NCBI RefSeq assembly: GCF_020510425.1
Contig: NZ_JAHBAH010000001.1
Coordinates: 1,178,001-1,242,000 of the forward strand
DNA: 64,000 bases
Direction of reading: 5' to 3'
Origin: Quatrionicoccus australiensis
Lineage (GTDB): Bacteria > Pseudomonadota > Gammaproteobacteria > Burkholderiales > Rhodocyclaceae
In this document: piece after piece, positions 1 through 64,000 of the stretch
Position numbering within the stretch: the stretch's first letter is position 1
How the letters are laid out: every line of letters starts with the position of its first letter
Program-made: the position numbers and the translations under genes
The notes under the pieces: model-generated
Told to the model about the DNA's origin: nothing
Databases searched by the model: none
The model's input: only the letters and a program-made list of their open reading frames with translations

Positions 1-802
1 AGCCCTGCGGCGTCATTTCATCGCCGTGCTCGCTGCCCTTCTGGGCAACCGAAGCGAAGCCGGCACCAATCTCGACGCCCTTGACCGCATTGATGCCCAT
101 CATCGCGTAGGCGATTTCGGCATCCAGACGATCGTAGACCGGTTCACCCCAACCCGGCGGCACACCGGTTGCCGTGACGGTGATTTTGGCGCCAACCGAA
201 TCAAGCGATTTGCGCAGGCTGTCCATATAGGACTCCAGCTCCGGCACGATGGCGGCGTTCGGCGCGAAGAAGGCGTTGCCGTCGATGTCGTCGGCCGACA
301 CGAAGGGAATCTCGAGCGACCCGAGCGCGCTCATCCAGCCACGGATTTTGACGCCGTAACGCTCGTCCAGCCACTTGCGGGCAATCGCCCCTGCCGCAAC
401 ACGCACCGCGGTTTCGCGCGCCGAGGAGCGACCGCCACCGCGGTAATCGCGGAAACCGTACTTCTGGGTGTAGGTGTAGTCGGCATGACCGGGCCGGAAG
501 GTCTCGGCGATATTGCCGTAATCCTTGCTGCGCTGGTCCTGGTTGCGGATCAGCAGGCCGATCGGCGTGCCGGTCGTCTTGCCCTCGAAAACACCGGAAA
601 GAATCTCGACGGTATCCGGCTCGCGGCGCTGCGTCACATGCCGCGACGTGCCCGGCTTGCGTCGGTCGAGCTCCGCCTGGATATCGGCAGCACAGAGCGC
701 CAGCCCGGGCGGGCAGCCATCGACGACGCAACCGATCGCCGGGCCATGCGATTCGCCAAAGGAAGTAACGGTAAACAGGGTGCCAAAGGTATTGCCGGAC
801 AT
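1..802 (-). CDS. aroC: Chorismate synthase (C-terminus cut by window edge)
   Basis: Converts 5-enolpyruvylshikimate-3-phosphate to chorismate, the last common step of aromatic amino acid synthesis; the enzyme is cytosolic and needs reduced FMN. Reading from the ATG at 802, the protein begins [20 protein letters not shown], the family N-terminus with the SFGESHG motif. The further signatures [12 protein letters not shown] and [13 protein letters not shown] follow. The frame stays open to base 1, giving about 267 residues of a usual 355-370, so the C-terminal quarter lies outside the window. Only a weak ribosome site precedes the start. The short gene beginning at 840 is divergent. Identification rests on directly read motifs. 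Confidence 0.96.
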
Positions 803-839
803 GGAGCGCTACAGTCTAAAATGGATACAGGAGTTTACC

Positions 840-998
840 ATGCCAAGCAAAAAGCCCCCGGTTGGCGCGTCGACCACCAGCAAACCGGCCAATCGCCCAC
901 CCCAGAGCCAGCGCACCGCACCGAATGCGCCGAATGCGCGCCAGCAGCCCGACAATCGCTGGCAGCGCAGTAAACGCTACGGCTGGGATGGCCGCTGA
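840..998 (+). CDS. Small basic proline/glutamine-rich protein, function unknown
   Basis: A 52-residue ORF starting MPSKKPPVGAS and ending WQRSKRYGWDGR. It is rich in Pro, Gln, Asn, Arg and Lys, with no predicted membrane segment or Cys pairs. The start is chosen because CAGGAG (828-833) sits seven bases before the ATG, a good ribosome site, and the gene ends just before a strong hairpin terminator at 1008. It is divergent from aroC, the two starts being 37 bp apart. I do not recognise a family. The low-complexity, disordered and strongly basic composition would suit a nucleic-acid-associated protein, but that is inference only. Expression is supported only by the ribosome site and terminator. 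Confidence 0.55.
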   Translation: MPSKKPPVGASTTSKPANRPPQSQRTAPNAPNARQQPDNRWQRSKRYGWDGR

Positions 999-1007
999 AA
1001 CAACATG

Positions 1008-1035
1008 AAAAAAGGCGGCCGCAGCCGCCTTTTAG
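1008..1035. terminator. Bidirectional intrinsic terminator
   Basis: A-run, GGCGGC stem, short loop, GCCGCC stem and T-run. It can end both the small ORF on the plus strand and the CBS gene on the minus strand, which converge here. Confidence 0.8.
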
Positions 1036-1047
1036 GCATACGCCGAA

Positions 1048-1497
1048 TCAGATTTGCGGCTCGTCCGGCCAGTTCTTGATGTAACTCTTCAGCATCTGGT
1101 TCTCGAAACCCTGCTCATCGAGCACCGCCTTCGCAACGTCGAGGAAGGAAATGACGCCCATCAACTCCTCGCCATTCATCACCGGCATGTAGCGCGAGCG
1201 CTTTTCAATCATCAGGCGACGCAGGTCATTGGCCTCCATCTCCGGGAAAACGGTGACCGGGTTCTTGAGCATGACATCGCCCACCTTGAGGCCGTCGCTC
1301 GGGCACAAGCCCTGTTGCTTCAAGGCAACCAGCACCTCGCGAAAGGTCAGCATGCCGGCCATTTTGCCGCCTTCCATGACGACCAGCGAGCCGACATCGA
1401 ACTCGGCCATGGCATCAATCGCCGAGGCCAGGGATTGTTCCGGCGTCGTCGTATAAAGCGCACCGCCCTTGACGCGAATGATTTCCCGCACCTGCAT
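1048..1497 (-). CDS. CBS-domain pair protein
   Basis: 149 residues made of two tandem CBS domains (about 8-62 and 78-135), with no catalytic or transport domain attached. Such stand-alone Bateman modules usually bind adenine nucleotides and regulate a partner. The sequence shows the typical hydrophobic pattern and the repeated motif with MLTFREVLVAL in the first domain and GVISFLDVAKAVL in the second. The start at 1497 has GGGAG at a good distance. It is a single-gene unit; the next gene upstream is the divergent HTH regulator. The partner and ligand cannot be told from the sequence. Confidence 0.85.
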   Translation of the reverse strand: MQVREIIRVKGGALYTTTPEQSLASAIDAMAEFDVGSLVVMEGGKMAGMLTFREVLVALKQQGLCPSDGLKVGDVMLKNPVTVFPEMEANDLRRLMIEKRSRYMPVMNGEELMGVISFLDVAKAVLDEQGFENQMLKSYIKNWPDEPQI

Positions 1498-1664
1498 TGC
1501 AGTCTCCCGACAAAATTATATTCAACGCGTCGATCTTAGAGCATCCCTCTCTTTTACGAAAGACCAAATGCCGAAAACCGCTCAGGCACTGCATCAAGCG
1601 CCATCAACCCCATGAATGAAATGGTTTTCCGGGAAAATTTCCAAAAAAATTATGGCATTGGCAC

Positions 1665-1693
1665 TTGCACAACCCGATCAGCATCTATACACT
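1665..1693 (+). promoter_or_regulatory. Sigma-70 type promoter of the HTH regulator
   Basis: TTGCAC (1665-1670) and TACACT (1688-1693) are separated by 17 bp. The predicted transcription start falls inside the dyad at 1691-1711, which argues for repression at this site. Confidence 0.6.
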
Positions 1694-1753
1694 AGGTCAT
1701 ATTACCTAAGTCATACACCGCTAGGATGCTTGGGTAGCCTAATTACACTAGCG
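1691..1753 (+). promoter_or_regulatory. Operator-like cluster of inverted repeats before the HTH gene
   Basis: Two dyads are visible. The first (1691-1711) has arms ACTAGGT and ACCTAAGT. The second (1719-1753) has perfect 6-bp outer arms CGCTAG and CTAGCG enclosing an inner near-palindrome TTGGGTAGCCTAA (1730-1742). Both lie between the -10 element and the ribosome site of the gene at 1769, as expected for autoregulation by its HTH product. Binding by that protein is inferred. Confidence 0.5.
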
Positions 1754-1768
1754 TATGGAGAGTGGATA

Positions 1769-2074
1769 ATGACTACCGTCAAAACCATCGAAAAAATCGA
1801 CGCTCGCGAGATCCGTCGCAAACTTGGCCTCAACCAACAACAATTCTGGTCCACTCTGGGCGTCACCCAGAGTGGCGGTTCCCGCTACGAAAGTGGCCGC
1901 AACATGCCGAAGCCGGTGCGTGAACTGCTCCGCCTGGTGCACGTCGAACAGATCGACATCAAGTCGATCAAGCGCGACGACTGGGAAGTTGTGGAATACC
2001 TCAAGGCCAACGAACCGGAACTGTTCAAGTCCCTGAAGAAGTCAGCTCGCGGCCGCGCCAAGAAGGCAGCCTGA
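1769..2074 (+). CDS. Short helix-turn-helix (XRE-like) transcriptional regulator
   Basis: 101 residues. The core KLGLNQQQFWSTLGVTQSGGSRYESGR (given here as its landmarks LNQQQFW, GVTQSG and RYESGR) is the lambda-repressor/XRE type HTH at about residues 14-42. The rest is an acidic helix and a basic tail (SARGRAKKAA). The ATG at 1769 is preferred to upstream starts because GGAGAGTGG precedes it and the HTH domain follows at a normal distance. It is monocistronic, flanked by its own promoter with two dyads and by a terminator at 2108. No toxin gene is adjacent, so it is probably not an antitoxin. Its target genes are unknown; autoregulation is likely. Confidence 0.8.
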   Translation: MTTVKTIEKIDAREIRRKLGLNQQQFWSTLGVTQSGGSRYESGRNMPKPVRELLRLVHVEQIDIKSIKRDDWEVVEYLKANEPELFKSLKKSARGRAKKAA

Positions 2075-2107
2075 ATCAAGACCTGAAGCGGTCGTCGACC
2101 GCTTGAA

Positions 2108-2148
2108 CGGGCATCACGGGGAAACCATCACCCGGATGCCCGTTTTTT
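2108..2148 (+). terminator. Intrinsic terminator overlapping the end of the radical SAM gene
   Basis: Stem arms CGGGCATC and GATGCCCG are followed by six T. Most of the hairpin lies within the last codons of the convergent gene at 2114-2950, so the terminator is also coding sequence. A separate perfect palindrome, AAGCGGTCGTCGACCGCTT, lies just upstream (2086-2104). Confidence 0.75.
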
Positions 2149-2950
2149 CATGGATTTCCTGCGCGAACGCTTCAAGTTCCGCAGCCGGCAAGCGACTCAG
2201 TCGCGGTGCCGCAGGCTGCAGCGAAGGCCGCGCCAGACCATAGAGATGCACACCGGCCAGACTCGCCGCCAGCGGCTTGAGCAATTCACAATAAGCATCA
2301 CGCGCCATTGCCGCCGGCGCCTTGCCATCCAGCCCGAACCAGCAAGTCTGTACCCAGGTTGCCGCCAGAGCACTGCAGGTTTCCAGATTGCGGGCAATTT
2401 TTTCCGGCGACATCGGCACACCGTTCACTTCGGCAACAGCGACAGCATCAACCCGGTCAACCTTGAACCAGACCTCGCCACCGAGTTCGCCGAGACGGCG
2501 AATACCCGCCTGAACTTCCGGACGATGCAGGAAACTGCCATTGGTGATCAGCCGCACGGTCAACTGCCCCACCAGGCCAAATTTACCGAGCACCTTGCCG
2601 ACCCGGTCAACGGCCGCGGCAAACTCCGGCGCACTCGTCGGCTCGCCGTTGCCGGAGAAAGCGATATCCATCAGACGCCGCGCTTCCGACGGCACCTGCC
2701 GCTGCATGAAATCGCCGTGCAGCACATCCGTCAAAAAACCGGCCAGTTCGCTCTCAAGAAGATCGAGATCGATCGGCGGCGGCCCGCCGCGCGTCAGATT
2801 ATCGACCTGGCAATAAAGGCAGGCCCAGTTGCAGGCATTGTTGGTATTGAGGTTGATCCCGATCGAAACGCCGCCGGCGCGGCGCGACACGACCGGATAG
2901 ACATAGCGCAGGCCGGCGCTGTCGCGGCGATGATCGTCTGTAGTGAGCAT
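2114..2950 (-). CDS. Radical SAM protein, function unassigned
   Basis: 278 residues. The N-terminal motif is CNWACLYC (Cys40, 44, 47; CX3CX2C), which binds the [4Fe-4S] cluster used to cleave S-adenosylmethionine. It is followed by an FSGNGEPTSAPEF segment, the GGE-like SAM-binding motif. Overall it resembles the wyosine-synthetase-like radical SAM group (COG0731 type) seen in many proteobacteria. There is no C-terminal auxiliary-cluster domain. It is divergent from queD, 44 bp apart. That pairing hints at modified-nucleoside chemistry, but it is too long and lacks the features of QueE, so I do not assign it there. Confidence 0.75.
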   Translation of the reverse strand: MLTTDDHRRDSAGLRYVYPVVSRRAGGVSIGINLNTNNACNWACLYCQVDNLTRGGPPPIDLDLLESELAGFLTDVLHGDFMQRQVPSEARRLMDIAFSGNGEPTSAPEFAAAVDRVGKVLGKFGLVGQLTVRLITNGSFLHRPEVQAGIRRLGELGGEVWFKVDRVDAVAVAEVNGVPMSPEKIARNLETCSALAATWVQTCWFGLDGKAPAAMARDAYCELLKPLAASLAGVHLYGLARPSLQPAAPRLSRLPAAELEAFAQEIHEKTGIRVMVSP

Positions 2951-2959
2951 GCTGCATTG

Positions 2960-2965
2960 TATAAT
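2960..2965 (+). promoter_or_regulatory. -10 element of queD
   Basis: A perfect TATAAT 30 bp before the ATG of queD. The predicted start, near 2972, gives a leader of about 23 nt and rules out the more upstream TTG at 2977 as the translation start. No good -35 was seen. Confidence 0.5.
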
Positions 2966-2994
2966 CCGCGACCGTCTTGCTGAGCAAAACCGCC

Positions 2995-3447
2995 ATGTTT
3001 ATCACCCGCCGCCTCGAGTTCGATGCCGGGCATCGCATCCCCGACCACAAAAGCCAGTGCCGCCACCTACACGGGCATCGCTACGTCATCGAAATCACCC
3101 TTTCCGGCGGCGTCATCGACAAGGCTGGCGATGCCGCCAACGGCATGGTGATGGATTTCTCGCAAGTCAAGGATCTCGCAAAAGCCCACCTGGTCGACGC
3201 CTGGGATCACGCCTTCCTGGCTTACGCCGGCGATACGGCGATTGTCGAGTTCCTGAATTCCCTGCCCGAGCACAAGACGGTTGTTCTCGACCGCGTACCG
3301 ACCGCCGAAAACCTGGCCCGCATCGCCTTCGAACGCCTCGACGCGGTCTATCGCGACACTTACGGCAATCACCTGCAACTCGAGCAGGTCCGTCTTTACG
3401 AAACGCCAAACTGCTGGGCCGACGCAGTACGCACCCGTCTCGATTGA
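2995..3447 (+). CDS. queD: 6-carboxytetrahydropterin synthase (QueD/PTPS family)
   Basis: Makes 6-carboxy-5,6,7,8-tetrahydropterin from dihydroneopterin triphosphate in the queuosine/7-deazaguanine pathway. The 150-residue protein shows the zinc ligands His13 (FDAGHR) and His26/His28 (CRHLHGHRY), the catalytic Cys22, the WDHAFL segment and a C-terminal ETPNCWA segment with the substrate-binding Glu. Length is slightly above the usual 120-140. The ATG at 2995 is chosen because the -10 box lies at 2960-2965. It is divergent from a radical SAM gene. The stop codon overlaps the -35 of the next gene's promoter. Confidence 0.92.
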   Translation: MFITRRLEFDAGHRIPDHKSQCRHLHGHRYVIEITLSGGVIDKAGDAANGMVMDFSQVKDLAKAHLVDAWDHAFLAYAGDTAIVEFLNSLPEHKTVVLDRVPTAENLARIAFERLDAVYRDTYGNHLQLEQVRLYETPNCWADAVRTRLD

Positions 3448-3472
3448 ACCGTCAGGCCGCCACCCCTATACT
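3444..3472 (+). promoter_or_regulatory. Promoter of the patatin-like gene, overlapping the queD stop codon
   Basis: TTGAAC (3444-3449) and TATACT (3467-3472) with a 17-bp spacer. The -35 hexamer contains the queD stop codon TGA (3445-3447). Confidence 0.65.
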
Positions 3473-3509
3473 GCCCTGAAAACAAGGACAGACAACAAGG
3501 GAGGCGGCC

Positions 3510-4658
3510 ATGAGTGAATCTGCAGCACCAGCAGGCAAGGCAAAGACCGCCCTCATCCTGACCGGCGGCGGCGCCCGGGCGGCTTACCAGGTCGGCGTGC
3601 TGCTTGCCATTGCCAAACTGTCGCGCAAACGCCGACAGAACCCCTTCCCGATTCTCTGCGGCACTTCGGCCGGCGCCATCAATGCGGCCGGTCTAGCCTG
3701 CATGGCCGACAACTTCGGCAAGGGCGTCGGCATACTCGCCAGCATCTGGCGCAACATGCAGGCCGGCGACATCTATCGCGCCGATGCAATCGGCGTTGGC
3801 GCCTCCGGCGCCCGTTGGCTCTCGGCCCTGGCTCTCGGCTGGCTGATCGGCAACCCGCCCCGCTCCCTGCTCGACAACAGCCCGCTCCGGGACTTGCTCA
3901 GCCGCAACCTGGACTTCACCGGAATCGAGCGCGCCATCAACAGCGGCGCCCTGCACGCGCTGAGCATTTCCGCCTCCGGCTACGAGTCCGGCGAAAACAT
4001 CAGTTTCTTCCAGGCACACCCAGCGGCCAAACCATGGAACCGGGTGCAGCGTCTGGGCATCCGTTCGGAAATCGGCGTAGACCACCTGCTCGCCTCAAGT
4101 GCCATTCCGTTTATCTTTCCAGCCACCCGGATTCACCGCGAATACTTCGGCGACGGCTCGATGCGCCAGCTCGCCCCCATCTCGCCAGCCATCCACCTCG
4201 GCGCCGAACGGGTGCTAATCATCGGCGCCGGCCGCGCCAATGAACACCAGCCACGACGCAGCAGCGAAGACTATCCATCCCTGGCGCAAATCGCCGGCCA
4301 TACGCTGTCGAGCATTTTTCTCGACGGCCTGGCGGTCGACATCGAAAGAATGCAGGGAATCAACCAGATGCTGGCGGCCAGCGAAGGGCAAGTACACGCC
4401 GCCAGGGGCATGCGCCCGATCAGGACACTGGTCATTTCCCCCTCGCAACGCCTCGACCGGATTGCCGCCGAGCATGCCGACGCTCTGCCCTGGCCGGTCA
4501 AACTACTACTGACCGGGCTCGGTGCCATGAATCGCCAGGGCGGCGCCCTGACCAGCTATCTCTTGTTTGAAAAACCCTTTACCAGAGCCTTGATCGATCT
4601 GGGCTACGCCGACACCATGGCGCGCAGCGTAGAAGTCGGCAGCTTTCTCGATCTCTGA
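3510..4658 (+). CDS. Patatin-like phospholipase family protein
   Basis: 382 residues, a predicted serine acyl hydrolase with a Ser-Asp dyad. It shows the oxyanion glycine loop TGGGARAAYQ (residues 18-27), the nucleophile elbow GTSAGA (Ser53) and the catalytic Asp in FGDGSMRQ near residue 215. No signal peptide is apparent, so it is probably cytosolic or peripheral on the membrane. The ribosome site is GGGAGG, seven bases before the ATG. It has its own promoter and is monocistronic. The substrate (phospholipid, lysophospholipid or storage polyester) cannot be decided. The closest named bacterial families are RssA/YchK-like patatins. Confidence 0.88.
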   Translation: MSESAAPAGKAKTALILTGGGARAAYQVGVLLAIAKLSRKRRQNPFPILCGTSAGAINAAGLACMADNFGKGVGILASIWRNMQAGDIYRADAIGVGASGARWLSALALGWLIGNPPRSLLDNSPLRDLLSRNLDFTGIERAINSGALHALSISASGYESGENISFFQAHPAAKPWNRVQRLGIRSEIGVDHLLASSAIPFIFPATRIHREYFGDGSMRQLAPISPAIHLGAERVLIIGAGRANEHQPRRSSEDYPSLAQIAGHTLSSIFLDGLAVDIERMQGINQMLAASEGQVHAARGMRPIRTLVISPSQRLDRIAAEHADALPWPVKLLLTGLGAMNRQGGALTSYLLFEKPFTRALIDLGYADTMARSVEVGSFLDL

Positions 4659-4663
4659 GACAG

Positions 4664-4682
4664 GCCGGGATCACCCGGCCCC
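4664..4682. terminator. Hairpin between convergent genes
   Basis: GGCCGGG and CCCGGCC arms lie between the patatin stop and the HicB-like stop. There is no clear T-run, so it may act as a weak terminator only. Confidence 0.35.
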
Positions 4683-4686
4683 GCGC

Positions 4687-4935
4687 TCAGTAGTCCGACT
4701 CGCCGAACTCTTCGTCATCCGCCGCATCAGCGTCTTCATCTTCCTCTTCGCTGGCCCGGAATACGGCTTCTGCATTGCGCTCAAAGAACAACTCGATCGC
4801 CTCGCGCAGATTCGCCAGGGCCTCCTCTTCGGTATCGCCATCACTGGCGACATCGATATCCAGGCAACGGGCGACAAAAATCCCGTCTTCCGGATAAACC
4901 TCGTATTTGATCTTGTACGGTACAGGTTGGTTCAT
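4687..4935 (-). CDS. Orphan HicB-like protein with acidic tail
   Basis: 82 residues. Residues 7-55 (YKIKYEVYPEDGIFVARCLDIDV, then DTEEEALANLREAIELFFE; both written as landmarks) match the HicB antitoxin ribonuclease-H-like fold. The usual C-terminal DNA-binding RHH/HTH module is missing. It is replaced by a run of Glu/Asp ending in GESDY. No HicA toxin ORF is present on either side: the neighbours are a patatin gene and tRNA-Ser. It is probably a stand-alone HicB-like regulator rather than part of a working toxin-antitoxin pair. The start at 4935 gives the family N-terminus. Confidence 0.72.
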   Translation of the reverse strand: MNQPVPYKIKYEVYPEDGIFVARCLDIDVASDGDTEEEALANLREAIELFFERNAEAVFRASEEEDEDADAADDEEFGESDY

Positions 4936-5050
4936 AACGGCAATTGCGCAGTCTGGCTGGGAATTTGAAGTAGTGACTGGCGGAACCGGGCTTGCGGCCG
5001 CTTCGGGCTGACGCCCGGAAAATCCACCATCCCGGCAAAACCGGGGATTC

Positions 5051-5138
5051 TGGCGGGTCCGGTGAGATTCGAACTCACGATGGATTTCTCCACGCCGGTT
5101 TTCAAGACCGGTGCATTCAACCGCTCTGCCACAGACCC
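5051..5138 (-). tRNA. tRNA-Ser (anticodon UGA)
   Basis: Read on the minus strand, GGGTCTG pairs with CGGACCC as the acceptor stem, followed by discriminator G and encoded CCA. The anticodon arm ACCGG-CTTGAAA-CCGG(T) carries UGA. A long variable arm (class II) and a T arm GTGAG/CTCAC with TTCGAAT are present. The length of 88 nt is typical of serine tRNA. A TATCAT -10-like element lies 12 bp upstream (5150-5155). Confidence 0.95.
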
Positions 5139-5206
5139 ACAGGGCGCGCATGATAGCACAGAGCTATCCGGAGGCATCTATTCCAGACACTCACTCCGGC
5201 TCTTGA

Positions 5207-5235
5207 TTGAAACTTTCAGCCGGCTCCGTTAGTCT
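5207..5235 (+). promoter_or_regulatory. Putative promoter of the BAX-inhibitor-1 family gene
   Basis: TTGAAA (5207-5212), a 17-bp spacer and TAGTCT (5230-5235). The -35 is good and the -10 moderate. Confidence 0.35.
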
Positions 5236-5271
5236 TAACCTTCGTTACATCCAGAAAAGGGAATATCCCAC

Positions 5272-5964
5272 ATGAACACCAATTTTGACATTGCTGGCCA
5301 GCACTCGCCGCAAATTGCCCAGCAGCAGAACCGCGTCTTGCGCAACACCTATATGCTGCTTGGCCTGTCCATGGTGCCGACGGTACTTGGCGCCCTGCTC
5401 GGCATCCAGATGCAGTTCAGCTTCATGGCAGGCAGCCCGTTCATTTCCTTCCTGCTGTTCATGGGCATCGCCTTCGGCTTCATGTGGGGCATCGAGAAAA
5501 ACAAGAACAGCAGCCTTGGCGTTGCCCTGCTGCTCGCCTTCACCTTCTTCATGGGCCTGATGCTGTCGCGCATCCTGCAGGTCGCACTCGGCTTCAGCAA
5601 CGGCGGCTCGATGATTGCGCTGGCTGCAGGTGGCACCGGCGCCATCTTCTTCACGATGGCCAGCATCGCTGCAGTCAGCAAGCGCGACTTCAGCAACATG
5701 GGCAAGTTCCTGTTCATCGGCATGATCGTCGTGCTGCTGGCAGCCGTTGCCAACATCTTCTTCCAGATCCCGGCCTTGTCACTGACCATCGCCGCTGCGG
5801 TCGTCGTGATTTTCTCGGCCTACATCCTGTACGACATCAGCCGCATCGTGCAGGGTGGCGAAACCAACTACGTCAGCGCCACCCTGGCGGTCTACCTCGA
5901 TATTTACAATGTTTTCGTCAGCCTGCTGCAGCTGATCATGGCACTGACCGGCGAACGCGACTAA
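5272..5964 (+). CDS. BAX inhibitor-1/YccA family membrane protein
   Basis: 230 residues with seven predicted hydrophobic segments, the first starting around residue 28 and the last in the C-terminal 25 residues. The family-typical segment YILYDISRIVQGGETNYV has the conserved Asp pair region (ILYDISRI) before the last helix. This family (TMBIM/YbhL/YccA) includes proteins that interact with FtsH and Ca2+-leak channels; the exact role in bacteria is poorly defined. It is a monocistronic unit with AAAGGGAA before the start and a strong terminator after it. Confidence 0.9.
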   Translation: MNTNFDIAGQHSPQIAQQQNRVLRNTYMLLGLSMVPTVLGALLGIQMQFSFMAGSPFISFLLFMGIAFGFMWGIEKNKNSSLGVALLLAFTFFMGLMLSRILQVALGFSNGGSMIALAAGGTGAIFFTMASIAAVSKRDFSNMGKFLFIGMIVVLLAAVANIFFQIPALSLTIAAAVVVIFSAYILYDISRIVQGGETNYVSATLAVYLDIYNVFVSLLQLIMALTGERD

Positions 5965-5982
5965 ACCGCCAACTTGCCAATG

Positions 5983-6009
5983 AAAAAGGCGGCTACGGCC
6001 GCCTTTTTT
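5983..6009. terminator. Bidirectional intrinsic terminator
   Basis: A-run, GGCGG, short loop, CCGCC and T-run, between the convergent BAX-inhibitor-1 gene and rlmD. Confidence 0.85.
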
Positions 6010-6012
6010 ACG

Positions 6013-7311
6013 TCATGCCCGCTCAAACACCGCAATCGACTCGACATGCGAGGTATGCGGGAACATGTTGAATGCCCCGGCCGAAACAAATCGATAGCCA
6101 TGCGTATTAACCAGCACCGCCGCATCGCGCGCCAGCGTCGCTGGATTGCATGATACGTAGACGATGCGGCGCGGCCCGTCTGCCCCTATCGCCTTGACCA
6201 GTTCCATGGCGCCTTCGCGCGGCGGATCGATCAGCATCTTGTCGAAATGACCGAGCGCCGCAAGCGAGGCTTCGGTACATTCGAAGAGATTGGCAACCCC
6301 AAATTCGACCAGCCCGGCCAGGCCGTTGGCTTCGGCATTTTCGCGCCCGCGGCGAACCAGGGCCTCACTGCCTTCGACGCCGACAACGCTGGCCCCCGAA
6401 CGCGCAATCGGCAACGTGAAATTACCCAGACCGCAGAACATGTCGGCAATCCGCTCCCCCGGCTGCGCATCGAGCAGGCGCAACGAACGACGCACCAGGA
6501 CACGATTGACCGCATGATTGACCTGGGTAAAGTCGGTCGGCCGGAAATCGAGTTCGAGATCGAACTCCGGCAAGGTGTAGGACAGGCGCGGACCGGGCAA
6601 CGGATAAAAACGATAGGCGGTATCCGGCCCCTTCGGCTGCAGGTAGAGAATAACGTTGTGCTGATCGGCGAAGGCGCGCAACAACTTTTCGTCCGCCGCT
6701 TTCAGGGGCTCGAGAATGCGCAGCAACAAGGCTGTGCAATGCTCGCCGACAGAAATGTCAATTTGCGGCAAGCGATCGGCAATCGACAGTGAGTCGACCA
6801 GTGCACGCAGCGGCATCAGCAATGCCGAAACATGCGGCGCCAGGACGGCGCAGGTCTTGATATCGGCAATATAACTGCTGCGCCATTCGTGGAAGCCGAC
6901 CAGCACGCCCCCCTTGTTGCCCAGCCGGCGCACACCAAGGCGCGCCCGGTGACGGTAGCCCCAGGGCGCACCATGCACAGGCGGCAGCACGCTTTCCGGG
7001 CGGACCCGACCAACGTGCCAAAGACTATTCTCGAGAACCCGCTGCTTGGCCGCCACCTGAGCCGAGTGATCCATATGCTGCATGGCGCAACCACCGCAAA
7101 TGCCGAAATGCGGGCAACTCGGTTCAACCCGCGCGTTCGAGGGTTTCAGGACGCGAACCAGATGCGCCAGTTCATAACTGGATTTCCGGCGAAAACTGGC
7201 GTATTCGACCGTCTCGCCAGGCAGGGCGCCGTCAACAAAGACAGTCTTGCCCTCCAGGCGGGTAATTCCTCTCGCCTCATGGTCCAGCGACTCAATGATC
7301 CCGATTGGCAC
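6013..7311 (-). CDS. rlmD: 23S rRNA (uracil-1939-C5)-methyltransferase RlmD
   Basis: Methylates U1939 of 23S rRNA using S-adenosylmethionine. With the GTG start at 7311 (CCGGAG lies six bases upstream) it has 432 residues. A TRAM RNA-binding domain covers about 1-55. A [4Fe-4S] site CX5CX2C follows at Cys66, 72 and 75 ([10 protein letters not shown]). The class I methyltransferase domain has [10 protein letters not shown] and DPPREG, and the catalytic cysteine lies in [12 protein letters not shown]. An in-frame TTG 33 bp further upstream is possible but has no better ribosome site. It is divergent from the DUF7931-like gene. Confidence 0.93.
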
Positions 7312-7362
7312 GGTCAACTCCGGAAAAAGCGCGAATTCTAACAATCGGCTAAACTGAACGCC

Positions 7363-7842
7363 ATGGCACGCGAACTAATCACCTCCTGGGGCGACTACCA
7401 GTCAGCCATCGACCGCCTGCTGTCGATGGCCGAACATCGCATCTGCATCTATGACGAAGACCTCGCCCAGCTTCGCCTTGAATCCAGCGGCCGTCACAGC
7501 ATACTGAAACACCTGCTGCGCGCCGAAAACTCGACCGCTTCCATACGCCTGGCGTTACGCAATGGCGAACCACTGCGGCGACAAAACCCGCTGACGATGG
7601 GACTGCTCGCCAGCTTCGACCACAAGATCTCAGCCCTGGAAACACCGCCCGGGCTTGCCCACTTGCGCGACTCGATGATCCTGGTTGATGACCGCTACGG
7701 CCTGATCCGCTTCGAACGCGACTTGCCGCGCAGCAAACTGCTGATTGATGAACCGGAAGAACTGCGCTCCTACCTGACGCGCTTCGAAGAAATATGGCGC
7801 GAGGAAGGCAGTTCGATCAGCGCCACCACACTGGGCCTGTGA
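7363..7842 (+). CDS. DUF7931-type protein (phospholipase-D-like fold fragment)
   Basis: 159 residues beginning [20 protein letters not shown]. The fold pattern, with [14 protein letters not shown] early and [19 protein letters not shown] later, resembles a single PLD-superfamily half-domain without the HKD catalytic motif. That is how the DUF7931 family appears in beta- and gammaproteobacteria. No signal peptide or membrane span. Starts 51 bp from rlmD on the opposite strand. The role is unknown; the assignment is from remembered family appearance and is moderate. Confidence 0.6.
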
Positions 7843-7891
7843 TAAGCGCATATTGCTGCATAGCAACACCAACAAAAATTTATTTTATTGC

Positions 7892-7897
7892 TATAAT
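7892..7897 (+). promoter_or_regulatory. -10 element of the Ala/Pro lipoprotein gene
   Basis: A perfect TATAAT followed by the discriminator CCGCGAC. It lies 72 bp before the ATG. The upstream DNA is AT-rich (7865-7890), which may act as an UP-like element. Confidence 0.45.
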
Positions 7898-7968
7898 CCG
7901 CGACTGATTAGGTCGTTCCTGATCTCTAAATTTTGGCGTATACCGCTTCTTGTCGATAAGGAAATCTC

Positions 7969-8208
7969 ATGAATAAGTCTCTTCTCGTTGCTGCTCTGCT
8001 TGCTGTTGCCCTGACCGCTTGTGGCAAAAAAGAAGCCCCGGCTCCTGAAGCCGCTCCGGCTGCTGCTCCGGCTGCTGCCGCTCCGGCCGCTGCCCCGGCT
8101 GCTGAAGTCAAGCCGGCTGAAGCCGCTGCTCCGGCTGCTGCCCCGGCTGCTGAAGCCAAGCCGGCTGAAGCCGCTGCTCCGGCTGCTGCCCCGGCTGCTG
8201 CCAAGTAA
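7969..8208 (+). CDS. Small alanine/proline-rich lipoprotein
   Basis: 79 residues. The signal peptide MNKSLLVAALLAVALTAC ends in the lipobox LTAC (Cys18), so it is predicted to be lipidated. The mature part is almost only Ala, Pro, Glu and Lys, built of repeats such as KPAEAAAPAAAPAAEA. At DNA level a 43-bp block is repeated exactly at 8110-8152 and 8158-8200 (period 48 bp, 16 codons). A strong AAGGAAAT-like ribosome site and an intrinsic terminator suggest high expression. Its function is unknown; a spacer or envelope-tether role is a guess. Confidence 0.85.
   Translation: MNKSLLVAALLAVALTACGKKEAPAPEAAPAAAPAAAAPAAAPAAEVKPAEAAAPAAAPAAEAKPAEAAAPAAAPAAAK
8110..8200 (+). repeat. Tandem 48-bp repeat within the lipoprotein gene
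   Basis: Two identical 43-bp blocks spaced 48 bp apart, each encoding KPAEAAAPAAAPAA. Preserved frame suggests expansion by slippage or recombination. Confidence 0.85.
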
Positions 8209-8225
8209 TAGCTTTACAGCACAGC

Positions 8226-8253
8226 AAAAACGGAGCTTCGGCTCCGTTTTTTT
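8226..8253 (+). terminator. Intrinsic terminator
   Basis: AAAAACGGAGC, TTCG tetraloop, GCTCCG and seven T. The UUCG-type loop makes it strong. It ends the lipoprotein gene; the A-run on the other side also allows minus-strand termination for the MBL gene. Confidence 0.9.
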
Positions 8254-8266
8254 ATTGCCTGCTTTT

Positions 8267-9040
8267 TTATTGCCGGCTCAATTCTCGCCAGGCAAACCCG
8301 GCATCCTGCATGGCCACGCCGATCCACTCCTGCGCACAGCCCAGCACCTCGGCCAATGCCCTTGTCGCAAGCTCAGGCAAGTTATTCCGCTCACTCAGGT
8401 GAGCCGCCACCAGACACTGCAGCCGCGAGCAATCGATCTGCGCCAGCAAACCGGCCGCCATCGAATTCTCCAGATGACCGAGACGACCGGCAATGCGCCG
8501 CTTGAGCGACGCCGGATAGGACGAGTTGGCAAGCAGGCCGGCATCGTGATTGCACTCAAGAACCAGGCCGTCACAACCCGATAGAAGTTCGCAAACGTGC
8601 GGCGTGATTTCACCGATATCGGTCAAAACTCCCAAACGAAAACCCGCGCCGGCAAAGACGTACTGCACCGGTTCGCGCGCATCGTGCGGCACCGGAAAGG
8701 GCTGAACCTCAACTTCGCCGACCGAAAAGGAAGCATGGCTATCGATGATGCGCAGATCAAGCCCGGCATCATTTTCCCGGCAGGCCGCCCAGGTACCGTG
8801 CGTCAACCACACCGGCAAGCCATGCCTGCGGGCAAGGCGAAAAACGCCCGCCACGTGGTCACCATGTTCATGCGTCACAAGAATGCCGGACAGATCAGCC
8901 GGCGTTCGCCCGAGACTTTGCAGCCGGGCTACGGTATCCCGCAGCCCGAAACCGCAATCCAGCATCAGGCAGCTTGCCCCCGACTCGACGAGCAGCGCGT
9001 TTCCCGCACTGCCACTGCCGAGCGAAGCAAAGCGGATCAC
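8267..9040 (-). CDS. MBL-fold metallohydrolase (YycJ/WalJ-like)
   Basis: 257 residues starting MIRFASLGSGSAGNALLVES, the signature of the YycJ/WalJ subgroup of metallo-beta-lactamase hydrolases. The metal motif is HEHGDH near residue 57, and a later HDA segment and LECNHDAGLL provide further ligands. Family members are thought to be 5'-exonucleases or double-strand DNA exonucleases. The ATG overlaps the bamC stop by 4 bp (ATGA), so the two are translationally coupled. It is the last gene of a dapA-bamC-MBL operon. Confidence 0.85.
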   Translation of the reverse strand: MIRFASLGSGSAGNALLVESGASCLMLDCGFGLRDTVARLQSLGRTPADLSGILVTHEHGDHVAGVFRLARRHGLPVWLTHGTWAACRENDAGLDLRIIDSHASFSVGEVEVQPFPVPHDAREPVQYVFAGAGFRLGVLTDIGEITPHVCELLSGCDGLVLECNHDAGLLANSSYPASLKRRIAGRLGHLENSMAAGLLAQIDCSRLQCLVAAHLSERNNLPELATRALAEVLGCAQEWIGVAMQDAGFAWRELSRQ

Positions 9041-10164
9041 TGCAACTGCTGATAGAGCAGCGCGAGAATCTTCTTGGCGGTATCCGAACGATCCGTGCCA
9101 CCTTCGCTGGTCAGCACCTGCACCACCGTAATGGAGCCGACGTCGTTCAGGTGCACGCGATACTGCACCTTGCTGGAAGCCGCTGCGTCCTTGCCCTTCC
9201 AGAAAGCCAGCTTCGAGAAGAAACCGTCATCCTTCTTGGTGTTGTCGGCATCCGGGTCGACATAGCGCACGAAGTACAGGCCGCGCGAACGATCCCTGTC
9301 CTCGACGGTGAATCCAACGCGATCAAGCGCCAGACCAACCCGGCGCCAGGCGCGATCGAAACGCTCGAGAACTTCGAGCGTACCGGCGCCATCATCGGCC
9401 TTCGCCATCTTGGCACGCGGCTCGGCCTTGGCGGCGGCAATCGAGACTTCAGCACGCTTCTCCTCGGAGCCCAGGCGCACCATCAGGCGGCGCAGCATTT
9501 CAGCTTCGAGTTCCGGATCAGGCTGACGCGGCTGCCAACGGGTCTCATCCTTGGCAGAAGAGGTATAGACCTCTTCCATCGCGCGGTGGCTGATGAAAAT
9601 GTCCGTCGTACCAGGCTCAGCACCTGCTTCAAAACGGGTACGGAACTTGTCGCGCTCACCGGTCGAATACAGCGAATCGAGCAAGCCACCCAGGGTATTG
9701 CGAATGAAATCATCGCCGATCTTGGCACGATTTTCGGCCCAATCGGTTTCCATCACGCCAGCATCAGGAAGCTCCTGCTTGATGATGAAGCCGGTTTCCT
9801 GCCAGAAATCCTTGACGGTATCCCACAGCTTGTCGGCCGGCACCGCAACAACCAGCCAGCGCTGATTGCCGGAGCGCTCGACACGAACCTTGTCCACTTG
9901 CGGCAGGACGACGGAATTCTGAGCCTGGCCGGCAACCGAACGATCTGCGGTGTAAGCGGAGAAGGTGGCACTTCCCTTGCCATTGGCATCCGGCACGGCA
10001 TAACGGTCATCACGCGCCACCTGCGACAGGTCGGGCGGCACTTCAAGCGTCGGGACCTTGCCCGCCGACTTGTAGTCGATCTTGCGGGCTTCGGGAATCA
10101 TGCTGCAGCCGGTCAGGGCCAGAACCAGCAGGGAAAGGGAAAGGCTGTGCAGCCGACGATTCAT
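9037..10164 (-). CDS. bamC: Outer membrane protein assembly factor BamC
   Basis: Lipoprotein of the BAM complex that inserts beta-barrel proteins. The signal MNRRLHSLSLSLLVLALTGC gives lipidated Cys20. The conserved unstructured N-terminal lasso follows (DYKSAGKVPTLEVPPDL as YKSAG...LEVPPDL), then two helix-grip domains. 375 residues, in range for betaproteobacterial BamC. The start at 10164 is set by the signal peptide. It lies 16 bp downstream of dapA, the same order as dapA-bamC in E. coli, and overlaps the MBL gene by 4 bp. Confidence 0.93.
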   Translation of the reverse strand: MNRRLHSLSLSLLVLALTGCSMIPEARKIDYKSAGKVPTLEVPPDLSQVARDDRYAVPDANGKGSATFSAYTADRSVAGQAQNSVVLPQVDKVRVERSGNQRWLVVAVPADKLWDTVKDFWQETGFIIKQELPDAGVMETDWAENRAKIGDDFIRNTLGGLLDSLYSTGERDKFRTRFEAGAEPGTTDIFISHRAMEEVYTSSAKDETRWQPRQPDPELEAEMLRRLMVRLGSEEKRAEVSIAAAKAEPRAKMAKADDGAGTLEVLERFDRAWRRVGLALDRVGFTVEDRDRSRGLYFVRYVDPDADNTKKDDGFFSKLAFWKGKDAAASSKVQYRVHLNDVGSITVVQVLTSEGGTDRSDTAKKILALLYQQLQ

Positions 10165-10180
10165 GGTTACTTCGCTCCGC

Positions 10181-11059
10181 TCAGGCAATGACACCAGCCA
10201 GACGCATGGCGGCAAGCACACGCGGCTGGTTGGCTTCGGACAGGGTGGTCAGGGGCAGGCGGATGGCGTTGGCGGTAAGGCCCAACTTGTGCACCGCCCA
10301 CTTGACCGGAATCGGATTGGCTTCGCAGAACAGATCGCGATGCAGACCAAGCAGCTTGAAATGGATTTCACGTGCCTTGGCAACATCACCGGCAGCAGCG
10401 GCAACGCACATTTCATGCATCAGGCGCGGCGCGACATTGGCGGTCACCGAGATATTGCCGTGGAAGCCGAGCATGATCGAGGCGATGCAGGTCATGTCGT
10501 CGCCACTGTACAGCGCGAAATCCTTCGGAGCGCGGGCGATCAGATCGCTGGCACGATCCAGGTTGCCGGTCGCATCCTTGACACCGACGATACCGGGCAC
10601 TTCGGCCAGGCGCAGAATGGTGTCGTTGCTCATGTCGGCAACGGTACGGCCCGGTACGTTATAGAGCAGGACCGGCAGTTCGACGGCTTCGGCGATCGCC
10701 TTGAAATGGCGGTAGAGACCTTCCTGCGTCGGCTTGTTGTAGTAAGGCACGACCGACAGCCCCATGGTTGCGCCGGCACGCCGCGCAAACTCGGTCAGTT
10801 CGATGGCTTCCGCCGTCGAATTGGCGCCGGTTCCGGCAATCACGGGAATACGACCAGCCGCATGATCAACCGTCACGCGGATCAATTCGCAGTGTTCCTC
10901 GACGTTGACCGTCGGCGACTCACCCGTCGTACCGACAACGACGATCGCATCGCTTCCTTCTTGCACATGGAAGTCGACCAGGTTGCGCAGGGCGTTCAAA
11001 TCGAGGCTGCCATCCTCGTGCATGGGGGTGACAATGGCGACAATGGATCCAGTAATCAT
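10181..11059 (-). CDS. dapA: 4-hydroxy-tetrahydrodipicolinate synthase
   Basis: Condenses pyruvate with aspartate semialdehyde, the first committed step of the lysine/diaminopimelate pathway. 292 residues from [13 protein letters not shown]. Visible motifs are GTTGESPTV (substrate loop), YNVPGRT (catalytic Tyr) and GVKDATGNL with the Schiff-base Lys. Length and motifs are fully typical. First gene of the dapA-bamC-MBL unit. The preceding tilS-accA genes are 79 bp away on the same strand. Confidence 0.97.
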
Positions 11060-11138
11060 GGCCTTGTTTGCGAGATGATAATTTGTCGATTGTAACTGAA
11101 GGGTCGGAACTGCGGATAGCAGGCTGGGTAACAGATTG

Positions 11139-12119
11139 TTATTTTTGCGGCAGCCAGTGCAATTGCCGATCGGCAACCCGCATGACGCCATCCGGCAGTT
11201 GCAGCACAGGATGACGGTCGGGGGCCGCGGCAAGCAGTTGCCGGGCAAATTCGTCGAGACGCGAGGCAACCGGCACCTGCCAGCCCAATGTACGAAGACG
11301 ATGGCGCAGCAGGTTTTTCAGACGCGGCACTGGCAATTGCCGCAAACGCGACATGGAAGCAGAAGACCCGTTGATTTCGCGGACATTTTGCCAGTCGACC
11401 GCTGCCAGCTCGGCAAGCAGCTCATCCGCCTCGCCGAAGTGCGTCGCCGCCTGCGCCAGAGTCGCCTCGACCGCTGGAAAGCGCTGCCGCAGCAACGGCA
11501 CGACCTCGTGCCGCAAGAAATTGCGCGAATACCGGGTATCCGCATTGCTCTCGTCTTCAATCCAGCGCAAACCATGTTGCTGCGCATAACCCTCCAGCAC
11601 ACTGCGATGGACACCGAGCAAGGGGCGCAACAGATTCACGCCGGCCACGCGGCGCACGGCTGGCATGCCGGAAGCACCGGTCACACCGGCACCGCGCAAC
11701 AGATTAAACAGGAGGGTTTCGGCTTGATCGCCCTGATGGTGGGCAAGCACCAGATTGTCCGCACCACACTGAGTCAGGGCAGCATAGCGTGCAGCCCGCG
11801 CCGCAGCCTCAAGACCGAGGCCGCTCTGCCGGTCGACGCTGACCCGGACAATTTTGAGCAAAACCGGGAGTCGACCGCAAAAATCGCTGCAGAATCCGGC
11901 CCAGGCATCGGCATGCGCTGACAAACCATGGTGAACGTGCATGGCCGTCAGGCGTTCGCCCAGCCCCAGGCGACTCAGGACATGCAACAGGACAACCGAG
12001 TCGCAACCACCGGACAGGCCGACACAAAGTGATTCGGCCGGCGCCAGGCGGGCGGCGACAAAAGCGCCGACCCGTCCGGGCAGATCGTCAGCTGACGGCT
12101 TGTTCCTTGAAGCGGCCAT
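11139..12119 (-). CDS. tilS: tRNA(Ile)-lysidine synthetase
   Basis: Attaches lysine to C34 of the AUA-decoding tRNA-Ile with ATP. 326 residues. The N-terminal PP-loop [13 protein letters not shown] binds ATP, followed by MHVHHGLS and [13 protein letters not shown], the family signatures. The C-terminal part is short compared with E. coli TilS (432), leaving little of the second C-terminal domain; this is common in several bacteria. The start overlaps the end of accA by 32 bp, implying translational coupling. Confidence 0.93.
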
Positions 12120-13056
12120 AACTCATCAGCCGCTCGTAGCGGGTTGCCAGAAGCTCGTCGGTCGGCATCGAGGAAAGCTGCTTGAGCGCTTCCTGCAGCG
12201 CCTTCTTCAGCGACTGCGCCATGGCCGGGTGATCGCGATGCGCACCGCCAAGCGGCTCGGGCACGATCTTGTCGATCAGGCCCAGGGTCTTCAGGCGTTG
12301 CGCCGTGATCCCCATGGTTTCAGCGGCATCCGGTGCACGCTCGGCACTCTTCCAGAGAATGGAAGCACAGCCTTCCGGCGAAATCACCGAATAGGTCGAG
12401 TACTGCAGCATCTGCACCGTATCGCCGACGGCAATCGCCAGCGCACCGCCGGAACCGCCTTCACCGATGATGGTGACGATGACCGGCACCTTGAGCTCGG
12501 CCATCACGTAAAGATTGCGACCGATCGCTTCGGACTGGCCACGCTCTTCGGCATCGATGCCAGGATAGGCACCCGGCGTATCGACGAAGGTCAGCACCGG
12601 AATGCCGAACTTCTCGGCCAGCTTCATCAGGCGCAGGGCCTTGCGATAGCCTTCCGGACGCGGCATGCCGAAGTTGCGATAGATCTTTTCCTTGGTGTCG
12701 CGCCCTTTCTGGTGGCCGATCACCATCACCGGCTGGCCGTTGAAACGGGCCAGACCGCCGACAATGGCGTGGTCGTCGGCAAAGGCACGGTCACCGTGCA
12801 ATTCTTCGAAATCGGTGAAGATCAGCGACAGGTAGTCCAGCGTATAGGGGCGCTGCGGGTGGCGGGCCACCTGCGAAATCTGCCAGGGCGAAAGCTTGGC
12901 GTAAATATCCTTGGTCAGCTGGTTGCCCTTTTTCTCCAGCCGCTCGATTTCTTCAGAGATATCGACGGCGGAATCATCCTGGACAAAACGCAACTCTTCG
13001 ATTTTAGCTTCGAGGTCGGCGATGGACGACTCGAAGTCGAGGAAACTTGTTTTCAT
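12088..13056 (-). CDS. accA: Acetyl-CoA carboxylase carboxyltransferase subunit alpha
   Basis: Alpha subunit of the carboxyltransferase that makes malonyl-CoA for fatty acid synthesis; partners with AccD. 322 residues starting [21 protein letters not shown], with an N-terminal coiled coil and then the crotonase-like domain ([19 protein letters not shown] region as [19 protein letters not shown] oxyanion region). Full length and typical. Co-oriented and overlapping with tilS, an arrangement seen in many betaproteobacteria. Confidence 0.97.
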
Positions 13057-13241
13057 GGACAGCTCGGTTTCTGGATCGGCGTGTATTTTACCCTAAAGGA
13101 TTGCCGGACCCGATTTCAATGTTTCACGAACGGCGTATCTACCGCCAAAGCACCGCCAAACCGCGAAAAGACGCCAATCGAGATAACGAAAGTCGGCGGA
13201 TTTTGCTACCATCTTTGAAAACAAGACGAAGAAAGCAAGAC

Positions 13242-14408
13242 ATGCCTGTTGATGACCTGTTGTTCCTTCACCCATTGCTGGGCGCGGACGACTCCTGGTC
13301 CGGTTATCTGGTGGAAACTGCAGCAGATGCCACGCCGGAAGGAAAAACACTCGCCCGGCTTTGCCAAAATCCGACCGTTGCCGAATTCGACCATCGTCAG
13401 CCCTGGTTGCTGCCGACCCAAACGGGAGTGGACAACAAGAGCCTGATCAGCAATCTGGTTCAGGTATTCACATCAGCAAAGCTCGCCACCTCCAAGGAAC
13501 ACGAAGAAAACCTGCGCAAGGGACGCAACACACTGGGCCTCACCCTCGCATCTGGTGAAAAACTCCCGATGACCGGCACCTGGGATTACTTGCTGCTCAG
13601 CGCCAGTCATGCGCGCACGCTGCCGCCATTTACGCTGCTCGGACAGGCCAGCCGGACCATCATCGTTGTCACCGACGTACACAGCCACGCCGATTACACC
13701 TGGAGCCAGGGCAATGCCTGCTCATTGTCCACGGCTGAATTCCTGCTGAGCCGAAACAGCGCTGGCAAACGGGCCGACATGACCCGGATCAAATTGCTCG
13801 AGATGCTTGCCCTGATTGCCGAAGATGCCGACACGGCAGCCATTGAAGGGATTTTCCGGCAGGAGCCCAAGCTCTCCTACAGCCTGCTGCGCCTGGTCAA
13901 CTCGGCAGCTCTCGCGCCGCGTAGTCCGATTACCAGCTTTACCCAGGCCATCAACCTGCTCGGCCGCCGGCAACTGCAACGCTGGCTGCAACTCTTGGTC
14001 TATGCCGACCCCGACAACGGGCACCACCCCAACCCGCTACTGCAGAAGGCGGCAGCGCGCGGCCGCCTGCTTGAACTGCTGGCTCCGGCCCTGACCCCAG
14101 CCCTGACGGTCGACAACCCCGGAGATGCCGCTTTCATGATCGGCGTATTCTCGCTGCTTGATGCCCTGCTCAACATGTCGATGAGCGAAATCTTGCAGCA
14201 GCTCCCCTTGCAGGAAGTCGTGCATCAGGCACTGGCCGAACATGCCGGCCCACTCGGTCAACTGCTGCAGGCGATCAATTCTGCCGAAAGCCGTGACCTC
14301 AAGACTGCGGCCCGCCAGCTTGATGCGCTGTCGATCAGTGGCGAAACCTTCCTCGAAGCCCAACTCACTGCGCTGAGCTGGGCCGCGAAGATCCACCCGG
14401 CCCCCTGA
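13242..14408 (+). CDS. HDOD-domain protein
   Basis: 388 residues. The C-terminal half (from about residue 190: LLEMLALIAEDADTAAI, then FRQEPKLSYSLLRLVNSAAL and LLGRRQLQRWLQLL) is a clear HDOD domain, related to HD phosphohydrolases but without the metal-binding HD pair. The N-terminal 180 residues correspond in position to the degenerate EAL half of YuxH-type proteins but show no EAL catalytic motif. Likely a signalling protein linked to c-di-GMP or stress networks. The ATG at 13242 follows AAGAAAGCAAGAC, a weak site. Its stop lies 3 bp from that of the convergent MBL gene. Confidence 0.75.
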   Translation: MPVDDLLFLHPLLGADDSWSGYLVETAADATPEGKTLARLCQNPTVAEFDHRQPWLLPTQTGVDNKSLISNLVQVFTSAKLATSKEHEENLRKGRNTLGLTLASGEKLPMTGTWDYLLLSASHARTLPPFTLLGQASRTIIVVTDVHSHADYTWSQGNACSLSTAEFLLSRNSAGKRADMTRIKLLEMLALIAEDADTAAIEGIFRQEPKLSYSLLRLVNSAALAPRSPITSFTQAINLLGRRQLQRWLQLLVYADPDNGHHPNPLLQKAAARGRLLELLAPALTPALTVDNPGDAAFMIGVFSLLDALLNMSMSEILQQLPLQEVVHQALAEHAGPLGQLLQAINSAESRDLKTAARQLDALSISGETFLEAQLTALSWAAKIHPAP

Positions 14409-14411
14409 TAC

Positions 14412-15053
14412 TCAGCCGAAGCGGCCGCTCAGGAAGGGGTTGTAGCGGCGCTCTTCGCCAAATGTAGACATCGGCCCGTGCCCCGGCACGAAGTCGGTTT
14501 CATCGCCGAGCGGGAAGAGCTGTTCCTTAATCGAACGCAGCAGCGTGTCGTGATCGCCCTTGGGAAAATCGGTCCGCCCGATCGATCCCTGGAACAGCAC
14601 ATCGCCGACTTGCGCCAGATGGCTGGGCGCATGATGAAAAACAACGTGACCCGGCGTATGCCCCGGACAATGCAGCACGTCCAGTTCGACCTCGCCGAAG
14701 GCAACCTTGTCGCCCCCCTTCAGCCAGCGCGTCGGCTCGAAGGTCCGGACATTCGGGAAGCCGAACATCTTGCTCTGTTGCGGCATGCCTTCGATCCAGA
14801 AACGATCATCCTCGTGCGGCCCCTCCACCGGTACGGCAACCCGCTCCAGGAGCGCCGCCACACCGCCGGCATGATCGATATGACCATGCGTGACAAGAAT
14901 CTTGGCCAGCGTCAGCTTTTCCTCGGCCAACACCTGCAGGATGCGTTCGACATCGCCGCCCGGATCAATCACCGCAGCCTGACGGGTCTTTTCGCACCAG
15001 AAGATGGTGCAGTTCTGTTCAAAGGGGGTAACCGGAACAATGGTGTAGCGCAT
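14412..15053 (-). CDS. MBL-fold hydrolase, glyoxalase-II-like (GloB family)
   Basis: 213 residues from MRYTIVPVTPFEQNC. Metal motif HGHIDHAGG near residue 57, later HCPGHTPGH, then VLFQGSIGRTDFPKGD and FVPGHGP, all typical of the YcbL/GloB-like hydroxyacylglutathione hydrolase group. It is shorter than classical GloB and lacks its C-terminal substrate domain, so the substrate is uncertain (type II glyoxalase or a related thioesterase). The start at 15053 gives the family N-terminus. It sits between two HDOD genes. Confidence 0.88.
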   Translation of the reverse strand: MRYTIVPVTPFEQNCTIFWCEKTRQAAVIDPGGDVERILQVLAEEKLTLAKILVTHGHIDHAGGVAALLERVAVPVEGPHEDDRFWIEGMPQQSKMFGFPNVRTFEPTRWLKGGDKVAFGEVELDVLHCPGHTPGHVVFHHAPSHLAQVGDVLFQGSIGRTDFPKGDHDTLLRSIKEQLFPLGDETDFVPGHGPMSTFGEERRYNPFLSGRFG

Positions 15054-15172
15054 GGCAAAAACCGGGGAGATTGAGCAGGCCCGATTATCGCATGCGCCCT
15101 TGCCCGGCGAGAGCACCGCCCTTACACTCTGCGCACCGGAGAGACAGCCGTTTACTGAAGGATGACAAATAA

Positions 15173-16030
15173 ATGATCGACCATCCATTGCCCGACATTG
15201 ACAGCTGGGTGCTGTTTTTCAGCAACAACACCCTGCCGGTACTGCGCGTCACCAAGCGCCGGATCAGTGAAATGCGGCAAAACCTGGACCGCGTCGATGC
15301 CCGCGAACTGGCCCGCGTCATCCTGCAGGATCCGATCATGACCGTCCGCGTTCTGGCCTATATCCAGCCGATGCGCGGTCGCTCGCTGCAACACGACATC
15401 ACGACCATCGCCAGCGCGGTGATGATGGCCGGCATCGAACCCTTCTTCAAACGCTTCGACGAGTTGCTGACCATCGAAGATCAGTTGAAAGACGCCGACA
15501 CCCACGCCCTGCTCGGCATCCTGCAGATCAGCCGGCGCGCCCAGCGTGCCGCCGACTATGCCCAGGAATGGGCAATCTGGCGCCACGACATCAACATGGA
15601 AGAAGTTCGCATCGCTGCGCTGCTGCACGATCTGGCGGAAATCCTGGTGTGGTGTTCGGCACCGGCGCTCGGCCTCGACATTCTTGCTCGCCAGAAGGCG
15701 CAGCCCTCCTTGCGCAGCGCCGAAGCCCAGCGTCAGGTACTGGGTCTGACCTTCCAGGATATCCAGCTTGAGCTTTGCCGCGTCTGGCATCTGCCGGAAC
15801 TGCTGCTGCGCCTGATCGACGACGATCATCTCGGCAATCCGCGCGTCCAGAATGTTGCCCTGGCCGTACGCCTTGCCCGTCACTCGGCGCACGGCTGGGA
15901 GAATCCGGCCCTGCCTGACGACTACAAGGGCATCGGCCAGCTGCTCAATATCACACCGGAAACGGTGCGCCAGCGTCTCGGACTTGAACCGATGCCGGCC
16001 CGTGAAGCCGACGGCAACGACGGCCTGTAA
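15173..16030 (+). CDS. HDOD-domain signalling protein
   Basis: 285 residues. HDOD core from about residue 20 to 220: VTKRRISEMRQNLDRVDARELARVILQDPIMTVRVLAY (landmarks VTKRRISEM and ILQDPIMTVRVL), then DINMEEVRIAALLHDLAEILVW with an HD-like LHDLAE. A C-terminal segment carries LLNITPETVRQRLG. It retains one HD-like dipeptide but not the full metal-binding set. It is the second HDOD gene within 3 kb, with the GloB-like gene between. GAAGGATGAC precedes the ATG. No output domain is attached. Confidence 0.82.
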   Translation: MIDHPLPDIDSWVLFFSNNTLPVLRVTKRRISEMRQNLDRVDARELARVILQDPIMTVRVLAYIQPMRGRSLQHDITTIASAVMMAGIEPFFKRFDELLTIEDQLKDADTHALLGILQISRRAQRAADYAQEWAIWRHDINMEEVRIAALLHDLAEILVWCSAPALGLDILARQKAQPSLRSAEAQRQVLGLTFQDIQLELCRVWHLPELLLRLIDDDHLGNPRVQNVALAVRLARHSAHGWENPALPDDYKGIGQLLNITPETVRQRLGLEPMPAREADGNDGL

Positions 16031-16040
16031 AAAAGAGAAG

Positions 16041-16069
16041 GCCGGCTCGCCACAAGGGCAAGCCGGCCG
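16041..16069 (-). terminator. Intrinsic terminator of uup
   Basis: Long GGCCGGCT/AGCCGGCC stem followed on the minus strand by TTCTCTTTTTT (16030-16040). It lies between the convergent HDOD and uup genes. Confidence 0.8.
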
Positions 16070-16078
16070 GGCATCGAA

Positions 16079-18007
16079 TCAGGCGGGTTTGTCGCTGCGC
16101 GCCTCGAGAATCTCCCAGCGCTCAAGCAAGCCCATCAACTCGTCATCGATCAGCGCCAGCCGCTCGGCAGCCTTTTGCGCGCCCGCCGGATCGGTCTGGT
16201 AGATCGCCGGATCTTCGAGGCGCTTGCTCAGGCTGGCCTGCTCGTCCTCCAGACTGGAGATCTTTCCCGGCAACTCTTCGAGTTCGCGCTGTTCCTTCCA
16301 TGACAACTTTTCCAGCTTCGGCTTGACCGGATCAGCCGCCTTGGCCGCAGACTGTTTGGCATCCGACTTCTGGCGAGCCGCCTCTTCCTTCTGCAGACTT
16401 GCCTTGTAGTTTGCCCAGTCGCTGTAACCACCGGCATATTCGCGCCACTGGCCGTTGCCCTCGGCGGCGATGGTCTGGGTTACCACGTTGTCGAGGAAAG
16501 TCCGGTCATGACTGACCAGGAACAGCGTGCCGGTGTAATTGGCGAGCAGCTCTTCGAGCAGTTCCAGGGTTTCGATATCGAGGTCGTTGGTCGGCTCGTC
16601 CAGCACCAGCACATTGGCCGGTTTGGCAAACAGGCGGGCCAGCAGCAGGCGGTTGCGCTCGCCACCGGACAGCGAACTGACCGGCGAACGGGAGCGCTCC
16701 GGCGCGAACAGGAAATCTTCCAGATAGCCGATCACATGCTTCTTGGCGCCACCGATTTCGACCCAGTCGGAGCCCGGTGAAATGACATCGCTCAGCGTCG
16801 AATCCGGATTCAACTGGGTGCGGAACTGGTCGAAATAGGCGACATCGATCTTCGTGCCCATGCGGACGATGCCGCTATCTGCCTGGAGTTCGCCAAGGAT
16901 CATCCGCAACAGCGTCGTCTTGCCGGCACCGTTCGGGCCGATCAGGCCGATCTTGTCACCGCGCTGGATGCGAATGGAGAAATCATCAACGATGACGCGT
17001 TGACCGAAGCGCTTGCCGACATGCTCCAGCTCGGCGACCAGCTTGCCGCTCTTGTCGCCGGCGTCGAGCTGCAGATTGACCTTGCCCATGCGCTCGCGCC
17101 GCGCCTGGCGTTCGGCACGCAACTGGTCGAGACGCTGGACGCGGAAGACGGCCCGCGTCCGACGCGCTTCGACGCCCTTGCGGATCCAGACTTCCTCTTC
17201 CTTGAGCAACTTGTCGGCACGCGCGTTGGCCAGGCCTTCCTCGTGCAGTTGTGCTTCCTTGCGCACGCCGTATTCCTTGAAACTGCCCGGATAACTGGCC
17301 AACTTGCCGCGATCGAGCTCGACGATGCGCGTACAGACGCGATCCAGGAAGGAGCGGTCGTGGGTGATGAAGAACAAGGTGGTGTTGGTTTCGATCAGCA
17401 GGTTTTCCAGCCATTCGATGGCGGCAATATCGAGGTGGTTGGTCGGCTCATCGAGAAGCAGCACCTCGGGCGCCACGGCCAGCGCCTGGGCCAGGGCCAG
17501 GCGCTTTTTCTGACCGCCGGACAGGCTGCCGACATTGGCCTCCGGATCGAGGCCGAAACGGTCGATGACGCGCTCGGCCTGCGCCTCGTAGGTCCACGCA
17601 CCACAGGCTTCAAGCTCGTGCTGCAAGGTTTCCATGCGATCCATCAGCGCCTCGTGATCGCCCGTGCCTTCGGCCATCTGATGCGACACTTCATGGTAGG
17701 CGGCAAGCAGCTTGGCGGCCTCACCCATGCCGGAGGTGACCGCCTCAAAAACAGTCTGATCGGGATCGAGCGGCGGCTCCTGCGGCACATAGCCAACGCG
17801 GATACCAGGCTGCACCCAGACCTCGCCGTCGTCGAGCTTGCCGCGCCCGGAGCCGGCGGCCAGCGCGGCCAGCAGCGACGACTTGCCGGTGCCGTTGCGA
17901 CCGATCAGCGCGACGCGCTCACCGGGGTCGAGCAGAAAATCGGCATGATCAAGAAGCGGCACATGGCCGTAGGCGAGACAGGCATCGGAAAGTTTTAGGT
18001 AAGGCAT
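16079..18007 (-). CDS. uup: ABC-F type ATPase Uup
   Basis: 642 residues with two ABC ATPase domains in one chain: Walker A GRNGTGKSS (about 36-44) and GPNGAGKTT (about 350), ABC signatures LSGGQKKRL and LSGGERNRL, Walker B LLLDEPTNHLDI and LVLDEPTNDLDI. The ABC-F linker lies between them. The C-terminal 90 residues form the charged coiled coil typical of Uup, which binds DNA or ribosomes. There are no membrane segments. Uup affects transposon excision and ribosome function in E. coli. Monocistronic with its own terminator. Confidence 0.93.
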   Translation of the reverse strand: MPYLKLSDACLAYGHVPLLDHADFLLDPGERVALIGRNGTGKSSLLAALAAGSGRGKLDDGEVWVQPGIRVGYVPQEPPLDPDQTVFEAVTSGMGEAAKLLAAYHEVSHQMAEGTGDHEALMDRMETLQHELEACGAWTYEAQAERVIDRFGLDPEANVGSLSGGQKKRLALAQALAVAPEVLLLDEPTNHLDIAAIEWLENLLIETNTTLFFITHDRSFLDRVCTRIVELDRGKLASYPGSFKEYGVRKEAQLHEEGLANARADKLLKEEEVWIRKGVEARRTRAVFRVQRLDQLRAERQARRERMGKVNLQLDAGDKSGKLVAELEHVGKRFGQRVIVDDFSIRIQRGDKIGLIGPNGAGKTTLLRMILGELQADSGIVRMGTKIDVAYFDQFRTQLNPDSTLSDVISPGSDWVEIGGAKKHVIGYLEDFLFAPERSRSPVSSLSGGERNRLLLARLFAKPANVLVLDEPTNDLDIETLELLEELLANYTGTLFLVSHDRTFLDNVVTQTIAAEGNGQWREYAGGYSDWANYKASLQKEEAARQKSDAKQSAAKAADPVKPKLEKLSWKEQRELEELPGKISSLEDEQASLSKRLEDPAIYQTDPAGAQKAAERLALIDDELMGLLERWEILEARSDKPA

Positions 18008-18126
18008 GGCACCGGCTGAAAGCGGCGCCCCGGAGGCGCCGCGATGGAAAGAACCGGGATTCTATCCGCTCAGCGGCACTCCGGAAAAACATCCGGCAAA
18101 ACAGACACGACTCGAACGCCTCCTGG

Positions 18127-20169
18127 TCAGAGCGTAAACCGCGCAAGCTGCGCCTGCAGGTCGCTGGCCAGGCGTTGCAGGTTTTGCGCCCGACCGCTGT
18201 TTTGCTGCGCCCGGCTGTTGCTGCCTTCTGCCGACTGGGCAATATTTTCGACCAGACGGGCGATTTCCTGACTGGCCGCGCTTTGCTCGCGCGTACTGTC
18301 GGCAATGCCGTGCACGACATTGACCGTCTCCTGCGCATGCTGATCGATGGTCAGCAGCGAATCGCCGGCATCCCGCGCCAGACCGACGCTGCCCGTCATG
18401 TTGGTGCTCACCGCCTGCATGCGCTGCACCGCGGTGCCGGTTTCCTGCAGGATGGCCGCCACCGTGGTCGAGATTTCCTGGGTCGACAGCGCTGTCCGTT
18501 CGGCCAGTTTGCGCACTTCATCGGCCACCACGGCAAAGCCGCGCCCCTGCTCGCCGGCACGCGCGGCCTCGATCGCCGCATTGAGCGCCAGCAGGTTGGT
18601 CTGATCGGCAATTTCCCGAATGACGCCGACCACACTGGAGATCTGCTTCGAACGCTCGCCCAGCGACTCGATCAACTGCGCCGAGTCGTTGATATCACTC
18701 GCCACCCGCTCCAGTTCGTTCATCGCGCGATGCACCACAGCGCGGCCACTGCCGGTAACCACCTTGGCCTCTTCGGAAATCTGCGCCGCATGATTGGCAT
18801 TGTCGGCGACATGCGTGATGCTGACCGACAACTCCTCGACCGAGGCGGCAATGCCGGAAGCCGACTGCGAGGCCTGCGCGGAACTTTGCAGCGCCAGTTT
18901 CGCCGCCCCTTCCAGCTCATTGGCGGCGACCCCGACCTGGGCCGAGGTGGTCGCGACGCCACTCACCAGATTGCGCATGCTGCCGGCCATCTCGTTGAAC
19001 GCATGGCCGATGGCATGCACTTCGTTACGGCTGCCGGCCTCGGCATCGCGCACCGATGCACGCAAGTCACCCGCACTGATGCGCGCTACTTCCTGGACCA
19101 GCAAGGACAGCCCGCGCAAGCGCGAACTGACCAGCAGATAGATCACCACCGCGAGCACCAGCGCTGCCACGATGCTGATCAGCACCAGAAGATTGCGCAA
19201 GGCATGGCTTTCCTCCAGGTACTCATCAAGCCAGCTACCGGTTGCCACCGTCCAGCCCCAGGCTGACGAGGTTGCGGCATAAACGATTTTTTCACGCTCA
19301 CGCCCCGACTCATCGGGCAGGGAATAACGCAAGGCACCATTCTTGAGCTTGATCACCTCGGTAATTGCAGCCTTCGACGCGGCGGGCAAATCCAGTTCCG
19401 CCACAGTCTTTTCCTGGAACTTCGGATGCAGCACGAATTCGCCTATGGATTTTTCATCCGTCGGGCGCACGATATAGACATAGCCGGTCTTGCCGGCCTG
19501 CAGACTGCCAAACTGCGCACGCAGCCGTTGCAACTCGCCATCCAGCCCGATCCGTACCGAATAGGCGCCCCAGACCTTGCCATCCGCAGCCTTGAGGACC
19601 TTGACCGTACTGAAATTGTATTTGCCACCGCGAATCGCCAGTCCCTGATAGTCCTTGCCAGCCAGGACCGCCTTCGCGACCGGATCGTTGTCGCCAATCG
19701 GCACGCCATTCATCGACTTGCCGTCCTTGTCCTTCAACAGGGTATTCAGGCGGTAGAGCTTGCCGTCCTTGATTACCAGGAAAGCCGTTTCTTCACCGGT
19801 CAACTCCTTGAAAACCCGCAAAATCCGCTCATTGCCATTGAGTTGTTCGCCCCCCAGGCGAACAACCGGCAGATCAACCTCGCCGGTTCTGACCATCCCC
19901 TGGCCAAGCTCCGGCTTGCCGCCGGCATAGCGCAGAAAAAACTGCGACTGGTTTTCACCGCGCACCTTGATTGCCTCGAAAAGCGAATCCAGCGTACCAG
20001 CCATCAACTGGGCTTCATGCTGCAGATTTTTTTCGGCTACGACGATGGCTGCGCTGTCTGCCTTGATCTGGACGATGACGGTCATCACCGAAAAGACCAA
20101 CAGCAAGGCAACCAGGGTAGCCACGATCAATTGTTGTGCGATGGGCCGGCGCTGAAGGGCTGCGAACAT
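18127..20169 (-). CDS. Methyl-accepting chemotaxis protein with periplasmic Cache domain
   Basis: 680 residues. TM1 at about 12-33, a long periplasmic part (about 35-325) of the fused Cache type with [12 protein letters not shown] near its end, TM2 at about 330-352 ([21 protein letters not shown]), then HAMP and a signalling domain with the hairpin [21 protein letters not shown] (landmark [16 protein letters not shown]) and [18 protein letters not shown]. The ligand is unknown; Cache_3/Cache_2 sensors commonly bind organic acids. GGAGACAAAAA before the ATG at 20169 fixes the start. No che genes are nearby. Confidence 0.93.
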
Positions 20170-20231
20170 TTTTTGTCTCCCTGTCGTTCTTCTGATTCGC
20201 AGCAATCTATCACAAGGGAGGCGAGCACCGG

Positions 20232-20237
20232 TACAAT
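20232..20237 (+). promoter_or_regulatory. -10 element of tRNA-Arg
   Basis: TACAAT 27 bp before the mature 5' end. No convincing -35. Confidence 0.3.
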
Positions 20238-20263
20238 GCGCGCCTGCCAGCCGGGCACGCGGC

Positions 20264-20338
20264 GCCTCCATAGTTAAATGGATATAACACGCCCCTCCTA
20301 AGGGCGAATTGGTGGTTCGATTCCACCTGGGGGTACCA
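20264..20338 (+). tRNA. tRNA-Arg (anticodon CCU)
   Basis: Acceptor GCCTCCA pairs with TGGGGGT (two G-U pairs), discriminator A and encoded CCA. The D arm TAGTTAAATGGATATAAC is the same as in E. coli tRNA-Arg(CCU). The anticodon arm is CGCCC-CTCCTAA-GGGCG. T arm GGTGG/CCACC with TTCGATT. 75 nt. Confidence 0.96.
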
Positions 20339-20376
20339 CAATCAGGCGCACCGCAAAAACGGGCCGACCGGTCAGA

Positions 20377-23310
20377 TCAGCCGGCCAGCTGCGCAAGCAT
20401 CGCCCTGGCCTCCGCGGCAGGCATCGGCTTGCCGAGCAGGTAGCCCTGGATCTCGCTGCAACCACGCGACAGCAAAAAATCCCTTTGCTCCTCCGATTCA
20501 ACCCCCTCGGCAATGGTCCCCAGCCCCATCGAACGGGCCATCGAGATGATCGCGGAAACGATGGCGGCATCATTGGGATCGGTCGCGATGTCGCGCACGA
20601 ACGAGCGGTCGATTTTGAGCTTGTTGATCGGAAACGACTTCAGGTAGGCCAACGAAGAATAGCCGGTACCGAAATCGTCGATGGCAATGCGCACCCCATG
20701 CCGTTTCAAACGCCCGAGAATCTCACTCGCCGTATCGGCATCCTCCATCAGTACGCTTTCGGTGATTTCCAACTCCAGCCGGTCCGGTGCCAGGCCTGCC
20801 GCCGCCAGCAAAGCCTCGATACGTTCGCCCAGCAGATGCTGGCGGAACTGGCGGCCGGAAAGATTGACCGCGATGCTACAGCGCCCAAGGCCGGCATCGT
20901 CCCAGCGCCTTAATTCGGTCAGTGCCGTGGCCAGTACCCAGTCGCCGATCGGCAGGATGAGGCCGGTTTCCTCGGCTATCGGGATGAACCGGTCGGGCGA
21001 AATCATGCCGCGCTCGGGATGCTGCCAACGCAGCAAGGCTTCCCAGCCGAACAGACAACCCGCGGCAAGGTCCCACTGCGGCTGGTAGTGGAGCAGGAAC
21101 TCGCCCCGCTCAAGAGCCAGCCGCAGATCGTTCTCCAGGGCGATACGCTCCTGCACCTCGTCGTTCATGCGCGAGGTATAGAAAGTCCAGTTGTTGCGCC
21201 CGGCCGCCTTGACCTGGTACATGGCGGTATCGGCCTGCTTCATCAGGGTTTCGACATCACCTCCGTCATCCGGGTAAAGACTGATCCCCATCGAAGGTGG
21301 CGTGTGCAGGGTCTTGCCCTCAATCACGAAAGGCTGACCAAGGGTGGCGTGCACCTTGATCGCAACCAGGGCCGCATCATTCTGGCCATCGATATTCTCG
21401 ACCACCACGACAAACTCGTCGCCACCGAGGCGAGCCACCGTATCCGACAGGCGTACGCTTGCCGTCAAACGGCGCGACACCTCGATCAGCAGTTGGTCGC
21501 CGATGTGATGTCCGAGCGAGTCGTTGATGTTCTTGAAGCGGTCGAGATCAATGAAGATCAGGGCCAGACGGCTGTCGGCACGAGCGGCCCGGAGCAGGGC
21601 CTGCCCCATTCGTTCCTTGAACATCAGACGGTTGGGCAGGCCGGTCAGATGATCGTGATGGGCCAGAAAATTGATCCGTTCCTCGTTTTCCTTGCGCTCC
21701 GAGATGTCGTAGAACAGGGCAACATAATGTGTTGTCCGGTCATTCTCCCGGATGGCATTGATGATGATCCACTTGGGGTAGAACGAACCATCCTTGCGCC
21801 GGTCCCAGATTTCGCCCGACCAGTGCCCATCTGCCAGCAACGCACGCCACAGCGCCTCGTAGAATGCCTTGTCGTGCCGTCCCGAAGCCAGGATGCGCGG
21901 CGTCCGACCGATAACTTCATCCGGCCGGTAGCCAGTCAACCAGGTAAAAGCCGGATTGACGTTGAGAATGATGCCGGCCGGGTCGGTCACCATAATCGCC
22001 TCGGCGCTGTATTCGAAGACCTTGTCCGACAGGCGCAGGCGCTGCTCGGCCTGGCGCCGTTCGCTGATGTCGTGAAAGGAAATTACTGCCAGTTGCTGAC
22101 CGCCAACCTCGTGCGCCAGCGAAATGATGCAATCAACCGGAAAGATGCGTCCCGACACCAGGGCGCACACGGATGTTTCGACCGCCTCGCGCCCAGGTTC
22201 GCCGCTCAGCAAGCAACTGAACCCGCGGCATACCTCGGGCTCGCCACCGACGACCGGCGCTACCGACTGAACGATGGCATCAAGCGGCTGGCCGATGGCC
22301 TCCTGCTCACTGATACCAAAGAGGCGCTCGGCCTCCGGGTTGAGAAAAAGAATGGTGTGCGGCGGGTGGACCGCTACGCCAATAACGCCCTCAGCCAAGG
22401 AACGGATCAATGCCCGACTCAGTTCATTGGCTCGGGCATGAGCAGAGGCTTCCTCGAACTTCTTGCGCAACGTGATATCGAGCGCAATACCAAGATAACC
22501 GCGAATCTCGCCCTGCGTATTGCGCATCGCAGTGACTGAAAGAAGTACAGGCAAGCGTGAGCCGTCCTTGCGCACATAAGTCCATTCCCGCTCCTCGGCG
22601 ATCCCCAGACGCGTCTTGGCAACGAAAACATCAAAACCGGGCTCGATCAGCACACCCAATTCACGACTCAGCTCCGGAGCGCGGGCAATCACTTCTGCCG
22701 GATCATGGATGATGCCTGGCGTGACTTTGCCAACCACTTCGTCGGCGCGATAGCCGAGCATTTTTTCTGCCGCACGGTTGAAACTGACGATGACACCGTC
22801 TATTCCCGTGGCAATGATCGAGAAGTTTGCACTCTGCAGAATGACCCGCTGCCACTCGGACAGATCCTGCAGGGAGTCCTGTTGTTGCCGGCGCTCCAGC
22901 TCGACAGCCATCCACTGGGCAAGCAATTTAAGAAAACCGAGGTCCCCCGCAGCAAGGGGTGCGGCCGGCAAAATGGGCTCGGCAAAGCAGAGTACCAGCT
23001 GCCGGCCAGCAATCTCGGGTAGCGGCTGGATCAGGCCACTGCCAGCGCAGGATAGGGCTGCACCAGAAAATACAGGCGAAGAAGCAGCAGCCAGCGCCGG
23101 GCCAAACCAGGCCGGAATCGAAGCGGCAGCCGTGGCAACGAGAATTTCGGGCGCGACCGGATCATCAAGCCGGATCAGCAGGCCGAGTGACATCCGGAAA
23201 CTGCGACAGCCGAGTTCGAGCAAACGCCCAACCCGTTCCCCTTCGGGGAGCAGGCTCGTTGCCAAAATTTCGTTCAGCACCTCGAAATGCTTTTCGCCAG
23301 AAACCAGCAT
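20377..23310 (-). CDS. PAS-GGDEF-EAL protein (c-di-GMP turnover)
   Basis: 977 residues. Order: an N-terminal GAF-like region (about 1-145), three PAS domains (about 155-285, 295-420, 430-555), GGDEF (about 565-720) with intact RLGGDEFVV and FKNINDSLGHHIGD, then EAL (about 735-977) with FGWEALLRW, DDFGTGYSSLAYL and KIDRSFV. Both catalytic motifs look intact, so it may both make and break c-di-GMP or favour one activity. No membrane spans, so the sensing is intracellular. Its promoter region holds a 14-bp direct repeat. Divergent from the spermidine-synthase-like gene. Confidence 0.93.
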   Translation of the reverse strand: MLVSGEKHFEVLNEILATSLLPEGERVGRLLELGCRSFRMSLGLLIRLDDPVAPEILVATAAASIPAWFGPALAAASSPVFSGAALSCAGSGLIQPLPEIAGRQLVLCFAEPILPAAPLAAGDLGFLKLLAQWMAVELERRQQQDSLQDLSEWQRVILQSANFSIIATGIDGVIVSFNRAAEKMLGYRADEVVGKVTPGIIHDPAEVIARAPELSRELGVLIEPGFDVFVAKTRLGIAEEREWTYVRKDGSRLPVLLSVTAMRNTQGEIRGYLGIALDITLRKKFEEASAHARANELSRALIRSLAEGVIGVAVHPPHTILFLNPEAERLFGISEQEAIGQPLDAIVQSVAPVVGGEPEVCRGFSCLLSGEPGREAVETSVCALVSGRIFPVDCIISLAHEVGGQQLAVISFHDISERRQAEQRLRLSDKVFEYSAEAIMVTDPAGIILNVNPAFTWLTGYRPDEVIGRTPRILASGRHDKAFYEALWRALLADGHWSGEIWDRRKDGSFYPKWIIINAIRENDRTTHYVALFYDISERKENEERINFLAHHDHLTGLPNRLMFKERMGQALLRAARADSRLALIFIDLDRFKNINDSLGHHIGDQLLIEVSRRLTASVRLSDTVARLGGDEFVVVVENIDGQNDAALVAIKVHATLGQPFVIEGKTLHTPPSMGISLYPDDGGDVETLMKQADTAMYQVKAAGRNNWTFYTSRMNDEVQERIALENDLRLALERGEFLLHYQPQWDLAAGCLFGWEALLRWQHPERGMISPDRFIPIAEETGLILPIGDWVLATALTELRRWDDAGLGRCSIAVNLSGRQFRQHLLGERIEALLAAAGLAPDRLELEITESVLMEDADTASEILGRLKRHGVRIAIDDFGTGYSSLAYLKSFPINKLKIDRSFVRDIATDPNDAAIVSAIISMARSMGLGTIAEGVESEEQRDFLLSRGCSEIQGYLLGKPMPAAEARAMLAQLAG

Positions 23311-23336
23311 CCCTTCACTCTGCCTGTGTCATTGCG

Positions 23337-23371
23337 AATTACGCATTATGTCGAAAATTACGCATTATGCG
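23337..23371. repeat. 14-bp direct repeat with internal dyad in a divergent promoter region
   Basis: AATTACGCATTATG occurs at 23337-23350 and again at 23356-23369, 19 bp apart (about two helical turns). The second copy is part of the palindrome CGCATTATGCG (23361-23371). It lies between the divergent PAS-GGDEF-EAL and spermidine-synthase-like genes and looks like a paired regulator site. Confidence 0.6.
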
Positions 23372-23466
23372 CATTTTTGCCAATAATAGATCCCGCGTTG
23401 CTCCTTCGCTTTTACCCGAGGCCGCCTGGCTTTATGATGCGCCCTCTGTTCACAAGCCGCCCAGCC

Positions 23467-24243
23467 ATGCGCCAATCGAAAAAGCCGCCCCGCCATTCCG
23501 TCGACATCAGTGAGGAAGCCGGCATTCGCTATCTGCACTTCGGTTCGGACTGGATTCAAGGCGCGATGCGCATTGCCCGGCCCTGGTCGCTGGAACTGGG
23601 TTACACCCGCGAGATGATGGCCGGACTGCTTTTGCGCCAAAGTGCGCAATGGCCGCGCCATGCGCTGCTGATCGGGCTCGGCGCCGGTTCGCTGGCCAAG
23701 TTCATTTACCGCTACCTGCCCGACTGCCGGATCACCGTCGTCGAGATCAATCCGCAGGTCGAATTTGTCGCCCGCCAATACTTCAAGCTGCCGGACGATC
23801 CGCAGCGCCTTGATGTCATCACCGGCTGCGGCGCCGATTACATGCTGGCGGGCGGGCGCCAGTTCGACTACATCCTGACCGACGGTTTCGATGCCGAAGC
23901 CAGCGCCGGCGCACTCGATACACTGCCGTTTTACCAGGCCTGCCGCAGCCGGCTGAGCGACGACGGACTGCTCGGCGTCAATCTGCTGGGTCGCAACAAG
24001 GGTTTCCAGGGCAGTGTCGAGCGTATCTGCACCGCCTTTGATGGCCGGCTTGCCGTTTTTCCATCCTGCGACAGCGGCAACACGATTGCCTTTGCCACGG
24101 GCGGCAAGCCTGTCGCTGTCTCGCTCGAAGCCATGCGCGAGCGTGCCGTGCAATTGAAAAAGGATAGCCGGCTCGACCTGCTGCCGACCATCAGCCGCCT
24201 GCAACTGAGCTACCCCTTGCCGGAAGGCATGCTGCGCATTTAG
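23467..24243 (+). CDS. Spermidine synthase-like SAM-dependent methyltransferase-fold protein
   Basis: 258 residues from the ATG at 23467. A Rossmann fold is evident: ALLIGLGAGSLAKFIY (motif I), ITVVEINPQVEFVAR (motif II with the acidic residue) and FDYILTDGFDAEA (the Asp motif of aminopropyltransferases). This is the pattern of SpeE-like proteins. It lacks the full N-terminal beta domain of true spermidine synthase, so the activity is uncertain. Upstream in-frame ATGs at 23434/23437 with CGAGG further upstream are alternatives. Monocistronic. Confidence 0.75.
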   Translation: MRQSKKPPRHSVDISEEAGIRYLHFGSDWIQGAMRIARPWSLELGYTREMMAGLLLRQSAQWPRHALLIGLGAGSLAKFIYRYLPDCRITVVEINPQVEFVARQYFKLPDDPQRLDVITGCGADYMLAGGRQFDYILTDGFDAEASAGALDTLPFYQACRSRLSDDGLLGVNLLGRNKGFQGSVERICTAFDGRLAVFPSCDSGNTIAFATGGKPVAVSLEAMRERAVQLKKDSRLDLLPTISRLQLSYPLPEGMLRI

Positions 24244-24388
24244 GCGGGATTCGGCCTTGCCTTATCGGCCGACAGAAGCTAAAAACAAGTTAGTCCTCCA
24301 CCAAAAATTCTACAAGGCGGATAGAAAAACGATAACCGGCCATTGCACGAAAAAAGCCTTATCGCCTCACCTATCGAAGGAGGAAGAC

Positions 24389-24664
24389 ATGTTATCCATT
24401 CAGGACGTTCTTGATTACTGTGATCTCGACCGCGGCGAAATCGAAGCCATTGCGGAACATGAGCACATTCCCGTCACCGTTGCCGCCGAATTGAGCGAAG
24501 TGCTGCTCTGCTCCCCGGAAGGCGTTTGCCGCCTGCACACGATGATCATCGAAAACATGACGCACGCGCTGGAACAGGGCAAGTACGAACGCGTCAAGAA
24601 CCTGTCGCAGACCTACGAGCACCTGCAGCGTACGCACCCGATTCCCACCCACATGAATCCCTGA
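24389..24664 (+). CDS. Small acidic protein of unknown function
   Basis: 91 residues: MLSIQDVLDYCDLDRGEIEAI onward (landmarks DYCDLDRGE and EHEHIPVTVAAEL), probably all-helical, with two Cys and several His (DYCDLD; EHEHIP; LLCSPEGVCRL). It has a near-perfect ribosome site, AAGGAGGAAGAC, before the ATG, and a strong terminator after it, so it is well expressed. No family recognised with certainty. It sits between the spermidine-synthase-like gene and the nitrate transporter genes but on the opposite strand from the latter. A metal-binding role for the Cys/His residues is only a guess. Confidence 0.75.
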   Translation: MLSIQDVLDYCDLDRGEIEAIAEHEHIPVTVAAELSEVLLCSPEGVCRLHTMIIENMTHALEQGKYERVKNLSQTYEHLQRTHPIPTHMNP

Positions 24665-24709
24665 AATCCCGCACTCCCCTGCGGGTTTCGACCAGCCAAC
24701 CGACTGGTC

Positions 24710-24737
24710 ATGCCCGGCCTTTGGTGCCGGGCTTTTT
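24710..24737 (+). terminator. Intrinsic terminator
   Basis: GCCCGGC, loop, GCCGGGC and six T. Follows the small acidic protein gene. Confidence 0.85.
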
Positions 24738-24764
24738 TACGCCGAAAAATGCCTTTTTCAGCAC

Positions 24765-24799
24765 GTCGACCGTCCAGCGGCAATGCCGGACGGTCGACC
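24765..24799. repeat. 11-bp inverted repeat after nrtD
   Basis: Arms GTCGACCGTCC and GGACGGTCGAC, perfect, enclosing 13 nt. It lies just past the stop of nrtD and may stabilise or end that transcript, though no T-run follows on the minus strand. Confidence 0.6.
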
Positions 24800-24803
24800 T
24801 GGC

Positions 24804-25604
24804 TCAGGCGGCGACTTTCTCGACGTGCGCCTGTTTCTCGTAGAGGAACTCGAGCACGGCGGCGCGGTAACCGATGTAATCCTGGTCGTGCGCCAGGGTC
24901 AGCCGGTTGCGCGGTCTTGGCAGATTGACTTCAAGGATTTCACCGATCGTCGCGGCCGGGCCGTTGGTCATCATCACGATGCGGTCGGAGAGCAGCACGG
25001 CTTCATCGACATCGTGCGTGACCATGACCGTGGTGGCCCGGGTCGCTTCGCAGATTTTCATCAGCTCGTCCTGCAGGCGGGCCCGGGTCAGCGCGTCGAG
25101 GGCGCCGAACGGTTCATCCATCAGCAACACTTTCGGCTGCATCGACAGCGCCCGGGCGATGCCGACGCGCTGCTTCATGCCGCCGGAAATCTCGTTCGGG
25201 TACTTGCTGCTGGCGTGATCGAGACCGACCAGATTGATCGCTGCCGCGGTCCGCTCCTTCAGCTTCGCCTTGCCTTCCTTCTGGCCGAAGACGCGTTCGA
25301 CCGCCAGGTAGACGTTCTCGAAACAGGTCAGCCAGGGCAGCAGGCTGTGGTTCTGGAAGACCACCGCCCGCTCCGGGCCCGGACCGGCAATTTCGCGGCC
25401 GTCGCAGAGCAGCACGCCGGTGGTCGGCTTGGTCAGGCCGGCAATCAGGTTGAGCAGGGTCGACTTGCCGCAACCGGAGTGGCCGATCAGCGCGATGAAC
25501 TCGCCCTGCTTGATGGACAGGTCGATGTCGCGCAGGGCGACGAATTTGCCCTTCTTGGTATCGAAGGTCTGGCCGACTTTTTCCACGCTTACGAATTTTT
25601 CCAT
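24804..25604 (-). CDS. nrtD: Nitrate ABC transporter ATP-binding protein
   Basis: 266 residues. Walker A GHSGCGKST (about 39-47), Q-loop, signature ISGGMKQRVGIARAL, Walker B VLLMDEPFGALDALTR and the H-loop VTHDVDEAV. It resembles the NrtD/SsuB/TauB nitrate-sulfonate-taurine family, and the neighbours NrtA and NrtB fix nitrate as the likely substrate. There is no fused substrate-binding domain (the NrtC type is absent), so a homodimer of this subunit probably drives uptake. It is the last gene of the operon and starts 16 bp after nrtB. Confidence 0.9.
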   Translation of the reverse strand: MEKFVSVEKVGQTFDTKKGKFVALRDIDLSIKQGEFIALIGHSGCGKSTLLNLIAGLTKPTTGVLLCDGREIAGPGPERAVVFQNHSLLPWLTCFENVYLAVERVFGQKEGKAKLKERTAAAINLVGLDHASSKYPNEISGGMKQRVGIARALSMQPKVLLMDEPFGALDALTRARLQDELMKICEATRATTVMVTHDVDEAVLLSDRIVMMTNGPAATIGEILEVNLPRPRNRLTLAHDQDYIGYRAAVLEFLYEKQAHVEKVAA

Positions 25605-25620
25605 GATGTTCTCTCCTCGC

Positions 25621-26550
25621 TCAATCGGCTTCTTTGGTCAGCTTGCGGGCAAGCAGGATCAGGCTTTGCTCGAGAATCAGGCCGACGATGCCGATCACGA
25701 AAATGGCGATGATGATGTGTTCGACCTTGAGGTTGTTCCACTCATCCCAAACCCAGAAGCCGATGCCGACGCCACCGGTCAACATCTCGGCAGCGACGAT
25801 AACCAGCCAGGCAGTACCGATCGACAGGCGGATACCGGTCAGCATGTAGGGCAGCACGGCCGGGAAGAGGATCTTGGTGACGACCTTCCACTCGGAGAGC
25901 GCCAGGACGCGGGCGACGTTGAGGTAGTCCTGCGGCACACGCTGCACGCCCTGGGCGGTGTTCATGATCATCGGCCAGATCGAGCAGATGAAGATGGTGT
26001 AGGTCGCGGCCGGGTCTGCCTTCTTGAACACGAGCAGGCCGATCGGCAGCCAGGCCAGCGGCGACACCGGACGCAGCAGGCTGATGATCGGATTGATCAT
26101 CGCCGACAGGAAGGCCGAGCGGCCGAGGATGAAGCCGAGCGGAATGCCGACCACGGCGGCAAAGCCGAAGCCGATGCCGACGCGCTGCAGCGAGGACAAG
26201 ATGTTCCAGCCGATGCCCTGGTCGTTCGGCCCGTTGCGGTAGAACGGGTCGGCGAAGAGCACGGTGGCAGCGTCCCAGGTCTGGCCCGGGCCGGGAATGC
26301 TGCCGCCCTTGAGGGTGGCGACATACCAGATGCCGATCAGGATCAGCATGCCGAGGCTGGGCGGCAGGATGGCGCGCAGCAGGTTGTTGAATTTCTCGCC
26401 CAGCGGCGTACCGCTGGGCTGGGACAGTGTTTTTTCCATTTTCTTTTCCTTGGCCGGTAGCGCGGCTTGCGCCACAACCGGCGGGCTGTTCGGCACATCG
26501 ACCCGCGCCAGCGGGCTGACCAGATCGACACTCATCGTCGTTGCGCTCAT
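25621..26550 (-). CDS. nrtB: Nitrate ABC transporter permease
   Basis: 309 residues from the ATG at 26550 (GGAGAGAAGC precedes it). About 60 polar N-terminal residues, then six or so membrane spans. The ABC permease EAA-like loop is present in NVARVLALSEWKVVTKILFPAVLP (landmark ALSEWKVVTKILFPAVLPY). The NrtB/TauC family likely forms a homodimeric pore. The unusually long polar N-terminus (residues 1-55) is typical of NrtB. Lies between nrtA (56 bp) and nrtD (16 bp) in one operon. Confidence 0.92.
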   Translation of the reverse strand: MSATTMSVDLVSPLARVDVPNSPPVVAQAALPAKEKKMEKTLSQPSGTPLGEKFNNLLRAILPPSLGMLILIGIWYVATLKGGSIPGPGQTWDAATVLFADPFYRNGPNDQGIGWNILSSLQRVGIGFGFAAVVGIPLGFILGRSAFLSAMINPIISLLRPVSPLAWLPIGLLVFKKADPAATYTIFICSIWPMIMNTAQGVQRVPQDYLNVARVLALSEWKVVTKILFPAVLPYMLTGIRLSIGTAWLVIVAAEMLTGGVGIGFWVWDEWNNLKVEHIIIAIFVIGIVGLILEQSLILLARKLTKEAD

Positions 26551-26606
26551 GCTTCTCTCCTCGGACAGTCGTGATGCCGGCTGCAACCGGCATCACCTGC
26601 AGTCGA

Positions 26607-27872
26607 TCAGGCCTTGACCTTGAAACCGTCGGCGTACTTGGCGGGATCCTTGCCGTCCCAGACCACGCCGTCGATCAGCTTGTGGCTGCGCATGTCGCTC
26701 TTGGGCAGGGCAACACCGGCCGCAGCCGCGCCCTGCTTGTAGATGTCGATGCGATTGACCTGCTTCGCCACCTCGAGATATTTCGGGTGATCCTTGAGCA
26801 GGCCCCAGCGCTTGTGCTGGGTCATGAACCACATGCCGTCCGACAGGTAGGGGAAATTCACCGCGCCATCGTTGAAGAACTTCATGTGATTCTTGTCGTC
26901 CCAGCTCTTGCCCAGACCGTTCTGGTAACGGCCGAGCATGCGCGCCACGATGACGTCGGTGTCGGTATTGACGTAGGACTTCTGGGCGATGACTTCGGCC
27001 GTCTTCTGCTTGTTGGCGAGCGAGGCATCGATCCACTTGCCGGCATCGAGAATGGCTGCAACCACGGCGCGTGCCGTGTTCGGGTTCTTCTGCACCCATT
27101 CGGCGGTAGTGCCGAGAATCTTTTCCGGGTGATCGGTCCAGATGTCCTGCGTCGTCGTTGCCGTGAAGCCGATGTTGTCGATGATCGCCCGGTTGTTCCA
27201 GGGTTCGCCGACGCAGTAGCCATCCATGTTGCCGACGCGCATGTTGGCGACCATCTGCGGTGGCGGCACGGTGATGGTCTTGACGTCCTTGAGCGGATTG
27301 ATGCCCTGGCTGGCCAGCCAGTAATACAGCCACATCGCGTGCGTGCCGGTCGGGAAGGTCTGGGCGAAGGTGTATTCGCGCTCCTTCTTGGCAATCAATT
27401 TGGCCAGGCTGGGGCCGTCGACCGCGCCCTTGTCCTTCATCTGGTTGGACAGCGTGATCGCCTGACCGTTGGTGTTCAGGGTCATCAGGTTGGCCATGTC
27501 CTTCTTCGGCCCGCCAATGCCCATCTGCACGCCGTAGATCAGGCCGTACAGCACGTGGGCGCAATCGAGTTCGCCATTGACCAACTTGTCGCGCACCGAG
27601 GCCCAGGAAGCTTCCTTGGTCGGGATGATCTTGATGCCGTATTTCTCATCGAACTTCATGACCGAAGCCATCACCACGGAGGCACAGTCGGTCAGCGGGA
27701 TGAAGCCGATACGGACTTCCTTCTTTTCAGGGGCATCCGAACCTGCGGCCCAGGCGCCGCTGCGAACACCGGGGGGTACCATGGCCATCAGAGAGGCTCC
27801 CAAAGCGGTTGACACGAAATCACGACGAGAAATCGAGGAGGTGGTCTGTTCCACCGGCTTGCTATCGTCCAT
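26607..27872 (-). CDS. nrtA: Nitrate-binding protein of the ABC transporter (Tat-exported)
   Basis: 421 residues. The N-terminus carries a twin-arginine signal, SISRRDFVSTALGASLMAM. The mature part is the NrtA/NasF-type periplasmic binding fold (IGFIPLTDCASVVMA, then HVLYGLIYGVQMGIGGPKKDM region as YGLIYGVQMGIGG, and YCVGEPWNNRAI). It binds nitrate and/or nitrite and delivers it to NrtB. The ATG at 27872 has AAAGGAGCAAGC before it. It is first in nrtABD, behind a sigma-54 promoter and an ANTAR-type attenuator leader (separate entries). Confidence 0.93.
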   Translation of the reverse strand: MDDSKPVEQTTSSISRRDFVSTALGASLMAMVPPGVRSGAWAAGSDAPEKKEVRIGFIPLTDCASVVMASVMKFDEKYGIKIIPTKEASWASVRDKLVNGELDCAHVLYGLIYGVQMGIGGPKKDMANLMTLNTNGQAITLSNQMKDKGAVDGPSLAKLIAKKEREYTFAQTFPTGTHAMWLYYWLASQGINPLKDVKTITVPPPQMVANMRVGNMDGYCVGEPWNNRAIIDNIGFTATTTQDIWTDHPEKILGTTAEWVQKNPNTARAVVAAILDAGKWIDASLANKQKTAEVIAQKSYVNTDTDVIVARMLGRYQNGLGKSWDDKNHMKFFNDGAVNFPYLSDGMWFMTQHKRWGLLKDHPKYLEVAKQVNRIDIYKQGAAAAGVALPKSDMRSHKLIDGVVWDGKDPAKYADGFKVKA

Positions 27873-27900
27873 TGCTTGCTCCTTTGATTGCGGGAATCCA

Positions 27901-27956
27901 GAAAACAAAACGGGCGTCACATCCGGCTGCCGGTCTGGCAGCGCGGATGGACGCCC
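27901..27956 (-). terminator. Attenuator terminator in the nrtA leader
   Basis: On the minus strand, GGGCGTC...GACGCCC form a long interrupted stem (27912-27956), extended inside by CATCCG/CGGATG and CTGCC/GGCAG, followed by GTTTTGTTTTC (27901-27911). It lies before the nrtA ribosome site, so transcription would stop before the operon unless antiterminated. Confidence 0.85.
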
Positions 27957-27965
27957 TTGTCCTGT

Positions 27966-28005
27966 GAGTCGATACCTTTGACTCGCGCCCGGCCGCCATT
28001 GACCG
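27966..28005 (-). promoter_or_regulatory. ANTAR-type two-hairpin antiterminator motif in the nrtA leader
   Basis: Hairpin P1 (27990-28005, minus strand): CGGTC, loop AATGGC, GGCCG. Hairpin P2 (27966-27984): GAGTC and GACTC arms; with an inner A-U pair and a bulged C it presents loop AAGGTA. Both hexaloops have A at position 1 and G at position 4, the ANTAR-protein recognition rule. The two are 5 nt apart and followed by the attenuator. NasT, encoded just upstream, is the likely ligand. Confidence 0.75.
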
Positions 28006-28025
28006 TGCGTTAATGAACTGACTAT

Positions 28026-28042
28026 CGCAATGGCCGTGCCAG
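28026..28042 (-). promoter_or_regulatory. Sigma-54 promoter of nrtABD
   Basis: Minus strand TGGCACG (28041-28035), 4-nt spacer, TTGC (28030-28027): an exact -24/-12 element with GG and GC correctly spaced. Predicted start near 28015, ten bases before hairpin P1. Confidence 0.9.
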
Positions 28043-28131
28043 GCCCGGAATATTTTTCTTAACCCCTTGCCGGATAAGCATTTTCTCGATTTTTTCGGGG
28101 TTGACCGCTGGCCGGCGCCAGGGCGATGAAC

Positions 28132-28146
28132 GCACTATTGCAGTGC
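28132..28146. promoter_or_regulatory. NtrC-like binding site upstream of nrtA
   Basis: Dyad GCACT-N5-AGTGC, close to the NtrC consensus GCACC-N5-GGTGC. It lies about 100 bp upstream of the -24 element, a normal enhancer distance. Confidence 0.6.
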
Positions 28147-28170
28147 AGCAAGCGGCGATGCCGCACGCCT

Positions 28171-28746
28171 TTAGAGCAGTACGCGCGCCATGTCGATGAC
28201 GTCGCGGGCGACTTTGGCCAGGGTCTGGCCGCGCTCCATGGCCAGCTTGCGCATGGCGTGATAGGCCGCATCCTCGTCGAGGCCGCGCGCCTTCATCAGC
28301 ACGCCCTTGGCCTTGTCGACCAGTTTGCGGTCGGTGAGCTTGCGCGATGCTTCGTCGAGTTCGCGGCGCAGGGCCTGTGTATCCTCGAAACGGGCGCGCG
28401 CCACTTCGAGGATGGGCTTGATCCGCTTCTGGTCCAGGCCATCGACGATATAGGCGGAAACGCCCGCCTTGACTGCATCGCGGATACTTTGCTGGCCTTC
28501 TTCCTGGGTAAAGATGACGACCGGCCGCGGCATGTTGCGATGCATCGCGGCCAGGTTTTCCAGCGTGTCGCGACTCGGACTGTCGGTGTCGATCAGGATC
28601 ACGTCCGGCTGCAACTTCTCGACTTCGGCCGTCAGGTTTTCCGAATCGGCCAGGATCGCGGCCACCTGGTAACCGGCGAGCGCCAGCCCGGCACAGATTT
28701 CTCCGGCCCGCGAGCGCGATTCATCAATGACAAGAACGGTCAGCAT
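28171..28746 (-). CDS. nasT: NasT-type response-regulator-like antiterminator with ANTAR domain
   Basis: 191 residues from the ATG at 28746. The N-terminal receiver-like domain (about 1-120) has VLVIDESRSRA and DVILIDTDSPSRDTL, keeping an Asp at the usual phospho-site area. A C-terminal ANTAR RNA-binding domain (about 130-188) has LVDKAKGVLMKARGLDEDAAYHAM (landmarks KAKGVLM and DEDAAYHAMRKLAM). NasT proteins bind paired hexaloop hairpins and prevent termination in nitrate-assimilation leaders. Such a leader lies immediately downstream, before nrtA. Its known antagonist NasS is not encoded in this locus. Eight bp after the chelatase gene. Confidence 0.9.
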   Translation of the reverse strand: MLTVLVIDESRSRAGEICAGLALAGYQVAAILADSENLTAEVEKLQPDVILIDTDSPSRDTLENLAAMHRNMPRPVVIFTQEEGQQSIRDAVKAGVSAYIVDGLDQKRIKPILEVARARFEDTQALRRELDEASRKLTDRKLVDKAKGVLMKARGLDEDAAYHAMRKLAMERGQTLAKVARDVIDMARVLL

Positions 28747-28754
28747 GCCTGAAC

Positions 28755-29135
28755 TCAAGCAAGCTCCGAACCAGCCAGCAGCAAGGCGGCCTCGGCCATG
28801 GCCTGAACAACGACTTCATGTTCGCCGATCGCATTGCCGAGTGAAAACTCGACTTGCGGATAGGTCGACCGCAAGGCGGCCAGCATTTCCGGCAGTTCGC
28901 GTTTCAAATGGCCGCCGCGCGCGATGAACATCGGCAGCACGACGATGCGCCCGGCCCCGGCGGCAATCGCATCGGCCACACACTCGGCCAGGCTGGGCGT
29001 CATGAATTCGAGAAAGGCCAGTTCGACCGGGGTTTCCGGCACACGGCCACGCAGCAAGGCCTGGACGCGGCGCATCGGGCTCGCCCATTCGGGATCGCGG
29101 GCACCATGGGCAAAGAGGATCAAGGCTGTTTTCAT
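28755..29135 (-). CDS. cbiX: Sirohydrochlorin chelatase-type protein (CbiX/SirB, single domain)
   Basis: 126 residues from MKTALILFAHGARDPEWASP, the CbiX small-form start with the metal-binding His in FAHGARD; a second motif is MFIARGGHLKRELPEM. One CbiX domain, so it would act as a homodimer inserting iron (siroheme) or cobalt. Placed directly behind nirB-nirD, it most likely supplies siroheme to the nitrite reductase. It precedes nasT by 8 bp in the same operon. The stretch 29136-29224 before it holds only a weak hairpin (about 29165-29188). Confidence 0.85.
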   Translation of the reverse strand: MKTALILFAHGARDPEWASPMRRVQALLRGRVPETPVELAFLEFMTPSLAECVADAIAAGAGRIVVLPMFIARGGHLKRELPEMLAALRSTYPQVEFSLGNAIGEHEVVVQAMAEAALLLAGSELA

Positions 29136-29224
29136 CTGGGTACACTTTAACTGAAGAGGAAAGCCCGACTGCTACCGCTTCGGGCGTATTGACAGCCGAT
29201 CAGAACACGCAGCGCCCCCTAAGT

Positions 29225-30010
29225 TCAGCCACGTACCAGCTTTTCGTAACGGCCGGTCAGGCCATCCATCACTTCGAGAATCCGCTCGCTGGTCGTTGCC
29301 ACGTTACGCACCGCAAGCTCCCGTGTTTCCCTCCCGTTCAGGGCTTGCTCGAAGAACAGCCACTGGGTGTTGGCCAGTTCCAGTTCGACGCGGATTTCCG
29401 GCGTGTTTTCCGGTGCCTGGTTGAGTTCCCTGAGTGCCGCAACGAAGTCGCGCCGCGCCGCATCCAGTTCGCCCCGCAGCGCCTCGGAGACGATACCGGA
29501 CTGCTCGACGAGAAAGCACTTGGCCATGCGCTGCGACAGCATGCGCTGCCGCCCCGAGATATTCACCAGATGCCCGGCCGTGCTGCCCGCCTGTTTTTCG
29601 TACAAACCGGTCAGCAGATGTGCCGCGCGCAAGGTCCGGTCGGACTCCGCCAGCACCAGGCGCAGATTTTCCGGCGTCCGGGGACGTCCAAGCACGTCAC
29701 GATAGCCCCCCCAGGCGCGCTCCAGATCGAGCAGTGCGCCCTTGATCGCTTCGCCGGGAGCGATGCTCGCCAATTCGGCCAGCTGCGACTCGAACAGCCG
29801 CCGCGACTGCTCGAGCAAGACCTCCGCCTTCTGCGGCATCGCGCCCAGCACCAGCATGGTGAATGCCTTCGCCATGCGCTGCGACAACATGCGTTGCCGC
29901 CCGGCCTTGTTGATCGCCGCACCCAGCGACATGGCACCGCTTTCTGCGGCAAACAGCGGCCGAGCAACAAAACTGGAGAGCGCGCCAAGAACGAAGTTCC
30001 GGCGGCGCAT
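29225..30010 (-). CDS. Exported protein with two PilJ/NarX-type sensor domains; candidate nitrate sensor
   Basis: 261 residues. Starts MRRRNFVLGALSSFVARPLFA, a short Tat-like signal (RRNFV) with likely cleavage after LFA. The rest is a duplicated PilJ/NarX N-terminal four-helix module: INKAGRQRMLSQRMAKAF (about 37-54) and again VNISGRQRMLSQRMAKCF (about 150-167). This Gly-Arg-Gln-Arg motif is the nitrate-binding P-box of NarX/NarQ. No membrane anchor, HAMP or kinase domain follows. It lies 4 bp after nirD and upstream of nasT, where NasS would be expected. A nitrate-binding role is inferred from the motif and neighbours; how an exported protein would reach NasT is unclear. Confidence 0.75.
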   Translation of the reverse strand: MRRRNFVLGALSSFVARPLFAAESGAMSLGAAINKAGRQRMLSQRMAKAFTMLVLGAMPQKAEVLLEQSRRLFESQLAELASIAPGEAIKGALLDLERAWGGYRDVLGRPRTPENLRLVLAESDRTLRAAHLLTGLYEKQAGSTAGHLVNISGRQRMLSQRMAKCFLVEQSGIVSEALRGELDAARRDFVAALRELNQAPENTPEIRVELELANTQWLFFEQALNGRETRELAVRNVATTSERILEVMDGLTGRYEKLVRG

Positions 30011-30014
30011 TCCC

Positions 30015-30326
30015 TCAGAGAGCAAGGAACACCTCGCCGCCCTCGACCTTGACCGAAAACTTGTTGCAGGAACCGACATCCGGCGCCACCGCCTGGCCGT
30101 CTTCAAGGCCGATGTTCCAGCCATGCAGCGGGCAGGTGACACGCCGGCCATGCACCAGGCCCTGCGACAGCGGACCGCCCTTGTGCGGGCACTTGTCGTG
30201 CAACGCGAAGACCTCGTCTTCGGCGTTGCGGAAAATGGCGATGTCGCCGCCCTTCTCCGGGCGCACGATGCGCGAACCCAGCGGCGGGATGTCTTCCAGC
30301 TTGCAGATCAGTTTCCAGTTGTTCAT
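30015..30326 (-). CDS. nirD: Nitrite reductase small subunit (Rieske type)
   Basis: 103 residues from MNNWKLICKLEDIPPLGSR; the ATG at 30326 follows GAGGAATACACA. It is the small partner of NirB in NADH-dependent assimilatory nitrite reduction to ammonium. Unlike E. coli NirD, it keeps Rieske ligands: CPHKGG (Cys-X-His) and CPLHGW (Cys-X2-His), so it probably carries a [2Fe-2S] cluster. 57 bp after nirB; overlaps nothing. Confidence 0.93.
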   Translation of the reverse strand: MNNWKLICKLEDIPPLGSRIVRPEKGGDIAIFRNAEDEVFALHDKCPHKGGPLSQGLVHGRRVTCPLHGWNIGLEDGQAVAPDVGSCNKFSVKVEGGEVFLAL

Positions 30327-30383
30327 TGTGTATTCCTCGATTTTTGCCATTTTTCGGATGTTGACCGCTAGCGCCTTGCGGCC

Positions 30384-32834
30384 TCAGGCAATCGCCACCG
30401 GCACGATGGGAATGAATTGCTTGATCGCTTCCGGCTCGCGCGACGTCGCCCACGGATCCTTCGCATCCTTCAGCGAGTCGAGCAGCGCGGCGTAGAGCGC
30501 CTTGCGGCCTTCGCCATCCTCGACGATCTTGCCTTTGACGTAATCCATGCCGACCCGCTCCAGCCAGTGGCAGGTGCGCTCCAGGTACCAGCCCTCGACG
30601 CGATAAAGCTGCAGGAAGGCGCCGGAATATTCCATGACCTCCTCGTCCGAACCGACCTTGCACAGGAACTGCGCGACTTCGGTCTTGATGCCGCCGTTGC
30701 CGGCGATGTAGATCTCGTAGCCGGAATCGACGCCGATGATGCCGACGTCCTTGATGCCAGCTTCGGCGCAGTTGCGCGGACAGCCGGAGACGGCGAGCTT
30801 GACCTTGTGCGGCGCATACATGTCGAACAGCATCTTCTCGAGCTTGACGCCCATCGACATCGCCAGTTGCGTGCCAAAGCGGCAGTGCTCGGCGCCGACG
30901 CAGGTCTTCACGGTGCGGATCGACTTGCCGTAGGCGTGGCCGGACACCATGCCGGCGGCGTTGAGGTCGGCCCAGATGCCGGGCAGGTCTTCCTTCTTGA
31001 TGCCGAGCAGATCGATACGCTGACCGCCGGTGACCTTGACGGTCGGCACGTTGTACTTTTCCGCCGCATCGGCAATGGCGCGCAGCTCGGCCGGCGTCGT
31101 CAGGCCGCCCCACATGCGCGGCACCACCGAATAGGTACCGTCCTTCTGGATGTTGGCGTGCGAACGCTCGTTGATCAGGCGCGACTGCGGATCGTCCTTG
31201 GCCTCGTGCGGCCAGGTCGAGATCAGGTAGTAATTGACGGCCGGGCGACACTTGTCGCAACCGTTCGGCGTCTTCCATTCGAGGGCCTTGAAGACGGCTT
31301 CCTTGCTGACCAGATGCTGCTCGCGGATCGCATCGCGCACCATCTTGTGCGACTGCTCGGTACAGCCGCAGACCGGCTTCTTGTCGGAAGCGGCCGGTGT
31401 GTAGGCGCCGCCGATGGTCGAGGCAAGAATCTGTTCGACCAGGCCGGCGCAGGAACCGCAGGACGATGCCGCCTTGGTGTGCCTCTTGACCTCGTCGAGC
31501 GTAAACAGGCCCTTTTCCTTGATCGCCTTGACGATGGTGCCCTTGGTCACACCGTTGCAGCCGCAGACCTCGGCCGTGTCTGGCATTTCGGCCGCCTTGC
31601 TGTTGCCGGCGTGGCCGACGTCGCCGACCAGCGACTGGCCGAAGATCAGCGAATCGCGGATGTCGTGGATGTCGCGGCCGTCCTTGAGCAACTGGAAATA
31701 CCACGGGCCGTCGGCCGTATCGCCGTACATGACGCCGCCGACCAGCTTGTTGTCCTTGACCACCAGTTTCTTGTAAACACCGCCGTACGGGTCGTTGAGC
31801 AGGATTTCCTCGCAGCCCTCGCCGCCCATGTAGTTGCCGGCAGAAAAGAGGTCGATGCCGGTCACCTTGAGCTTGGTCGAGGTCACCGAGCCGGTGTAGC
31901 GGCCGATGCCGTAGCCGGCCAGGTGATTGGCGGCGACCTTGGCCTGCTCGAAGAGCGGCGCGACCAGGCCGTAGGCGATGCCGCGGTGGCTGACGCATTC
32001 GCCAACCGCGTAGACCTTGGGATCGTAGGTCTGCATCGTGTCGTTCACGACGATGCCGCGGTTGCAGTAGATGCCCGAGGCTTCGGCCAGCGTGTAGTTG
32101 GGGCGGATGCCGGCGGCCATCACGACGAGATCGGCCGGCAACTGCATGCCATCCTTGAAGCGGATCGCCGCGACGCGCCCGCTCTCGCCGGGAATCAGCG
32201 CCTCGGTATGCTTCTGCAGCAGGAATTTGAGACCCTTGTCTTCGAGCGACTTCTGCAACATGCGGCCGGCCACTTCGTCGAGCTGACGTTCAAGCAGCCA
32301 CGGGCCGATATGCACCACGGTGACGTCCATGCCGCGCAGCTTGAGGCCATTGGCAGCTTCCAGGCCGAGCAGGCCGCCGCCGATGACGACCGCGTGCTTG
32401 TGCAGCCTGGCGGCTTCGATCATCTCGTCGGTGTCCTTGATGTCGCGGTAACCGATGACGCCGGGCAGATCGTTGCCGGGAATCGGCAGCATGAAGGGCG
32501 TCGAGCCGGTGGCGACGAGCAGGCGGTCGTAATGTTCCTCGCTGCCGTCGTCGGCAATCACCTTGCGATTGACGCGATCGATCTTCACCACCTGCTTGCC
32601 GGTGTGCAAGGTGATCTTGTTTTCCTTGTACCACTCGAGTTCGTTGAGCACGATCTCGGCGATGGTCATTTCGCCGGCAAGCACCGGCGAGAGCAGGATG
32701 CGGTTGTAGTTGGGATGCGGTTCGGCACCGAAGATCGTGATGTCGTAGTGATCCGGCTTGATCTTCAGGAGTTCTTCAACGGTACGGACACCGGCCATGC
32801 CGTTGCCGATCAGGACGAGACGGGGTTTGCTCAT
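30384..32834 (-). CDS. nirB: Nitrite reductase [NAD(P)H] large subunit
   Basis: 816 residues. Order: FAD/NAD(P)-binding pyridine-nucleotide oxidoreductase domain (LVLIGNGMAGVRTVEELL; VIGGGLLGLEAANGL), BFD-like [2Fe-2S] region (CGCNGVTKGTIVKAI; CGSCAGLVEQI), ferredoxin-like half domains, then the siroheme/[4Fe-4S] motif CVGAEHCRFG...SGCPRNCAEAG. It reduces nitrite by six electrons to ammonium in the cytosol. The ATG at 32834 is chosen because GGAG lies six bases upstream. Driven by a sigma-54 promoter at 32971. Confidence 0.96.
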   Translation of the reverse strand: MSKPRLVLIGNGMAGVRTVEELLKIKPDHYDITIFGAEPHPNYNRILLSPVLAGEMTIAEIVLNELEWYKENKITLHTGKQVVKIDRVNRKVIADDGSEEHYDRLLVATGSTPFMLPIPGNDLPGVIGYRDIKDTDEMIEAARLHKHAVVIGGGLLGLEAANGLKLRGMDVTVVHIGPWLLERQLDEVAGRMLQKSLEDKGLKFLLQKHTEALIPGESGRVAAIRFKDGMQLPADLVVMAAGIRPNYTLAEASGIYCNRGIVVNDTMQTYDPKVYAVGECVSHRGIAYGLVAPLFEQAKVAANHLAGYGIGRYTGSVTSTKLKVTGIDLFSAGNYMGGEGCEEILLNDPYGGVYKKLVVKDNKLVGGVMYGDTADGPWYFQLLKDGRDIHDIRDSLIFGQSLVGDVGHAGNSKAAEMPDTAEVCGCNGVTKGTIVKAIKEKGLFTLDEVKRHTKAASSCGSCAGLVEQILASTIGGAYTPAASDKKPVCGCTEQSHKMVRDAIREQHLVSKEAVFKALEWKTPNGCDKCRPAVNYYLISTWPHEAKDDPQSRLINERSHANIQKDGTYSVVPRMWGGLTTPAELRAIADAAEKYNVPTVKVTGGQRIDLLGIKKEDLPGIWADLNAAGMVSGHAYGKSIRTVKTCVGAEHCRFGTQLAMSMGVKLEKMLFDMYAPHKVKLAVSGCPRNCAEAGIKDVGIIGVDSGYEIYIAGNGGIKTEVAQFLCKVGSDEEVMEYSGAFLQLYRVEGWYLERTCHWLERVGMDYVKGKIVEDGEGRKALYAALLDSLKDAKDPWATSREPEAIKQFIPIVPVAIA

Positions 32835-32926
32835 TATGGGCTCCAACGATGCGTGCGCCCGGAGGGACGCGAAACTTGTGTTTCAGCGCATGACGTCTTT
32901 GCCATTGCGGACCGGAGCGGTCCATT

Positions 32927-32942
32927 CCGTCGTCGTTGACGG
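32927..32942 (-). promoter_or_regulatory. Single ANTAR-like hexaloop hairpin in the nirB leader
   Basis: Minus strand CCGTC, loop AACGAC, GACGG: a perfect 5-bp stem with A1 and G4 in the loop. It starts about 18 nt after the predicted transcription start. A second hairpin follows (32909-32923, GGACCG/CGGTCC), but its loop does not fit the rule, and no U-tract terminator is seen. Candidate only. Confidence 0.35.
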
Positions 32943-32970
32943 GGTATTTCGCTGTTGATGAATTACTGAT

Positions 32971-32987
32971 CGCAATCCTCGTGCCAG
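32971..32987 (-). promoter_or_regulatory. Sigma-54 promoter of nirB operon
   Basis: Minus strand TGGCACG (32986-32980), 4-nt spacer, TTGC (32975-32972). Predicted start near 32960, giving a 126-nt leader before nirB. Confidence 0.88.
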
Positions 32988-33040
32988 GAAGCTAACACGA
33001 TGATTTATTGCATATTCCTGTTGTCGACCGCCTGACATCC

Positions 33041-33075
33041 GCACCAAATGAAGGCATCAGGCACCCGAGCGGGCA
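33041..33075. promoter_or_regulatory. Two NtrC-like half-conserved sites upstream of nirB
   Basis: GCACC-N5-(A)GGC at 33041-33055 and GCACC-N5-GGGCA at 33061-33075, each with one good GCACC arm and 20 bp apart, on the same helix face. They lie 57-91 bp upstream of the -24 element. Confidence 0.4.
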
Positions 33076-33087
33076 CTAAATTGCAGC

Positions 33088-34077
33088 CTAGCTGCTGGTC
33101 GCCGCCAGCGCGTTGGCCTCGACCGCGACAATGGCCTTGGCCTGGTTGAAGTCCTCGGCATAACCGCTGGCGTAAAGCAGACAGGCCAGTTGGTTGGCAA
33201 TCGGCTTGGGCAAGCTTGCCTGCTTGTCGAGCACGCGCTGCGTCCATTTCGCCGTCTGCGCCGCATCGGCACCGTCCGGCAGATTGGGCAAGGTACGCAG
33301 GCTGTCGTGCTCGGCTTCGAACAGCACATCGGCAAAGCCTTCGTGGACATATTCGAGGCGCGGCCGCCGTTTCGGATTGGCAAAGGGCTCGCCTTCGGTG
33401 CCGCGCAGCAGGATGGCGCGCTCGCCGCGCGCCAGCAGCATGTCGCGCATCAGGTCAATGAAATCGGGATGCGTCGCCGGCGCGACAACCACGGCCTCGC
33501 CTTCGAAGGGATTGAGCATCTTGACCAGGCTGTGCGCACTGTTGCGTACGCCCATGCGGGCGCGCAGGGCGAGCAGGTTGTGCAAGCCGGGCGCCAGCGC
33601 AGTCAGCGGCACGAAGGCCAGACCTTTTTCCTGCAGCGTGGTTTGCGCCTGGTGCGTCGTCGTCGCCGGCATGATGCCGAGTTCGCGGAAGATATGGCCG
33701 GTGGTGACCCGGCCGAAGCCCTCGAGCAGACCATGCACCAGCACCGGCACACCGAAGCGGCGCAGCATCAGCGCCAGCAGCGGGGTCAGATTGGCTTCCT
33801 TGCGGGCGCCGTTGTAACTGGGCAGGACAACCGGGCGCACACGCCCGGCTGGGTTATCCAGCAGTGCGGTCCTGTCCTCCGCCGCGGCCAGAAAGCCAAG
33901 CATCTCATCGAGCGATTCGCCCTTGACGCGCAAGGCGAGCAGGATTGCGCCAAGTTCGAGGTCGGGCACGCCGCCGTCGAGAATTGCCGCGTAAAGCTGG
34001 CGCGCATCGTCGCCGGAGAGGCTGCGCGCCCCCTGGGCGCCGCGGCCGATTTCCTTGATGTAGTGGGCGTAAGTCAT
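33088..34077 (-). CDS. ybiB: YbiB-type glycosyltransferase-3-fold protein (anthranilate phosphoribosyltransferase-like)
   Basis: 329 residues. It has the TrpD fold: N-terminal helical domain (ARSLSGDDARQLYAAILDG; GAILLALRVKGES) and the C-terminal domain with LPSYNGARKEANLTPLLALML (landmark PSYNGARKEANLTP) where TrpD has the phosphoribosyl-binding KHGN motif. The catalytic glycine loop is changed, as in YbiB, which binds nucleic acid and has no transferase activity. It lies 18 bp downstream of nasA in the same operon. This pairing recurs in betaproteobacteria as I remember it, but the role there is unknown. Confidence 0.82.
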   Translation of the reverse strand: MTYAHYIKEIGRGAQGARSLSGDDARQLYAAILDGGVPDLELGAILLALRVKGESLDEMLGFLAAAEDRTALLDNPAGRVRPVVLPSYNGARKEANLTPLLALMLRRFGVPVLVHGLLEGFGRVTTGHIFRELGIMPATTTHQAQTTLQEKGLAFVPLTALAPGLHNLLALRARMGVRNSAHSLVKMLNPFEGEAVVVAPATHPDFIDLMRDMLLARGERAILLRGTEGEPFANPKRRPRLEYVHEGFADVLFEAEHDSLRTLPNLPDGADAAQTAKWTQRVLDKQASLPKPIANQLACLLYASGYAEDFNQAKAIVAVEANALAATSS

Positions 34078-34095
34078 TGTCTTCTCCTGCCGCGC

Positions 34096-36819
34096 TCAAA
34101 CGGGCACAGTCTCATGGGTCTTGCATTCAGCCAGCATCCGCTTGATGTCCGGCACACAGGAACCACAGAAGGTTCCACATTTCAGATTCTGCTGCAGCGC
34201 GGGCAAATCGGCACCAGCAGTAATTGCAGCCTTGATTTGTACGTCACTGACATCGGCGCACTTGCAGACAATGTTGCGCGGCGCAATGGTAACCGGCGGC
34301 GCACTGCATGGCGCCAGCGCAAAGCGGATCATCGCCGGATCAAGCTCATCCTCTGCCATCGCCTGCTTCAACCAGGTCTGGGCGAGCACCTCGCCGGCCA
34401 GGCGCACGGCAAGCAGACGGCCATCGCGCGAAATCGCCTTCTTGGCAATATTCCGGCTGCGATCGCTATAGACGATCGCACCGGCATCGCCCGCCATGCC
34501 GAACAACTGGTCAAGCGCAGCAAGCGCCGCGGCATCGAGTGGCTGTTCCAGCGCTGCCCGGAACACGACCAGCGGCGCCTGCCGCCCATAGAGACTGACA
34601 TTGGCGTAGGGATAGCGGTCGAGCAACGGACGCGCCTCCTGCATCAATTGCAGCGCTTCGGCCTGGCTTTCGCAACGGCGGATGACGGCCAGCGGATAAG
34701 GCAGTTCGAGACGGGCGATCTGCACGGCGGCATGCTTGAGTTCCGGCTGCATCGAGGCTGGATCAACCGCATCGCAAGCCACGGCATTGGCACCGGGCGA
34801 GTTGAGGAACTGACTGCCCCAGTGCATCGGCAGCCAGGCCTGGCCTTTCTGCATCCCGGCCCGCTCGACGACGCGCAGGACGCTGTCGCCACGCGCATTG
34901 CTGAGCCGCGCCAGATCGCCGCTCGCCAAAGCCCGGTGGCGCATGTCGCAAGGATGCATGCCGAGCAAGGGTTCGTCTTCCTGGTTGAACAGGCGCGGCA
35001 CGGTGCCGGTCCGGCTCATGCCGTGCCATTGATCGCGCATGCGCCCGGAAAGCAGGCTGATTGGCAGGTCGACCGTGTTGGCATCGGCGGTCGGCTGATG
35101 CTCGATCGGCAGGAAGGCGGCCTTGCCGTCGGCAGAGGCAAACACGCCATCTTCATAAAGACGCGTCTTGCCGGCGGAAGCGCCCTGCGGATACGGCCAT
35201 TGCTGCGGGCCGGCCTGCTCGAGCAAGGCATAACTCAGGCCGCCGATATCGAGATCGCGACCCAGCGTGCTGGTGCGATGCTCGTTGAAGATCGCTTCGG
35301 CATCGGCGTAGGGGAACAAGTGCTCGGTGGCCGGATTGCCCAGCTTGAGCCCGAGCCGGCGCGCGAAATCGACAACGATCTGCCAGTCGTGGCGGGCTTC
35401 GCCCGGCGCGGCAACCGCCGACTGAACGCGACTGATGCGGCGCTCGGAATTGGTCACCGTGCCGTGTTTTTCACCCCAGGTCGTGGCTGGCAGCAGGAGG
35501 TCGGCATAGGCCGCAGTATCGGTGTTGCCATAGGCTTCCTGCAGCACAACATAGTCGGCCGCTTCCAGTGCCGCGCGTACGGCTGCCTGGTTGGGCAGCG
35601 ATTGCGCCGGATTCGTGCAGGCAATCCAGACCGCCTTGATTTCGCCGGTTTTCAGGCTTTTGAACAGGTCGACCGCTGACTTGCCCGGTTGCGACGGCAC
35701 GTCGGGAATCCCCCACAGCTTCGCCACTTCGGCACGATGTGCGGGATTGCCCAGGTCACGGTGCGCCGACAACTGGTTGGCCAGGCCGCCGACTTCGCGC
35801 CCGCCCATCGCATTCGGCTGACCGGTCAGGGAAAATGGCCCGGCGCCGGGTTTGCCGATCTGGCCGGTCGCCAGATGCAGATGGATGATGCCGGCGTTAT
35901 TCTGCGTCCCGTGCGCTGACTGGTTGAGCCCCTGGCAGTAGAGCGAAAGTGCTGCCTTGCTGCCGGCAAACCAGCGCGCTGCCGTGACGATATCGGCAGC
36001 CCGCAGACCACAGATCGCCGCCACGTGCTCCGGGGTGTATGTAGCGACGATCGCCTTGAGTTCGGCATAGCCACGGGTGTGCGCAGCAATGTAAGCAGCG
36101 TCGACCAGATTCTCGGCAATCATCACCTGCAGCATGCCGTTGAACAGCGCGACATCGGTGCCCGGCTTGAGCGGCAGGTGCAGATCGGCGATCTCCGCCG
36201 TCTCGCTGCGCCGCGGATCGGCAACGATGATGCGCAGGTTCGGGTTGGCGGCCCGTGCATCCTCGATCCGGCGAAAAACGATGGGATGGGCAAGCGCCGG
36301 ATTGGCACCACTGATGAAGATCAGGCCGGCCTGATCGATATCCTCGTAGCTGCAAGGCGGCGCATCGACGCCCAGGGTCTGCTTGTAGCCTGCCACCGCG
36401 GAGGACATGCAGAGACGCGAATTGGTATCGACGTTGTTGGTACCGACCAGCCCCTTGGCCAGTTTGTTGAAGACGTAGTAATCCTCGGTCATCAATTGAC
36501 CGGAGATATAAAAGGCAACCGAATCCGGGCCATGCTCGCGGATGATCGAAGCAAAACGCTCGGCCGCCTGATCGAGCGCCGCATCCCAACTCAGACGCTG
36601 GCGCAGGCCACCGCGCTGCTGCCGGTGCTCGGGATGGAGCAGGCGATAGGTGGTGTCGGCCGTCAGATGCAGGCTGGCCCCCTTGGTGCACAAACGACCG
36701 AAATTCGCGGGATGCTCCGGATCACCGCGCACGCCAACAATCCTGCCGCCTTCGCTGGCAACCAGAACACCGCAGCCGACGCCGCAATAACAACAAGTGG
36801 ATTTGACTTCAGTTTGCAT
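34096..36819 (-). CDS. nasA: Assimilatory nitrate reductase catalytic subunit
   Basis: 907 residues starting MQTEVKSTCCYCGVGCGV. The [4Fe-4S] motif is CX2CX3C...C (CYCGVGC...LCTKG). Then the molybdopterin bis-MGD domains (SLYCQGLNQSAHGTQNN; QPNAMGGREVGGLANQL). A C-terminal BFD-like [2Fe-2S] domain has CKCADVSDVQIKAAI and CGTFCGSCVPDI, a feature of NasA/NasC. It reduces nitrate to nitrite in the cytosol, with electrons probably from a separate flavoprotein or ferredoxin not encoded here. The ATG at 36819 is set by AAAGGGAAAATC and the promoter. Confidence 0.95.
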   Translation of the reverse strand: MQTEVKSTCCYCGVGCGVLVASEGGRIVGVRGDPEHPANFGRLCTKGASLHLTADTTYRLLHPEHRQQRGGLRQRLSWDAALDQAAERFASIIREHGPDSVAFYISGQLMTEDYYVFNKLAKGLVGTNNVDTNSRLCMSSAVAGYKQTLGVDAPPCSYEDIDQAGLIFISGANPALAHPIVFRRIEDARAANPNLRIIVADPRRSETAEIADLHLPLKPGTDVALFNGMLQVMIAENLVDAAYIAAHTRGYAELKAIVATYTPEHVAAICGLRAADIVTAARWFAGSKAALSLYCQGLNQSAHGTQNNAGIIHLHLATGQIGKPGAGPFSLTGQPNAMGGREVGGLANQLSAHRDLGNPAHRAEVAKLWGIPDVPSQPGKSAVDLFKSLKTGEIKAVWIACTNPAQSLPNQAAVRAALEAADYVVLQEAYGNTDTAAYADLLLPATTWGEKHGTVTNSERRISRVQSAVAAPGEARHDWQIVVDFARRLGLKLGNPATEHLFPYADAEAIFNEHRTSTLGRDLDIGGLSYALLEQAGPQQWPYPQGASAGKTRLYEDGVFASADGKAAFLPIEHQPTADANTVDLPISLLSGRMRDQWHGMSRTGTVPRLFNQEDEPLLGMHPCDMRHRALASGDLARLSNARGDSVLRVVERAGMQKGQAWLPMHWGSQFLNSPGANAVACDAVDPASMQPELKHAAVQIARLELPYPLAVIRRCESQAEALQLMQEARPLLDRYPYANVSLYGRQAPLVVFRAALEQPLDAAALAALDQLFGMAGDAGAIVYSDRSRNIAKKAISRDGRLLAVRLAGEVLAQTWLKQAMAEDELDPAMIRFALAPCSAPPVTIAPRNIVCKCADVSDVQIKAAITAGADLPALQQNLKCGTFCGSCVPDIKRMLAECKTHETVPV

Positions 36820-36843
36820 GATTTTCCCTTTGGCATGGCTTTG

Positions 36844-36860
36844 AGCAACAGCCGTGCCAT
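36844..36860 (-). promoter_or_regulatory. Sigma-54 promoter of nasA
   Basis: Minus strand TGGCACG (36859-36853), 4-nt spacer, TTGC (36848-36845). The predicted start near 36833 gives only a 14-nt leader, so unlike nrtA this operon has no room for an attenuator. Confidence 0.88.
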
Positions 36861-36912
36861 CTTTAAAAATCATGGACTTGGATAACAAACGGGGAAATTT
36901 CCGATGGAAATC

Positions 36913-36927
36913 TCCCCATTCTGGTGC
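36913..36927. promoter_or_regulatory. NtrC-like site upstream of nasA
   Basis: Minus strand GCACC-N5-GGGGA; one perfect arm and one weak arm. About 55 bp upstream of the -24 element. Confidence 0.35.
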
Positions 36928-36947
36928 ATCGCCGAGCGATCGAGTCC

Positions 36948-37382
36948 CTATTTGATGCGTTGCAGTTTCGGACGCCCCGCATCCGGGCGCGGAGGCTCGG
37001 GTGGTTCCTCGTCTGGTGCAGGATCCTCGGCACTCAAGCCGGTTACAAACTCTTCGGCCACACCGGCATCGTCCTCGAGTTCGAACGCCATCCCGGCACC
37101 GTTTTCACGCGCATAGACCGCCGTCACCTGGCCAACCGGTATCGACAAATCGCGGGCCACACCACCAAAACGCGCCTGAAACTCGACATAGTCATTACCG
37201 ATCTGCAGTTTGTTGGTGGCACCGGGCCCGAGGTTGAGCACGATCTGGCCATCACGCACGAACTCGCGCGGCACGCGGGTCCGTGAATCGACGGTGACGG
37301 CGATATGCGGCGTAAAGCCGTTATCGCAGCACCATTCCCAGATGGCGCGCAGCAAATAAGGCTTGGTCGAAGGAAGCCCCAT
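36948..37382 (-). CDS. sspB: ClpXP protease specificity-enhancing factor SspB
   Basis: 144 residues from MGLPSTKPYLLRAIWEWCCDNG, the family start (PYLLRAxYEW). The folded part (about 1-105) binds ssrA-tagged peptides: IVLNLGPGATNKLQIGNDYVEF (landmark ATNKLQIGND). A flexible acidic-proline linker follows, and the basic C-terminal tail GRPKLQRIK docks on ClpX. It delivers stalled-ribosome products to ClpXP. 5 bp after sspA, the standard pair. Confidence 0.94.
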   Translation of the reverse strand: MGLPSTKPYLLRAIWEWCCDNGFTPHIAVTVDSRTRVPREFVRDGQIVLNLGPGATNKLQIGNDYVEFQARFGGVARDLSIPVGQVTAVYARENGAGMAFELEDDAGVAEEFVTGLSAEDPAPDEEPPEPPRPDAGRPKLQRIK

Positions 37383-37387
37383 GCCTG

Positions 37388-37984
37388 TTACTTGCGCATC
37401 GCTTTTTCGGACGGCGTCAGCGCGTCGATGAAACCCTGACGGCTGAAAATGCGTTCGGCGTACTTCATCAGCGGCGCGGCAGCCTTGCCGAGATCGATAC
37501 CATAGTGGTCGAGACGCCACAACAACGGGGCAATCGCCACGTCGAGCATGGAGAACTCGTCACCCAGCATGAACTTCTGCTTGTTGAAGATCGGCACGAT
37601 TTCGGTCAGGCGGGCCTTGATTTCCTGGCGGGCCTTGTCGGCAGTCTTGCTGTTCTTTTCGATCACTTCCATGAAGGAAAAGATTTCGCGTTCCATGCCG
37701 ACCAGCAACTGGCGGGCGCGGGCGCGCATGATCGGGTCGGCCGGCATCAGTTGCGGATGCGGGAAGCGTTCATCGATGTATTCGTTGATGATGTTCGGCT
37801 CGAACAGGACAAGATCGCGCTCGACCAGAACCGGCACGCGATTGTGCGGGTTGATCGCGGCCATTTCTTCCGGCTTGTTGAACATGTCGACGTCGATGAC
37901 CTGAAAGTCCATGCCCTTTTCGAACAGGACAATACGGCAACGGTGACTAAAGGGGCAGGTAGTGCCCGAATAGAGGTTCATCAT
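37388..37984 (-). CDS. sspA: Stringent starvation protein A (GST-fold)
   Basis: 198 residues, MMNLYSGTTCPFSHRCRIVLFEKG, glutathione-S-transferase fold. N-terminal thioredoxin-like domain with NRVPVLVERDLVLFEPNIINEYIDERF, then an all-helical C-terminal domain. SspA binds RNA polymerase and affects stationary-phase transcription. Two adjacent ATGs (37984 and 37981) are both possible. Directly upstream of sspB and downstream of petABC on the same strand, as in many betaproteobacteria. Confidence 0.93.
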   Translation of the reverse strand: MMNLYSGTTCPFSHRCRIVLFEKGMDFQVIDVDMFNKPEEMAAINPHNRVPVLVERDLVLFEPNIINEYIDERFPHPQLMPADPIMRARARQLLVGMEREIFSFMEVIEKNSKTADKARQEIKARLTEIVPIFNKQKFMLGDEFSMLDVAIAPLLWRLDHYGIDLGKAAAPLMKYAERIFSRQGFIDALTPSEKAMRK

Positions 37985-38067
37985 TTGTGGTAACCCTCAA
38001 AATGAGATTCGGCACCGGGGGCTGGCCGAAGCCAAACCCGCGATGCCGTTAGCTGATCCGGGAAGGA

Positions 38068-38787
38068 TCAGTGAATGTCTTTCCAGTATTCCTTCTTCAG
38101 CGCGTAGGCCACGACGAAGAGAACGGCAAGGAAGCCAAGAACGTAGAAGCCCAGCGTGCGACGGAATTCCTGTTGCGGCTCACCCATCCAGACCATGAAG
38201 CTGACCAGATCGGAAACCGTCTTGTCGTAGGCGGCAGGAGCCAGCTCACCCGGCACGGCCAGTTCCAGCTTGTGCGTTTCGTGATTCAGCACTTGCTGGC
38301 CCTGCAGACCATAAAGGATGTGCGGCATACCGACGTTCTCGAACACCACGTTGTTCCAGCCGGTCGGACGGTTTTCGTCGCGGTAGAAGGAACGCAGATA
38401 GGTGTACAACCAGTCGGCACCGGCACCGGCGTTGCCGGCTTCGCCACGGGCCCGGGCAATGATGGTCAGGTCGGGCGGCGTGGCGCCGAACCATTGCTTC
38501 TGCTCGTCGGAACGGGCAGCAACCGTCATCAGGGCACCGATCTTGTCGGTCGTGAACATCAGGTTGTCCTTCACTTGCTGCTCGGTCAACCCCAGATCCA
38601 GCAGGTTTTTGTAGCGCATGTAGGACGCACCATGGCAGTTCAGGCAGTAATTGACGAAGACCTTGGCGCCATTTTGCAGCGCCGCCTTGTCACTGACCGA
38701 ACCCGGCCACTTGTCGAGATGAACCGCACCGCCGCTGGCAAAAGCCATGATCGGCGCGAAGAGCAATGCGATCAGAATTTTTTTCAT
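38068..38787 (-). CDS. petC: Cytochrome c1 of the bc1 complex
   Basis: 239 residues. Signal peptide MKKILIALLFAPIMAFASG, heme c motif CLNCH (in VNYCLNCHGASYMRY), an axial Met region near GWNNVVFENVGMPHI, and a C-terminal membrane anchor (FYVLGFLAVLFVVAYAL). It passes electrons from the Rieske protein to soluble cytochrome c. Start at 38787 with GAGGGTGCAAAAA before it. Last gene of petABC. Confidence 0.95.
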   Translation of the reverse strand: MKKILIALLFAPIMAFASGGAVHLDKWPGSVSDKAALQNGAKVFVNYCLNCHGASYMRYKNLLDLGLTEQQVKDNLMFTTDKIGALMTVAARSDEQKQWFGATPPDLTIIARARGEAGNAGAGADWLYTYLRSFYRDENRPTGWNNVVFENVGMPHILYGLQGQQVLNHETHKLELAVPGELAPAAYDKTVSDLVSFMVWMGEPQQEFRRTLGFYVLGFLAVLFVVAYALKKEYWKDIH

Positions 38788-38798
38788 TTTTTGCACCC

Positions 38799-40100
38799 TC
38801 ACTTCATCGTCACGCGGTCAGGAACCGGCTTGAACTTGTCCATGCGGGACCACCACGGCATGCCGAGGAAGAAACCGAAGTAGAACACCGTGCAGATTTG
38901 CGAAATGATTTCGCCCATCGGAGACGGGGACAAGGTGCCCAGGTAACCGAGGATGAAGAAGCAAATCACGAAAATGGTGATCATCGTCTTGGTAATCGGA
39001 CCGCGATAGCGGATCGACTTGACCGGGCTGCGATCCAGCCACGGCAAGGCGGCAAAGATCACCACGGAAGCACCCATCGCCACCACACCCCAGAACTTGG
39101 CATCAAGACCGAAGAAGTTCCAGACCATCGCACGTAGGATGGAGTAGTAAGGCGTGAAGTACCAGACCGGCGCGATATGCGGCGGAGTCTTCAGCGGGTC
39201 GGCCGGATAGAAATTCGGCGTTTCCAGGAAGTAACCACCACCTTCAGGCGCCCAGAACATCACGGCAGAGAAAATCATCAGGAAGACGACAACACCGACG
39301 ATGTCCTTGACCGTGTAGTACGGGTGGAACGGGATGCCGTCGCGCGGGATGCCGTTCTCGTCCTTGTTGGCCTTGATTTCGACGCCGTCCGGGTTGTTCG
39401 AACCGGTTTCGTGCAGCGCCAGGACGTGGGCGGCAACGAGGCCGAGCAGCACGAGCGGGAAGGCGATGACGTGGAAGGAGAAGAAACGGTTCAGGGTCGC
39501 GTCGCCAACAACGAAGTCACCACGGATGATCAACGAAAGATCACCGCCGATGACCGGAATGGCCGAGAACAGATTCACGATCACCTGGGCGCCCCAGTAG
39601 GACATCTGACCCCACGGCAGCAGATAGCCGAAGAAGGCTTCGCCCATCAGCACCAGGAAGATGCCGACACCGAACAGCCAGGTCAACTCGCGCGGCTTGC
39701 GGTACGAACCGTAGATCAGACCACGGAACATGTGCATGTAGACCACGATGAAGAAGGCCGAAGCGCCGGTCGAGTGCATGTAGCGAATCAGCCAGCCACC
39801 CGGGACATCACGCATGATGTACTCGACGGAAGCAAAGGCGATCGGCACACCGTTCGCATTTACTGCAGCGTCCGGCTTGTAGTGCATGACCAGGAAGATG
39901 CCGGTAACGATCTGGATGACCAGGACCAGCAGCGCCAGGGAACCGAAGAAATACCAGAAATTGAAATTCTTCGGTGCGTAGTATTCAGACAGATGCCCCT
40001 TCCACATGGAAGTTGCCGGGAAACGCGCATCCAACCACTCCAGCGCATTACCGGCCAGGGAACCGTCGGACTTGTATTTTTCGAAATTGCCAGCAGCCAT
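38799..40100 (-). CDS. petB: Cytochrome b of the bc1 complex
   Basis: 433 residues with eight or nine membrane spans. Heme-ligand histidines are in RYMHSTGASAFFIVVYMHMFRG and FSFHVIAFPLVLLGLVAAHVLALHE (landmarks MHSTGA and HVIAFP). The Qo motif is represented by the segment around LLPWGQMSYWGAQV. It carries both b hemes and the quinol oxidation and reduction sites. Full-length single-chain cytochrome b (not split b6/IV). Lies 3 bp after petA and 11 bp before petC. Confidence 0.96.
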   Translation of the reverse strand: MAAGNFEKYKSDGSLAGNALEWLDARFPATSMWKGHLSEYYAPKNFNFWYFFGSLALLVLVIQIVTGIFLVMHYKPDAAVNANGVPIAFASVEYIMRDVPGGWLIRYMHSTGASAFFIVVYMHMFRGLIYGSYRKPRELTWLFGVGIFLVLMGEAFFGYLLPWGQMSYWGAQVIVNLFSAIPVIGGDLSLIIRGDFVVGDATLNRFFSFHVIAFPLVLLGLVAAHVLALHETGSNNPDGVEIKANKDENGIPRDGIPFHPYYTVKDIVGVVVFLMIFSAVMFWAPEGGGYFLETPNFYPADPLKTPPHIAPVWYFTPYYSILRAMVWNFFGLDAKFWGVVAMGASVVIFAALPWLDRSPVKSIRYRGPITKTMITIFVICFFILGYLGTLSPSPMGEIISQICTVFYFGFFLGMPWWSRMDKFKPVPDRVTMK

Positions 40101-40103
40101 TTC

Positions 40104-40703
40104 TTATGCTCCCTTCTTGTCATCGCCGATCAGGATACGGGTATCGGCGAGATACACGTGCGGCGGCACTTCAAGGTTGGTCGGGGCAGGCTTTGCCTTG
40201 AACACGCGGCCAGCGAAGTCGAAGGTCGAACCGTGGCAGGGGCAAAGGAAACCGCCCAGCCAGCCACCCGGCATGCCTTCTTCGGTACCGGCCTTGAACT
40301 TGGAGGACGGCGAACAGCCAAGGTGGGTACAGATACCGACCACGACCATGATTTCCGGCTTGATCGAACGGGTATCGTTCTGGGCATAGGCCGGCTGCTG
40401 GCTCGTCTTCTCGGACTTCGGATCAGCCACGGCATCAGCCAGCTTGGGCAGCGTTTCCAGCATTTCCTTGGTGCGATTGATGATCCACACCGGCTTGCCG
40501 CGCCACTCGACGGTCATCATCTGGCCCGGTTCAAGCTTGCTGATATCGACTTCTACCGGAGCGCCTGCTGCCTTGGCACGCTCTGACGGAAGCAAGCTGG
40601 AGACGAACGGTACGAGTGCTGCAACAGCCCCCGCCCCGCCCACGGCCGCGGTCGCGACGATCAAACGCCGTCTGCCGCAGTCCATTTTTCCTTGTTTGCT
40701 CAT
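40104..40703 (-). CDS. petA: Ubiquinol-cytochrome c reductase iron-sulfur (Rieske) subunit
   Basis: 199 residues. The N-terminal Tat-type anchor has CGRRRLIVATAAVGGAGAVAAL. Rieske ligands are CTHLGC and CPCHGS, with the bridging disulfide cysteines in the same loops. It moves an electron from ubiquinol to cytochrome c1. First gene of petABC. The ATG at 40703 follows AGGGGTCAGCGTT. Confidence 0.96.
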   Translation of the reverse strand: MSKQGKMDCGRRRLIVATAAVGGAGAVAALVPFVSSLLPSERAKAAGAPVEVDISKLEPGQMMTVEWRGKPVWIINRTKEMLETLPKLADAVADPKSEKTSQQPAYAQNDTRSIKPEIMVVVGICTHLGCSPSSKFKAGTEEGMPGGWLGGFLCPCHGSTFDFAGRVFKAKPAPTNLEVPPHVYLADTRILIGDDKKGA

Positions 40704-40750
40704 AACGCTGACCCCTAAAGGAATTGGATGGGATTAAAAATAAACGCTAA

Positions 40751-40778
40751 ATTATACGACATCGGAACCTCCGATCAA
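40751..40778 (-). promoter_or_regulatory. Sigma-70 promoter of petABC
   Basis: Minus strand TTGATC (40778-40773), 16-bp spacer, TATAAT (40756-40751). It starts within the last part of the recR-petA gap, 48 bp before petA. Confidence 0.55.
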
Positions 40779-40786
40779 AGCCGCTG

Positions 40787-41386
40787 TCACCCGACGCAGT
40801 TCTTTCTTTCGCGCAGCGCCTGCGCCAGCGTGCCACTATCGACGTATTCGAGCTCGCCACCGACCGGTATCCCGCGAGCGATTCGTGTCACGGCAATCCC
40901 CTTTGGCCGCAGCATGGCAGTCAGGTAATGCGCAGTGGCTTCGCCTTCATTGGTGTAATTGGTGGCCAGAATGACTTCCTTGACCAGGCCATCAAGGGCA
41001 CGCGCCATGACCCGCTCCAGACCAAGCTCACGCGCCCCCACCCCATCCAGCGGCGATATCCGCCCCATCAGGACATAGTAGAGCCCCTGATAAGCCAGAG
41101 TTTGCTCCATCATGTTCATATCAACCGGGGTTTCAACCACGCAAAGCAGGGACTGATCGCGCTTTGGAGAAGCGCAACGCTCGCAGACATCGGACTCGGT
41201 AAAGGTATTGCAGCGCTGGCAATGCCGAATGGCATGCAGCGCATGCAGAAGGGAATCACCGAGCTTGCGAGCCCCCGAGCGGTCGCGCTGCAACAAGTGA
41301 TAAGCCATGCGCTGGGCCGACTTCGGCCCAACGCCAGGCAAACAGCGGAGGGCTTCTATCAGCGCTTCGAGGCCCGAGGGATTCAC
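40787..41386 (-). CDS. recR: Recombination mediator protein RecR
   Basis: 199 residues: helix-hairpin-helix start ([17 protein letters not shown]), C4 zinc finger [16 protein letters not shown] and Toprim domain ([35 protein letters not shown]). It acts with RecF/RecO to load RecA at gaps. Its start abuts the ybaB stop with no gap, in the conserved dnaX-ybaB-recR order. Confidence 0.96.
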
Positions 41387-41710
41387 TTAGAACGGCAGCT
41401 TGAAGCCAGCCGGCAGATTCATGCCAGCCGTAAATCCGGCCATCTTTTCCTGGCTGAGCGCCTCACCGCGCCGGATTGCATCGTTGACTGCTGCCGCAAC
41501 CAGATCTTCGAGCATTTCGCGATCATCCATCACCGACGGATCGATGCTGACGCGACGCACATCGTGCGCACAGGTCATCACGATCTTGACCATACCGGCG
41601 CCGGACTGCCCTTCGACCTCGATCTGGGCGAGCTGCTCCTGCGCCTTCTTCATGTTTTCCTGCATCATCTGGGCCTGTTTCATCAGGCCACCCAAGCCAC
41701 CCTTCATCAT
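41387..41710 (-). CDS. YbaB/EbfC family nucleoid-associated protein
   Basis: 107 residues, [27 protein letters not shown] (landmark [13 protein letters not shown]), the family start, with a long N-terminal helix and central [18 protein letters not shown] small dimeric DNA-binding protein between dnaX and recR, as is standard. Starts 15 bp after dnaX; its stop touches recR. Confidence 0.94.
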
Positions 41711-41725
41711 TTTCCGAGTTCTCCG

Positions 41726-43357
41726 TTAAGTGATTGGTCTAATGGATGTATCAACAACGGACGCATCGAACGACTCGATCACGTCACGCACAAAGGAATC
41801 TTCTTCGATCGAGGCAATCGCCTTGTCCTGGCGCTCGCGCTTTTCGCGCCCGGCAGTTTCGGCCGGGGTATCAACCTCGTTCTGCGCCAATTCGAAACGC
41901 ACCTTCAAAGGACGCCCGAAATATTCGCTCAAGGCCTGCTCCAGACGATCCGGCGCCGGCTTCATCTGCAGATGCGAATGGGACGGCGACAGGCGCAACA
42001 GGCAATCCGCCTCGTTCAACTGGCGCAACTCACAGTGTTGCGCCAGGGTTCGCGCCAGACCGCTCAACTGCAGACCCGAGACGATTTCATGCCAATCCGA
42101 ATCGGCAGCCGACTGCGGCGCAGGCTTGCTGATCGGCGACGCGGACATCACAGGCGCAGACGCCTCCACCGGCTTGACCACGGGCGCTGGCGCAACGGCA
42201 GCAACCGGGCGCGTCACCGGCATGACCGGGGGCCGTGAGCGCGCCGGCACTGAAGCCACGACATCAGCCACCGAGGCCGGCCGGAAGGTATGCAGGCGCA
42301 ACAAGGTCATGACAAAACCGGCATATTCGTCCGGTGCGGTCGACAGCTCATTTCGCCCAATATTCACGATCTGGTAAGCCAACTGCACGAACTCGGGAGA
42401 CAACGCCGCAGCAACCTGCAGCAACTGCTCGCGCTCGGGATCGTCATCATCGACCGCGCCCGGCACGCATTGCGCAATCTGCACCCGCGTCAGCAGCGCA
42501 CCGAGCTCCTGCAAGGCCGCGCCAAACGACAGGCTGCGCACACTCAGATCGGCCGCCACGCGCAGCAGTGCCGAAGCATCACCCGCCTGCAGCGCCTCAA
42601 GAATCGCAAACAGGTAATCCAGATCGACCGTGCCCAGCATGCTGCGCACCTGCGACTCTTCAACCTTGCCGGCACCGTGGGCAATCGCCTGATCGAGCAG
42701 GGACAGCGCATCGCGCATGCTGCCTGCAGCCGAACGGGCAACCAGGGCCAGCGCACCACTGTCGAAGGGAACGCTCTCGGCCTGCAGGATATGCGCCAGA
42801 TGCGTCGTGATGGCACTGACCGGCATCTGCTTCAGATTGAACTGCAGACAACGCGACAGTACGGTCACCGGAATTTTTTGCGGATCGGTTGTTGCCAGGA
42901 TGAATTTGACGTGCTCGGGCGGCTCTTCCAGCGTCTTCAACATGGCATTGAAGGCCGAGTTGGAGAGCATGTGCACTTCGTCGATCACGTAAACCTTGAA
43001 ACGCCCGCGCGTTGGCGCATAGACGGCGTTTTCGAGAAGCTGGCGCATCTCGTCGACCTTGGTGTTGGTCGCCGCATCCACTTCGAGCAGATCGACAAAA
43101 CGACCGCTGTCAATTTCCTGGCAGGCCGAACAGGTACCGCACGGGGTCGCCGTGATGCCACTTTCGCAATTCAGCGACTTGGCGAGAATGCGGGCGATGG
43201 TGGTTTTGCCGACACCACGGGTACCGGTGAACAAATAGGCGTGATGGAGACGCTTTTCGGAAAGCGCATGGGTCAGAGCCCGGACAACGTGTTCCTGTCC
43301 GACTAGCGTAGAAAAATTACGCGGCCGCCACTTGCGTGCAAGAACCTGATAACTCAT
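41726..43357 (-). CDS. dnaX: DNA polymerase III subunits gamma/tau
   Basis: 543 residues from MSYQVLARKWRPRNF. Clamp-loader AAA+ ATPase: Walker A GTRGVGKTT, zinc-binding CGTCSACQEIDSG, DEVHMLSNSAFNAMLKTLEEPP and sensor ATTDPQKIPVTVLSRCLQF. After about residue 370 comes a Pro/Ala/Val linker and the tau C-terminal part contacting the polymerase. I did not see the A6G slippery heptamer that makes gamma in E. coli. Downstream of ffs. Confidence 0.95.
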   Translation of the reverse strand: MSYQVLARKWRPRNFSTLVGQEHVVRALTHALSEKRLHHAYLFTGTRGVGKTTIARILAKSLNCESGITATPCGTCSACQEIDSGRFVDLLEVDAATNTKVDEMRQLLENAVYAPTRGRFKVYVIDEVHMLSNSAFNAMLKTLEEPPEHVKFILATTDPQKIPVTVLSRCLQFNLKQMPVSAITTHLAHILQAESVPFDSGALALVARSAAGSMRDALSLLDQAIAHGAGKVEESQVRSMLGTVDLDYLFAILEALQAGDASALLRVAADLSVRSLSFGAALQELGALLTRVQIAQCVPGAVDDDDPEREQLLQVAAALSPEFVQLAYQIVNIGRNELSTAPDEYAGFVMTLLRLHTFRPASVADVVASVPARSRPPVMPVTRPVAAVAPAPVVKPVEASAPVMSASPISKPAPQSAADSDWHEIVSGLQLSGLARTLAQHCELRQLNEADCLLRLSPSHSHLQMKPAPDRLEQALSEYFGRPLKVRFELAQNEVDTPAETAGREKRERQDKAIASIEEDSFVRDVIESFDASVVDTSIRPIT

Positions 43358-43392
43358 GCGCCCCACACCAAAACAAGAATAGAAAATGGCGA

Positions 43393-43492
43393 GCCTAACC
43401 CCCGGCACTTGCAGTAAGTAGCTGTGGCTGCTTCCTTCCGGACCTGACCAGATTCACCACCCTGCAATGCGGGGAGACCCGCCGGGGCGAAT
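43393..43492 (-). ncRNA. ffs: Signal recognition particle 4.5S RNA
   Basis: Minus strand contains the universal SRP apical core GGTCAGGTCCGGAAGGAAGC followed by AGCC, with closing arms CCCCGGC near the 5' end (43481-43487) and GCCGGGG near the 3' end (43399-43405). About 100 nt, the small bacterial form. Ends are approximate. Upstream of dnaX, a common betaproteobacterial and gammaproteobacterial position. Confidence 0.93.
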
Positions 43493-43531
43493 TCTAGCAC
43501 CGATTCACCGGCCGACGGGCATCCACCAATA

Positions 43532-43564
43532 AAAAACGGGGTACCCGCAGGCACCCCGTTTTGA
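43532..43564 (-). terminator. Intrinsic terminator of ompW
   Basis: Minus strand AAACGGGGT, loop, ACCCCGTTTTTT. Lies between the ompW stop and ffs and can also isolate the two units. Confidence 0.85.
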
Positions 43565-43578
43565 CAAGACGAAAAAGC

Positions 43579-44202
43579 TTAGAAGCGATAGCCGATACCG
43601 ACGCCGGCGGTGATCGGGTTCAGATCAAGCTTGCCGATCTTGCCGCCATTCAACTTTACGTCAGTCGCCATCTGGATGTACTTGACATCAACATTCAGCG
43701 AGACATTCTTGGTCAGGAAATAGTCGAAGCCTACCTGGCCGGCAAGACCCAAACTGGTCTGATCGACACTGACTTTGCCGAGGCCAGCAACATCAAAGCT
43801 CTTCTTGGTGAACAGCGTGTAATTCAAACCAGCTCCGACGTAGGGCTTGAACGCGCCAAGGTCAGCAAAATGGTATTGCAGCATCAACGAAGGAGGCAAC
43901 GCATCGACCTTGCCAATTTTTGTGCCGCCAGCCGCAATGTCGATGGTTTGCGGATAGGTCAGCACAAGCTCAAGAGCGAGGTTCTTGTTGAAAAAATAGC
44001 TGACATCAACCTCGGGAATCCACAAATCCTTGGCTTCGACCTTGCCAACACCTGCGCCAGCCAAACCGTCCTTGTTCCCATTATCCCAAGAGATAGACAC
44101 TGCACGCGCACGCACCATGAAACCACTGTCATCTGCATAGACAGCACCAGCGGAAACCAGACCGGAGGCAACCAGAGCAGCAGCAAGAATCTTCTTATGC
44201 AT
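43579..44202 (-). CDS. ompW: OmpW family outer membrane protein
   Basis: 207 residues. Signal peptide MHKKILAAALVASGLVSAGAVYA, then eight amphipathic strands typical of the OmpW beta-barrel (VSYFFNKNLALELVLTYP; PPSLMLQYHFADLGAFKPYVGAGLNYT as landmarks YHFADLGAFKPYVGAG) and a C-terminal Phe (GVGIGYRF). It is probably a narrow channel for small hydrophobic or cationic compounds. The promoter has an FNR-type box, fitting low-oxygen induction known for E. coli ompW. Confidence 0.92.
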   Translation of the reverse strand: MHKKILAAALVASGLVSAGAVYADDSGFMVRARAVSISWDNGNKDGLAGAGVGKVEAKDLWIPEVDVSYFFNKNLALELVLTYPQTIDIAAGGTKIGKVDALPPSLMLQYHFADLGAFKPYVGAGLNYTLFTKKSFDVAGLGKVSVDQTSLGLAGQVGFDYFLTKNVSLNVDVKYIQMATDVKLNGGKIGKLDLNPITAGVGIGYRF

Positions 44203-44235
44203 TTAATACTCCCTCTTCTTCGTTGAAAGAGGGGC

Positions 44236-44276
44236 ATGCTACGCGCCCCTCAAGAGGGGTTTTTGACCTACATCAA
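44236..44276 (-). promoter_or_regulatory. FNR/ANR-dependent class II promoter of ompW
   Basis: Minus strand TTGATGTAGGTCAA (44276-44263) matches TTGAT-N4-ATCAA in 9 of 10 positions. TAGCAT (44241-44236) is the -10. The box centre would be near -40.5 relative to the predicted start near 44229. Confidence 0.75.
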
Positions 44277-44329
44277 AACGATCATTTATATCGTTTTAAT
44301 CACATTAACGCAATTTATGCACCCAGAAA

Positions 44330-44368
44330 AAAATCCCGGCAGCCGGCAGGCCGGCGACCAGGACCCTC
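44330..44368 (-). terminator. Probable terminator of alaS
   Basis: GC-rich dyad (GCCGGC repeats) followed on the minus strand by GGGATTTTTTTC. Alternative pairings exist, so the exact stem is uncertain. Confidence 0.45.
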
Positions 44369-44384
44369 GGAAAAAGACTGCAAA

Positions 44385-47006
<2,622 letters not shown>

Positions 47007-47050
47007 TAGCTGGCGGCCTTCAAGGCTGTTCATTCGGAGCCGGCAATTTT

Positions 47051-47076
47051 AAAAGAAAAACCCGCCGGGCGGCGGG
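47051..47076 (-). terminator. Intrinsic terminator
   Basis: Minus strand CCCGCC, loop, GGCGGG then TTTTTCTTTT. Ends the small exported protein gene at 47101. Confidence 0.85.
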
Positions 47077-47100
47077 TCTTGTTGCGCAGACCAGGCTGGC

Positions 47101-47454
47101 TTAGCGACGGCGCGGACGGTCAACGCGTCCGTTATGGTTGAAATCATGCTGGCGATCATGCTTCTGGGCATGGATGCGATCGCTTTGCGCGTCCTGCGCT
47201 ACATGCAGACGGGCCCGCTCGCGCTTGGTCACGACACCATCGGCCTTGGCACGATTTTCCATGTTATCCACGCGCTGCTGACCGTTTTCCAGGCGATTCG
47301 CTTCGCGCTGGGTCAGGCTGCCGGAAGCCACTCCCTGGTCGATGCGCTGCTCCTGGTTGGCCTGGCGCTGGTCGACGCGCGGCGTGTTGGCCTGGGCAAA
47401 AGCCAGGACGGGCAGTGCGAGAGCGATAGCGACAACGGTCTTGATGCTTTTCAT
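47101..47454 (-). CDS. Small exported basic protein
   Basis: 117 residues. Signal peptide MKSIKTVVAIALALPVLAFAQ. The mature part is very rich in Arg, Gln, Asn and Asp (VDQRQANQEQRIDQGVASG as QRQANQEQRIDQG; GSLTQREANRLENGQQRV) and ends DFNHNGRVDRPRRR. The pattern of SGSLTxxEAxxL repeats is like exported helical proteins of unknown role found widely in betaproteobacteria. AAGGAGAAAGTC precedes the ATG at 47454. Own terminator. Function unknown. Confidence 0.82.
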   Translation of the reverse strand: MKSIKTVVAIALALPVLAFAQANTPRVDQRQANQEQRIDQGVASGSLTQREANRLENGQQRVDNMENRAKADGVVTKRERARLHVAQDAQSDRIHAQKHDRQHDFNHNGRVDRPRRR

Positions 47455-47518
47455 GACTTTCTCCTTGAGTGGCGGGTCCATTCCCTGAGCGCCATTAGAA
47501 GGTAAAAGCGGGTAAAAA

Positions 47519-48262
47519 TCAGCCGGGAGAATGCAAGCCTTTGTAATCGTTTGTTTCCGGCGCAAACAGGTCGAGGCGATCGGTAAATAACGAGCACACG
47601 CCACGCGCGAAAAGCATTTTTGCCTTTTCTGCGGCGTTGACCGTATAGCAAAGCACGGGAATGCCGGCCGCCCCGGCTTCCTGCAATACATCATCGGTCA
47701 GGTAAGTTGCATTGCAATGCAGGGTTACCGCCTGCAGTTCGTGCAACTGGCGCAGCCAGTCGGCCGGCACCCGATCAAACAGGATGCCGCGCGGAATCTC
47801 CGGCGCCAGATCGCGGGCAACTTCCAGCGCGGCCAGGGAAAAGGAAGAAAGCAAAGGCATTTGCGCCGCGCCGTGCCACACGTCGGCCACCATCCCGGCA
47901 ACCACCTCGGCGGTACGGACGTCATGCCCCTGCGCCGGCTTGATCTCGATATTGGCCAGCAAGCCGAGCTGCCGGCAAAGGAGTGCCGCCTCGGCAAAGC
48001 GCGGCGGTGGCTCGCCACCGCCGGCATCCAGGGCGAATAGCAGCGCATCCGGCATTTCGCAGACCCGGCCGCTGCCATTGGTCGTGCGCATCAGGGTTTC
48101 ATCGTGAATCAGCAGCGGCGTGGCGTCGGCACTGAGCATCACGTCAAACTCGACCGCCCGGAATCCCATGCGGGCCGCCAGCCGTATGCCGGCCAGCGTG
48201 TTTTCCGGAGCGAGAGAGCCGCCACCGCGATGGGCAAACCAGCGCGGCAGCGGCGGCAGCAT
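47519..48262 (-). CDS. ugpQ: Glycerophosphodiester phosphodiesterase
   Basis: 247 residues, TIM-barrel GDPD. Motifs: WFAHRGGGSLAPENTLAG (catalytic His, Arg, Glu), EFDVMLSADATPLLIHDETLMRTTNGSG (landmarks EFDV and HDETLMRTTNG) and IEIKPAQG. Hydrolyses glycerophosphodiesters to glycerol-3-phosphate. No signal peptide, so cytosolic. The ATG shares a base with the ugpB stop (TGATG), indicating coupling. Confidence 0.92.
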   Translation of the reverse strand: MLPPLPRWFAHRGGGSLAPENTLAGIRLAARMGFRAVEFDVMLSADATPLLIHDETLMRTTNGSGRVCEMPDALLFALDAGGGEPPPRFAEAALLCRQLGLLANIEIKPAQGHDVRTAEVVAGMVADVWHGAAQMPLLSSFSLAALEVARDLAPEIPRGILFDRVPADWLRQLHELQAVTLHCNATYLTDDVLQEAGAAGIPVLCYTVNAAEKAKMLFARGVCSLFTDRLDLFAPETNDYKGLHSPG

Positions 48263-49563
48263 CAGAAGGGCTGCGTCTTTTTCAGCGCCGGCTTGGCGCC
48301 GAGCACGGCATTGCCACGCGTCACCGACGTATCGAGCGCCGCCTTGGCCGGCTTCTGGTCGCTCCACACCGCTTCCAGCTCTTCATTGGTGATGATGCGC
48401 ACCGGATCAGCATCCGAGACATGCGAAGCCGGCGAGGCGCCCTTGCCCTTGAGCGAGGCATAGGCCACTTCCAGCGTCTTGTCGCCATCACGCAGAACCT
48501 TGCTGCGTGCCGCGGCACGCGCCGCAGCGGTGAGGGGCAGGCCGCCATAGACACGCACCAACTCAACCTGCATTTCCGGCGACAACAGGAAGGAGACGAA
48601 CTTGGCCGCCTGCTTGTATTCGGCCGGCGAGCGCCCAGCCCCCACCCAAAGCGATGCGCCATCGGCCAGCGAGTTCTGGCGCCCGCCGTAAACATCGTCG
48701 TGATACGGCAGCGCCGCCACACCGAGCTCGACCCCCTTGGCATCACGGAAATCGACATGCTCGCGCGAATCGGTGCTGATCATCGCGCACTCGCCTTCGC
48801 GGAAATGCTGGCTGGCTTCGTTGCGCCGACCGAACAGCTTGAAGTAGTTGGCCTTGGTCCAGGTCGCCATCATCGCCACATGCTTGACCTGCGGCAGGCC
48901 GTTGAAAATCAGCTGGCCCTTGTCGCTGACCGCCGGCACGCCGGAAATCGCACTGACGTTATCAACGTGCACCCAGACCGGCCACGAGGTCGTGTACGGG
49001 CAGGCATAGCCGGCATCCTGCAGCTTGTCGAGCATGCCCTGCATCTCGAACCAGGTCTTCGGCGGCTGCTCCGGATCGAGCTTGGCCTTGCGGAAAGCAT
49101 TCTTGTTATAGAACAGGACCGGCGTCGAATAGATCAGCGGCAAGGCGACCAGACGGCCCTTGGCATCGACGACGCCGGCCTTCAGATCGGCGGAAAGGTC
49201 GCTCAGATTCAAAGGCTGCCCGGCTTTCGCCATCATCGCGTAGAGCGGCACAAAGCTCTTGGCCTGGGTCAGCACATCGCTCATGTCGTAACGACGAACC
49301 AGGTTCAGCCCGGCCGGCTTTTCGCCTTTTTCCAGACGCGTCAGCTTCAGGTTGGCGCCGCTTTCCTTGTTGAAACGATCAACCACCGCCTGCAGTTGCT
49401 CTTCGCCCAGCGGCCCGAGGTTGTGAGCCAGCTCGAAATCGGGCGATGCAACCGGCGCAACTACTACTTGCTTGGCAGCAGGCTTTGCCGGCTTGGCGGC
49501 ATTGGCGGAAAAAGCCAGCGCCAGGCTGACGGCAACGAACAAGGGGCGAATCAGATGCGACAT
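48262..49563 (-). CDS. ugpB: Glycerol-3-phosphate/glycerophosphodiester ABC substrate-binding protein
   Basis: 433 residues. Signal peptide MSHLIRPLFVAVSLALAFSANA, then a family-1 solute-binding fold (PLIYSTPVLFYNKNAFRKA; YPYTTSW-like CPYTTSWPVWVHVDN; WVGAGRSPAEYKQAAKFVSFL). It fits UgpB well and is coupled to ugpQ. No UgpA/E/C genes are near: the upstream neighbour is proQ on the other strand. The transporter must use permeases encoded elsewhere, or this protein has another role. Confidence 0.85.
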   Translation of the reverse strand: MSHLIRPLFVAVSLALAFSANAAKPAKPAAKQVVVAPVASPDFELAHNLGPLGEEQLQAVVDRFNKESGANLKLTRLEKGEKPAGLNLVRRYDMSDVLTQAKSFVPLYAMMAKAGQPLNLSDLSADLKAGVVDAKGRLVALPLIYSTPVLFYNKNAFRKAKLDPEQPPKTWFEMQGMLDKLQDAGYACPYTTSWPVWVHVDNVSAISGVPAVSDKGQLIFNGLPQVKHVAMMATWTKANYFKLFGRRNEASQHFREGECAMISTDSREHVDFRDAKGVELGVAALPYHDDVYGGRQNSLADGASLWVGAGRSPAEYKQAAKFVSFLLSPEMQVELVRVYGGLPLTAAARAAARSKVLRDGDKTLEVAYASLKGKGASPASHVSDADPVRIITNEELEAVWSDQKPAKAALDTSVTRGNAVLGAKPALKKTQPF

Positions 49564-49718
49564 GAATACTCCAGCAATTCGGAAGGAACGCAATTATAGC
49601 GCCCGGGCAACAACGAATGCCCGACGCCGAACATGCGACGCGGCGCACGGATCGCATCAGCAGGACAGGGGTGTGGTACCCTGCTCCCTTCGAACATCCC
49701 ACGCAATCCTTTCGAACG

Positions 49719-50165
49719 ATGAACACCGCTACCGCCACACCCGACGTCGTCCCCGGCCTGAGCCCGCGTGCCCTGCTCAAGAAATTGCAGGCCGACTTCC
49801 CGGTTTTCCGCGACAGCCAGCCTCTGGCCATCGGCATCGACAAGCAATTGCTGGCCCGACTGCCCGACCTCGAACGCAAGACCCTGCGTGTCGCCCTCGG
49901 CATTCACACCAACTCGCTGCGCTACCTCAAGGTCATGGAAAAAGCGACGGTTCGCTTCGATCTCGATGGCAACACCGCAGATGAAGTCACCGACGCCCAT
50001 CGCGCCCACGCCCTCGAAGCCATCCGCGAACGCCTGAAGAAGGAAGCCGACAAACGCCGTGCCGAAAAGGAAGCCGCCGCAGTCGAACACGCAGCAGCGG
50101 AAGCCGAACGTCAGCGCACGGAGAAAATGGGCCAGTTGCTCGCCAAGTTCGGGCGCAATAGCTGA
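49719..50165 (+). CDS. proQ: ProQ/FinO-domain RNA chaperone
   Basis: 148 residues. FinO/ProQ domain (about 15-115): ALLKKLQADFPVFRD, PLAIGIDKQLLARLP, LRVALGIHTNSLRYLKVM, then a charged helical tail rich in Glu, Arg and Ala. It binds structured small RNAs and mRNA 3' ends. The ATG at 49719 gives the domain at a usual distance; the ribosome site is weak. Divergent from ugpB. Confidence 0.9.
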   Translation: MNTATATPDVVPGLSPRALLKKLQADFPVFRDSQPLAIGIDKQLLARLPDLERKTLRVALGIHTNSLRYLKVMEKATVRFDLDGNTADEVTDAHRAHALEAIRERLKKEADKRRAEKEAAAVEHAAAEAERQRTEKMGQLLAKFGRNS

Positions 50166-50169
50166 CACG

Positions 50170-50192
50170 AACGCCGGCATTCAACGCCGGCG
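50170..50192. terminator. Hairpin between convergent proQ and the mini-protein gene
   Basis: CGCCGGCATTCAACGCCGGCG, perfect arms with a short loop, no long T-run. Confidence 0.5.
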
Positions 50193-50414
50193 TAAATTAC
50201 CTTCCCAGCTGCAACGAAATTCGCAGCAGCGATAACGGTAAACGCTGAAAAACAGGCTAAAAAGCCGGTCGACCGGTCGCCGCCGGATCCGGCTCAAATC
50301 CCGGCTGCCACAAGCCGGACAAACCTGCCGCGCCGAACGCCCTCCAGTCGCAGCCACAGAAACACCCGATTGCGCCGGAGCCAGCGCCTGCCATACCTTG
50401 TCCTGATGATTCAT
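50181..50414 (-). CDS. Small Cys-pair (zinc-ribbon-like) protein
   Basis: 77 residues. Two cysteine clusters, CPACGSRD (about 32-39) and YRCCEFRCSW (about 61-70), separated by a basic/aromatic segment RRRPVDRLFSLFFSVYRY, suggest a zinc ribbon. The ATG at 50414 has no strong ribosome site (a weak GAGTG is upstream). No family name is recalled with confidence. It lies between proQ and the autotransporter gene, facing proQ. Confidence 0.55.
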   Translation of the reverse strand: MNHQDKVWQALAPAQSGVSVAATGGRSARQVCPACGSRDLSRIRRRPVDRLFSLFFSVYRYRCCEFRCSWEGNLRRR

Positions 50415-50556
50415 CACCACTCCCTGCACCGAAACCGGTCGAACACAAGGCTGCAAACTAATCAATTTTCATAACAGGCGCGTGACACCGCGCACAAACG
50501 GCGCGGCAATTGCGAAGCGGACACTCACATTGACCGCCTCCAGGCAAAAAAGCACA

Positions 50557-52131
50557 ATGCAGCACCCATCCCGGACCAGAATCGCCCAGCCCATGCGCCA
50601 CCCCGAACTCAAGCTCCTGGCCGTGATCATCTCGGGATGCAGCCTTTTAGCAAGCGAATCGGCCCTCGCCGACACAGTCAGCAGCATTTCGAGTTGGAGC
50701 GATACAACTACGACCCGATTTGCCACACCGCTAACCTCCGACTCGGCCAACACCAACTTTACCGGCTATTCCGGAACTGCCGTGCCTTACGCTATGGGCA
50801 CGTTTTATGTCGGCAGTACCGGCCTTTTTAACGCAACGCTCAATATTGATGGCGTATCGAAAGGCCTCCAGATCATCCAGGGAACCTTTGCTCCCAACGC
50901 AAGCGCCGATCCAACGACGGCGTTATCCAAGTTCATCTACGGCATCCAGTCGACGAAGGATAAGAACACCGGCATCACCCCCCCAAGCATTACAATCCAG
51001 AACGTCAACCTGATCAGCGGACAGCAATACACCTACTTGCAACTGTTTCAGGGATTCACCAGCGGCACGGATGCACTGTTCGCGCTCAGCGGCACGGGCT
51101 GCATCAGTCTGGGAACCAGCAACCTGTGCGCACCGCAATACTCCCGCCTGACCAGCCCGTCAACGCTGGCCACAACCAGTCGGAGCAGCATGCTGGCTGC
51201 TTTCACGCAGATCGGAGAGCGTTTGGACACCCTTCGTTACGGCGCGGCAAACAAGCACTCGGCCAAGCTCGAAAGCCCGGCACAGGATAGCGGGGAAGGC
51301 ACCAAAACCGGCTTGTGGATAAAGTTCTACGGGACCCGAGACCAGCAGACGGCAAAGGACGCTCAAGCGGGCTACAAAGGTGACGGCTGGGGAAGCATCA
51401 TCGGCATCGACCGCGAGTTAGCACCCGGACTCATGGCCGGCATCGCCCTCGCCTATTCGGACACCGGCATTTCTTACCAGAACGAACTGGCCGGCAACAG
51501 CAACTCGGTCAGAAGCACTCAAATTTCCGCGTACGGCAGCAGAAACTTCGGCGCCTACTTCATTGAAGGGGTCGCCGCCTACGCGCAGCAGAAGTACGAC
51601 AACCGCCGCGATACCATACTCAACGGCTACGCCTATGGCAATTTCGCCGGCGAGCAATGGGGCGCGCGTCTCAATGGCGGCCTGCCGCTACCGCTGTCAG
51701 CCAATACCGTCATCACCCCCCAACTCCGCCTTGAATGGAACTGGATCAGACAGGACGGCTACAAGGAGAGCGGCGGCAACGCTCTCGCCGTCAGCGTTGG
51801 CGGAAACAGCATCGAGCGCATGCGAGCAGGCATCGGGGTCCAGCTTGAACACAGCACAACAATCGCCGGCATCAATGCCCGCCCCTATGGCAAGTTGTTC
51901 TGGCAGCACGACTTTCGCAATCGCGGAATCGATGCCCATGTCAGCTTCGCGGACGGCAGTTCCAGCTTTGTCACCCCCGGTCCGACGCTTGATCGCAACA
52001 CCCTGGCCGTCGGCATCGGCATCAGCTTCTTTAACCGGAAGAACTTCACGTCTAGCCTCGGCTACCACCTGACCACCGGCGAGTCTTACTCGACGCAAAC
52101 AGCCCAGGCCAGCGCCCACTGGGCTTTCTAG
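50557..52131 (+). CDS. Autotransporter-domain outer membrane protein
   Basis: 524 residues from the ATG at 50557 (50593 is an alternative that gives a tighter signal peptide, MRHPELKLLAVIISGCSLLASESALA in landmarks). The N-terminal 220 residues after the signal are Ser/Thr-rich with few charged residues and no clear beta-helix repeat. The C-terminal part (about 265-524) is the autotransporter beta-barrel (GLWIKFYGTRDQQ; YGSRNFGAYFIEGVAAYAQ) ending in Phe (SAHWAF). The short passenger has no protease or adhesin motif. Codon use and AT content look slightly less GC-rich than the neighbours. Confidence 0.8.
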   Translation: MQHPSRTRIAQPMRHPELKLLAVIISGCSLLASESALADTVSSISSWSDTTTTRFATPLTSDSANTNFTGYSGTAVPYAMGTFYVGSTGLFNATLNIDGVSKGLQIIQGTFAPNASADPTTALSKFIYGIQSTKDKNTGITPPSITIQNVNLISGQQYTYLQLFQGFTSGTDALFALSGTGCISLGTSNLCAPQYSRLTSPSTLATTSRSSMLAAFTQIGERLDTLRYGAANKHSAKLESPAQDSGEGTKTGLWIKFYGTRDQQTAKDAQAGYKGDGWGSIIGIDRELAPGLMAGIALAYSDTGISYQNELAGNSNSVRSTQISAYGSRNFGAYFIEGVAAYAQQKYDNRRDTILNGYAYGNFAGEQWGARLNGGLPLPLSANTVITPQLRLEWNWIRQDGYKESGGNALAVSVGGNSIERMRAGIGVQLEHSTTIAGINARPYGKLFWQHDFRNRGIDAHVSFADGSSSFVTPGPTLDRNTLAVGIGISFFNRKNFTSSLGYHLTTGESYSTQTAQASAHWAF

Positions 52132-52225
52132 CCTTCCGGCAACGGCCGGGACAACAAACCGCGAACCTTGTCTCGCCCGAACGGGTCGATTGTTACTTCT
52201 TGCCCAAAAGTTACACTCGGTTACT

Positions 52226-52249
52226 TACATACATTCGCGGATGTATGTA
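52226..52249. promoter_or_regulatory. AcrR-type operator before the RND efflux operon
   Basis: A perfect palindrome: arms TACATACAT and ATGTATGTA around the 6-bp centre TCGCGG. Both 9-bp arms are the same as in the 24-bp operator known for E. coli AcrR; only the centre differs. TTACTT (52221-52226) and TATGTA (52244-52249) with 17-bp spacing could be the promoter the operator covers. Confidence 0.85.
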
Positions 52250-52289
52250 GAATCCGAGCATCAATCATCCCAAAATCCGGAGCCCCGAC

Positions 52290-53513
52290 ATGCCCCTCAC
52301 CACCCAAATGCCGCACAGCATTGCCAAGCCCCTGCTGCTTCCGCTGCTTGTCAGCACCGCCCTGACGCTGGCCGCCTGCTCCGGCGGCGAAGCCCCAAAG
52401 GGTGGACCGGGCATGGGGCCGCTGCCGGTTACCGTGCTGGAAATGCAGCCGCGCTCGGTGCCGAACGCACTGGAAGTGGTCGCTCAGACCGAAGGCGCCA
52501 AGGAGGCTGAAGTGCGTGCCCGCGTCGGCGGCATCCTGGTCAAGCAGTTGTATCAGGAAGGCCAGATCGTCAAGGCCGGCCAGCCGCTGTTCCAGATCGA
52601 CCGCTCGACCTATGAAATCGCCCATGTCGAAGCCAAGACCAAGGCCGACCAGACCGCCCGCGAACTCGCGCGCATGAAGAAACTGATCGATGCCCAGGCG
52701 ATCAGCCGCAAGGACTTCGACGATGCCAACAGCGCCAATGAACTGGCCCAGGCTGCACTGCGCCAGGCCGAACTGAATCTTTCCTGGACGACGGTCACGG
52801 CGCCGGTCGAAGGCGTTACCGGGCGGGCCGCCAAGTCGGTCGGCAACCTGATCACGGTCGGCAGCGACAGCCTGCTCACCTCGGTTTACCAGAGCGATCC
52901 GATGTGGGTGCGCTTCAGCGTTTCCGAAAGCGAAGCCGCCAAGCTGCCCGGTGGTCGCCTGACTGCCAAGACGGTGACCGGCGTCGAACTGGTCATGCCG
53001 GACGGCAGCACCTATCCGATCAAGGGCAAGCTCAATTTCATGGCCAGCACGATCGACCCGACACTCGGTACCCAGCAGTTGCGGGCCGAATTTGCCAACA
53101 AGGACAACACCCTGCTGCCCGGCCAGTTCGTACGTGTCCGCCTGCTTGCCGGCGAACGTGAAGATGTCTTCGTCGTGCCGCAGAGCGCCGTACTGCAAAC
53201 CGAGCAGGGCAACCTGGTAATGACCGCCGACGGCGAGAACAAGGTGGCGCCGCGTCCGATCAAGACCGGCGACTGGTACGGCAAGGACTGGGTCGTGCTG
53301 GGCGGCCTCAAGGCTGGCGACAAGGTCATCGTCGACAACCTGATGAAGCTCAAGCCGGGCGCTCCGGTTGCGCCGCACGGCCCGGGCGAGAAGCCGGGCG
53401 CCCCGGCCGCCGGCGGCGCGCCCGCCGCTGCCCCCGCTGCCGCCCCCGCCAAGGAAGGCGCCGCCCCCGCAGCGGCCAAGGAAGCCGCGCCGGCTCCCGC
53501 CAAGCAAGGTTAA
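52290..53513 (+). CDS. acrA: RND efflux periplasmic adaptor (AcrA/MexA type)
   Basis: 407 residues. Signal with lipobox LTLAACSGG. Membrane fusion domains in order: beta-barrel/lipoyl halves (QTEGAKEAEVRARVGGILVKQLY as EVRARVGGILVKQLYQEG), alpha-hairpin, and the lipoyl return (NLSWTTVTAPVEGVTGR). The last 50 residues are an Ala/Pro tail (GAPAAAPAAAPAKEGAAPA), longer than usual. It links AcrB to the outer membrane factor. CGGAGCCCCGAC before the ATG. First gene of the operon. Confidence 0.95.
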   Translation: MPLTTQMPHSIAKPLLLPLLVSTALTLAACSGGEAPKGGPGMGPLPVTVLEMQPRSVPNALEVVAQTEGAKEAEVRARVGGILVKQLYQEGQIVKAGQPLFQIDRSTYEIAHVEAKTKADQTARELARMKKLIDAQAISRKDFDDANSANELAQAALRQAELNLSWTTVTAPVEGVTGRAAKSVGNLITVGSDSLLTSVYQSDPMWVRFSVSESEAAKLPGGRLTAKTVTGVELVMPDGSTYPIKGKLNFMASTIDPTLGTQQLRAEFANKDNTLLPGQFVRVRLLAGEREDVFVVPQSAVLQTEQGNLVMTADGENKVAPRPIKTGDWYGKDWVVLGGLKAGDKVIVDNLMKLKPGAPVAPHGPGEKPGAPAAGGAPAAAPAAAPAKEGAAPAAAKEAAPAPAKQG

Positions 53514-53522
53514 GGAGCCAGC

Positions 53523-56500
53523 ATGACCAGATTCTTCATCAACCGGCCGATCTTCGCATCGGTCATTTCGATCATCATCGTCATCGCCGGGCTGGTTGCC
53601 GCGCAGGTACTGCCGATTGCGCAATACCCGCAGATCGCCCCGCCGACCGTGATGATCTCCGCCACCTATCCGGGCGCTTCCGCCGAAACGCTGGCCAAGA
53701 CGGTCGCCGCACCGATCGAGGAACAGTTGAACGGGGTCGAGAACCTGTCCTACTTCACCTCGTCGGCCTCGGCCAACGGTTCGGTCTCGATCACTGCGAC
53801 CTTCGAAGTCGGCACCAATGTCGACATGGCCTCGGTCAACGTGAACAACCGGGTCAAGGCAGCCGAACCGCGCCTGCCGGAAGAAGTCCGGCGCAACGGC
53901 GTGACCGTCCAGAAACGTTCGAACGACATCCTGCAAGTCGTCGCACTCGACTCCGAAAAGGGCAAGTACAACACCCTGTTCCTCTCCAACTACGCCAGCC
54001 TGAACATCGTTGATGAGTTGAAACGGGTCAAGGGCGTCGGCGATGTCTCGATTTTTGGCGCCCAGGACTACTCGATGCGCGTCTGGCTGAAGCCGGACCG
54101 CATGGCCCAACTCGGCCTGACCACGACCGACATCTCGAGCGCGATCAAGGCCCAGAATGCCCAGAACGCCGCCGGCAAGATCGGCCAGGAACCAGCCCCA
54201 TCCGACCAGCAGCTGGTATATACGGTAACCGCCAAGGGCCGCCTGCTGACGCCGGAAGAGTTCGGCAACATCGTCATCCGTGCCAGTGGCCCGAGCGGCG
54301 CACTGCGTCTCAAGGACATCGCCCGCATCGAACTCGGTGCCTACAACTATGACCAGACGGTCAGCCTGGACGGCCAACCGACCATCGCCATGGGCGTCTT
54401 CCTGCAGACCGGCGCCAATGCACTGGAAGTTGCCGAGCGCGTCCGCGGCAAGATGGACGAGCTCAAGGTCAAGTTCCCGGAAGGCATGGGCTACGTCATC
54501 CCGTTCGACACGACGCGCTTCGTCTCGGCCTCGATCAACGAAGTGATACATACCCTGATCGAAGCCATGGTGCTGGTGCTGGCCGTGGTCTATATCTTCC
54601 TGCAGAGCTGGCGCGCGACGCTGATCCCGATGGTCGCCGTGCCGATCTCGCTGATCGGCACCTTTGCCGGCCTGTGGATTTTCGGTTTCTCGATCAACAC
54701 CCTGACGCTGTTCGCAATGGTGCTGGCCATCGGTATCGTGGTTGACGATGCGATCGTCGTGCTCGAAAACGTCGAGCGCCTGATGGCCGAGGAAAAGCTC
54801 TCGCCCAAGGATGCCGCGATCAAGGCCATGCAGGAGGTTTCCGGCGCGCTGGTCGCCATCGTGCTGGTGCTGGTCTCGGTCTTCGTCCCGGTCGCCTTCC
54901 TCGGCGGTATCGCCGGCCAGCTCTACAAGCAGTTTGCCGTCACCGTCGCCGTTTCCGTGGTGCTCTCCGGGGTCGTCGCACTGACCCTGACGCCGGCCCT
55001 GTGCGCCCTGCTGCTCAAGGCCCAGCACACCGAAAGCAAGCTGTTCGCGCCGTTCAACCGCCTCTTCGAGCGCTTCACCCGCTCCTACACCAGCACCGTC
55101 AGCCTGACGCTGAAGCACGGCATCATCGGCGGCATCCTCTTCGTCCTGGTGATCGGCGTGGTCGGCTTCTTCTTCCGCATCATTCCCGGCAGCTTCGTGC
55201 CGGCCGAAGACCAGGGCTACCTGATTTCAGCGCTGATGCTGCCCGATGGCGCAACCCTGAAGCGCACCCAGGTCACCGGCGAAAACATGCGCCAGATGGT
55301 TGCCAACGACCCGGCCGTCAAGCACACCTTCGTCGTTTCCGGTTTCGACCTGATCGGCGGCGGCAACAAGCCCAACGCCGGCACCATCTTCATCCCCTTG
55401 AAGGACTGGTCGGAACGCGATGCCAAGGCGCAGGATCTGGCCGGCAAGTTCATGGGCATGGGCATGATGCAGGCCGACGGTCTGGCGCTGGTTTTCAACC
55501 CGCCGCCGATCATGGGCCTGGGCACCGCCGGCGGCTTCGAAGTCTATATCCAGAACCGCGTCGACGGGGATACCAAGAAGCTCAACGAGGTCGTCCAGGC
55601 TTTCATGGCAGACCTGCAGAAGCATCCGGAATTCACCCGTGTCAGCACCTTCTTCCGCCCGACCGTGCCGCAGCTGTTCGTCGAAGTTGATGAGCCGAAG
55701 GCGCTCGCGCTGGGCATTCCGCTCGCCGACATCTACAGCACGCTGCAAAGCACGATGGGGGCGCTCTACGTCAATGACTTCAACAAGTCGGGCCGCGTCT
55801 ATCGTGTCCAGCTCCAGGCCGAGGCGAATTACCGCATGAAGCCGGACGATCTCGGCAAGGTCTATGTCCGCAGCAGCACCAGCAACGCGATGATTCCGCT
55901 GTCCGCGATCAGCACCATCAAGCGCGTCGTCGGCCCGGAACAGGTTGAACGCTTCAACGGCTTCGTTGCCGCCAAGGTGATGGGTGACAGCAAGCCGGGC
56001 ATCAGCTCGGGCGATGCGATCAAGATCGTCGAGGAAGTGGCTGCCGCCAGCCTGCCGTCGGGCTATGAAATCTCGTGGACCGGCCAGGCCTTCCAGGAAA
56101 AGCGCAGCTCCGGCTCTTCGCTGTATGCCTTCGGCTTCGCGATCATCATGGTCTTCCTGATCCTCGCCGCCCAGTACGAGAAGTGGTCGCTGCCGCTCGC
56201 CGTCATCATGGCCGTGCCCTTCGCCCTGATGGGTGCGCTGACCGCGATCTGGTTGCGCGGCATGCCGAACGACATCTACTTCCAGATCGGTCTCGTCGTG
56301 CTGATCGGGCTGGCGTCGAAAAACGCCATCCTGATCGTCGAGTTCGCCGCCCAGAAGTACGCCGAAGGCATGAACGTCGTCGATGCGGCCCTCGAAGCCG
56401 CCCGCCTGCGCCTGCGCCCGATCGTGATGACCTCGCTCGCCTTCGTGCTCGGCGTCTTCCCGCTCGTCAAGGCAAGCGGCGCCGGTGCTGCCGCCCGCCA

Positions 56501-56648
56501 GTCGATGGGGACCGGCGTGTTCGCCGGGATGATCGCCGCGACCTTCATCGCCACCATTTTCATTCCGCTCTTCTTCATGTGGCTGGAGCGCGGCAAGCAA
56601 GCGCAACCGGCCGGCCATGACCATGCCGCCCACGCGGAGGAAAACTGA
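53523..56648 (+). CDS. acrB: RND multidrug efflux pump inner membrane subunit (AcrB/MexB type)
   Basis: 1041 residues with 12 membrane spans and two large periplasmic loops; N-terminus MTRFFINRPIFASVISIIIV. The proton-relay Asp pair is in FAMVLAIGIVVDDAIVVLENVE (landmark GIVVDDAIVV), and the TM10 Lys in GLASKNAILIVEFA. HAE1 family, exporting hydrophobic drugs, dyes or bile-like compounds by proton antiport. Starts 9 bp after acrA. Confidence 0.96.
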   Translation: MTRFFINRPIFASVISIIIVIAGLVAAQVLPIAQYPQIAPPTVMISATYPGASAETLAKTVAAPIEEQLNGVENLSYFTSSASANGSVSITATFEVGTNVDMASVNVNNRVKAAEPRLPEEVRRNGVTVQKRSNDILQVVALDSEKGKYNTLFLSNYASLNIVDELKRVKGVGDVSIFGAQDYSMRVWLKPDRMAQLGLTTTDISSAIKAQNAQNAAGKIGQEPAPSDQQLVYTVTAKGRLLTPEEFGNIVIRASGPSGALRLKDIARIELGAYNYDQTVSLDGQPTIAMGVFLQTGANALEVAERVRGKMDELKVKFPEGMGYVIPFDTTRFVSASINEVIHTLIEAMVLVLAVVYIFLQSWRATLIPMVAVPISLIGTFAGLWIFGFSINTLTLFAMVLAIGIVVDDAIVVLENVERLMAEEKLSPKDAAIKAMQEVSGALVAIVLVLVSVFVPVAFLGGIAGQLYKQFAVTVAVSVVLSGVVALTLTPALCALLLKAQHTESKLFAPFNRLFERFTRSYTSTVSLTLKHGIIGGILFVLVIGVVGFFFRIIPGSFVPAEDQGYLISALMLPDGATLKRTQVTGENMRQMVANDPAVKHTFVVSGFDLIGGGNKPNAGTIFIPLKDWSERDAKAQDLAGKFMGMGMMQADGLALVFNPPPIMGLGTAGGFEVYIQNRVDGDTKKLNEVVQAFMADLQKHPEFTRVSTFFRPTVPQLFVEVDEPKALALGIPLADIYSTLQSTMGALYVNDFNKSGRVYRVQLQAEANYRMKPDDLGKVYVRSSTSNAMIPLSAISTIKRVVGPEQVERFNGFVAAKVMGDSKPGISSGDAIKIVEEVAAASLPSGYEISWTGQAFQEKRSSGSSLYAFGFAIIMVFLILAAQYEKWSLPLAVIMAVPFALMGALTAIWLRGMPNDIYFQIGLVVLIGLASKNAILIVEFAAQKYAEGMNVVDAALEAARLRLRPIVMTSLAFVLGVFPLVKASGAGAAARQSMGTGVFAGMIAATFIATIFIPLFFMWLERGKQAQPAGHDHAAHAEEN

Positions 56649-56649
56649 G

Positions 56650-58077
56650 ATGCACGCATTTGAACGAAACCTGCCGAAAATCCGCCTTGGCGCGGCGTTG
56701 ACCGCTGCGCTGCTGCTCTCCGGCTGCGCCGTCGGCCCCGACTACCTGCGGCCGAGCTACTGGTTTCCGGAGCAGCACAAGGAAGCCGTACCGGAAGCCC
56801 GTGCCGAGGCACCGATCAACCCGCAATGGTGGACGCTGTTCGGCGATGCCGACCTGAACAACCTGGAGCAGCAGGCGCTCGACGCCAACCAGGACCTGCA
56901 GGCCGCGATCGCCCGCCTCGAACGCGCCGAAGCCGTCGCCCGCGAAGCCGGTGCCGACTACCTGCCGAGTGCGACGCTGGGCGTCAATAGCGCCCGCAAC
57001 CAGATCAGCGGCGAAACCTTCAGCGGCCGCAACACCGGCCAGGCAACCTACAACAACACCCGGGCCGCCGCCTCGCTGAGCTACGAGCTCGATCTCTGGG
57101 GCCGCATCCGGCGCAACAACGAAGCTGCGCGGGCCGATGCACTGGCCAGCCGTTTCGGCCGCGACACCGTGCGCCTGACGCTGACCGGCCAGGTTGCCAA
57201 CGAATACCTGGCACTGCGCAGCCTGGATGCCCAGCTCGAAGTCACCCAAGACACGCTCGCCAGCCGCGAAAAAGCACTGCAGATCGTCAAGGCCCGCGTC
57301 GACGCCGGCTCGGCCGGGGCACTCGAGCAGTCGCAGGCGGAAAGCGCCCGCGCTGCCGCCCAGGCGCAATGGAACCAGCTGCGCCGGCAACGCGCGATTT
57401 CGGAAAACCAGCTCGGCCTGCTCACCGGCCAACCCGGTCTGAAAATCGCGGCCGCCAACCTCGACAAGCTGCCGCTGCCGCCGACTCCGCCGGTCGGCGT
57501 GCCGTCCAGCCTGCTCGACGCGCGTCCCGACGTGCGCCAGGCAGAAGAAACGCTGATCGCGGCCAATGCCCGCATCGGCGTCGCCAAGGCCGCCTACTAC
57601 CCGACAATCAGCCTGACCGGCCTCTATGGCGGCGAGAGCATGGCGCTGGCCAAGCTGTTCGACGGCAGCGCCGGCATCTGGTCGGCAGCACTCGGCCTCT
57701 CGATGCCGATCTTCGACGCCGGCCGCACCGGCGCCCGCGTCGATCAGGCAACGGCGAGCCAGAAGGAAAGCCTGGCCAATTACCGCAAGACCATGCAGAC
57801 CGCCTTCAAGGAAGTGAACGACGCCCTGGTCAGCCTCAAGGAATACGCTGACGAGGAAAGCGCCAACAACGCCCAGGTCGTTGCCGCCCGCCGCGCCCAG
57901 GAACTGGCCCAGACCCGCTACGAAGCCGGCTACTCCGGTTTCATGGAACTGCTCGACGCGCAACGCACGACCAACACGGCACAACTGTCCTACCTTGCCA
58001 GCCGCAAGAACCGGCTCGGTGCGGCGGTCGACCTGTTCAAGGCGCTCGGCGGCGGCTGGCTGCCGACCGGAAGCTGA
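56650..58077 (+). CDS. Outer membrane efflux channel lipoprotein (OprM/NodT family)
   Basis: 475 residues. Lipobox LLLSGCAVGPDYLRPSYWFP, the NodT-family start, then TolC-fold repeats (two OEP domains) with SYELDLWGRIRRNNEAARA and SAALGLSMPIFDAGRTGARV. It forms the trimeric exit duct for AcrAB. ATG at 56650 (AGGAAAACTGAG precedes), one base from the acrB stop. Confidence 0.95.
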   Translation: MHAFERNLPKIRLGAALTAALLLSGCAVGPDYLRPSYWFPEQHKEAVPEARAEAPINPQWWTLFGDADLNNLEQQALDANQDLQAAIARLERAEAVAREAGADYLPSATLGVNSARNQISGETFSGRNTGQATYNNTRAAASLSYELDLWGRIRRNNEAARADALASRFGRDTVRLTLTGQVANEYLALRSLDAQLEVTQDTLASREKALQIVKARVDAGSAGALEQSQAESARAAAQAQWNQLRRQRAISENQLGLLTGQPGLKIAAANLDKLPLPPTPPVGVPSSLLDARPDVRQAEETLIAANARIGVAKAAYYPTISLTGLYGGESMALAKLFDGSAGIWSAALGLSMPIFDAGRTGARVDQATASQKESLANYRKTMQTAFKEVNDALVSLKEYADEESANNAQVVAARRAQELAQTRYEAGYSGFMELLDAQRTTNTAQLSYLASRKNRLGAAVDLFKALGGGWLPTGS

Positions 58078-58108
58078 GCCGGGCCGGCAACCGGAAAGGA
58101 AGAGAAAA

Positions 58109-58738
58109 ATGGTCAGGAGAACCAAGGAAGACGCCCAGGTCACCCGTAACCGCATCCTCGACACGGCAGTCGAGGTGTTCAACCACAAGGGTGTATCGCA
58201 AGCCTCGCTCAACGACATCGCCAGGGAGGCTGGCGTCACCCGTGGCGCCATCTACTGGCATTTCGACAACAAGGTGGCGATGTTCAACGCCATGATCGAA
58301 CGCCTGGTCTGCCCCCTGCTGATCAATGCGGAAGATCGCGACGCGCGCATCGCCGCCAACCCCTTGCTTTTCATTCGTGAAGCCACGGAAGAGTTTGTCG
58401 GCAAGATGTTGACCGATACGAACTTTCGCAAGGTGTTCGAGATTTTCTGGCACAAATGTGAATACGTCGGCGAGATGGCGACCATCCGTGACAGTCACCT
58501 CGATGAGGGCGAGAACCATATCGACATCCTGCAGCGCGCCTTCACGCTGGCCCGCGCTCAAGACCAGATCGAACACGACATGAGCCCGCATCAAGCCACC
58601 ATCGGCTTGATCAGCCTGCTCGACGGTCTACTCTTCAACTGGACCAAAAACCCGGCCATGTTTCCGCTCAAGGAATATGCCGGGCCTATCGTGGCGACTT
58701 ATTTCCGCGGCCTTGGCGCCCGCCCCGGGGTGCTGTAA
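58109..58738 (+). CDS. acrR: TetR-family repressor of the efflux operon (AcrR-like)
   Basis: 209 residues. HTH at about 27-55 (VSQASLNDIAREAGVTRGAIYWHFDNK, landmarks VTRGAIYWHF), then a ligand-binding domain with IFWHKCEYVGEMATIRDSH, the AcrR/TtgR subgroup signature. It should bind the palindrome at 52226 and be released by pump substrates. It is unusual in being last in the operon it controls (31 bp after the channel gene), so repression feeds back on itself. GGAAAGGAAGAG before the ATG. Confidence 0.9.
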   Translation: MVRRTKEDAQVTRNRILDTAVEVFNHKGVSQASLNDIAREAGVTRGAIYWHFDNKVAMFNAMIERLVCPLLINAEDRDARIAANPLLFIREATEEFVGKMLTDTNFRKVFEIFWHKCEYVGEMATIRDSHLDEGENHIDILQRAFTLARAQDQIEHDMSPHQATIGLISLLDGLLFNWTKNPAMFPLKEYAGPIVATYFRGLGARPGVL

Positions 58739-58750
58739 CAGGAAAAAAGT

Positions 58751-58777
58751 GAAACGGCGGTGCAAACCGCCGTTTCC
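58751..58777 (+). terminator. Intrinsic terminator of the efflux operon
   Basis: GAAACGGCGGTGCAAACCGCCGTTTC: perfect 10-bp stem then CTCTTG. Weak T-run. Confidence 0.7.
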
Positions 58778-58815
58778 TCTTGTATTGCCGCCAAGCTGTG
58801 CGAAAATCTTGAGCC

Positions 58816-59241
58816 ATGATGAAGCGCACATCCCTGATCACCTTTTTTCTGCTTTCCCTCGCCGGTTGCGACCAGATCAACCAGAAACTCGGCCTCGAAG
58901 ATCCGGCCAAGAAGGAAGCAACCCAGCAGGCCGAAGGCAAGGCGGTCGGCAGCGCCTGCCGCCAGTCCGGCCGGGCGATCGAAGATTGCTATTCGATCTA
59001 CAGTTGGTTACCCAAGGCCTCGATCTACGAAGGCTGGAAGGAAATGGACGCTTACATGCGGGAAAACCAGCTTGAAACCATAGCGCCGCAACTCCCCCCG
59101 CCGGAACCACCAAGCGCCGCGAAAAAGCGCAAGAAAGCCGAAGCGGCAGCAGCAGCGGAACCGGAAGGCGAAAAAGGCAGCGCCAAGGAAGAAGCCAAGA
59201 GCGCCGCCCCGACCGAAGAAAAAGCCGCCGAAAAACATTGA
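58816..59241 (+). CDS. Small lipoprotein with charged Ala/Glu/Lys tail
   Basis: 141 residues. Signal MMKRTSLITFFLLSLAGCDQ with lipobox LAGC. A middle region ACRQSGRAIEDCYSIYSWLPKASIYEGWKEMDAYMRENQ has two Cys that may pair (landmarks ACRQSGRAIEDC and YEGWKEMDAYM). The tail is a run of Glu, Lys and Ala. Two adjacent ATGs are possible starts. Family not recognised. It precedes the sensor kinase gene by 43 bp and may be co-transcribed. Confidence 0.78.
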   Translation: MMKRTSLITFFLLSLAGCDQINQKLGLEDPAKKEATQQAEGKAVGSACRQSGRAIEDCYSIYSWLPKASIYEGWKEMDAYMRENQLETIAPQLPPPEPPSAAKKRKKAEAAAAAEPEGEKGSAKEEAKSAAPTEEKAAEKH

Positions 59242-59284
59242 TTAGCCCTGCCGTCAGAATGCGGGGAAAACCGGAGGTGGAGAC

Positions 59285-61822
59285 TTGAAACTACCAACAC
59301 TCTTTGCGGGCATTCGCGGCAAGCTGATCGCAATCTTCGTCGTCATCAAGGTTGTTCCGCTCGTCTTGCTCGCGTGGTTCGCCTGGCACGCTGCTCAGCA
59401 ATTGGGCGAAGAGGTTTCGATCAGGGCCGGCGGCATGGCCGATGCGATGCTCGACAGCATCAAATCGGTCGGCAAGACCGTCACCGACGACTCGATCCGC
59501 GCCCTCGACCTGCGCTCACGTGAGGCGATCGAGTCGCTGACGACCGATGCCGCACGGGAAATTGCCAGCTTTCTCTACGACCGCGATCACGATATCCGCC
59601 TCGCCGCCGGACTTGAACCATCGGAAACGGCATTCAGGAACTTCCTGGCCGAGCGCACCCGCAGCTTGCACCACCATGGCCCATGGCGACTGGCGGAAGA
59701 TGGCAAATCCTGGGTACCGGAAAAGTCGCCGCTACGGGAAGCCAAGGTAACCCGTCCCATCCTGCCCGACAATGCCAAGGATTTTCATGCCCGGCCGCCG
59801 GAGTACTTTGGCGAAGCCGAGCAACGTCCGCTTTTCGTCGAAATGACTTATATCGGCCTCGATGGCCAGGAAAAGATCAAGGTCACCCGCGGCGACCTGA
59901 CTGAAAAAGGCCTGAAAAACGTCGTCGACCGGCGCAACACCTTCGTCCGGGCAGAGAACTACTTCCCTGAGCTGAAAAAGCTGAAGCCCGGTGAAATCTA
60001 TGTTTCGGACGTGATCGGCGCCTACGTCCCGACCCAGGTTGTCGGCCCCTACCTGCCGGCCGCGCTGGAGAAGGCGGGCAAGCCGTTCAAGCCGCAAGAG
60101 TCTGCCTATGCCGGCACCGAGAACCCGGTCGGCAAACGTTTCCGCGGCATCGTGCGCTGGGCCATGCCGGTCGTCCGCAACGGCCAGATCAGCGGCTACG
60201 TGACGCTGGCCCTCGACCACGATCACATCCGCCAGTTCTCCGATCGCCTGATGCCGACCGAGGAGCGCTACACGCCGATTGCCGATGCGATCAAGGGCAA
60301 CTACGCCTTCATCTGGGATCACAGGAGCCGCTCGATCTCGCACCCGCGCGACTACATGATCGTCGGTTACGATGCGCAGACCGGCCGCCCGGCAACTCCG
60401 TGGATGGATGAGGAGTTGTATGCCGAATGGCAGCAGAGCGGCAAGCCATCCGACGAATTCCTCGCCGGCATCCCGGCCTTCCGCGACCAGAATCTCAAGC
60501 GCAAGCCGGCCAAGGAACTGGTCAAGGCCGGCACGATCGGGCTCGACTGCCGCTACCTGAACTTCTCGCCGCAGTGCGATGGCTGGAATGCAGTCACCGA
60601 GCATGGCGGCTCCGGCTCCTTTGTCATTTTCTTCTCCGGCCTCTGGAAGCTGACCACCGCCGCCGCCATCCCCTATTACACCGGCCAGTACGGCAAGACG
60701 CCACAGGGCTTCGGCTTCGTCACGATCGGCGCCAATGTCGACGAGTTCCACAAGGCGGCGACGGAAACCGCCGGCAAGATCAACACCCTGGTCAATGAAA
60801 AGGATGTCAGCTTCAAGACGCAGCGCAGCGAGATGCTCGATGACATTCAGAGAAGCCTGACCTCGACGGCGATCGGCCTGTGGGGCTCGACCCTGCTGAT
60901 GATCGTGCTCGTCATCGGCGTCGCCGTGTGGATGGCCAATCTGCTGACCGGACGCATCACCCGGATGATTTCCGGCATCCGAGCCTTCAAGCAAGGCGAC
61001 CTGAAACACCGACTCGATGCCAGCTCCTCCGATGAAATGGGCGAACTCGCCCAATCCTTCAACAACATGGCGGATTCGGTCGAAGAGTCGTTCAAGCGCC
61101 TGGAAGAAGCCCGCGAAAAGGCAGAAGAAGCGAGCCGCCTCAAGTCGGCCTTCCTCGCCACCGTTTCGCACGAACTGCGCACCCCGCTCAACGGCATCAT
61201 CGGTTTTGCCGACCTGCTCAAGCTCGAACTGACCGATCCGACACAACATGAGTACGCCGGCATCATTCACAGCAGCGGCGAACATCTGCAGCAACTGGTC
61301 ACGGAAATTCTCGACCTGGCCAAGATCGAGTCCGGCGAAATGACCTTCAATCTGGCGCCCATCGCGCTCGCCAGTTTCATCGACGAAAGCATCGCCGTGC
61401 ATCGCAGCAGTGCCGCAGAAAAAGGCCTCGCCCTGCATCTCGAGTTTGCCGACGGCCTGCCGGAACAACTGCGCACCGACGGCACCCGACTGCGCCAGTT
61501 GCTCAACAATCTGCTCAGCAATGCCGTGAAATTCACCGAGCATGGCTCGGTTTCCCTGCGCGTCGCAGCCATCGGCAATGAAATTGCCTTTGCCGTCAGC
61601 GATACAGGGCCGGGCATTCCCCCCGAACACCACGCAACCGTCTTCGAAAAATTCAAGCAGCTCGAAAGTTTCCTGACCCGTGAACACGGCGGCACCGGCC
61701 TCGGCCTCGCCCTGGTCCGCCAACTGGTCGAGCGCATGGGGGGGCGCATCACCCTTGAATCCAGCGTCGGCATCGGTTCTACTTTCACCCTCTATCTCCC
61801 CAAAGGGGAAAGCCATGACTGA
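59285..61822 (+). CDS. Membrane sensor histidine kinase with large periplasmic Cache-like region
   Basis: 845 residues if started at the TTG (59285), which has GGAGGTGGAGAC just before it and gives the N-terminal membrane span (about 13-36); the next ATG would remove that span. A periplasmic part (about 40-520) with Cache-like features is followed by a second span (about 530-555, TSTAIGLWGSTLLMIVLVIGVAV), HAMP, HisKA (FLATVSHELRTPLNGIIGFADLL; His near 641) and HATPase (LLNNLLSNAVKF; DTGPGIPPE; GTGLGLALVRQL). The signal is unknown. The stop overlaps the response regulator start. Confidence 0.85.
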   Translation: MKLPTLFAGIRGKLIAIFVVIKVVPLVLLAWFAWHAAQQLGEEVSIRAGGMADAMLDSIKSVGKTVTDDSIRALDLRSREAIESLTTDAAREIASFLYDRDHDIRLAAGLEPSETAFRNFLAERTRSLHHHGPWRLAEDGKSWVPEKSPLREAKVTRPILPDNAKDFHARPPEYFGEAEQRPLFVEMTYIGLDGQEKIKVTRGDLTEKGLKNVVDRRNTFVRAENYFPELKKLKPGEIYVSDVIGAYVPTQVVGPYLPAALEKAGKPFKPQESAYAGTENPVGKRFRGIVRWAMPVVRNGQISGYVTLALDHDHIRQFSDRLMPTEERYTPIADAIKGNYAFIWDHRSRSISHPRDYMIVGYDAQTGRPATPWMDEELYAEWQQSGKPSDEFLAGIPAFRDQNLKRKPAKELVKAGTIGLDCRYLNFSPQCDGWNAVTEHGGSGSFVIFFSGLWKLTTAAAIPYYTGQYGKTPQGFGFVTIGANVDEFHKAATETAGKINTLVNEKDVSFKTQRSEMLDDIQRSLTSTAIGLWGSTLLMIVLVIGVAVWMANLLTGRITRMISGIRAFKQGDLKHRLDASSSDEMGELAQSFNNMADSVEESFKRLEEAREKAEEASRLKSAFLATVSHELRTPLNGIIGFADLLKLELTDPTQHEYAGIIHSSGEHLQQLVTEILDLAKIESGEMTFNLAPIALASFIDESIAVHRSSAAEKGLALHLEFADGLPEQLRTDGTRLRQLLNNLLSNAVKFTEHGSVSLRVAAIGNEIAFAVSDTGPGIPPEHHATVFEKFKQLESFLTREHGGTGLGLALVRQLVERMGGRITLESSVGIGSTFTLYLPKGESHD

Positions 61823-62177
61823 ACGTCACGCCCTCGTCGTCGACGACCACCCGACCAACCGTCTGCTGGCCATTGCCCTGCTCAAGAAACAGGGCTGGAC
61901 GGTACACGAAGCCGAAGGCGGCGAAACCGCCATCGCCCTGGCCAACAGCTTTGCGCCAACGCTGGTCCTGCTCGACATCAGCATGCCCGGACTGTCCGGT
62001 GAAGACACCTGCGCCCGCCTGCGCGAATGCCCGAACGGCAAGACCATGCGCATCCTCGCCTATACCGCGCACGCCTTTCCCGAAGAGCGGGCGCGCTTCC
62101 TCGCTGCCGGTTTCGACGACATCCTGGTCAAGCCGATCAACCGCAAGCTGCTTGAAGACCTGATCGTCGGTCTTTGA
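61815..62177 (+). CDS. Single-domain response regulator
   Basis: 120 residues, receiver only: ALVVDDHPTNRLLAIALL, phospho-Asp in LVLLDISMPGLSG, switch Thr in ILAYTAHA, Lys in DILVKPINRKLL. There is no output domain, so it may act in a phosphorelay or by binding a partner protein. The ATG lies inside the kinase stop region (8-bp overlap), showing tight coupling and fixing its partner. Confidence 0.93.
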   Translation: MTERHALVVDDHPTNRLLAIALLKKQGWTVHEAEGGETAIALANSFAPTLVLLDISMPGLSGEDTCARLRECPNGKTMRILAYTAHAFPEERARFLAAGFDDILVKPINRKLLEDLIVGL

Positions 62178-62273
62178 GCACCGCCGGACGGTCGACCGCC
62201 CGCCAGAAGCAAAAACCACGGCCGGCAGGCTGACGGATTGCACGTCAGCTGCTTGACTGTCCGCCGCTAGGCG

Positions 62274-62279
62274 TATAAT
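62274..62279 (+). promoter_or_regulatory. -10 element very close to the rhlE start
   Basis: TATAAT 9 bp before the ATG at 62288. TTGACT (62253-62258) is 15 bp upstream of it. If used, transcription would begin 1-3 nt before the ATG. Confidence 0.5.
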
Positions 62280-62287
62280 CCCGACCC

Positions 62288-63835
62288 ATGTCTGAAATCA
62301 ATACGTTAGCTGGCGACGCAGCCAGCACCCCGGCGGCGGAACTGCCCGCAGAAGCCACTCCCGAAATTACCTTTGCCGATCTCGGCCTGGCCCCGGAACT
62401 GCTGCGTGCAGTGCTCGAAGAGGGCTATACCAAGCCGACGCCGATCCAGGCTCAGGCCATTCCACTCGTGATCCGCGGCCAGGACATCATGGGCGGCGCC
62501 CAGACCGGCACCGGCAAGACGGCCGCCTTCACGCTGCCCATCCTGCAGCGCATCCTGCCTTTCGCGAGCAGCAGCCCATCGCCGGCCAAGCATCCGGTAC
62601 GCGCCCTGATTCTCGCGCCGACCCGCGAACTCGCCCTGCAGGTCTATGAATCGGTCAAGGCCTACAGCAAGCACACCCACCTGCGCTCGATGTGCGCCTT
62701 CGGCGGCGTCGATATCCGGCCGCAGATCGCCGAACTGAAAAAAGGCGTCGAGATTCTCGTCGCCACCCCCGGTCGACTGCTCGATCACGTCGAAAACAAG
62801 AGCGTCAGCTTCAACTCGGTGCAGGCCCTGGTCCTCGACGAAGCCGACCGCATGCTCGACATGGGCTTCGTGCCCGACGTGACGCGCATCCTCAACATGC
62901 TGCCGGCGCAACGCCAGAGCCTGCTGTTCTCGGCGACCTTCTCCGAGGAAATCAAGCGCCTGGCCGACACCATGCTGCGTTCACCGGTGCTGATCGAAGT
63001 CGCCCGCCGCAACCAGGTCTCGGAGAACATCACACACCGCGTGCATCCGGTTTCCGAATACGGCAAGCGCGGCCTGCTGATCAAGCTGCTCAAATCCAGC
63101 GAAATCCGCCAGTGCCTGGTCTTCATGCGCACCAAGCAGGGCTGCTCGCGCCTGACCCGCGAACTGCAGCGCGCCGGCATCCAGGCCGACGCCATCCACG
63201 GTGACAAGAGCCAGCTCGAACGCATCAAGGCGCTCGACGCCTTCAAGGCCGGCGAGACGCACGCCCTGATCGCCACCGACGTGGCCGCGCGTGGCCTCGA
63301 CGTCGACGACCTGCCCTACGTGATCAACTACGAACTGCCGCACACGCCGGAAGACTACGTACACCGTATCGGCCGCACCGGCCGTGCCGGCAAGCTCGGC
63401 AACGCCATTTCACTGGTCAGTGCGCACGAAGTCGGCTATCTGGTCGATATCGAAAAGCTGATCAAGCGCCCGATCGAGCAGGTTGAAGTCGTCGGTTTCG
63501 AGCCGGAAGCCGAATACGAATACCCGCCGGGCAACAAGAGAAAACGCAGCGCCCCCGCCGCCGCCCCGACCAAGGCGCCAGTTGCCCAGCGCCCGGAACG
63601 TGGCGAGCGTAACGACCGAGGTGATCGCAATGATCGCGGCGACCGCCACGAACGTCGCCCGGCACGCCGCAATCCGATGATCGCTGCCGACGGCTTCGAC
63701 TTCAGCAAGCCCTACGAAGACAGCAGTCCGCGCAGCGACGTGCCGGATTCGCCGCAGGCACCGGCCAAGATCGACCCGCACAAACCCAAGCGGGTGGTCG
63801 CCGCCCTGCTCGGCGGCCTGGGTCGCAAGCAGTAA
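62288..63835 (+). CDS. rhlE: DEAD-box ATP-dependent RNA helicase, RhlE type
   Basis: 515 residues. Q motif GYTKPTPIQAQAIP, Walker A AQTGTGKTA, motif II VLDEADRMLDMGF, SAT motif (FSATF), and motif VI HRIGRTGRAG. The C-terminus (about 410-515) is basic and RGG/RNDRGDR-like (ERGERNDRGDRNDRGDR in landmarks NDRGDRNDRG), typical of RhlE for RNA binding. It works in ribosome assembly or RNA decay. A TATAAT box nine bp before the ATG suggests a leaderless or very short leader transcript. Confidence 0.93.
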   Translation: MSEINTLAGDAASTPAAELPAEATPEITFADLGLAPELLRAVLEEGYTKPTPIQAQAIPLVIRGQDIMGGAQTGTGKTAAFTLPILQRILPFASSSPSPAKHPVRALILAPTRELALQVYESVKAYSKHTHLRSMCAFGGVDIRPQIAELKKGVEILVATPGRLLDHVENKSVSFNSVQALVLDEADRMLDMGFVPDVTRILNMLPAQRQSLLFSATFSEEIKRLADTMLRSPVLIEVARRNQVSENITHRVHPVSEYGKRGLLIKLLKSSEIRQCLVFMRTKQGCSRLTRELQRAGIQADAIHGDKSQLERIKALDAFKAGETHALIATDVAARGLDVDDLPYVINYELPHTPEDYVHRIGRTGRAGKLGNAISLVSAHEVGYLVDIEKLIKRPIEQVEVVGFEPEAEYEYPPGNKRKRSAPAAAPTKAPVAQRPERGERNDRGDRNDRGDRHERRPARRNPMIAADGFDFSKPYEDSSPRSDVPDSPQAPAKIDPHKPKRVVAALLGGLGRKQ

Positions 63836-63838
63836 ATG

Positions 63839-63866
63839 AAAACGGCGCCCTGGGCGCCGTTTTTAC
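63839..63866. terminator. Bidirectional intrinsic terminator
   Basis: AAAACGGCGCCC, TG, GGGCGCCGTTTTT. Lies between the convergent rhlE and PP2C genes. Confidence 0.9.
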
Positions 63867-63882
63867 ATCGTCCGGACTGAAA

Positions 63883-64000
63883 TCAAGTCGGCAGACGCGG
63901 CACGAACCCGACCGGCGCCTTCGGCTTTTCAGCCGGCACGTCCACCAGCTTGATGATCGCCAGCGAGATGTTGTCACCACTGCCGGCAGCCCGCGAACGG
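63883..64000 (-). CDS. PP2C-type serine/threonine phosphatase (C-terminal end only)
   Basis: The last 38 or so residues of a gene cut by the window edge, read from the minus strand to the stop at 63883-63885: GSGDNISLAIIKLVDV then a Pro-rich tail ending PRLPT. The GSGDNIS motif with the metal-binding Asp and the following hydrophobic strand is the end of the PP2C/SpoIIE phosphatase domain. Only this fragment is visible, so the subfamily is unknown. Confidence 0.65.
   Translation of the reverse strand, partial: RSRAAGSGDNISLAIIKLVDVPAEKPKAPVGFVPRLPT

Follow-up and report, generated by a model that had tools for sequence, protein, structure and literature searches.

The nirBD/nas operon of Quatrionicoccus australiensis encodes PilJ2, a protein of two PilJ domains that, judging from its sequence, is probably a soluble, Tat-exported accessory of the operon acting in the periplasm and not an antagonist of the antiterminator NasT. 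It would be the exported form of a known sensor module for which the literature searches made returned no description (no paper combining PilJ with nirB and nirD was found), and as such a free, exported, two-in-one version of a membrane sensor module inside the assimilatory operons of many genera of betaproteobacteria. The window (the whole stretch of DNA analysed, 64,000 nucleotides) holds the gene where the first-pass annotation had placed it, with nirD on one side and the overlapping cbiX-nasT pair on the other (Table 1). The gene lies downstream of nasA, of a gene that we take to be ybiB-like and of nirB, and upstream of nrtABD.

Table 1. Features of the pilJ2 locus (positions are those of the window).
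Feature	Position	Strand	Basis
nrtD	24804..25604	minus	TIGR01184 above cut-off
nrtB	25621..26586	minus	TIGR01183 above cut-off
nrtA with predicted Tat signal (SRRDFVSTALG...AWA), candidate NasS stand-in	26607..27872	minus	PF13379
nrtA leader, putative target of NasT: hexaloop hairpins of A1/G4 type, two in number (first at 28005), followed by a GC stem and a T-run	27873..28170	minus	
nasT, REC-ANTAR antiterminator, sole ANTAR match of the genome	28171..28758	minus	profile matches
cbiX, sirohydrochlorin chelatase-type, overlaps nasT	28755..29135	minus	PF01903
pilJ2, tandem-PilJ protein, predicted exported, 261 aa, ATG at 30010	29225..30010	minus	
Nitrate box 2 of PilJ2, VNISGRQRMLSQ	29531..29566	minus	11 of 12 N-box positions, A to S; Arg invariant in alignment A1
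Nitrate box 1 of PilJ2, INKAGRQRMLSQ	29879..29914	minus	exact N-box match; no variation in alignment A1 (11 rows)
Putative Tat-type signal peptide of PilJ2, about 22 residues	29945..30010	minus	sequence; conservation of the RR motif; residues 1-24 of low pLDDT
nirD	30015..30350	minus	TIGR02378 above cut-off
nirB	30384..32846	minus	TIGR02374 above cut-off
nasA-like molybdopterin reductase, C-terminal BFD domain	34096..36888	minus	named by context; NCBIfam matches below cut-offs

PilJ (PF13675) is the sole Pfam match of PilJ2 and covers two stretches of it (E 9.2e-24, 84.2 bits against a gathering score of 26.6). At E 0.001 the Pfam scan returned no HAMP, kinase or further domain, which bears out the first-pass annotation, and it gave neither an ANTAR domain nor the NrtA-like PF13379 fold. 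PF08376 (NIT) was also without a match in PilJ2; the same Pfam library detects NIT in the NasR-like proteins of four loci considered below (L233-L236). PilJ domains are known in chemoreceptors, kinases and other regulators, as far as the part of the literature available goes. The N-box of such domains was defined in the paper on the chemoreceptor McpN as [IVL][ND]xAGxQRML[ST]Q, with a key arginine named, and the available part of that paper places a single nitrate on the dimer axis of McpN and describes PilJ of P. aeruginosa as having two PilJ units, no N-box or conserved boxes and no nitrate binding (PMC6381276). Both of the nitrate-box motifs that had been claimed for PilJ2 are there, the first as an exact N-box and the second with one substitution. 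Conservation of the boxes was scored in a non-redundant set of 119 relatives, comprising 61 copies from nitrate operons, 25 from a tldD-aroG locus and 33 from elsewhere. Box 1 in its strict form occurs in 60/61, 23/25 and 21/33 of these copies, respectively, and strict box 2 in 42/61 (with A to S in a further 16 and no box found in 3), 3/25 and 15/33, a conservation that is partly built in because part of the loci was collected by box-containing patterns (GRQRMLSQ, AAINKAGR); the copies free of this collection are those of L053-L058, L073-L112 and L233-L249.

The AF2 model of PilJ2, built from an 11-row alignment (mean pLDDT 89.9, pTM 0.86), consists of eight long helices arranged in two bundles, with low confidence for residues 1-24. 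A Foldseek search of the PDB with this model gave no match at E 0.001 or better. Among the best 50 of 323 matches the highest query TM-scores, 0.61 and 0.66 over about 260 columns, belong to the two chains of NasR (4akk), and with its eight helices and a TM-score of 0.66 to 4akk_A over 260 columns the modelled protein would have a NasR-type double four-helix bundle. McpN (6gcv) fits one of the two bundles (target TM 0.74-0.76), and a profile search with PilJ2 gave sequence matches to McpN (E 8.5e-6) and PilJ. Since two PilJ domains amount to two four-helix bundles, one chain would mimic a sensor dimer of the NarX/McpN type, and we infer from the model that PilJ2 copies such a dimer with one nitrate site, a single nitrate being held between the two boxes.

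The N-terminus of PilJ2, MRRRNFVLGALSSFVARPLFA/AES, resembles a Tat signal, and the twin-arginine motif, the hydrophobic stretch and the A-x-A-like cleavage site are found in PilJ2 and in its relatives. Judged by motif, and independently of the box-containing collection patterns, a Tat signal was scored in 55/61 nitrate-operon copies, 2/25 copies at the tldD-aroG locus and 12/33 elsewhere. The six misses among the nitrate-operon copies comprise two apparently truncated or frameshifted starts (L054, L080), two rows matched at the second box (L081 and the second row of L243), one in which RR is present and the pattern failed (L193) and one with no motif in the stretch shown (L238). This conservation makes export the better supported of the two readings offered by the first-pass annotation; the other, in which the signal is a mere hydrophobic helix and the protein stays in the cytosol, was rejected as the main reading. 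The conserved signal likewise argues against PilJ2 as a cytosolic partner of NasT, although a folded PilJ2 precursor could conceivably make contact with NasT before export.

Tat substrates fold in the cytosol before export. As an exported accessory, PilJ2 would thus be made together with NirBD, fold in the cytosol and then be exported, and once in the periplasm it would most likely, as a guess, bind nitrate for uptake or for a membrane partner.

PilJ2 is optional within the genus. It was found in 8 of the 36 genus genomes searched, at 63% identity at least (one copy partial, at a contig edge), and all eight are among the 30 that carry NasT. In the other 22 NasT-bearing genomes, some of them incomplete, it was not found, and its apparent absence from most related operons indicates that it is dispensable. 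Besides the six PilJ2 loci L053-L058, 8 of 40 further NasT loci (L073-L112) carry it, some of the other stretches stopping short of the place of pilJ2; in six (L100, L101, L102, L104, L107, L112) the gap between nirD and cbiX is too small for the gene. In a scan of named genomes, pilJ2 lies between nirB and nirD in 26 loci among the best 80 of 269, usually with nasA next; these 26 come from Variovorax, Rhodoferax, Polaromonas, Acidovorax, Hydrogenophaga, Aquabacterium, Curvibacter and others. In a sample of 120 genomes of one family (f49), nirB was detected at E 1e-150 or better in 97, a few of them partial or distant, and by coordinates PilJ2 directly follows nirB (78-240 bases) in 17 of the 97. 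The order nirB-pilJ2-nirD also occurs in another family (L149), the sole PilJ2 carrier among 40 loci of the order.

Tandem-PilJ genes were also seen in other arrangements. In L243 (G561) two of them stand consecutively between nirB and nirD. A second exported tandem-PilJ group, with a Sec-type signal, occupies a conserved tldD-cytochrome c-aroG neighbourhood (L062 7333-8109 and others). The genome of Q. australiensis itself holds a paralog (L017 6388-7245) that is 32% identical, with a Sec-type signal and altered boxes, and no nitrate genes were recognised in its surroundings. In Ralstonia sp. A12 (L160) a PilJ-box protein without an evident signal (9148-9933) is encoded directly before an exported tandem-PilJ protein (9956-10747), possibly, to go by the sequences, as a cytosolic/exported pair. 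Many nas loci of the genus (L053 7735-9441, L057 10790-12517 and others) encode a long protein, named from its sequence as an apparent PP2C phosphatase/Ser-Thr kinase fusion, with a C-terminal hydrophobic stretch and sometimes in two copies; this gene was not seen at the window locus. A tie of PilJ2 to the PP2C/kinase gene or to NarK was considered and rejected, loci with and without these genes occurring both with and without PilJ2.

The regulators that accompany PilJ2 are mixed. An ANTAR protein is present in all 17 of the f49 genomes with nirB-pilJ2, and it is of several kinds. In six its frame is 407-850 aa long and lies 3-8 kb away from nirB; four of these proteins (L233-L236) are of the NasR-like NIT-ANTAR type, confirmed by Pfam, and the other two (L237, L238) are classed as NasR-type by position and partial similarity alone. 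Four genomes (L239-L241, L243) have NasT followed by an NrtA homologue (73-76%) and NrtBD, five (L245-L249) have a REC-ANTAR-PilJ-PilJ fusion, and in two (G531, G565) an ANTAR protein of NasT size is located elsewhere. One Curvibacter MAG (L229, a single case) combines NasT, a signal-less NasS (PF13379) and nirB-pilJ2-nirD in one locus. Because PilJ2 is found with NasR, with the fusion and, in L229, with a true NasS, it is not specific to loci lacking NasS. Its use as a marker of such loci was rejected.

In the REC-ANTAR-PilJ-PilJ fusion, which is apparently undescribed, a NasT-like ANTAR region is followed by PilJ boxes in one frame. It was recognised in ten named loci (L168, L176, L193, L195, L197, L199, L201, L212, L221, L224), with one box recognised in L168 and L212, and in Comamonadaceae it is encoded near nirB (L199 2948-4189, L201 5817-7052 and L176 2158-3408, these three on the minus strand, and others). 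Pfam finds ANTAR and two PilJ stretches in all three fusions scanned; it reported no receiver match in these three, and the case for a receiver part is made by the similarity to NasT and by the model. This model (pLDDT 88.2, pTM 0.69) predicts a receiver-like part and ANTAR-type helices, with a single helix (157-195) running from the ANTAR end into the first nitrate box. EutV and other ANTAR regulators lead the PDB matches of the model, and NasR comes in at rank 44. Full-length matches occur in 17 of the 120 f49 genomes, with partial matches in 2 more, and in 3 of 399 genomes of the order sample; 18 of the 19 f49 fusions lie within 5 kb of nirB. Five of the 17 PilJ2 genomes have the fusion where about 3.3 would be expected (97 nirB genomes with 19 fusions), which shows no link between PilJ2 and the fusion. 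The Comamonadaceae proteins do show that an ANTAR protein can carry tandem PilJ. Literature searches for ANTAR with PilJ (15 of 142 papers) and for NasT with PilJ found, among the matches listed, no title or abstract describing such a protein, which near nirB looks like a further design of nitrate-responsive antiterminator besides NasS-NasT and NIT-ANTAR.

The locus is neither a textbook NasS-NasT system nor a NasR one, as had been noted from the window. NasT is the single ANTAR match of the genome (2 contigs, 100% complete), which also has six NMT1_2 matches, four of them above the cut-off: the NrtA of the locus (Tat), a Tat-type protein beside a permease and two proteins with Sec-type signals. 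Since all four have signal peptides, as judged by eye, no nasS was found in the genome among the matches above the cut-off. NasS, according to the part of the source available, is a signal-less relative of NrtA whose complex with NasT dissociates on nitrate, and nasS genes may be misannotated (PMC3795266). Among 40 NasT loci from other genera of the order, a Tat-NrtA directly follows NasT in 22, a signal-less NasS-like protein in 12 and neither is adjacent in 6, the signal classes here and in the genus being set by a regular expression, with L121, L127, L145, L058, L102, L104, L105 and L106 assigned by hand. The Tat-NrtA of L123 belongs to a distant type, L128 has, besides its Tat-NrtA, a NasS-like gene farther along, and the NasS-like assignment in L125 is doubtful. 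Of 47 NasT loci collected within the genus, two are not informative because they stop at a contig edge (L056) or a scaffold gap (L082). In all of the other 45 an NrtA-like gene follows nasT, and in 41 it carries the Tat motif, with NrtB in the stretch at 69-100%.

This frequency of an exported NrtA right after NasT without NasS (22/40 in the order, 41/45 in the genus) raises the question of how NasT senses nitrate, and NrtA is a concrete candidate. Being apparently a Tat substrate, NrtA would already be folded in the cytosol, where it could act on NasT ahead of its export. That NrtA is the nitrate sensor of NasT in the genus, holding or releasing NasT by nitrate and also serving the transporter, is a serious prospect, if at somewhat less than an even chance. 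The two roles, NrtA in the place of NasS and PilJ2 as an exported accessory, can be true together, and the adjacent Tat-exported NrtA is probably a better candidate for NasS than PilJ2. Besides the constant neighbourhood, the relationships of the proteins argue for NrtA. NasS and Tat-NrtA fall into a single clade, well separated from NrtA of the 33% type, in a first tree (which omitted 8 of the 90 collected rows as near copies or fragments, and also L106 and others, and counted L199, its start cut, as Tat). The four genus loci in which NrtA has no signal (L077, L078, L086, L106) come from genomes where NrtB is matched at 48% at best or not at all, against 69-100% in the other 41. In a second tree of 30 chosen rows with L106 added, the binding protein of L106 nests within the Tat-NrtA clade of the genus (98/98); the leader between nasT and its core is missing. 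In L106 (9541-10806, G025) the core of nrtA comes immediately after nasT and its Tat signal region is broken; the genome, 89% complete, yielded no nrtB. This may be a gene in decay or a nasTS-like operon that is just forming, and decay would weaken the case for NrtA. The proteins of L077, L078 and L086 group with NasS in the first tree and are sister to the Tat-NrtA clade in the second; being outside that clade, they may be acquired, which also tells against NrtA. A further point against it is that NrtABD also follows the NasR-type genes of L233-L236 (and of L237 and L238), so position alone is no proof of a partnership with NasT, as are the six of 40 order loci with neither NrtA nor NasS adjacent.

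The RNA ahead of nrtA also speaks for NrtA. Hexaloop hairpins with A at position 1 and G at position 4 are the kind bound by ANTAR proteins, and the nrtA leader is the only site in the window with such hairpins by the pattern used. The search relied on this pattern and a shuffle control because Rfam gave only a weak P11 match in the leader (27913-28053, E 0.11, below the gathering score). With a looser pattern, two hairpins are present in 69 of 83 gaps between nasT and nrtA or nasS, whereas 29 of 1660 shuffles have them. In the genus 43 of 44 gaps contain them, the exception being L106; they are missing in 8 of 12 NasS-type loci. Just outside nrtD, at 24667-24740 on the plus strand, Rfam also matches anti-hemB (E 0.0073) and SorX (E 0.1) weakly, below the gathering scores.

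It is rather unlikely that NasT works without a dedicated antagonist, its activity being set by the amount of NasT, by receiver phosphorylation or by RNA supply. NasT does keep a receiver domain (PF00072), and the six order loci without an adjacent NasS or NrtA would fit, but the constant NrtA or NasS neighbour in the genus suggests a partner. Less probable still is the proposal of the first-pass annotation that PilJ2 acts on NasT as a nitrate-responsive antagonist replacing NasS, binding it either ahead of export or without being exported at all. The shared neighbourhood, the failure to find nasS in the genome, the fusion of PilJ repeats to ANTAR in Comamonadaceae (L199, L201, L176) and the resemblance of the predicted PilJ2 fold to the sensor half of NasR speak for it; against it stand the conserved Tat motif, the 22 of 30 NasT genomes of the genus in which PilJ2 was not found, its coexistence with NasS (L229), NasR and the fusion (5/17 genomes) and the commonness in the order of NasT without NasS. 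A generic chemotaxis or motility accessory present in the operon by chance, which would suit the PilJ domains of chemoreceptors (on the part of the literature available) and the exported relatives at other loci (25 at tldD-aroG, 33 unclassified), is equally improbable given the recurrence of pilJ2 between nirB and nirD and the greater frequency of strict box 2 in nitrate operons than at tldD-aroG or elsewhere. A broader scheme can tentatively be sketched, in which the NasT sensor in the genus and much of the order is the Tat substrate NrtA, cytosolic sensor and periplasmic binder at once, with NasS as its non-exported version; tandem PilJ would supply antitermination with a separate nitrate input, as part of a fusion in Comamonadaceae and as a free, exported protein in nirBD operons.

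Among known systems, the ligand-binding domain of the PilJ chemoreceptor (PDB 7zjr, 8wdf) has two PilJ units per chain like PilJ2, but it belongs to a membrane receptor, its boxes are not conserved and no nitrate binding is reported for it in the part of the source available. The ligand-binding domain of McpN (P. aeruginosa PA2788; PDB 6gcv) has the PilJ domain, the N-box and the four-helix bundle in common with PilJ2; in McpN these domains dimerise as parts of a membrane chemoreceptor, whereas PilJ2 is predicted to be soluble and exported, with two units in each chain. The sensor domains of NarX and NarQ are also of the PF13675 type, and unlike PilJ2 these proteins are membrane kinases with HAMP and transmitter parts. 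NasS and PilJ2 both occur in NasT loci and are both predicted to bind nitrate. They differ in that NasS resembles NrtA and has no signal, while PilJ2 is helical, of the PilJ type, and bears a Tat-type signal. In predicted fold PilJ2 resembles NasR (NIT-ANTAR; PDB 4akk) over about 260 columns, and it shares with NasR the context of nitrate assimilation; PilJ2 differs from it in having an export signal and in lacking both ANTAR and PF08376.
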